From a virus, in IMG/VR virus record IMGVR_UViG_3300022074_002917, positions 1 to 20,234 of that record: a stretch of DNA of 20,234 nt; one strand, 5' to 3'. Positions 1 to 20,234 of the stretch are shown piece after piece. The position numbers were made by a program, and so were the translations under genes. The notes beneath the pieces are model-generated. The model did not search any database. It was given only the letters and a program-made list of their open reading frames with translations, and was not told where the DNA came from. Every line of letters starts with the position of its first letter. The stretch's first letter is position 1.

Positions 1-554
1 GATTAATGCAAACAATAGCATATGCAGAAAGTAAAGTAAACCCAGAAGCTAAAAATAAAGAGGGTGCTCAATCATTATTCCAATTCTTTGATACTTCTGC
101 TAAAACAGCAGTTAATAGATTAAAGAGAGAATTAAGTTCAGATTTTGATTTACCCGAAGATATAGAAGCTATGATTCAAAGTGGGGATTATAACATATTA
201 GATTCTAATGGTAATCCTAGATTAAGTCCTGAAAGTCAAGTTTTATTAGGTTTGTCTAATCTTATAGAAGACAGAGCAGTAAACATGGAAACTGCTGAAA
301 GACTTCCAGATGGAACTGGCTCACAATATATGACAAATTACTTAACTTCTGACATAAATTCACCAGAAGAAAGAGAAGCTATTACAAATATATATTATAA
401 TGTACATCATAAAGCTGTACTTGGTGACCCACCGGGAATTATAGAACTTCAAAAAATTAAACTTAATTGGACTGATGCTTATAATAAATATTTTGATACT
501 TTTAAAAGAGAAGATAAACCAGATATTCCTTTTGGAATGACACTCGGAACTTAA
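1..554 (+). CDS. Lytic transglycosylase-like virion protein, probably 5'-truncated by window edge
   Basis: Likely an SLT-type lytic transglycosylase domain that helps the ejection apparatus cross peptidoglycan during DNA entry. The visible N-terminus carries the family signature: AESKVNP (catalytic Glu candidate is residue 8 counted from the ATG at position 6) followed by GAQSLFQF, matching the ES..NP.A...GA.GL.QF pattern of the SLT fold. A complete SLT domain needs roughly a helix more before the catalytic Glu, there is no in-frame stop between base 1 and the ATG at 6, and no Shine-Dalgarno is visible, so the gene probably starts upstream of the window. The remaining 150 residues are unremarkable. 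The stop TAA (552-554) directly abuts the ATG of the large virion protein, implying co-translation. In T7 the SLT domain is fused to the internal protein gp16; here it looks separate. Family assignment is from motif only. Confidence 0.6.
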   Translation, partial: LMQTIAYAESKVNPEAKNKEGAQSLFQFFDTSAKTAVNRLKRELSSDFDLPEDIEAMIQSGDYNILDSNGNPRLSPESQVLLGLSNLIEDRAVNMETAERLPDGTGSQYMTNYLTSDINSPEEREAITNIYYNVHHKAVLGDPPGIIELQKIKLNWTDAYNKYFDTFKREDKPDIPFGMTLGT

Positions 555-3500
555 ATGGCAACATCAAGACCATTCTATCTTGCATATGAAGAAGCTATAA
601 GGCGTAGAGATGCAGAAGAAGAAAGAAAGAAAAGAGAGAAAGAGTTAGAAGAGCAAAGATTATTAGCTTTAAAACCTACTTCTGTTGACCCTGTTGAAGA
701 ATCTTTGTTTGAGCAATTCAGAGAAAGTGACAGAATGGTCAAGAAAACTTTAGACCCCTCACCTCAAAAAATACCTACAAATAGGTTAACACTTACTCAA
801 TTAAAAAATGATAATGAGTTTGCTGATACTGCAGAACGATTCATGGACACTATTGGTCGTAACGAAAATATATTTGAATATTTAAGAGATGCTAATTTTA
901 GTTTATCTGCTGCTGCACAAAGGTCTTTTGAAATGGGAGATTGGGATGACCAAACAATGCAAGATTATAATTATCTTAGAACTAGATTTAATAATGCAGA
1001 GATAGGTAGTTTTAAAGAAAGACTAGGACAAATAAAAGATATAGGTGGAGATATTTTATTTGACCCTGTTAATTGGTTAACTTTATTATTTGCTGCACCT
1101 ACTGGTGGTGGTGCTCTTGGAGCTAGAGCTACTGTTGCAGCAGCACAGGCTAAAGGAACAGCACGATTAGCACAACAAGGACTTAAAAGATATACTAAAG
1201 CTAAGTTTGAAAAAGATGTAGGAAGAGAATCTGCAAAAAGATTTGGACTACTAGGTGCTTCAGAAGGTTTAGCATGGGCTGGATTACATGATTATTTTAT
1301 GCAAGACATAGATGTTAACTTAGGTTTACAGGATGAAATAGATTTAAATAGACTTGCTGTTTCTAGTACATTAGGTGCTACATTAGGTGGTGCTGTTGGT
1401 GCTGGTATTGGTAGATTATCTGTAGGTCCAAGATATTCAAAGATGTTAGAAAAAGAATATAAGTTTGCTAATGAAGCTAATGTTGATGCAACTGTTCCTA
1501 AAACTAAACAAGGCACTTTATTTGATGAAGATGAGTTAACTACAACTAAACCTAAAGAACAAGAAGAACCTACTTTTAGACAACAAGAAGAAGAAGAATA
1601 TAGGAACCAACAACAAGCAGATTCTTTATTCTATAACGATTGGATGGATAAAGACAAAATTCCTAATCCTATTAAATGGTTTTCTAAAACTTTTATAGAA
1701 AAACCAACCAAAGTATTTTATGATAAACTACAAAAGTTAGGACCTAAAGCATCTTATACTTTAATGAATAATCTTAGAAAGTTAAGACAAGATGTTGATA
1801 GAGATGCTCTAGGTAAAAAAGGTACTGGTGTAAAACAAATACAATTAAATAGGTCATATGCAGATGATTTAGATAGAAGTAAATTTAATAAATTTACAAA
1901 TGAAAGTTATGGTGAATATTTTGCAAGTCTAATTGGTAATTTTAATACAGGACTAGAACAAGCATTTGGTGTGTTAGGATTAACAGGAGTACTTAGAACT
2001 AGAATTGCTACCACAAATAATAATCAAGTTAGAGACCTTTTGCAAAATAAAGATTTGATGGTTGTAAGAGAAAGAGCTATAGATAAAGAAGGTAATTATT
2101 ATGGTTTTACTGGCAAAGAAACTATTATGCAAAGAACATTAGGTCAAGATGGTACATATACATTTAATAAAAAAATAAATGTAGGTGATGAAGTTGATGG
2201 TATAAAACTAGATGCTGAATTACATTTTGGTTATAGAAGATTAAGAGGTTTATATGATGAAGTATATGAGTTATCAATACAAGAAGGTTTAATAGATTCA
2301 TCAGTTAGTAAGTTAGGATATTTTCCTAGAATGTTTAATCATTCAGCAGTATCGAAAAAAAGAGAAATATTACAAGAAAAAATTATTAAGTATGGTCATG
2401 CAAATCCTGACAATACTAAAATGAAATTAACAGATTATATAGATGAAACTGGTAATCCAATAGAAGTTGCATATTTTAAAGGTGATAAAGGATTAGATTG
2501 GAATACATTTACTATATTACGAGAGGGTGGTTATGATAGCTTTGAAGATATTGCAGCTAGAACATACTATCGTAGTCTTAACAGCAAACAAAAACAAAGT
2601 TTTAATAATAGAGCTGATGTAAAACAATTTGTAAAAGACAATGAATTAAAAAAAGGTCAGTCATATAAGTTTCTTATAGATAAGATTGATGAAAAAACAA
2701 ATATAAAAATAGATTTTAGTAAGCTAGATAATTTTAAAAGAAATGATACTATTAGTGCATATGAGTATGCTAGACAAGTTAAAGCAGAAACTATAGTAAC
2801 AGACATGCTAGAAAAAAGACATATACCTAATGAGTTAAAAATGTTAGGTAAAAGATATGGAGAAAACGCTGGATTTTTACAGTCAAGAAGATTTGTAAAC
2901 ATACCTGATAGAGAATTAAACGAGTTCTTAGAGGGTGATGTTATAACTATATCTAATCAATACTTTAACAATGCATCACAAATATTAGCAAGAAGTAGAT
3001 ATTTTGGTAAAAATATTTCTGTACAAGAAGATACAATATTTAAACCTATGCGAGAAGAGTTACAAGAAGCAGGACTAAGTTTGGAAGAGGCTGCAAAAAT
3101 AACAGATGATTTTAGAAAAGTTATTAGAAAAGTTACAGGTTTAGATAACAGTCATTTAGATAGTTGGTGGAATAAATCTGCTTCTGGTAGAAACTTAGGA
3201 GACTTTTTAAAACTATCACAGCAAATGGCTCACTTACCATTAGCTACACTATCTAGTATAACAGAGCCTTTGATTCTTTTAACAAGAGATTTTTCTTCTG
3301 ATACTACTAAAGATATTGGTAGAGCTTTACTTAGTGAAACTGGTAACATGTTTGACAGAATAGGTAAAACAGTATCAAGAGCTAGAGGAAAAGCTACACC
3401 AAGACAAAAATTAAGTAGGCTTGGAGTAGAAAAAAGAGATGGAGAATTTTTTAATGTAGGCAGATTTACTGATGATGAATGGTTTGAATTATATCAAACA

Positions 3501-5372
3501 GGTTTAGCATTAGAACAGACAGTAATGGAAAGAATAGAAGGTCTAGCTGGTGAAGCATTAAATGGAAGAGTATTTAAAGGTTTTCAAAATGCATTCTTTA
3601 AATCTAATTTATTAACACAATGGACTAAAGCTGTACAACTTGCTTCATTTACTACAGGTAAAAGAATTGTTAGACAACATGCACGAGCACTAGCAACAAA
3701 CAAAACAAGTTTAGGTGGCACACTATCATCAGGTAGAAGACAACAATTTATAGATGAGCTAAGTGAGTTTGGTATAAGAGAAAAAGATGCTATAAGATGG
3801 TATAAAAACTCTGCAACTCCTGATGGTAAGATTAATGAGAATTTTGCAAAAGGATTAAATAACAGAGGCGAAATGAGTCTTAATAAAGAAGGAATATTTA
3901 ATGCTAAGTTTCATAGGCAAATGATAAAAGGTGCAAATAGATTTACAAAAGAAATTATTCTTAATCCTAGTGTAGCAGAAGCTAACAGACCATTGTGGTT
4001 TTCTAATCCTAGTGCACAATTTTTAATGCAGTTTGCTGGTTATCCAACTGTATTTACAAATACTGTTTTAAAAAGATTTGCTAGAGAAGTATCAAAAGAT
4101 GGTAGTAGAAAAGAAATGTATAGAACTGGTAGAATACTACCAACAGTTATGTTAATGACTGCAATAGCTCACATAGGTAATGAGATTAGAAGTAATGGTA
4201 AAGCAACTTTTGAATATGGAACTGATGAAAAGAAACCAGACCACAAAATTATTTTAGATGCAGTAAGAAGATGGGGTGGTTTAGGTCCTTTTGATTATGC
4301 TCAAAGGTTTGCCAACGAAAGAGAAAGAGGAACTGGATTTGTAGCAGAAAGTTTAAAATCTATTTCTGGTCCTATACCTCAAGACATTATAGATGCTATT
4401 CTTTATAGAAAAGGTTTAGCTGAATTAACAGTAACTAATATGCCTTACTTCCAATTATATGATGCTATTTTTGGAGACGGCACTAAACAAAAATTAAAAC
4501 AATTAGCAAGAGGCAGTACAGGAGACAGAAAGAAAAAAGTACCAGATGTTTTAGCTAGACTAGGATATGACAGAGGTGGTATAGTTATGAATGTTCCTAA
4601 TGTTTCTGATGAACCAGATGAAAGGGTTGACAAATTGACTGGAGAAAGCTATAATAATACTTCAGAGAATGCACAAGATTTATCTGACAGAGAACTTAAA
4701 AGACAACAGTTTTTCTTTGGTGGTAGAGCTAGAAGGCAACAAAGAAGAGCACTAAGAAGACAAAAAACACAAGAATTTCTTGGGTCTGATAAATCAATGT
4801 TAGCTGGAGTAAGAGATGCAGTAGGAAGAAAAGTATATCCTATGTATAAAAAAGGTGCAGATTATTTAGGTGTTGATAAGGATGTACAAGATAGAGCTTT
4901 TGAAGATACTGTTAAGTATGCACATGAATTTAACGACAGAGGAGCTTTTACAAATCTTAAAAGTAGGTCAGGAACAAGGCTTCACTCATCACAGGTTTCA
5001 AGTGATGTAACTGAAATAATTAGACATGCTTTACTTGGATATAGAGTAGGTGACACATTGACAAAAAGAATTGCTTTACAAGCAAAAGATGCAACACAAG
5101 CCGGTATGTATTATGGATATGTGCCAGAGAGAGATATAAAAACTGGAGAAAGTTTAGGTCCTAAATCTGGTTATAGTTTTAGAGATGAAAGAGGTGACCT
5201 AATAAATAATAGAATAGGATTTGGATTAAGAAAAAAATATGGTGATGATGAACGAGCTGCAATGGAAGAATTAATGCTTATGATTGCAAGAGGTGATGAA
5301 GCACTACATTATGTAAATAAAACTAATCTTGTAAAGAAACCTTTTAATCCATCCGTAAGGAGAGTAATGTGA
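555..5372 (+). CDS. Large internal (ejection) virion protein, gp16-like, 1605 aa
   Basis: No catalytic motif is recognised. I call it an internal/ejection virion protein from size, position directly after the transglycosylase gene and before lysis genes, and composition. Visible parts: a charged, coiled-coil-like N-terminus (residues 11-35, rich in Glu/Arg/Lys); an Ala/Gly-rich hydrophobic stretch at about 170-205 following a DPVNW motif of the kind seen in phage internal proteins; a second small-residue hydrophobic stretch at about 267-287; a long helical, mixed-charge middle; a hydrophobic patch near 1190-1220; then at about 1335-1375 a GGIVMNVPNV...EPDERVDKLTG motif that I remember near the C-terminal end of such phage proteins. 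Here another 230 residues follow, opening with a strongly basic patch (GGRARRQQRRALRRQ). T7 gp16 is 1318 aa, so this is longer. The start ATG abuts the previous stop; the stop overlaps the lysozyme GTG start. Confidence 0.6.
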   Translation: MATSRPFYLAYEEAIRRRDAEEERKKREKELEEQRLLALKPTSVDPVEESLFEQFRESDRMVKKTLDPSPQKIPTNRLTLTQLKNDNEFADTAERFMDTIGRNENIFEYLRDANFSLSAAAQRSFEMGDWDDQTMQDYNYLRTRFNNAEIGSFKERLGQIKDIGGDILFDPVNWLTLLFAAPTGGGALGARATVAAAQAKGTARLAQQGLKRYTKAKFEKDVGRESAKRFGLLGASEGLAWAGLHDYFMQDIDVNLGLQDEIDLNRLAVSSTLGATLGGAVGAGIGRLSVGPRYSKMLEKEYKFANEANVDATVPKTKQGTLFDEDELTTTKPKEQEEPTFRQQEEEEYRNQQQADSLFYNDWMDKDKIPNPIKWFSKTFIEKPTKVFYDKLQKLGPKASYTLMNNLRKLRQDVDRDALGKKGTGVKQIQLNRSYADDLDRSKFNKFTNESYGEYFASLIGNFNTGLEQAFGVLGLTGVLRTRIATTNNNQVRDLLQNKDLMVVRERAIDKEGNYYGFTGKETIMQRTLGQDGTYTFNKKINVGDEVDGIKLDAELHFGYRRLRGLYDEVYELSIQEGLIDSSVSKLGYFPRMFNHSAVSKKREILQEKIIKYGHANPDNTKMKLTDYIDETGNPIEVAYFKGDKGLDWNTFTILREGGYDSFEDIAARTYYRSLNSKQKQSFNNRADVKQFVKDNELKKGQSYKFLIDKIDEKTNIKIDFSKLDNFKRNDTISAYEYARQVKAETIVTDMLEKRHIPNELKMLGKRYGENAGFLQSRRFVNIPDRELNEFLEGDVITISNQYFNNASQILARSRYFGKNISVQEDTIFKPMREELQEAGLSLEEAAKITDDFRKVIRKVTGLDNSHLDSWWNKSASGRNLGDFLKLSQQMAHLPLATLSSITEPLILLTRDFSSDTTKDIGRALLSETGNMFDRIGKTVSRARGKATPRQKLSRLGVEKRDGEFFNVGRFTDDEWFELYQTGLALEQTVMERIEGLAGEALNGRVFKGFQNAFFKSNLLTQWTKAVQLASFTTGKRIVRQHARALATNKTSLGGTLSSGRRQQFIDELSEFGIREKDAIRWYKNSATPDGKINENFAKGLNNRGEMSLNKEGIFNAKFHRQMIKGANRFTKEIILNPSVAEANRPLWFSNPSAQFLMQFAGYPTVFTNTVLKRFAREVSKDGSRKEMYRTGRILPTVMLMTAIAHIGNEIRSNGKATFEYGTDEKKPDHKIILDAVRRWGGLGPFDYAQRFANERERGTGFVAESLKSISGPIPQDIIDAILYRKGLAELTVTNMPYFQLYDAIFGDGTKQKLKQLARGSTGDRKKKVPDVLARLGYDRGGIVMNVPNVSDEPDERVDKLTGESYNNTSENAQDLSDRELKRQQFFFGGRARRQQRRALRRQKTQEFLGSDKSMLAGVRDAVGRKVYPMYKKGADYLGVDKDVQDRAFEDTVKYAHEFNDRGAFTNLKSRSGTRLHSSQVSSDVTEIIRHALLGYRVGDTLTKRIALQAKDATQAGMYYGYVPERDIKTGESLGPKSGYSFRDERGDLINNRIGFGLRKKYGDDERAAMEELMLMIARGDEALHYVNKTNLVKKPFNPSVRRVM
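5356..5362 (+). promoter_or_regulatory. Strong Shine-Dalgarno for GTG-started lysozyme
   Basis: TAAGGAG lies inside the end of the virion-protein gene, 6 nt before the GTG at 5369. It decides the lysozyme start at GTG rather than a downstream ATG and is one of the best ribosome binding sites in the window. Confidence 0.7.
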
Positions 5373-5833
5373 ATATAGAATTATGTAAAGCAGAAATAAC
5401 TAGACATGAAGGTAGAGTATTAGAAATATACGAAGATAGTCTAGGATATAAAACTCTTGGTATAGGACATTTATGTCAACCAGAAGACCCAGAATATGAT
5501 TGGGAAGTTGGTACTCCTGTATCAGAAGAAATTGTTGACATGTATTTTGAAGATGATTTTAACAAACACTTAGCAGAAACTATTCATGTGTTTGGCTCAG
5601 AAGAAGCATTTTATCATTTACCTTCTGACATACAAAGAGTATTAGTAAACATGTGTTTTAATTTAGGTGGTACTAGATTATCTAAATTTAAAAATATGTT
5701 GTTAGCATGTAGAGCACACAACTGGAAAGAAATGGCAGTACAAATGGAAGATAGTCGTTGGTATGGTCAAGTAGGTAGGCGTAGTAAAGAACTACAAGAT
5801 ATAGTATTACAACAAAGTGATTCTGTATACTGA
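5369..5833 (+). CDS. Phage lysozyme (GH24, T4-type endolysin)
   Basis: Hydrolyses the MurNAc-GlcNAc bond of host peptidoglycan at the end of infection. The catalytic triad of T4 lysozyme is intact: Glu14 (RHEG), Asp23 (YEDSLGY) and Thr29 (KTLGIGH), in the order and spacing of T4 E11/D20/T26. The C-terminal half keeps the family's conserved VLVNMCFNLGG helix and SRWYGQVGRRSKEL segment. At 154 residues it is close to T4 lysozyme (164). There is no signal peptide or N-terminal anchor, so it should need a holin to reach the wall; a holin candidate lies 130 nt downstream. The start is a GTG in the GTGA overlap with the previous gene's stop, backed by an upstream TAAGGAG. Confidence 0.93.
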   Translation: MNIELCKAEITRHEGRVLEIYEDSLGYKTLGIGHLCQPEDPEYDWEVGTPVSEEIVDMYFEDDFNKHLAETIHVFGSEEAFYHLPSDIQRVLVNMCFNLGGTRLSKFKNMLLACRAHNWKEMAVQMEDSRWYGQVGRRSKELQDIVLQQSDSVY

Positions 5834-5966
5834 AAAACAATTAGAAGATGCATACAATGCATACAGAAAGATACAAATAAAAGGAGACATGGCTTTTGTA
5901 TCTTTAAAAGATTTTAGAATTATGTTTGAACAAATATTAGAAGTATTATATAGGGATATGTTATGA
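5817..5966 (+). CDS. Small phage protein, 49 aa, unknown function
   Basis: An uninterrupted GTG-initiated frame fills the apparent gap between lysozyme and holin. It overlaps the lysozyme end by 17 nt and shares a four-base ATGA overlap with the holin start, the same coupling used by neighbouring genes. The product begins ILYTEKQLEDAYNAYRK and ends FEQILEVLYRDML, a helical amphipathic pattern with no signal peptide or membrane segment. The aromatic/acidic arrangement (QLEDAY...F.SL.DFR.MFE) resembles small conserved proteins I remember beside lysis genes in marine podoviruses, without a known function. Support is coding-like composition, perfect packing and overlap geometry; the GTG start is a choice, with ATG at codon 25 too late to be convincing. 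Confidence 0.65.
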   Translation: MILYTEKQLEDAYNAYRKIQIKGDMAFVSLKDFRIMFEQILEVLYRDML

Positions 5967-6439
5967 AAAATTTATTAAAAAATATTGTAGGTGCAGTAGC
6001 TCCAACATTAGGAACTGCTCTTGGTGGTCCTATGGCTGGTATGGCTGGTAATATGATTGCAGAAGTTTTAGGCGTACCTAATAATCCTAAAGCTATAGAG
6101 AAAGGTATAGCAGAAGCTACTCCTGAACAGATGTTAGAACTTAAAAAAGCTGAACAAGCTTTTGAAGTTCAGATGAAAGAACTTGATGTTGATGTATTTA
6201 AACTAGAAACAGAAGACAAACAAGATGCAAGAAATAAATTTAGTAAGGACTGGACTGCTCGTATTATGGGTATAGCTACAGTAGGTGGATTTCTAGGATA
6301 TATATTCTTAGTAACATTACAACCACCAGAACAAAATAGTGAGGCATTAATTAATCTAGTATTAGGTTATCTTGGTGGACTTGCTAGTGCTGTAATTAGT
6401 TTTTACTTTGGTGCATCTAACTCTACTAAAGATGATTGA
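5963..6439 (+). CDS. Holin, three-TM / GTA-holin type
   Basis: Probable inner-membrane holin that times lysis and lets the lysozyme out. The 158-residue product has an amphipathic Gly/Ala-rich N-terminus (residues 4-37), a charged helical middle (about 45-95, with the sequence EQMLELKKAEQAFE), then two clear membrane segments at about 101-119 and 128-151. This layout matches the 3TM holin family found in gene transfer agents and many alphaproteobacterial and marine phages (PF11351 from memory). The position immediately after lysozyme supports the role. An AGGGA sits about 6 nt before the ATG, and the start overlaps the small upstream gene by ATGA. It could alternatively be a membrane antiholin paired with the 6518 product. 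Confidence 0.8.
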   Translation: MKNLLKNIVGAVAPTLGTALGGPMAGMAGNMIAEVLGVPNNPKAIEKGIAEATPEQMLELKKAEQAFEVQMKELDVDVFKLETEDKQDARNKFSKDWTARIMGIATVGGFLGYIFLVTLQPPEQNSEALINLVLGYLGGLASAVISFYFGASNSTKDD

Positions 6440-6536
6440 TAGAAGTAATATACCAGAACATTTAAAACATTTAAAAGAGTGGAAATTAAAAGCATTATTA
6501 TTTATATTTAAACCAAGATGGATGCAGTCGAAGTAA
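6432..6536 (+). CDS. Possible tiny ORF, 34 aa, basic/hydrophobic
   Basis: An ATG frame bridges the only gap between the holin and the next membrane protein, overlapping the former by 8 nt and the latter by 19 nt. The product has a polar N-terminus (MIDRSNIPEHLKHLKEW), then a short hydrophobic stretch (ALLFIF) and a basic end. It could be a small membrane-active lysis peptide, or simply a leader that keeps ribosomes moving. No strong ribosome binding site is visible. It is supported by packing only. Confidence 0.35.
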   Translation: MIDRSNIPEHLKHLKEWKLKALLFIFKPRWMQSK

Positions 6537-6865
6537 TACAACAAGTAGGATTTCCTATTGCAGCAGCCCTAGGTTTAGGCTGGTTTATATATAAACTTAT
6601 TATGCGTATTGTTGATGGTATGGAAACTAAACTAGATACCATGGATGACAAAGTACAAACTGCATTGGACACAATGGAAGAAAGAGTATCTACTAAATTA
6701 GATAGTCAATATGGTATTATTGTAAGTCTAATTGATAGAGTAAGGGCAATGGACAATCAAAGTATTAGACAAGATGTATTGTTAAAAACTTTACTAGGTG
6801 TTCCAAATTTAATTGACATAGAAAAAATAGCAAAGGCAGAAAGAGATGACCAAAGGAAAGATTGA
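6518..6865 (+). CDS. Single-TM coiled-coil membrane protein, second holin/lysis-associated candidate
   Basis: 115-residue product with one N-terminal membrane helix (about 9-30, GFPIAAALGLGWFIYKLI) followed by a long heptad-like helix (31-75) in which METKLDTMDDKV and TMEERVSTKLD form an internal near-repeat. The topology (short N-terminus, one TM, soluble coiled coil) is like BhlA/XhlA-type holin-like proteins, and its position between the holin and csgF fits a lysis or membrane role. There is no lipobox and no proline-rich segment, so I do not call it a spanin. The end overlaps the csgF start by 20 nt. I do not recognise the exact family. Confidence 0.6.
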   Translation: MDAVEVIQQVGFPIAAALGLGWFIYKLIMRIVDGMETKLDTMDDKVQTALDTMEERVSTKLDSQYGIIVSLIDRVRAMDNQSIRQDVLLKTLLGVPNLIDIEKIAKAERDDQRKD

Positions 6866-7364
6866 TAGTATAGAAAATGTACACCCAATGAGACAAATAA
6901 CTATAGCTTCTATAGTACAGATAACAATGTTTGGATTTATGTTGTTATCTTTTTTTACAATAGATAAATTATTTGCAGATGAAATAGTACATAAATTTAA
7001 AAATCCAAGCTTTAGTGGTATAGGAACATCTGCCCATTATCTTACAATAGAAAACCAAGAACACATGCGTAAGATGACAATCAAAGAAGAACTAAAAGCT
7101 ATACAAGAACAAATAGAAAGAGACAAAGAAAATACAACACTTGCAAGATTTATAAGAAACTTAGAATCTAGAATATATGCACAACTATCCAGACAACTTG
7201 TAGAAAATTTATTTGGTGAGAATCCAAGTACAAGTGGGATATTAGAATTAGAAGGTAATACTATTGAATATAGTATTGAAGATGGAATTATAACTTTAAC
7301 AATTACAGATAGCGATGGGAATACGACAGTTATTCAGTTGCCTATTGGTGATTTTAGTTTCTAG
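6846..7364 (+). CDS. csgF: CsgF-like curli assembly protein
   Basis: CsgF is secreted through, and plugs into, the CsgG pore, where it couples curlin export to fibre nucleation at the cell surface. After a hydrophobic segment (residues 15-44, ending LFA) the mature part begins IVHKFKNPSFSG...LTIENQE, closely matching the E. coli CsgF constriction peptide region (QFRNPNFGG...LLNSAQAQN). The C-terminal third (EYSIEDGIITLTITD..GNTTVIQL) matches the CsgF C-terminal domain (DYIVDIANRDGQLQLNVTD...TSTIQV). Between them are about 60 helical residues, also as in CsgF. A longer open frame gives 14 extra cytosolic residues; the ATG at 6888 (Met15) would give a more ordinary signal peptide, although neither start has a good ribosome binding site. 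CsgF is periplasmic then extracellular. The gene precedes csgG and overlaps it by 50 nt. Confidence 0.85.
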   Translation: MTKGKIDSIENVHPMRQITIASIVQITMFGFMLLSFFTIDKLFADEIVHKFKNPSFSGIGTSAHYLTIENQEHMRKMTIKEELKAIQEQIERDKENTTLARFIRNLESRIYAQLSRQLVENLFGENPSTSGILELEGNTIEYSIEDGIITLTITDSDGNTTVIQLPIGDFSF

Positions 7365-8169
7365 TTGTGCAGTTCTAAGTCACAATACAGACCTAGCATT
7401 AACAAGAGATATAAAGTCTGCCAATATACTGAACTTACAATCAGAAGAATTATTAAATATACAGGCTGCTAAGAGACAGCCTATCATAGCAGTATACTCT
7501 AATAGTTTTCAAGACCTTACAGGTCAAAGAAAAAGTAATAGTAGTTTTGCTATGTTTAGTACTGCAGTTACACAAGCTCCAGAAGCTTTACTTATAAGAG
7601 CTTTGAAACATGCTGCAGATGGTAAATTTTTTAGGGTTGTTGAAAGGGTAGGTTTAGATAACCTAACTAAAGAAAGACAACTTATCAGGTCAACCAGAGA
7701 AAATTTCGAGGAAGACAAACAACTCAAACCTTTGTTATTTGCAGGACTGCTTATACAGGGTGGAGTTATTAGTTATGACACGAATATAGAATCTGGTGGT
7801 ATTGGAGCTAGGTATCTAGGAGTAGGTAGTAGCAAACAATACAGAGAAGATGTAGTAACTATATCGTTAAGATTAGTTTCTGTATCTACAGGTGAAGTAT
7901 TATTAGAGACTACAGTTTCTAAAAATATTTTATCAACAGGTGTTTCTCAAGATATATTTCGTTTTATTGAAATGGGCACAGAGCTTGTTGAAGTAGAAGG
8001 AGGTGTAGCAGAGAACGAAGCAGCTTCTATAGCTTTGCAAAAGGCAATAGAAACTGGAGTTTTAAATTTAATAGAAATAGGAATACAGAGAGGGTATTGG
8101 GAATATGAAAACATTGAAATTAATGAGCCTAGTTGTGATGCTGACTGCATTGACAGCTTACGGGGATGA
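7315..8169 (+). CDS. csgG: CsgG-like outer-membrane curli secretion pore (lipoprotein)
   Basis: CsgG forms a nonameric outer-membrane channel that exports unfolded curlin subunits. At 284 aa it matches the E. coli length (277) and aligns along its whole length: DLTGQ, FSTAV.Q...ALL..AL, FFRVVERVGLDNL..ER..IR, a GGIGARYLGVG signature, the VTISLRLVSVSTGEVL strand pair forming the barrel, FRFIE, and AIETGVLNLIEIGI.RG.W. A lipoprotein signal is present (Leu14-Val-Ser-Ser-Cys18), so the mature protein is lipidated at Cys18 and its periplasmic helices follow. The constriction loop differs from E. coli: GQRKSNSSFAMFSTAV is one residue longer, the Tyr51 equivalent is a polar Asn/Ser and the Asn55 equivalent is Met, while Phe56 is kept. 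The first 16 codons overlap csgF; the last 21 overlap the curlin-like gene. No CsgE gene is visible. Confidence 0.93.
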   Translation: MGIRQLFSCLLVILVSSCAVLSHNTDLALTRDIKSANILNLQSEELLNIQAAKRQPIIAVYSNSFQDLTGQRKSNSSFAMFSTAVTQAPEALLIRALKHAADGKFFRVVERVGLDNLTKERQLIRSTRENFEEDKQLKPLLFAGLLIQGGVISYDTNIESGGIGARYLGVGSSKQYREDVVTISLRLVSVSTGEVLLETTVSKNILSTGVSQDIFRFIEMGTELVEVEGGVAENEAASIALQKAIETGVLNLIEIGIQRGYWEYENIEINEPSCDADCIDSLRG

Positions 8170-8824
8170 TAATGAAATTTTTGTTGACCAATCTGGAGAC
8201 AATGCTAACATAGATTTAGAGCAACTTGGTAGTGGAAACATTATCGGTGGTTTAAATTCTACTGCTGGTAGTCTTACAAATCCATTAGATTTAGATGGAA
8301 GTGCTTTGACACTTGACATCAATCAAATAGGTGACACTAATAAATTTCTTGGTGATATACTAGGAGATAATATTACAGGTTATTTTAATTTTGATGGCAA
8401 CTCAAACGCTTTTACTATTCAGGTGGACCCAACAAATACTTATGGTGCTGACAGTTCTGACTTTGATGTACAAGTTAATGGAGATAGTAATACATTTACT
8501 TTAGATGTAGCTACTGATTCAATGGCTAGTAGTACTGATTTAGATTGGATTATCAATGGAAGTAGTAACACATTAGATTTTGATATAAATTATGATGGTG
8601 GTACTTCTTATGTTGATATAGATGGAGACAGTAATTCTGTTACTTTTGATGGAAGTGGATATGCTGGTGGTTATTTTTATCTAGACCAAACAGGAGATTC
8701 ACGAACTTTTAACATACAGCAATTAAGTACTTTAAATAATGATTGGCTCAAAATACTTTCAACTGGCGATTCTGGTACTGTGTGTGTCATCCAAGATGAT
8801 AATGGCACAGCAGTCGGATGCTAG
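8105..8824 (+). CDS. Secreted curlin-like repeat protein (candidate CsgA/CsgB analogue)
   Basis: Probable substrate of the CsgG pore. A signal peptide (residues 1-20, hydrophobic core LMSLVVMLTALTA) is followed by eight related beta-strand repeats beginning near residues 26, 68, 93, 120, 146, 168, 190 and 214, spaced 22-27 residues apart except one 42-residue step. The core consensus is hydrophobic-x-Asp-x-x-x-Gly-Asp-Ser-Asn-Thr-hydrophobic-x-hydrophobic-Asp; examples are QVNGDSNTFTLDV, IINGSSNTLDFDI and DIDGDSNSVTFDG. Repeat length and the G..N turn resemble curlin (S-x5-Q-x-G-x-x-N-x-A-x3-Q), and the first repeat (QSGDNANIDLEQLGSGN) is closest to true curlin, but the rest replace Gln ladders with Asp, making the protein very acidic. 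Two Cys (227, 239) sit in the C-terminal repeat. AGAGAGGG at 8087-8094 is a plausible ribosome binding site. It starts within csgG and ends within the fecR-like gene. Confidence 0.75.
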   Translation: MKTLKLMSLVVMLTALTAYGDDNEIFVDQSGDNANIDLEQLGSGNIIGGLNSTAGSLTNPLDLDGSALTLDINQIGDTNKFLGDILGDNITGYFNFDGNSNAFTIQVDPTNTYGADSSDFDVQVNGDSNTFTLDVATDSMASSTDLDWIINGSSNTLDFDINYDGGTSYVDIDGDSNSVTFDGSGYAGGYFYLDQTGDSRTFNIQQLSTLNNDWLKILSTGDSGTVCVIQDDNGTAVGC

Positions 8825-9845
8825 TATTGGAAGCGTAACCGAACTAAATGGCATAGGCAGGATTGTAAGGGATAAACCTTATGATGCTGCCTTATCATTT
8901 GACATTGAAAGTTATGACAATGTCGAAACTTCTAATGGTAGAATAGGAATAACATTTCTTAATGATACCAAAGTTAGACTAACAGAACATTCACAATTAC
9001 TCATAGATGAATTTATCTATGACCCTGACCCATCTAAATCTAAGATGGCTCTACAGTTTGCTAGTGGTACTGCAAGATTTATTACTGGTAAACTAAATAA
9101 TATAAACAAAGAGAACATTGCTATCTCAACTCCGAGTGCAAATGTTTCCATTCGTGGTACAGATTTTACAATTACAGTCAATGAACTGGGAGAATCTCTT
9201 ATTATATTATTACCCAAATCAGATGGTACTCCAAGTGGAGAAATACTAGTAGCTACTGCTGCAGGTGAAGTATTATTAAATCAACCATACCAAGCTACTA
9301 CAGTATCTATGTTTGAAGTAGAACCAAGTAAACCTGTGATATTGGATATTACTTTAGAACTCATAGATAATATGTTAATTGTAAATGAACCACAGGAAAT
9401 AGAAAGAAATGAAGGAGAGATTGGAACTAGGGTTTCTAGTATTCTTGATGTTGATTTCCTTGAGTTTGATGATTTAGAAGTAGATTATTTAGCAGAGGAT
9501 AATTTAGAATTTACAGAGTTAGATATAAATTATCTTGATGTAAATTTTCTTGAAGACCTATTAGATATAATAGAAGACATAAATGAATTAGACCAAACAG
9601 AAACTTTGCTACAAGCTGAATTAGATTTAAAAGGTACATCGTTTGGATTTGACCAAGAAACTCAAATAAATACTTTTAGTACAGACAATGTATTAACATT
9701 CTTAAAATCTTTAGAAGATACAGTAAGATTAGATTTAGATAAGTCTGGTGCTTACACAGTAATATTAATACAGAATGGAAAGAGTACACAGATTATAGTG
9801 AATGGTGGTGGCTCTTCTACAATAACAATTAGACAAGGTAGTTAA
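8739..9845 (+). CDS. Periplasmic FecR-domain protein with acidic repeat region
   Basis: The N-terminus has a signal-peptide-like segment (1-23, FQLAILVLCVSS then MIMA). Residues about 31-148 form a FecR-type domain: IGSVTELNGIGRIVRD, GRIGITFLNDTKVRL, SQLLIDEFIYDP, ASGTARFITGKL and the hallmark TPSANVSIRGTDFTITV. Classical FecR is a TM anti-sigma regulator; here there is no downstream TM helix and no sigma factor gene nearby, so the domain should be free in the periplasm. Residues 233-285 form an unusual Asp/Glu/Leu repeat (for example LDVDFLEFDDLEVDYL), and the last 30 residues are a Gly/Ser/Asn-rich beta segment (VILIQNGKSTQIIVNGGGSS) faintly like a curlin repeat. The start lies within the curlin-like gene (86-nt overlap) without an obvious ribosome binding site; only this ATG provides the signal peptide. 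One base separates its stop from the cyclase gene. Confidence 0.8.
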   Translation: MIGSKYFQLAILVLCVSSKMIMAQQSDASIGSVTELNGIGRIVRDKPYDAALSFDIESYDNVETSNGRIGITFLNDTKVRLTEHSQLLIDEFIYDPDPSKSKMALQFASGTARFITGKLNNINKENIAISTPSANVSIRGTDFTITVNELGESLIILLPKSDGTPSGEILVATAAGEVLLNQPYQATTVSMFEVEPSKPVILDITLELIDNMLIVNEPQEIERNEGEIGTRVSSILDVDFLEFDDLEVDYLAEDNLEFTELDINYLDVNFLEDLLDIIEDINELDQTETLLQAELDLKGTSFGFDQETQINTFSTDNVLTFLKSLEDTVRLDLDKSGAYTVILIQNGKSTQIIVNGGGSSTITIRQGS

Positions 9846-9846
9846 T

Positions 9847-11595
9847 ATGAAGTGGGCTAGTTTATTATTAGGATTACTTACGCTTCCATTGTTATTTAAC
9901 TTTGGACCCTTAGAGGTCATGAGATTAAAAACATTTGATGCATTAGTCAAAACACCAGAACCATCTGGTTATTTTACCATATTAAATATTACAGAAGAGG
10001 ATGTCCAAAAGAGAGGAGGCTATCCTTTTCCAAGAGCAGACTTAGCTGACATACATATAGACTTATTGAATGAAGGAGCAATGGGTGTAGGTTGGGTAAT
10101 ATTATTTCCACAACCTGACAGACTAGGTGGCGATGAAGAGTTTGCAGATGCTTTACAATGGAGACATACTGTATTAGCAATGCCAGAGTTTAATAATAAT
10201 ATTTATCCTGAAACTCATGGTACTGTTATACTAGGACCAGATGTAAATTTACCACAGGCAAAAGGATTTTTAGAAAACATACCTCAATTAAAAGAAGTAG
10301 CAGTACAAGGTGCTGTCTCTGCTCCAGTAGATGTAGATAATCTTGTAAGAAGATTACCATTACTACAACAAACTCCGGATGGTTGGGTTGCTTCTTTCGG
10401 TATACAAGTTTTAAAGTCATTAGTAGAAGGAACTACATATCAAATAAAAACTAATGACAATGGTATTGAGATGATAAGAGTCAAAGGACTTGACCCAATA
10501 CCAACAGATAGTCTTGGTCGTAAATGGATTAGTTGGGTTGATACACCACAGACTACATTAGAGGAGATGGATGTTGCAGGTAAGTTTGTATTTGTAGGTG
10601 TTACTGCAGCAGGGGTAATGCCCACTTTAGCCACGCCAAATGGGCTATTAGAACCTCACAAGATACAGGCTGCCCTTGCAGAAAGTATTTTGATTAACTC
10701 TCCTTCCATACCCGACTATAGATTATTTGTAGAACTTATTTTATTATGCATATCAGGATTATTAATAACCTTCGTGATAAATCGCTTTGGTATTACTATG
10801 GGTGTATCATTGGCAGGTACGCTGATATTGTCGATGGGTGGGCTAGGTTACTATTTAATATCTCGAGGCTTTTTAGTTGATGTCACATGGAGTATGACAT
10901 GTATGACACTTTTGTCATTACAACAATTCTATTTAAGATTCAGAGAACAATATAAACTAAGACAACAAATCAAGAAACAGTTTGGTCATTACCTTGACCC
11001 AAGACAAGTAAAACAATTACAAGAAAATCCTGGACTGTTAAAGTTAGGTGGTGAGAGAAAGTATTGCACCATGTTATTTACTGATGTCAGAGGTTTTACA
11101 AACTTATCAGAAACATTAGAACCAGAACAAGTAACAGAGTTAATGAATAAAACATTAACCATACAAGCTAATGCAGTTAAGAAGTATGGTGGCATGGTTG
11201 ATAAATATATAGGTGATGCGATGATGGCTATCTTTAATGCTCCATTAGATTTAGATAACCACGAAGACAGAGCAATACTTACAGCTATAGAAATTAAAAG
11301 AAAAATGTTGGATGCAAACTTAGGTATTGAGATTGGTATTGGAATTAATTCAGGCGATGTTCTGTTAGGGAACTGTGGGTCAGAAGATAGATTCGATTAT
11401 ACTGCTATAGGTTCAGATGTAAACCTTGCAGCTCGATGTGAAAGTAGTTGTAAGGAAGTAGGAGAAGATATTGTGATAGCAAGAAACACTATTGAGAACA
11501 CAAATATCTATGTTGATAAGTTAAAACCTATAAAAATGAAGGGAATTTCTAAACCTGTAGAGATTTACACAGTAAATTTAGCTCAATATCTCTAA
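9847..11595 (+). CDS. CHASE2-domain membrane adenylate cyclase (class III)
   Basis: Predicted to sense a periplasmic signal and make cAMP from ATP in the cytoplasm. Order of parts: one N-terminal membrane helix (4-20); an extracytoplasmic CHASE2 domain (about 25-285, beginning VMRLKTFDALVK and including GYPFPRADLADIH); three membrane helices (about 293-311, 316-338, 343-360); a charged linker; and a class III cyclase domain (about 403-575). The catalytic set looks complete: metal-binding Asp413 (FTDVRGFT) and Asp457 (YIGDAMMAIF), adenine-selecting Lys453 and Thr519 (DYTAIGSDVNLAAR), and transition-state Asn526 and Arg530. The Lys/Thr pair is the one seen in CyaC-like adenylate cyclases, not guanylate or pyrimidine cyclases. 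AAGG at 9835-9838 precedes the ATG. FecR genes beside CHASE2 cyclases are known in bacteria (from memory); a phage copy is unusual. Confidence 0.93.
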   Translation: MKWASLLLGLLTLPLLFNFGPLEVMRLKTFDALVKTPEPSGYFTILNITEEDVQKRGGYPFPRADLADIHIDLLNEGAMGVGWVILFPQPDRLGGDEEFADALQWRHTVLAMPEFNNNIYPETHGTVILGPDVNLPQAKGFLENIPQLKEVAVQGAVSAPVDVDNLVRRLPLLQQTPDGWVASFGIQVLKSLVEGTTYQIKTNDNGIEMIRVKGLDPIPTDSLGRKWISWVDTPQTTLEEMDVAGKFVFVGVTAAGVMPTLATPNGLLEPHKIQAALAESILINSPSIPDYRLFVELILLCISGLLITFVINRFGITMGVSLAGTLILSMGGLGYYLISRGFLVDVTWSMTCMTLLSLQQFYLRFREQYKLRQQIKKQFGHYLDPRQVKQLQENPGLLKLGGERKYCTMLFTDVRGFTNLSETLEPEQVTELMNKTLTIQANAVKKYGGMVDKYIGDAMMAIFNAPLDLDNHEDRAILTAIEIKRKMLDANLGIEIGIGINSGDVLLGNCGSEDRFDYTAIGSDVNLAARCESSCKEVGEDIVIARNTIENTNIYVDKLKPIKMKGISKPVEIYTVNLAQYL

Positions 11596-11610
11596 ATCCT
11601 ATCAGAGGCA

Positions 11611-11695
11611 CACAGAAGCCCTGTATTAAATAGTTGTTCTTACGATACCTATCGCATTAGGTAGTATCAAAGAATGCAATACAGAGCATCCTGTG
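11611..11695. terminator. Long imperfect stem-loop between converging gene units (candidate bidirectional terminator)
   Basis: The only spacer between the converging units (11596-11708) folds into a nested hairpin. Tip: GATACCTA (11644-11651) with TAGG...TATC (11658-11668, 3-nt bulge), loop TCGCAT. Next: TTCTT (11637-11641) with AAGAA (11670-11674). Then CTGTATT (11621-11627) with AATACAG (11678-11684). Base: CACAG (11611-11615) with CTGTG (11691-11695). A short T run (11703-11706) follows on the plus strand; no U tract is seen for the minus strand. Pairing was found by eye, without energies. Confidence 0.45.
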
Positions 11696-11708
11696 AGGTC
11701 AATTTTCC

Positions 11709-11933
11709 TTATTCTCCCATTTTTCTAGCATTTAAGTGATTTTCTATGTCTTGGTGTATAGAATCTAGTTTTGTAGTGCCTTCTCGCATTATAACTTCTA
11801 ATACAGCATAGTCTTCTGGTTTAAAATGTTCTTTTAATTTTGTAATATCTGTTGTTATTCTTTCAGTAATTAACTTACCAGACTTATCATACAAAAATTT
11901 ATAGCCTAAGAGAGTGGCTTCTTTTCTTTTCAT
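11709..11933 (-). CDS. Hypothetical protein, 74 aa, last gene of the replication unit
   Basis: I do not recognise this family. The product is small, charged and helical (KRKEATLLGYKFLYDKSGKL, then a Glu/Asp-rich helix ending HLNARKMGE), soluble, with no signal peptide or metal-binding cysteines. Its ATG overlaps the nrdB stop in an ATGA arrangement, so it is translated with the reductase and is almost certainly a real gene. It is the last gene before the convergent stem-loop. Proximity to nrdB suggests, but does not show, a link to nucleotide metabolism. Confidence 0.7.
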   Translation of the reverse strand: MKRKEATLLGYKFLYDKSGKLITERITTDITKLKEHFKPEDYAVLEVIMREGTTKLDSIHQDIENHLNARKMGE

Positions 11934-12904
11934 TTCTCAAATCCTGTAAATGTAATATTATCTTGTCTTCCTCGTAGCCCTGCTTTCATATATGTAGTTG
12001 CTCGACCTTCAAAGAAGTTCTGATGTTCTACTCCCATGACTTCATCTATCCAACCAAGAGGATTTTCTTTCTGGTCATAATTAGTTTTAAGACCAAGTTG
12101 TAATAATCTTCTATCAGCTATGTATCTATTGTATGCATACATATCTTTTTTAGTTAGTCCTTGTAAGTCTCCCATCTCAAACACTAAGTCTAAGAACTTA
12201 TCTTCAAGTGTTACCATCTCTCTACAGATTTCATATATTTCTTTCTTGAAATCATCTGTCCATATATCTATGTTTTCTTTTATAAATTCTCTAAACAGTT
12301 TAGTCATTGCTTCTACATGCATTGATTCATCACGAATAGAATATGTTACTATCTGACCCATGCCTTTCATCTTTCCAAACCTTGGGAAGTTTAACAAGAT
12401 TGCAAAGCTACTAAATAATTGTAGTCCTTCTGTAAAAGCAGAGTAAACAGCAAGAGTTTTTGCTATTGTTCTTTTATCAGACTTAGTAGGTTTAAAGTTA
12501 GAAACATAGTCATGTTTATCTGCCATCTCTTCGTAATCAGCAAAAGCTTTATACTCTATGTCAGGCATACCTACAGTATCAAGTAGTAAACTGTATGCAT
12601 GTTGATGTATTGATTCCATGTTGGCAAAAGATGACATCATCATTCTTGCTTCTGGTTTTGTAAAAGTACGCATGTACTTATCTATATATCCACTAGCTAC
12701 ATCTACATCTGATTGTGTAAACAATCTAAATATCTGTGTTAGTAAATTCTTTTCTGTATCATTTAAGTCTTGCCAGTCTTTGACATCTGTATGTAAAGGT
12801 ACAGATTCCGGCATCCAATGCATTTGATTTTGTAATACATAATAATCAAACATCCATGGGTACTCAAAAGGTTTGTAATAATCTCTGTTACCTAGTAAAC
12901 TCAT
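11930..12904 (-). CDS. nrdB: Class I ribonucleotide reductase, beta subunit
   Basis: Carries the dinuclear metal centre that generates the radical used by the alpha subunit to reduce NDPs to dNDPs. Metal ligands and radical site are visible: Asp66 region (TQSDVDVASGY), Glu97 and His100 with the radical Tyr104 in MESIHQHAY, Glu159 (AFTEGLQLF), and Glu193/His196 (RDESMH). Presence of the Tyr argues against the Tyr-less class Ic type. At 324 aa it is shorter than E. coli NrdB (376), mainly at the N-terminus, as is common in phages. The C-terminal tail that docks in NrdA is short (ending TFTGFEK). It overlaps the small upstream gene by 17 nt and the downstream 74-aa gene by 4 nt, so the reductase genes form one unit. 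Confidence 0.94.
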   Translation of the reverse strand: MSLLGNRDYYKPFEYPWMFDYYVLQNQMHWMPESVPLHTDVKDWQDLNDTEKNLLTQIFRLFTQSDVDVASGYIDKYMRTFTKPEARMMMSSFANMESIHQHAYSLLLDTVGMPDIEYKAFADYEEMADKHDYVSNFKPTKSDKRTIAKTLAVYSAFTEGLQLFSSFAILLNFPRFGKMKGMGQIVTYSIRDESMHVEAMTKLFREFIKENIDIWTDDFKKEIYEICREMVTLEDKFLDLVFEMGDLQGLTKKDMYAYNRYIADRRLLQLGLKTNYDQKENPLGWIDEVMGVEHQNFFEGRATTYMKAGLRGRQDNITFTGFEK

Positions 12905-13103
12905 CGAAATTCTCCTTTAATGTTTTAAGTTTATCTTCTGCAGTAGCTAACTTATCTATTTCAATATCCATTGTTTCAATAATGTTAGGATGCTCAGCAA
13001 CACCAACACTATTTTTAAAATAGTTTAATAAATTAGTTTCAGCTTCTGCCTTTTCTGCTTCATACTTTAAGCGTAAAGCATTATATAATTTTTGTTTTAT
13101 CAT
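12888..13103 (-). CDS. Small helical phage protein between nrdA and nrdB, 71 aa
   Basis: Function unknown. The protein is two charged helices separated by a VGVAEHPNI turn; the second helix reads IDKLATAEDKLKTL. I remember similar HP-turn plus AEDKL-helix small proteins next to reductase or replication genes in T7-like and marine phages, without any assigned role. It starts 2 nt after nrdA and its last 17 nt overlap the start of nrdB, so it is translationally tied to both subunits. There is no membrane segment or signal peptide. The constant position between the subunits makes an accessory role in the reductase conceivable, but nothing in the sequence proves it. Confidence 0.75.
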   Translation of the reverse strand: MIKQKLYNALRLKYEAEKAEAETNLLNYFKNSVGVAEHPNIIETMDIEIDKLATAEDKLKTLKENFDEFTR

Positions 13104-13105
13104 AA

Positions 13106-15001
13106 TTATCCCTCACAGGCTACACATTCCACATCATCCAACTTGATTCTTGGAACTTTAATATTAACATTTTCTACACTTCTAGCTGCGTTGGACCTAA
13201 AGTAGTATAGTGATTTTAATTTATTCATACCATACCAATGAACATCATTTACATACTGCATGTATTCATCATGAGTATCTTGTCCTTCTGTTGCTTTTGG
13301 TAAAGTAAAAAAGAGATTAACAGATTGTGCTTGACAAATATATTGTTGTCTTTGATAGGCATGTTCAACAATCCATATCTGATTTATCTCATTTGCTGTT
13401 TTAAATATTTCTTTTTCATCATCAGTAAGAATATCTAAATGTTGTACCGAGCCATCCTTTGCAGATATATCTTTCCAAAGCTCATCTAATTCTTTATCTT
13501 TTAGTCCTTTGTCTTTAAAAATCTTTTCAAGGAATTTGTTTTTAACTTGATAACTACCTGATAAAGTTTTGTGAGTATATGCATTGGCACGATAAGGCTC
13601 AATAGAAGGACTAGTACCGGAACAGATAATACCAGAACTAGCGTTAGGAGCAATAGCAAGAAGGTTAGCATTGCGAATGTCATCACTAAGTAAATCAGGG
13701 CATCCACCACGCATCTCAGCCAATCTTTTAGAAGCTTGAACAGCTTTGTTCTTAATGTGTTTAAATGCTTGATGATTGAAGCTGGTTGCCAGAACTCCCT
13801 CGAAAGGAATATTTCTAGACTGGAGGTAAGCATGGAAACCCATCGCACCCAAACCCAACGACCTCTCTCTATAAGCCGAATAAGCTGACTTGGCAAACCC
13901 TTCTTTGCCTTCTCTAATATACTTTGTAAACCTTTTAAAATTTGCACTATATCCTCCTAACTGTGATGTATCTACTGCATTTTCTATGTAATGCTCTATT
14001 ACATTATCTAACATTGTAATTAAATCTTCTATAAAATAATTATCACTAACCCATGTATCAAACTTTTCTAAGTTTACAGAAGATAGACAACATACTGCAG
14101 TCCTTTCTTCATTTGTTGGTAAAGTAATCTCTGAACATAAATTACTTTGTCTTATTTGTAATCCTAATTTTTGTTGTTGTTCAGGTAAAGCATCATTACA
14201 TGTATCAATATTAATCATGTATGGCTCTCCTGTTTCTGCTCTAGCATTTATAATTTGAAACCATAAATCTCTAGCATTTATAACTTTTACTGCCTCATTT
14301 GTTTTAGGGTCAATCAATCTCCAATCTTCATCATCCTTTACTGCATCTAAGAATGCATTAGTTATATTAATTCCATTATGTAAGTTCAAACATTTTCTAT
14401 TTATATCTCCACCAGATTCTTTACGCATATTTATAAACTCTTCTATTTCTGGATGACTAACATCCAAGTATGCTGCATAACTTCCTCTTCTTGTAGTGCC
14501 TTGATTAAAGGCTAACATCTGTGAATCTACTACATGCATGAAAGGAATTGAACCAGTAGAACGACTGCCGTGAGTAGTAGGTATACCATTACTCCTAACA
14601 TCTCCCCAAAATCCACCAATGCCTCCACCTGAACTTGCCAACCAAATGTTTTCATCATAGTGAGCAGATAAACCACTCCTGCTGTCAGGTACATAATTAA
14701 GGAAGCAACTAATAGGTAACCCACGAGTAGTTCCCCCGTTACTAAGTATAGGAGTGCTAAACATGAACCACCTATCGGAACTGTAATTATAAAGTCTTTG
14801 AGCCAATTCATAATCTGTCTCGCCTTTGTAGGTGGCTGCGAAGACTGAGGCTCTTGCAAACGCTTCTTGTGCATGTGTTTCTCCTTCCCAAAAGTATCTA
14901 TCTCTTAGTGTATCTAAACTAAATTTATCAAAGTGTTTCTCTTTGTCATAGTCTATTTCAATTCCCAAGTAAGGCTTGGTTCCTATTTTATCATCAACCA
15001 T
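13106..15001 (-). CDS. nrdA: Class I ribonucleotide reductase, alpha subunit, no ATP cone
   Basis: Catalytic subunit reducing ribonucleotides for phage DNA synthesis. Active-site residues are intact: Cys99 (LPISCF) and Cys304 (AVCCLSS) form the redox pair, Asn287-Leu-Cys289-Ser-Glu291 holds the thiyl radical, and Tyr599/Tyr600 (SLYYFRS) are the radical relay. The C-terminal tail keeps the swinging thiol pair Cys626/Cys629 (ECVACEG), so it should use thioredoxin or glutaredoxin. The N-terminus enters the core fold almost at once (631 aa against 761 in E. coli), leaving no room for the ATP-cone domain, so dATP feedback inhibition at that site is expected to be absent. The ATG at 14999-15001 is preceded by GAGGAAG and overlaps the DUF3310-like gene by 8 nt. 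Confidence 0.95.
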   Translation of the reverse strand: MVDDKIGTKPYLGIEIDYDKEKHFDKFSLDTLRDRYFWEGETHAQEAFARASVFAATYKGETDYELAQRLYNYSSDRWFMFSTPILSNGGTTRGLPISCFLNYVPDSRSGLSAHYDENIWLASSGGGIGGFWGDVRSNGIPTTHGSRSTGSIPFMHVVDSQMLAFNQGTTRRGSYAAYLDVSHPEIEEFINMRKESGGDINRKCLNLHNGINITNAFLDAVKDDEDWRLIDPKTNEAVKVINARDLWFQIINARAETGEPYMINIDTCNDALPEQQQKLGLQIRQSNLCSEITLPTNEERTAVCCLSSVNLEKFDTWVSDNYFIEDLITMLDNVIEHYIENAVDTSQLGGYSANFKRFTKYIREGKEGFAKSAYSAYRERSLGLGAMGFHAYLQSRNIPFEGVLATSFNHQAFKHIKNKAVQASKRLAEMRGGCPDLLSDDIRNANLLAIAPNASSGIICSGTSPSIEPYRANAYTHKTLSGSYQVKNKFLEKIFKDKGLKDKELDELWKDISAKDGSVQHLDILTDDEKEIFKTANEINQIWIVEHAYQRQQYICQAQSVNLFFTLPKATEGQDTHDEYMQYVNDVHWYGMNKLKSLYYFRSNAARSVENVNIKVPRIKLDDVECVACEG

Positions 15002-15251
15002 TTTCTTCCTCTATATGTAAAGCTATTATAGCATAATGTATAATTTTATATAGCTCTAATTTCTTATTATCTTTCTTTCCATATCTCATTGCATACTTCA
15101 TAATGTTACCAATACAAAATCCTTCTCCATATCCTGCATCTATAATCATATCTGTAGCTTGATACTTACCTTCGGCATAATGTTTCTTGTAAGTTTCATG
15201 TATATAATCATCTATCTCTTCTAGTATTCTAGTTTCACTAAACTTTGTCAT
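14994..15251 (-). CDS. DUF3310-like protein, 85 aa
   Basis: Resembles the short DUF3310 family (sometimes labelled nucleotide kinase-like) common in phages: the core GFCIGNIMKYAMRYGKK followed by a helix KIIHYAIIALHIE matches the family pattern GF..GN..KY..RYGKK. Biochemical function is not established. The N-terminal part (IHETYKKHYAEGKYQATDMI) matches my memory of marine phage members. It sits directly before nrdA (8-nt overlap) and after the oxygenase (ATGA overlap), consistent with a role in nucleotide or DNA metabolism, though that is inference from context. Confidence 0.75.
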   Translation of the reverse strand: MTKFSETRILEEIDDYIHETYKKHYAEGKYQATDMIIDAGYGEGFCIGNIMKYAMRYGKKDNKKLELYKIIHYAIIALHIEEENG

Positions 15252-15829
15252 TTAAATTTACTCCCTTCAAACCATGCAACCAAACTTCTTCTAGTTCCAG
15301 AAGTTACAGGCGTAACTCTGTGTGTAGAAAAAGATGGGAACACTAATATACTACCCTGTTTTCTAATATTATCAGGAGATGAGCTATGCTGAAATTCAAA
15401 GTCTCCACCTGTATAATCATCAGACTCTGAAAGTTGTAGTGTTAAACTTAACTTTCTATGAAAAGCATTATCTGTATCTAGAAATGTATCTATATGCCAG
15501 TTATAAAAATCTCCTTCCTCTTCATCTCCATTGTAAACAGTATACTGAATTGAATCTAAATACTTTACATCAAAGTCATAAGACAATCTGTTGGCTGCAT
15601 TAATAGAGTTCCAAAATCTAGGAGCAATAAAGTTCCAAAGATTCATATGGTCTGGGTTTGCTGTAGTTATAAAAGCAACATTACCTTTTCTGTGTTTTGT
15701 AACTCTTTGTTCTGAGCCTTCTCCTGTTGTAGCATCCGTTATATCTAACAACTTTTCAGACTCAGTTATTATATGATTACAGTCTTCTTTTGAAAACCAA
15801 TCTTCAAACAACATACAATTTTTCATCAT
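15248..15829 (-). CDS. 2-oxoglutarate/Fe(II)-dependent oxygenase (prolyl-4-hydroxylase-like)
   Basis: Double-stranded beta-helix dioxygenase that would hydroxylate a protein, small molecule or nucleobase using O2 and 2-oxoglutarate. The iron triad is visible: His112 and Asp114 (YNWHIDTF) and His170 (FSTHRVTPV), with Arg180 of GTRRSLVAW as the 2-oxoglutarate-binding Arg. The TGGDFEF strand and QGSILVFPSF strand are typical of the PKHD/prolyl hydroxylase branch. Length (193 aa) fits a stand-alone catalytic domain. Such genes are frequent in marine T4-like and T7-like phages; the substrate here is unknown. It overlaps both neighbours by ATGA. The sequence begins Met-Met, so either of two adjacent ATGs may be used. 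Confidence 0.88.
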   Translation of the reverse strand: MMKNCMLFEDWFSKEDCNHIITESEKLLDITDATTGEGSEQRVTKHRKGNVAFITTANPDHMNLWNFIAPRFWNSINAANRLSYDFDVKYLDSIQYTVYNGDEEEGDFYNWHIDTFLDTDNAFHRKLSLTLQLSESDDYTGGDFEFQHSSSPDNIRKQGSILVFPSFSTHRVTPVTSGTRRSLVAWFEGSKFK

Positions 15830-16623
15830 AATTTATTCTCCCATTCATAATTTTTAACTAACTGCCAATATCTTAATATACTATTGAACATTTCTTTGTG
15901 TTTCTCATGAGATTCTTCTTCCCATATGTGGCATAAAACTAAACTTGTATCTGCTCTATCTACAAAGATAGAAATTCTGGTAGGGTTATCTATGTTACAA
16001 CCTTGTGCATACGCAGACAACTGCATACCATGTTCATCATATACTAATTTAGCAGGGTCTTTACCAAATAGATTGTCTTTAGTTTTAAAGTCCACAAAAA
16101 TACCGGACTTAGAATACAAGTCTATCTTACCACCATAACCCTGTCGTGCACAGAAAGAATCTTCTGCTATCCATTCTTCATCAGGAAAGTTTTCATCAAG
16201 CCAAGCTTTGATAATTTTGTAAGGTTTAGTTTTAGCCTTACCTAAAAATCCTTTTTCTATTTGAGCATGGATTTTAGTTCCTTGGTCTGCTGCTTTTAAA
16301 CCTATATTCTTAGCATCGGCTTTGCACCTATAAACATAAGAATCTAAAGATTCCTCATCGCCAATACCTACAGTAACTGCAGATTTAATAGCTTGTGTAA
16401 TCTTCCAATTTTCTAAAGCAGGTTTAGCAATCATACCAATAATCGTAGTTACTGATGGAACTAAACCAAAAGACTTAGCATCTCTCAATGTGGTATTTCT
16501 TTCTTTACCATTAGCACCTATGATTGTATACATAGGTCCTCCATCTTGGTCATACCAATGTCCTGATTCGGATGTAAATTTATTATAGTTATCTAATTTA
16601 GTTTTGTCAATCTTTTTCTTCAT
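15826..16623 (-). CDS. PD-(D/E)XK exonuclease (Cas4/RecB-like)
   Basis: Likely the recombination/host-DNA-degrading exonuclease of the replication module, doing the job of T7 gp6. Motifs in order: VPSVTTIIG (55-63), GTKIHAQIE with His119, GGKIDLY with Asp168, VDFKTKD with Asp178 and Lys180, and MQLSAYAQG with Gln201 and Tyr205. This His/Asp/Asp-x-Lys/QxxxY set is the RecB-family nuclease signature. No cysteine cluster for a 4Fe-4S site is evident, so it is not a classical Cas4. Length is 265 aa. It overlaps the second nuclease gene by 17 nt upstream and the oxygenase by 4 nt downstream. Confidence 0.85.
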   Translation of the reverse strand: MKKKIDKTKLDNYNKFTSESGHWYDQDGGPMYTIIGANGKERNTTLRDAKSFGLVPSVTTIIGMIAKPALENWKITQAIKSAVTVGIGDEESLDSYVYRCKADAKNIGLKAADQGTKIHAQIEKGFLGKAKTKPYKIIKAWLDENFPDEEWIAEDSFCARQGYGGKIDLYSKSGIFVDFKTKDNLFGKDPAKLVYDEHGMQLSAYAQGCNIDNPTRISIFVDRADTSLVLCHIWEEESHEKHKEMFNSILRYWQLVKNYEWENKL

Positions 16624-17029
16624 CTTTTAAACCTTTAAATGTTTTAAATACATCTGTAGTAAATAATTTTTGTATACTTACTAACCACATTCTACTTGCA
16701 TTATGGTCTCCACCACTCACAGATTTTTTGAAATCTAATTTTTCAATTAACTGTTTTAGTTTTGGAACTTCAAATACAAGTGTGCAGAATATATGGTCAT
16801 CAATACAAAGGTTATGGAACCAGTAGTCTGCTTCTGTTACTGCAATACCTGATGGCTTTCCATATGATTCATATTCAATACATATATTACCTGTCTTCAT
16901 CCACATACCTCTTTCAGATTTAACTTCAATCCTTTTATTAGTAAGCATGTTTGCTATTTTTTCTTCTCTAATCTGACCATACTGTAAGTCAAGGTCAAAT
17001 TTCTTTCTATCTTTCTTAGTGGGTTTCAC
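16607..17029 (-). CDS. Small PD-(D/E)XK-type endonuclease candidate
   Basis: 140-residue protein with a short nuclease-like core: YGQIREEKIANML helix with Glu22/Glu23, then KRIEVKSER giving the Glu35-x-Lys37 half of an ExK motif, then TGNICIEYESYGKPSGIAVTEADYW, a block that I recognise from phage proteins annotated as PD-(D/E)XK nucleases or Holliday-junction-resolvase-like proteins. In T7 an endonuclease I gene occupies a comparable functional slot among replication genes; this may be its replacement, which is inference. It starts inside the polymerase gene's last 14 nt. Confidence 0.65.
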   Translation of the reverse strand: MKPTKKDRKKFDLDLQYGQIREEKIANMLTNKRIEVKSERGMWMKTGNICIEYESYGKPSGIAVTEADYWFHNLCIDDHIFCTLVFEVPKLKQLIEKLDFKKSVSGGDHNASRMWLVSIQKLFTTDVFKTFKGLKDEEKD

Positions 17030-18737
17030 TCCAATTTCCTCCTATTTTATATTCTCCATCTAGTTCGCAACGCATTTTAAAAGTCTGTCCTGCTTTTCTA
17101 ATTGCATCACATCCCATTCTTCCAACACAATCTGCTTGAGATTCTTTCACTTGCAACTGCCATTCATCATGAATGTTAGCAACAAATTTAGCATCTAAAG
17201 CATTTAGTTTTATCATTTCATATAAGTATATCATAGCTTGTTTCATTACGATAGCACCACTTCCTTGTAATAAAGTATTCAAGGCAGCATGTGGGCTACG
17301 CACATATATCTTTCTTCTATCTATACCCAAAAGAAATCCTCTTTGAGATGCTTGTTGCACTTGGTCTCTTAACTTCTTAAGAGCAGGTAAATTAGTAAAG
17401 AATCTTTCTTTTAACTGTTTACCTTTCTTTATATCTCCCTTTGCAATCTTACCTATCTTAGCATCTCCTGCACCATATACTAAAGCATATATAAATGTTT
17501 TAGCTTGGTCTCTTGTTTTTAATCCTGCTAGTTCTTGATTGGTTGTATGTATATCTCCATGTAAGACTTCATTAATATAATTATCATCTTTCATATAGTG
17601 AGCTAACATTCTTAATTCTAATCCACTAGCATCTATACCTACAAGTTTATATCCTTCTGGCACAGTCCAACATGCTCTACATTCTTCACCGAATGGGCTA
17701 TGTATATTAGGAACTTGTGCCATATTAGGATTTCTATGTGTCATTCTACCTGTAATAGTTCCATTTGGAATAACTTTACCATGAACTCTATCATCTTTTA
17801 ATTCATCAATCCAAGAAGATATTTGTGCTATTCGTTTTTGGTATAGTAAAAAGTTAGCAATTAGTTTAGCCTCATTTATATGCTCAATCTTTTTGAGTGT
17901 TCCTTCATCTACAATGGGTTGACCTGTAGGTGTAAATCTTTCAGGCTTCCAACCAAAATCAATAAGATATTCTCCTATTTGTTTTCTACTTCCAAGATTA
18001 AAGTCAACTAATTTCTTACGCATGAATGGCTCATAATTCTTTTGTGTCATACAAGTGTCATACTCTTCATCAGTAAGACCTCGTTTACTTAACTGTCCAT
18101 CCTTACGAACATAAGGTGTAACTAATTTATCATCTATCCATTTTGGTTTAAATGTAGTTTGCACTTCAAGTTCAGTCTGTGATTTTTTATCTTGTAAATC
18201 TGCAAGTAATTCCATTGCTTGTCTACTGTCAAAATGAAATCCTGTTTTCTCTTGCTCATTTATAATCTTAGCAACTCTGTGTTCTAGTTCTAGACTCTGT
18301 TCACTAAAACCTTTGCCTTCATTTAATAAATGTTCATACACTTTTTCATTTAAACATACATCTCCTACACAATACTCTAACATTTCTGGAGAGTATGATG
18401 TAAACTCTGGTTGTTCTTTCTTATACATGTTTACTCTAAATCCCCAAGTCTTAAGACTATGTCCATTTTCTCTGACTGGATTATAAAGTCTTGACATGAC
18501 AAGTGTATCAATAACTTGACCAGTAAATTTAAAATCATATAGTTTTTCTAATACTGGTAAATCAAAACCAATTATATTATGACCTATCAATGCATCAGCA
18601 GTAGATAATAAATCTAATCCATTTTGTATTTGATTATGACCAAACTTATGTATCTTGCCATTGAGTTCTTTTGCAACCAAGCACCACACTTTAGTAGCAT
18701 TTAAATCATCTGTTTCTATATCAAAAATCATCTTCAT
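17016..18737 (-). CDS. Family A DNA polymerase, T7 type with 3'-5' exonuclease
   Basis: Replicative polymerase. Exonuclease residues: Asp6/Glu8 (FDIETD), Asp59 (GHNIIGFD) and Asp126 (YCVGD). Polymerase motif A is GIDASGLELR with Asp369; the O-helix motif B RDQAKTFIYALVYGAG has Arg409, Lys413 and Tyr417; motif C is HDE (523-525). The residue matching E. coli Pol I Phe762 is Tyr417, as in T7 (Tyr526); marine phage surveys link Tyr or Phe here to virulent, fast replication and Leu to temperate habits. At 573 aa it is shorter than T7 polymerase (704), with a small exonuclease domain; whether it keeps a thioredoxin-binding loop I cannot tell. AGGAGG (complement of 18750-18755) lies 12 nt before the ATG. 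It overlaps primase-helicase by 17 nt. Confidence 0.95.
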   Translation of the reverse strand: MKMIFDIETDDLNATKVWCLVAKELNGKIHKFGHNQIQNGLDLLSTADALIGHNIIGFDLPVLEKLYDFKFTGQVIDTLVMSRLYNPVRENGHSLKTWGFRVNMYKKEQPEFTSYSPEMLEYCVGDVCLNEKVYEHLLNEGKGFSEQSLELEHRVAKIINEQEKTGFHFDSRQAMELLADLQDKKSQTELEVQTTFKPKWIDDKLVTPYVRKDGQLSKRGLTDEEYDTCMTQKNYEPFMRKKLVDFNLGSRKQIGEYLIDFGWKPERFTPTGQPIVDEGTLKKIEHINEAKLIANFLLYQKRIAQISSWIDELKDDRVHGKVIPNGTITGRMTHRNPNMAQVPNIHSPFGEECRACWTVPEGYKLVGIDASGLELRMLAHYMKDDNYINEVLHGDIHTTNQELAGLKTRDQAKTFIYALVYGAGDAKIGKIAKGDIKKGKQLKERFFTNLPALKKLRDQVQQASQRGFLLGIDRRKIYVRSPHAALNTLLQGSGAIVMKQAMIYLYEMIKLNALDAKFVANIHDEWQLQVKESQADCVGRMGCDAIRKAGQTFKMRCELDGEYKIGGNWSETH

Positions 18738-20217
18738 TGTAGAATGTTTCCTCCTCTGATAGTTCGTGTAGTCTACCTGTTTCTATATCATATGTCAAAC
18801 TACAAGCCAGTCCTGTGTCTCCTGTATATCTTGACTTCAAGACTCTGACTTTTGTTATGTTTGCTTCTTCTTTATTCTCTGCTTGTTGGTTTCTTTCTAA
18901 TGCTATCACACAGTCAGATAACTGTGCTATACCTTGAGAACCTTTTAGGTGTGATAGTGATACTTCAATACCTTTCTCATGACCTCTATCTCCTGATGCT
19001 CTACGCAAGTGTGATACTAATATCATTCCCACACCTGTTTCTTCAACAAGACTACGAAGTCTATTCATAAGCATATCAATACCTCTTCTTTCATCTCCCT
19101 CTGTCAACACATTTACAAGCATATGTAAGTGGTCAACCACTATCCAATCACACTCACAACCTACAATAATATATCTTAACTTAGAAAAGATTTCATCTAT
19201 ATCTGTAGCACCTAAGTGAGCATGTATAAATACTCTACCTTTTTCTATGGCTTTATCAAATAAAGCATTTAGTTCTTCTTCTGTATAGTTCTTTCTTTTT
19301 TCTGTAAGATATAGTCTGTCGTTAGCTTCAATAGATACAATACCATCAGCAGTTCTTAACCAGTTTTCTTCTAGTGCTATGATGCCGACATTATCTTTTG
19401 TATTCTTTATAAGATGATGTTCAAGTTCTCTAGTTACACTAGACTTACCTAGTCCTGTGCCACCTGTAAGAGTAACTAACTCTCCCTTACGCATACCATA
19501 TAGTTTCTTATTTAAACCTTCCCAAGGATATGCAATACTTTCTTTTTCTTCTCTATGCATCCAATCATCTTTCTTACTATGTAATTCTAAGATGCCAGAT
19601 GGTGTATAAGTTTTAGCTTCCCACCATGCAGTATTAAATTCTTTAAACTTTTTCTTGACAAGCATTTCGTTTGCATCTTTATATCCATTTGGAAGATTTA
19701 CAATCTTAGCTTTTCCCGGTTTTAAAATACGAGCAACCTCTAAGGCTGACTGTCTACCTACCTTATCATTATCAAAACATATTACAACATTATCAAATGC
19801 TTCAACAAACTCAATACTCTCTCGTATATCTCTTACTGCAGAAGATGCACCTCGTTTAATAGATACAACAGCCCACTTGTCTTGAAATAATTCATTGACT
19901 GCCATTGCATCACACTCACCTTCTACAATAGTAAGATACTTACCACCTGTATTTCTATACAACTGCTCTCCGAACAATCCTGTTCCTTGAAATGTGCCAT
20001 TACATGCAAAGTTTTTGTTGTCTACATATCTTGTTTTAGTTCCAACAATCTCACTTCCATTATAGTATGGATAGATATGTTGTTTTATATTACCATTATT
20101 ATCTTTTACAATTTTAACTCCAAACTTTTTGGCAGTATTTTCTGATATACCTCTATCAGATATTGCAGAATATACTCCTGTATAAGAGTTTAAAAAAGAT
20201 GTTTCAGGTTGTTTCAT
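18721..20217 (-). CDS. T7 gp4-like primase-helicase, N-terminus probably beyond window
   Basis: Unwinds DNA at the fork and makes primers. The TOPRIM primase half shows Glu99 (VEGECDAM), KRGASS (121-126) and Asp149/Asp151 (FDNDKVG). The hexameric helicase half shows Walker A TGGTGLGKSS (251-260, Lys258), Glu283 (LEEN), Walker B WIVVDHLH with Asp362, His403 (VSHLRR) and the Arg finger in KSRYTGDTG (Arg463). The visible frame is 498 aa, about the size of T7 gp4B, and lacks the Cys4 zinc-binding domain needed for template recognition in T7 gp4A (566 aa). No stop occurs in frame between the ATG and base 20234, and no Shine-Dalgarno precedes the ATG, so the true start, with the zinc domain, is probably outside the window. 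Confidence 0.93.
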   Translation of the reverse strand: MKQPETSFLNSYTGVYSAISDRGISENTAKKFGVKIVKDNNGNIKQHIYPYYNGSEIVGTKTRYVDNKNFACNGTFQGTGLFGEQLYRNTGGKYLTIVEGECDAMAVNELFQDKWAVVSIKRGASSAVRDIRESIEFVEAFDNVVICFDNDKVGRQSALEVARILKPGKAKIVNLPNGYKDANEMLVKKKFKEFNTAWWEAKTYTPSGILELHSKKDDWMHREEKESIAYPWEGLNKKLYGMRKGELVTLTGGTGLGKSSVTRELEHHLIKNTKDNVGIIALEENWLRTADGIVSIEANDRLYLTEKRKNYTEEELNALFDKAIEKGRVFIHAHLGATDIDEIFSKLRYIIVGCECDWIVVDHLHMLVNVLTEGDERRGIDMLMNRLRSLVEETGVGMILVSHLRRASGDRGHEKGIEVSLSHLKGSQGIAQLSDCVIALERNQQAENKEEANITKVRVLKSRYTGDTGLACSLTYDIETGRLHELSEEETFYNEDDF

Positions 20218-20234
20218 GGGTACAATATTATTAT

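Follow-up and report, generated by a model that had tools for sequence, protein, structure and literature searches.

A predicted envelope-sensing adenylate cyclase at the end of the curli module in a probable SAR11 phage

Few biological entities in the ocean are as abundant as SAR11 bacteria and their phages. Some phages encode curli, and the role of these genes is unsettled: sibling capture, a block to superinfection and a lysis pore have been proposed. The closest described system is a T8SS (curli) module with FecR and an adenylate cyclase, reported from HTVC023P-type podophages and pelagimyophages, marine phages with SAR11 as their presumed host (Wittmers et al., 2022, mSystems; PMC9599517). 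In this module, csgF, csgG, a curlin repeat gene, fecR and the cyclase gene follow one another in that order, and a histidine kinase gene was reported upstream of csgF. Curli modules without a cyclase were also reported in the same study (PMC9599517), and phage curli without cyclase is treated in two further papers (PMC7029224, PMC9004378). As to regulation, the cAMP-CRP-CsgD route of E. coli was offered by analogy, and CHASE2 is not mentioned (PMC9599517). A phage adenylate cyclase is therefore not new, and the phage described here adds one more carrier to a module already known. What is new is that the carrier belongs to another podophage lineage, that the cyclase accompanies curli with such constancy, that the module looks like a joining of two bacterial ones, and that recognised CRP is missing from the likely host family.

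The sequence analysed, hereafter the window, is an IMG/VR record of 20,234 bases. Since its relatives reach 50-59 kb, it is probably a fragment. Between positions 6846 and 11595 it contains, contiguously and on one strand, csgF-csgG-csgA/B-fecR-cyclase, with the cyclase gene last. The curli assembly factor CsgF (6846-7364, + strand, 172 aa) was recognised by its Pfam profile (E 7.6e-18). CsgG, the outer-membrane secretion pore of curli (7315-8169, +, 284 aa), matched Pfam CsgG at E 1.1e-51 and NCBIfam CsgG at E 3.8e-49, the latter under that model's cut-off, and has a lipoprotein-type signal by inspection. The curlin-like repeat protein of the CsgA/B type (8105-8824, +, 239 aa) is a weak profile match, with Curlin_rpt at E 0.004, below the Pfam cut-off, and the CsgB/CsgA models at E 0.001-0.003; it has a signal-peptide-like N-terminus, and its place and order match those of annotated curlin proteins in HTVC008M and Melnitz. 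Next comes a FecR-domain protein (8739-9845, +, 368 aa; Pfam FecR E 9.5e-10), whose N-terminus is signal-peptide-like by inspection. Consecutive genes from csgF to fecR overlap by about 50, 65 and 86 bases, and a single base separates the fecR stop codon from the ATG of the cyclase gene. The signal-peptide-like N-termini in the stretch 6846-9845 are encoded within the ends of the preceding genes. No CsgE was seen within the window, and shuffled sequence gave about as many promoter-like and terminator-like sites as the real sequence did. The first-pass annotation, which had singled out the cyclase, overlooked its curli/FecR module context.

Compared with the published module, the window lacks the second curlin gene, and its G+C content is about 33%, against a mean of 42% in HTVC023P-type phages (PMC9599517). 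Directly upstream of csgF, where the histidine kinase was reported as an accompanying rather than a core gene (PMC9599517), the window encodes a 115-aa protein (6518-6865, +; PHROG 18771) that has a single hydrophobic segment and, after it, a stretch resembling a coiled coil. This protein has no kinase domain by Pfam or NCBIfam and no Pfam match over the cut-off; the other five genes are all present. Two myophages, HTVC008M (SAR11; KC465899) and Melnitz (OM43; MZ577095-98), also have the cyclase as the last gene of the curli module, and their cyclases align over 95% of the query. They are, however, just 31-35% identical to the window cyclase, and in these genomes fecR and the cyclase gene are separated by one additional gene, curlin-like or hypothetical.

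The window phage can be placed through its relatives. Most genes of a 55-kb relative, L015, are 93-100% identical to those of the window, and the L015 TerL is 66-67% identical to those of HTVC103P, HTVC104P and HTVC115P. Identity between the window and HTVC115P is 72% for NrdB, 58% for NrdA and 50% for PolA. Membership of the HTVC023P type requires a PolA at least 45% similar to that of HTVC023P/HTVC027P (PMC9599517); the window PolA, compared with that of HTVC027P, shows 27% over 223 aa (E 1e-13). By these comparisons the phage belongs to a podophage lineage near HTVC103P/104P/115P, other than the HTVC023P type of Wittmers et al., whose GOV2.0 survey may have included contigs of this lineage without naming it. 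We found no published module in HTVC103P-type phages in the literature searched, and no csgG or cyclase match in the isolates HTVC103P, HTVC104P and HTVC115P. The corresponding site of HTVC115P, between nrdB and the structural arm, is occupied by small genes and an Hsp20 gene, which places the module at a variable junction. The first-pass annotation called the phage lytic. The absence of a tyrosine integrase from 13 related records, some of them fragments, fits this description, although it does not prove it.

The host is probably SAR11, judging from the likeness of TerL, NrdB and PolA to those of HTVC115P-type pelagiphages and from the presence of curli-phage contigs in two SAR11-family assemblies. 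Both contigs, L314 (G017:C1) and L315 (G043:C11), carry the full curli-FecR-cyclase module, and the assemblies would represent infected cells if they derive from single cells. The layout of structural genes in L314 differs, and it may belong to another phage lineage.

The cyclase gene (9847-11595, +) starts with ATG and encodes 582 aa without an internal stop, in agreement with the intact frame noted at first pass. It is a CHASE2 protein with a class III (IIIb-like) nucleotide cyclase domain: CHASE2 (PF05226) covers aa 13-305 (E 4.8e-28) and Guanylate_cyc (PF00211) aa 406-576 (E 4.4e-19), both well over the Pfam cut-offs. Hydropathy locates an N-terminal hydrophobic segment at about 4-24 and a block at about 290-360 after CHASE2, which bears out the earlier description of the protein as transmembrane. 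From CHASE2 the protein thus runs through this membrane block and a helical linker to the cyclase domain, and an AlphaFold2 model has helices at 292-339 and 347-379 ahead of that domain. A CHASE2 domain, a transmembrane block and an output domain, in that order, are the marks of the CHASE2 sensor family, with CHASE2 placed by prediction outside the inner membrane.

In a phmmer search, aa 374-577 matched class III cyclases of known structure, with P. aeruginosa CyaB (3r5g) at E 1.8e-29. The residues on which the first reading relied, D413 and D457 for metal, K453 and T519 for base selection, N526 and R530 for the transition state, proved to be exactly those letters when each position was checked, and together they characterise a class III adenylyl cyclase of IIIb-like type. 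The metal Asp pair is matched in the best phmmer alignments (CyaB 3r5g, Cya2 2w01). CyaB and Spirulina CyaC, both class IIIb adenylyl cyclases, share with the window protein the catalytic domain, the metal Asp pair and the transition-state Asn/Arg. They differ from it in being cellular enzymes with other sensor domains. The Lys/Thr pair is also present in CyaB, whereas in the crystallised domain of Cya2 (2w01), which carries the name guanylyl cyclase, these places are taken by Glu and Gly. Beside the adenine-selecting Lys, Thr or Ser is the class IIIb residue and Asp the class IIIa one. Since Lys with Thr or Ser at the base-selecting positions is the CyaB arrangement, ATP is our best guess for the substrate, as had already been predicted from the pair.

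The AlphaFold2 model, built on 20 related sequences, is of moderate confidence (mean pLDDT 68.7, pTM 0.53). A Foldseek search against the PDB ranked class III cyclases first (CyaC, CyaB, Cya2, OaPAC), and the cyclase-domain model aligned with the isolated domains of CyaC and CyaB at TM scores, taken over the target, of about 0.71-0.77. The pLDDT falls to about 40-54 around residues 453-463 and 508-520. The model thus supports the class III fold, not the detail of the active site.

How firmly is the cyclase tied to curli? Of the csgG loci collected, 44 extend 4 kb or more downstream, and fecR and the cyclase gene are present in every one of these; the sample was drawn with the window csgG and covers relatives down to about 51% identity rather than all phage curli. 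The cyclase is inverted, on the strand opposite fecR, in 13 of 112 distinct loci (for example L004, L006, L007, L008, L009 and L010), and co-transcription with curli is therefore not obligatory. At the inspected loci the inverted gene lies between fecR and a small gene beside nrdB, adjoins the nrd genes and runs in their direction; it is intact, so that the cyclase is kept even where its transcription is separated from curli. On a FastTree tree, three changes of orientation are needed. In a near-identical relative (L318, 18233-18670) an extra 146-aa ORF, Hsp20-like by inspection and missing from the window, lies between the cyclase gene and nrdB.

Bacterial loci offer an indication of where the module came from. 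Alphaproteobacterial CHASE2-adenylate cyclases have the domain order of the window protein; at about 740-800 aa they are usually longer, and they are about 30-40% identical to it. Twelve of 20 such loci have a FecR-domain ORF no more than about 5 kb away, and in four of the 20 it is immediately upstream on the same strand, while csg genes were near none of the 20. Conversely, neither FecR nor a cyclase was found in any of 20 bacterial csgF loci, which provide no ready-made bacterial ancestor of the module. The association of FecR with CHASE2-cyclases rather than with curli (12/20 against 0/20) gives a Fisher p of 4.5e-5, for loci that were mostly top-ranked matches and not a random sample. This pattern agrees with Wittmers et al. 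(PMC9599517), and the phage module looks like two bacterial modules joined, FecR-CHASE2-cyclase and curli.

We consider it probable that the protein is an envelope-sensing, membrane-bound, dimeric adenylyl cyclase standing at the end of the curli module, with FecR as its candidate partner. The cyclase would form the signalling end of the module, anchored in the inner membrane with CHASE2 in the periplasm and the catalytic domain in the cytoplasm. CHASE2, paired with the secreted FecR protein encoded just upstream, would sense conditions in the envelope of the infected cell, such as the secretion or assembly of curli via CsgG/CsgF. While curli is being made during infection, the cyclase would act as a dimer and convert ATP to cAMP. 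FecR is a candidate partner by gene neighbourhood only. This reading would leave the signal without an output, in that a known cAMP receptor was found in neither the presumed host nor the phage.

The receptor was sought in 148 SAR11-family genomes that passed an 80% completeness filter, with 143 genomes sampled across the class for comparison. PF00211 occurred in two of the 148, both times on the phage contigs carrying the curli module; a class III cyclase encoded by the host itself turned up in none of them. The domain by which CRP binds cAMP, PF00027, was present in just 10 of the 148 SAR11-family genomes as against 107 of the 143 class-wide ones. The two types of SAR11 PF00027 protein that were read are not CRP. 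One of them recurs; it is a multidomain protein of 863 aa and contains two divergent cNMP-like regions. The other, of CRP size, is FNR-like, with cysteines clustered in its N-terminal part. A recognised CRP was not found in any of the 148 genomes. Beyond these two types, genome G017 has two PF00027 matches, which lie in open frames about 1000 aa long. The 863-aa protein, which belongs to a SAR11 subgroup, also has regions that look like an acyltransferase and a GDSL-type domain (L317, 2498-5089). For the host family as a whole, the absence of class III cyclase and CRP would be a strong tendency, not proof. A cAMP receptor encoded by the phage itself was considered and rejected, PF00027 (cNMP-binding) proteins being absent from 15 related phage records, some of them fragments.

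Possible, at distinctly lower probability than the envelope-sensing cyclase set out above, is that the output goes to a non-classical reader, be it a phage or host cAMP binder of a kind not recognised, or that the enzyme has a non-signalling role such as draining ATP or releasing cAMP to neighbouring cells. The near-absence of PF00027 from SAR11 and its absence from the phage records, in the face of conserved catalytic residues and a cyclase that stays with curli, would fit this idea. However, absence in a profile search is weak evidence when the host genomes are not complete and a number of the phage records are fragmentary, and the search covered PF00027, one cNMP-binding fold beside GAF and others. 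It is a still more tentative, and on balance doubtful, suggestion that the phage brings an envelope-sensing cAMP device, composed of a bacterial FecR-CHASE2-cyclase unit and a curli operon, into a host without a class III cyclase of its own or a CRP-type receptor, and so creates a phage-made second-messenger pathway whose reader would be of an unrecognised type. With the cyclase near-constant in the module and a host family without recognised CRP, what was a vague "regulatory gene" now poses something that experiment can address, namely what cAMP does without CRP. HTVC008M is cultured and has a homologue, and the question can be tested now.

Action through host CRP, by rewiring of carbon metabolism or of the cell surface, or by an E. 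coli-type cAMP-CRP-CsgD switch that turns curli on, is improbable. It would draw on cAMP as the predicted product and on the curli genes in the same operon. Against it stand the PF00027 counts, the nature of the SAR11 proteins read and the lack of a host-encoded class III cyclase; with no CRP-type receptor recognised in the 148 SAR11-family genomes or in the 15 phage records, control by CRP of the kind that E. coli exerts over its curli is unlikely. Host CRP control was accordingly rejected as the main explanation, and the rewiring of host carbon metabolism suggested at first pass loses its footing in a likely SAR11 host family without recognised CRP.

A marginally lower probability attaches to a passenger gene without active enzyme, retained by its linkage to curli. 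At least 599 coding relatives of the cyclase were found in IMG/VR, far more than expected by chance, and the best 80 of these were retained. Among 114 distinct cyclase sequences, D413, D457 and R530 are kept in all, K453 in 113, with X in the remaining one, and N526 in 113, while position 519 is S in 59, T in 54 and D in one. Residue loss of the kind named at first pass as a refutation appeared in one distant case: of the two myophage homologues, which have S or D at 519, that of Melnitz accounts for both odd residues, D at 519 and S at 526 in place of N. The missing N526 would speak for a passenger, but this homologue retains the two metal Asp as well as the Lys and Arg. At locus L038 the cyclase ends early, at 420 aa, which would also favour a passenger but may be an assembly error. 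Against this, median dN/dS (Nei-Gojobori) was 0.18 for aa 1-375 (the CHASE2 part) and 0.13 for aa 376-582 (the cyclase part), calculated from 315 pairs whose dS was below 1, figures that are rough because many dS values are high and the pairs share ancestry. The gene is under purifying selection, as first proposed, and it persists even where inversion has taken it off the curli strand. In L015 (8001-9725) the cyclase gene is 93% identical to that of the window and the neighbouring genes 98-100%; the divergence gathers in the catalytic half, where L015 is nearer to L003, which suggests recombination inside the gene.

Least probable of all is a part in, or a counter to, cyclic-nucleotide immunity of the Pycsar or CBASS type, the interference envisaged at first pass and here rejected: the PADLOC PycC profiles do match (best E 2e-26), but over the catalytic domain only, as expected from common ancestry given the class III fold that PycC and other pyrimidine cyclases have in common with adenylyl cyclases, and the neighbours are curli and FecR rather than the adjacent cyclic-nucleotide-binding effector by which Pycsar is recognised, the Lys/Thr pair is that of CyaB, and the 15 related phage records lack PF00027.

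The sensor domain of the phage cyclase has counterparts in SAR11 itself. With the two phage contigs set aside, 17 of 118 SAR11-family genomes encode CHASE2. Three of these host proteins were read (L404, L405 and L407); they are about 690 aa long and share the CHASE2 sensor with the window cyclase, but their C-terminal output domain is, by inspection, PP2C/RsbU-type phosphatase-like and not a cyclase.
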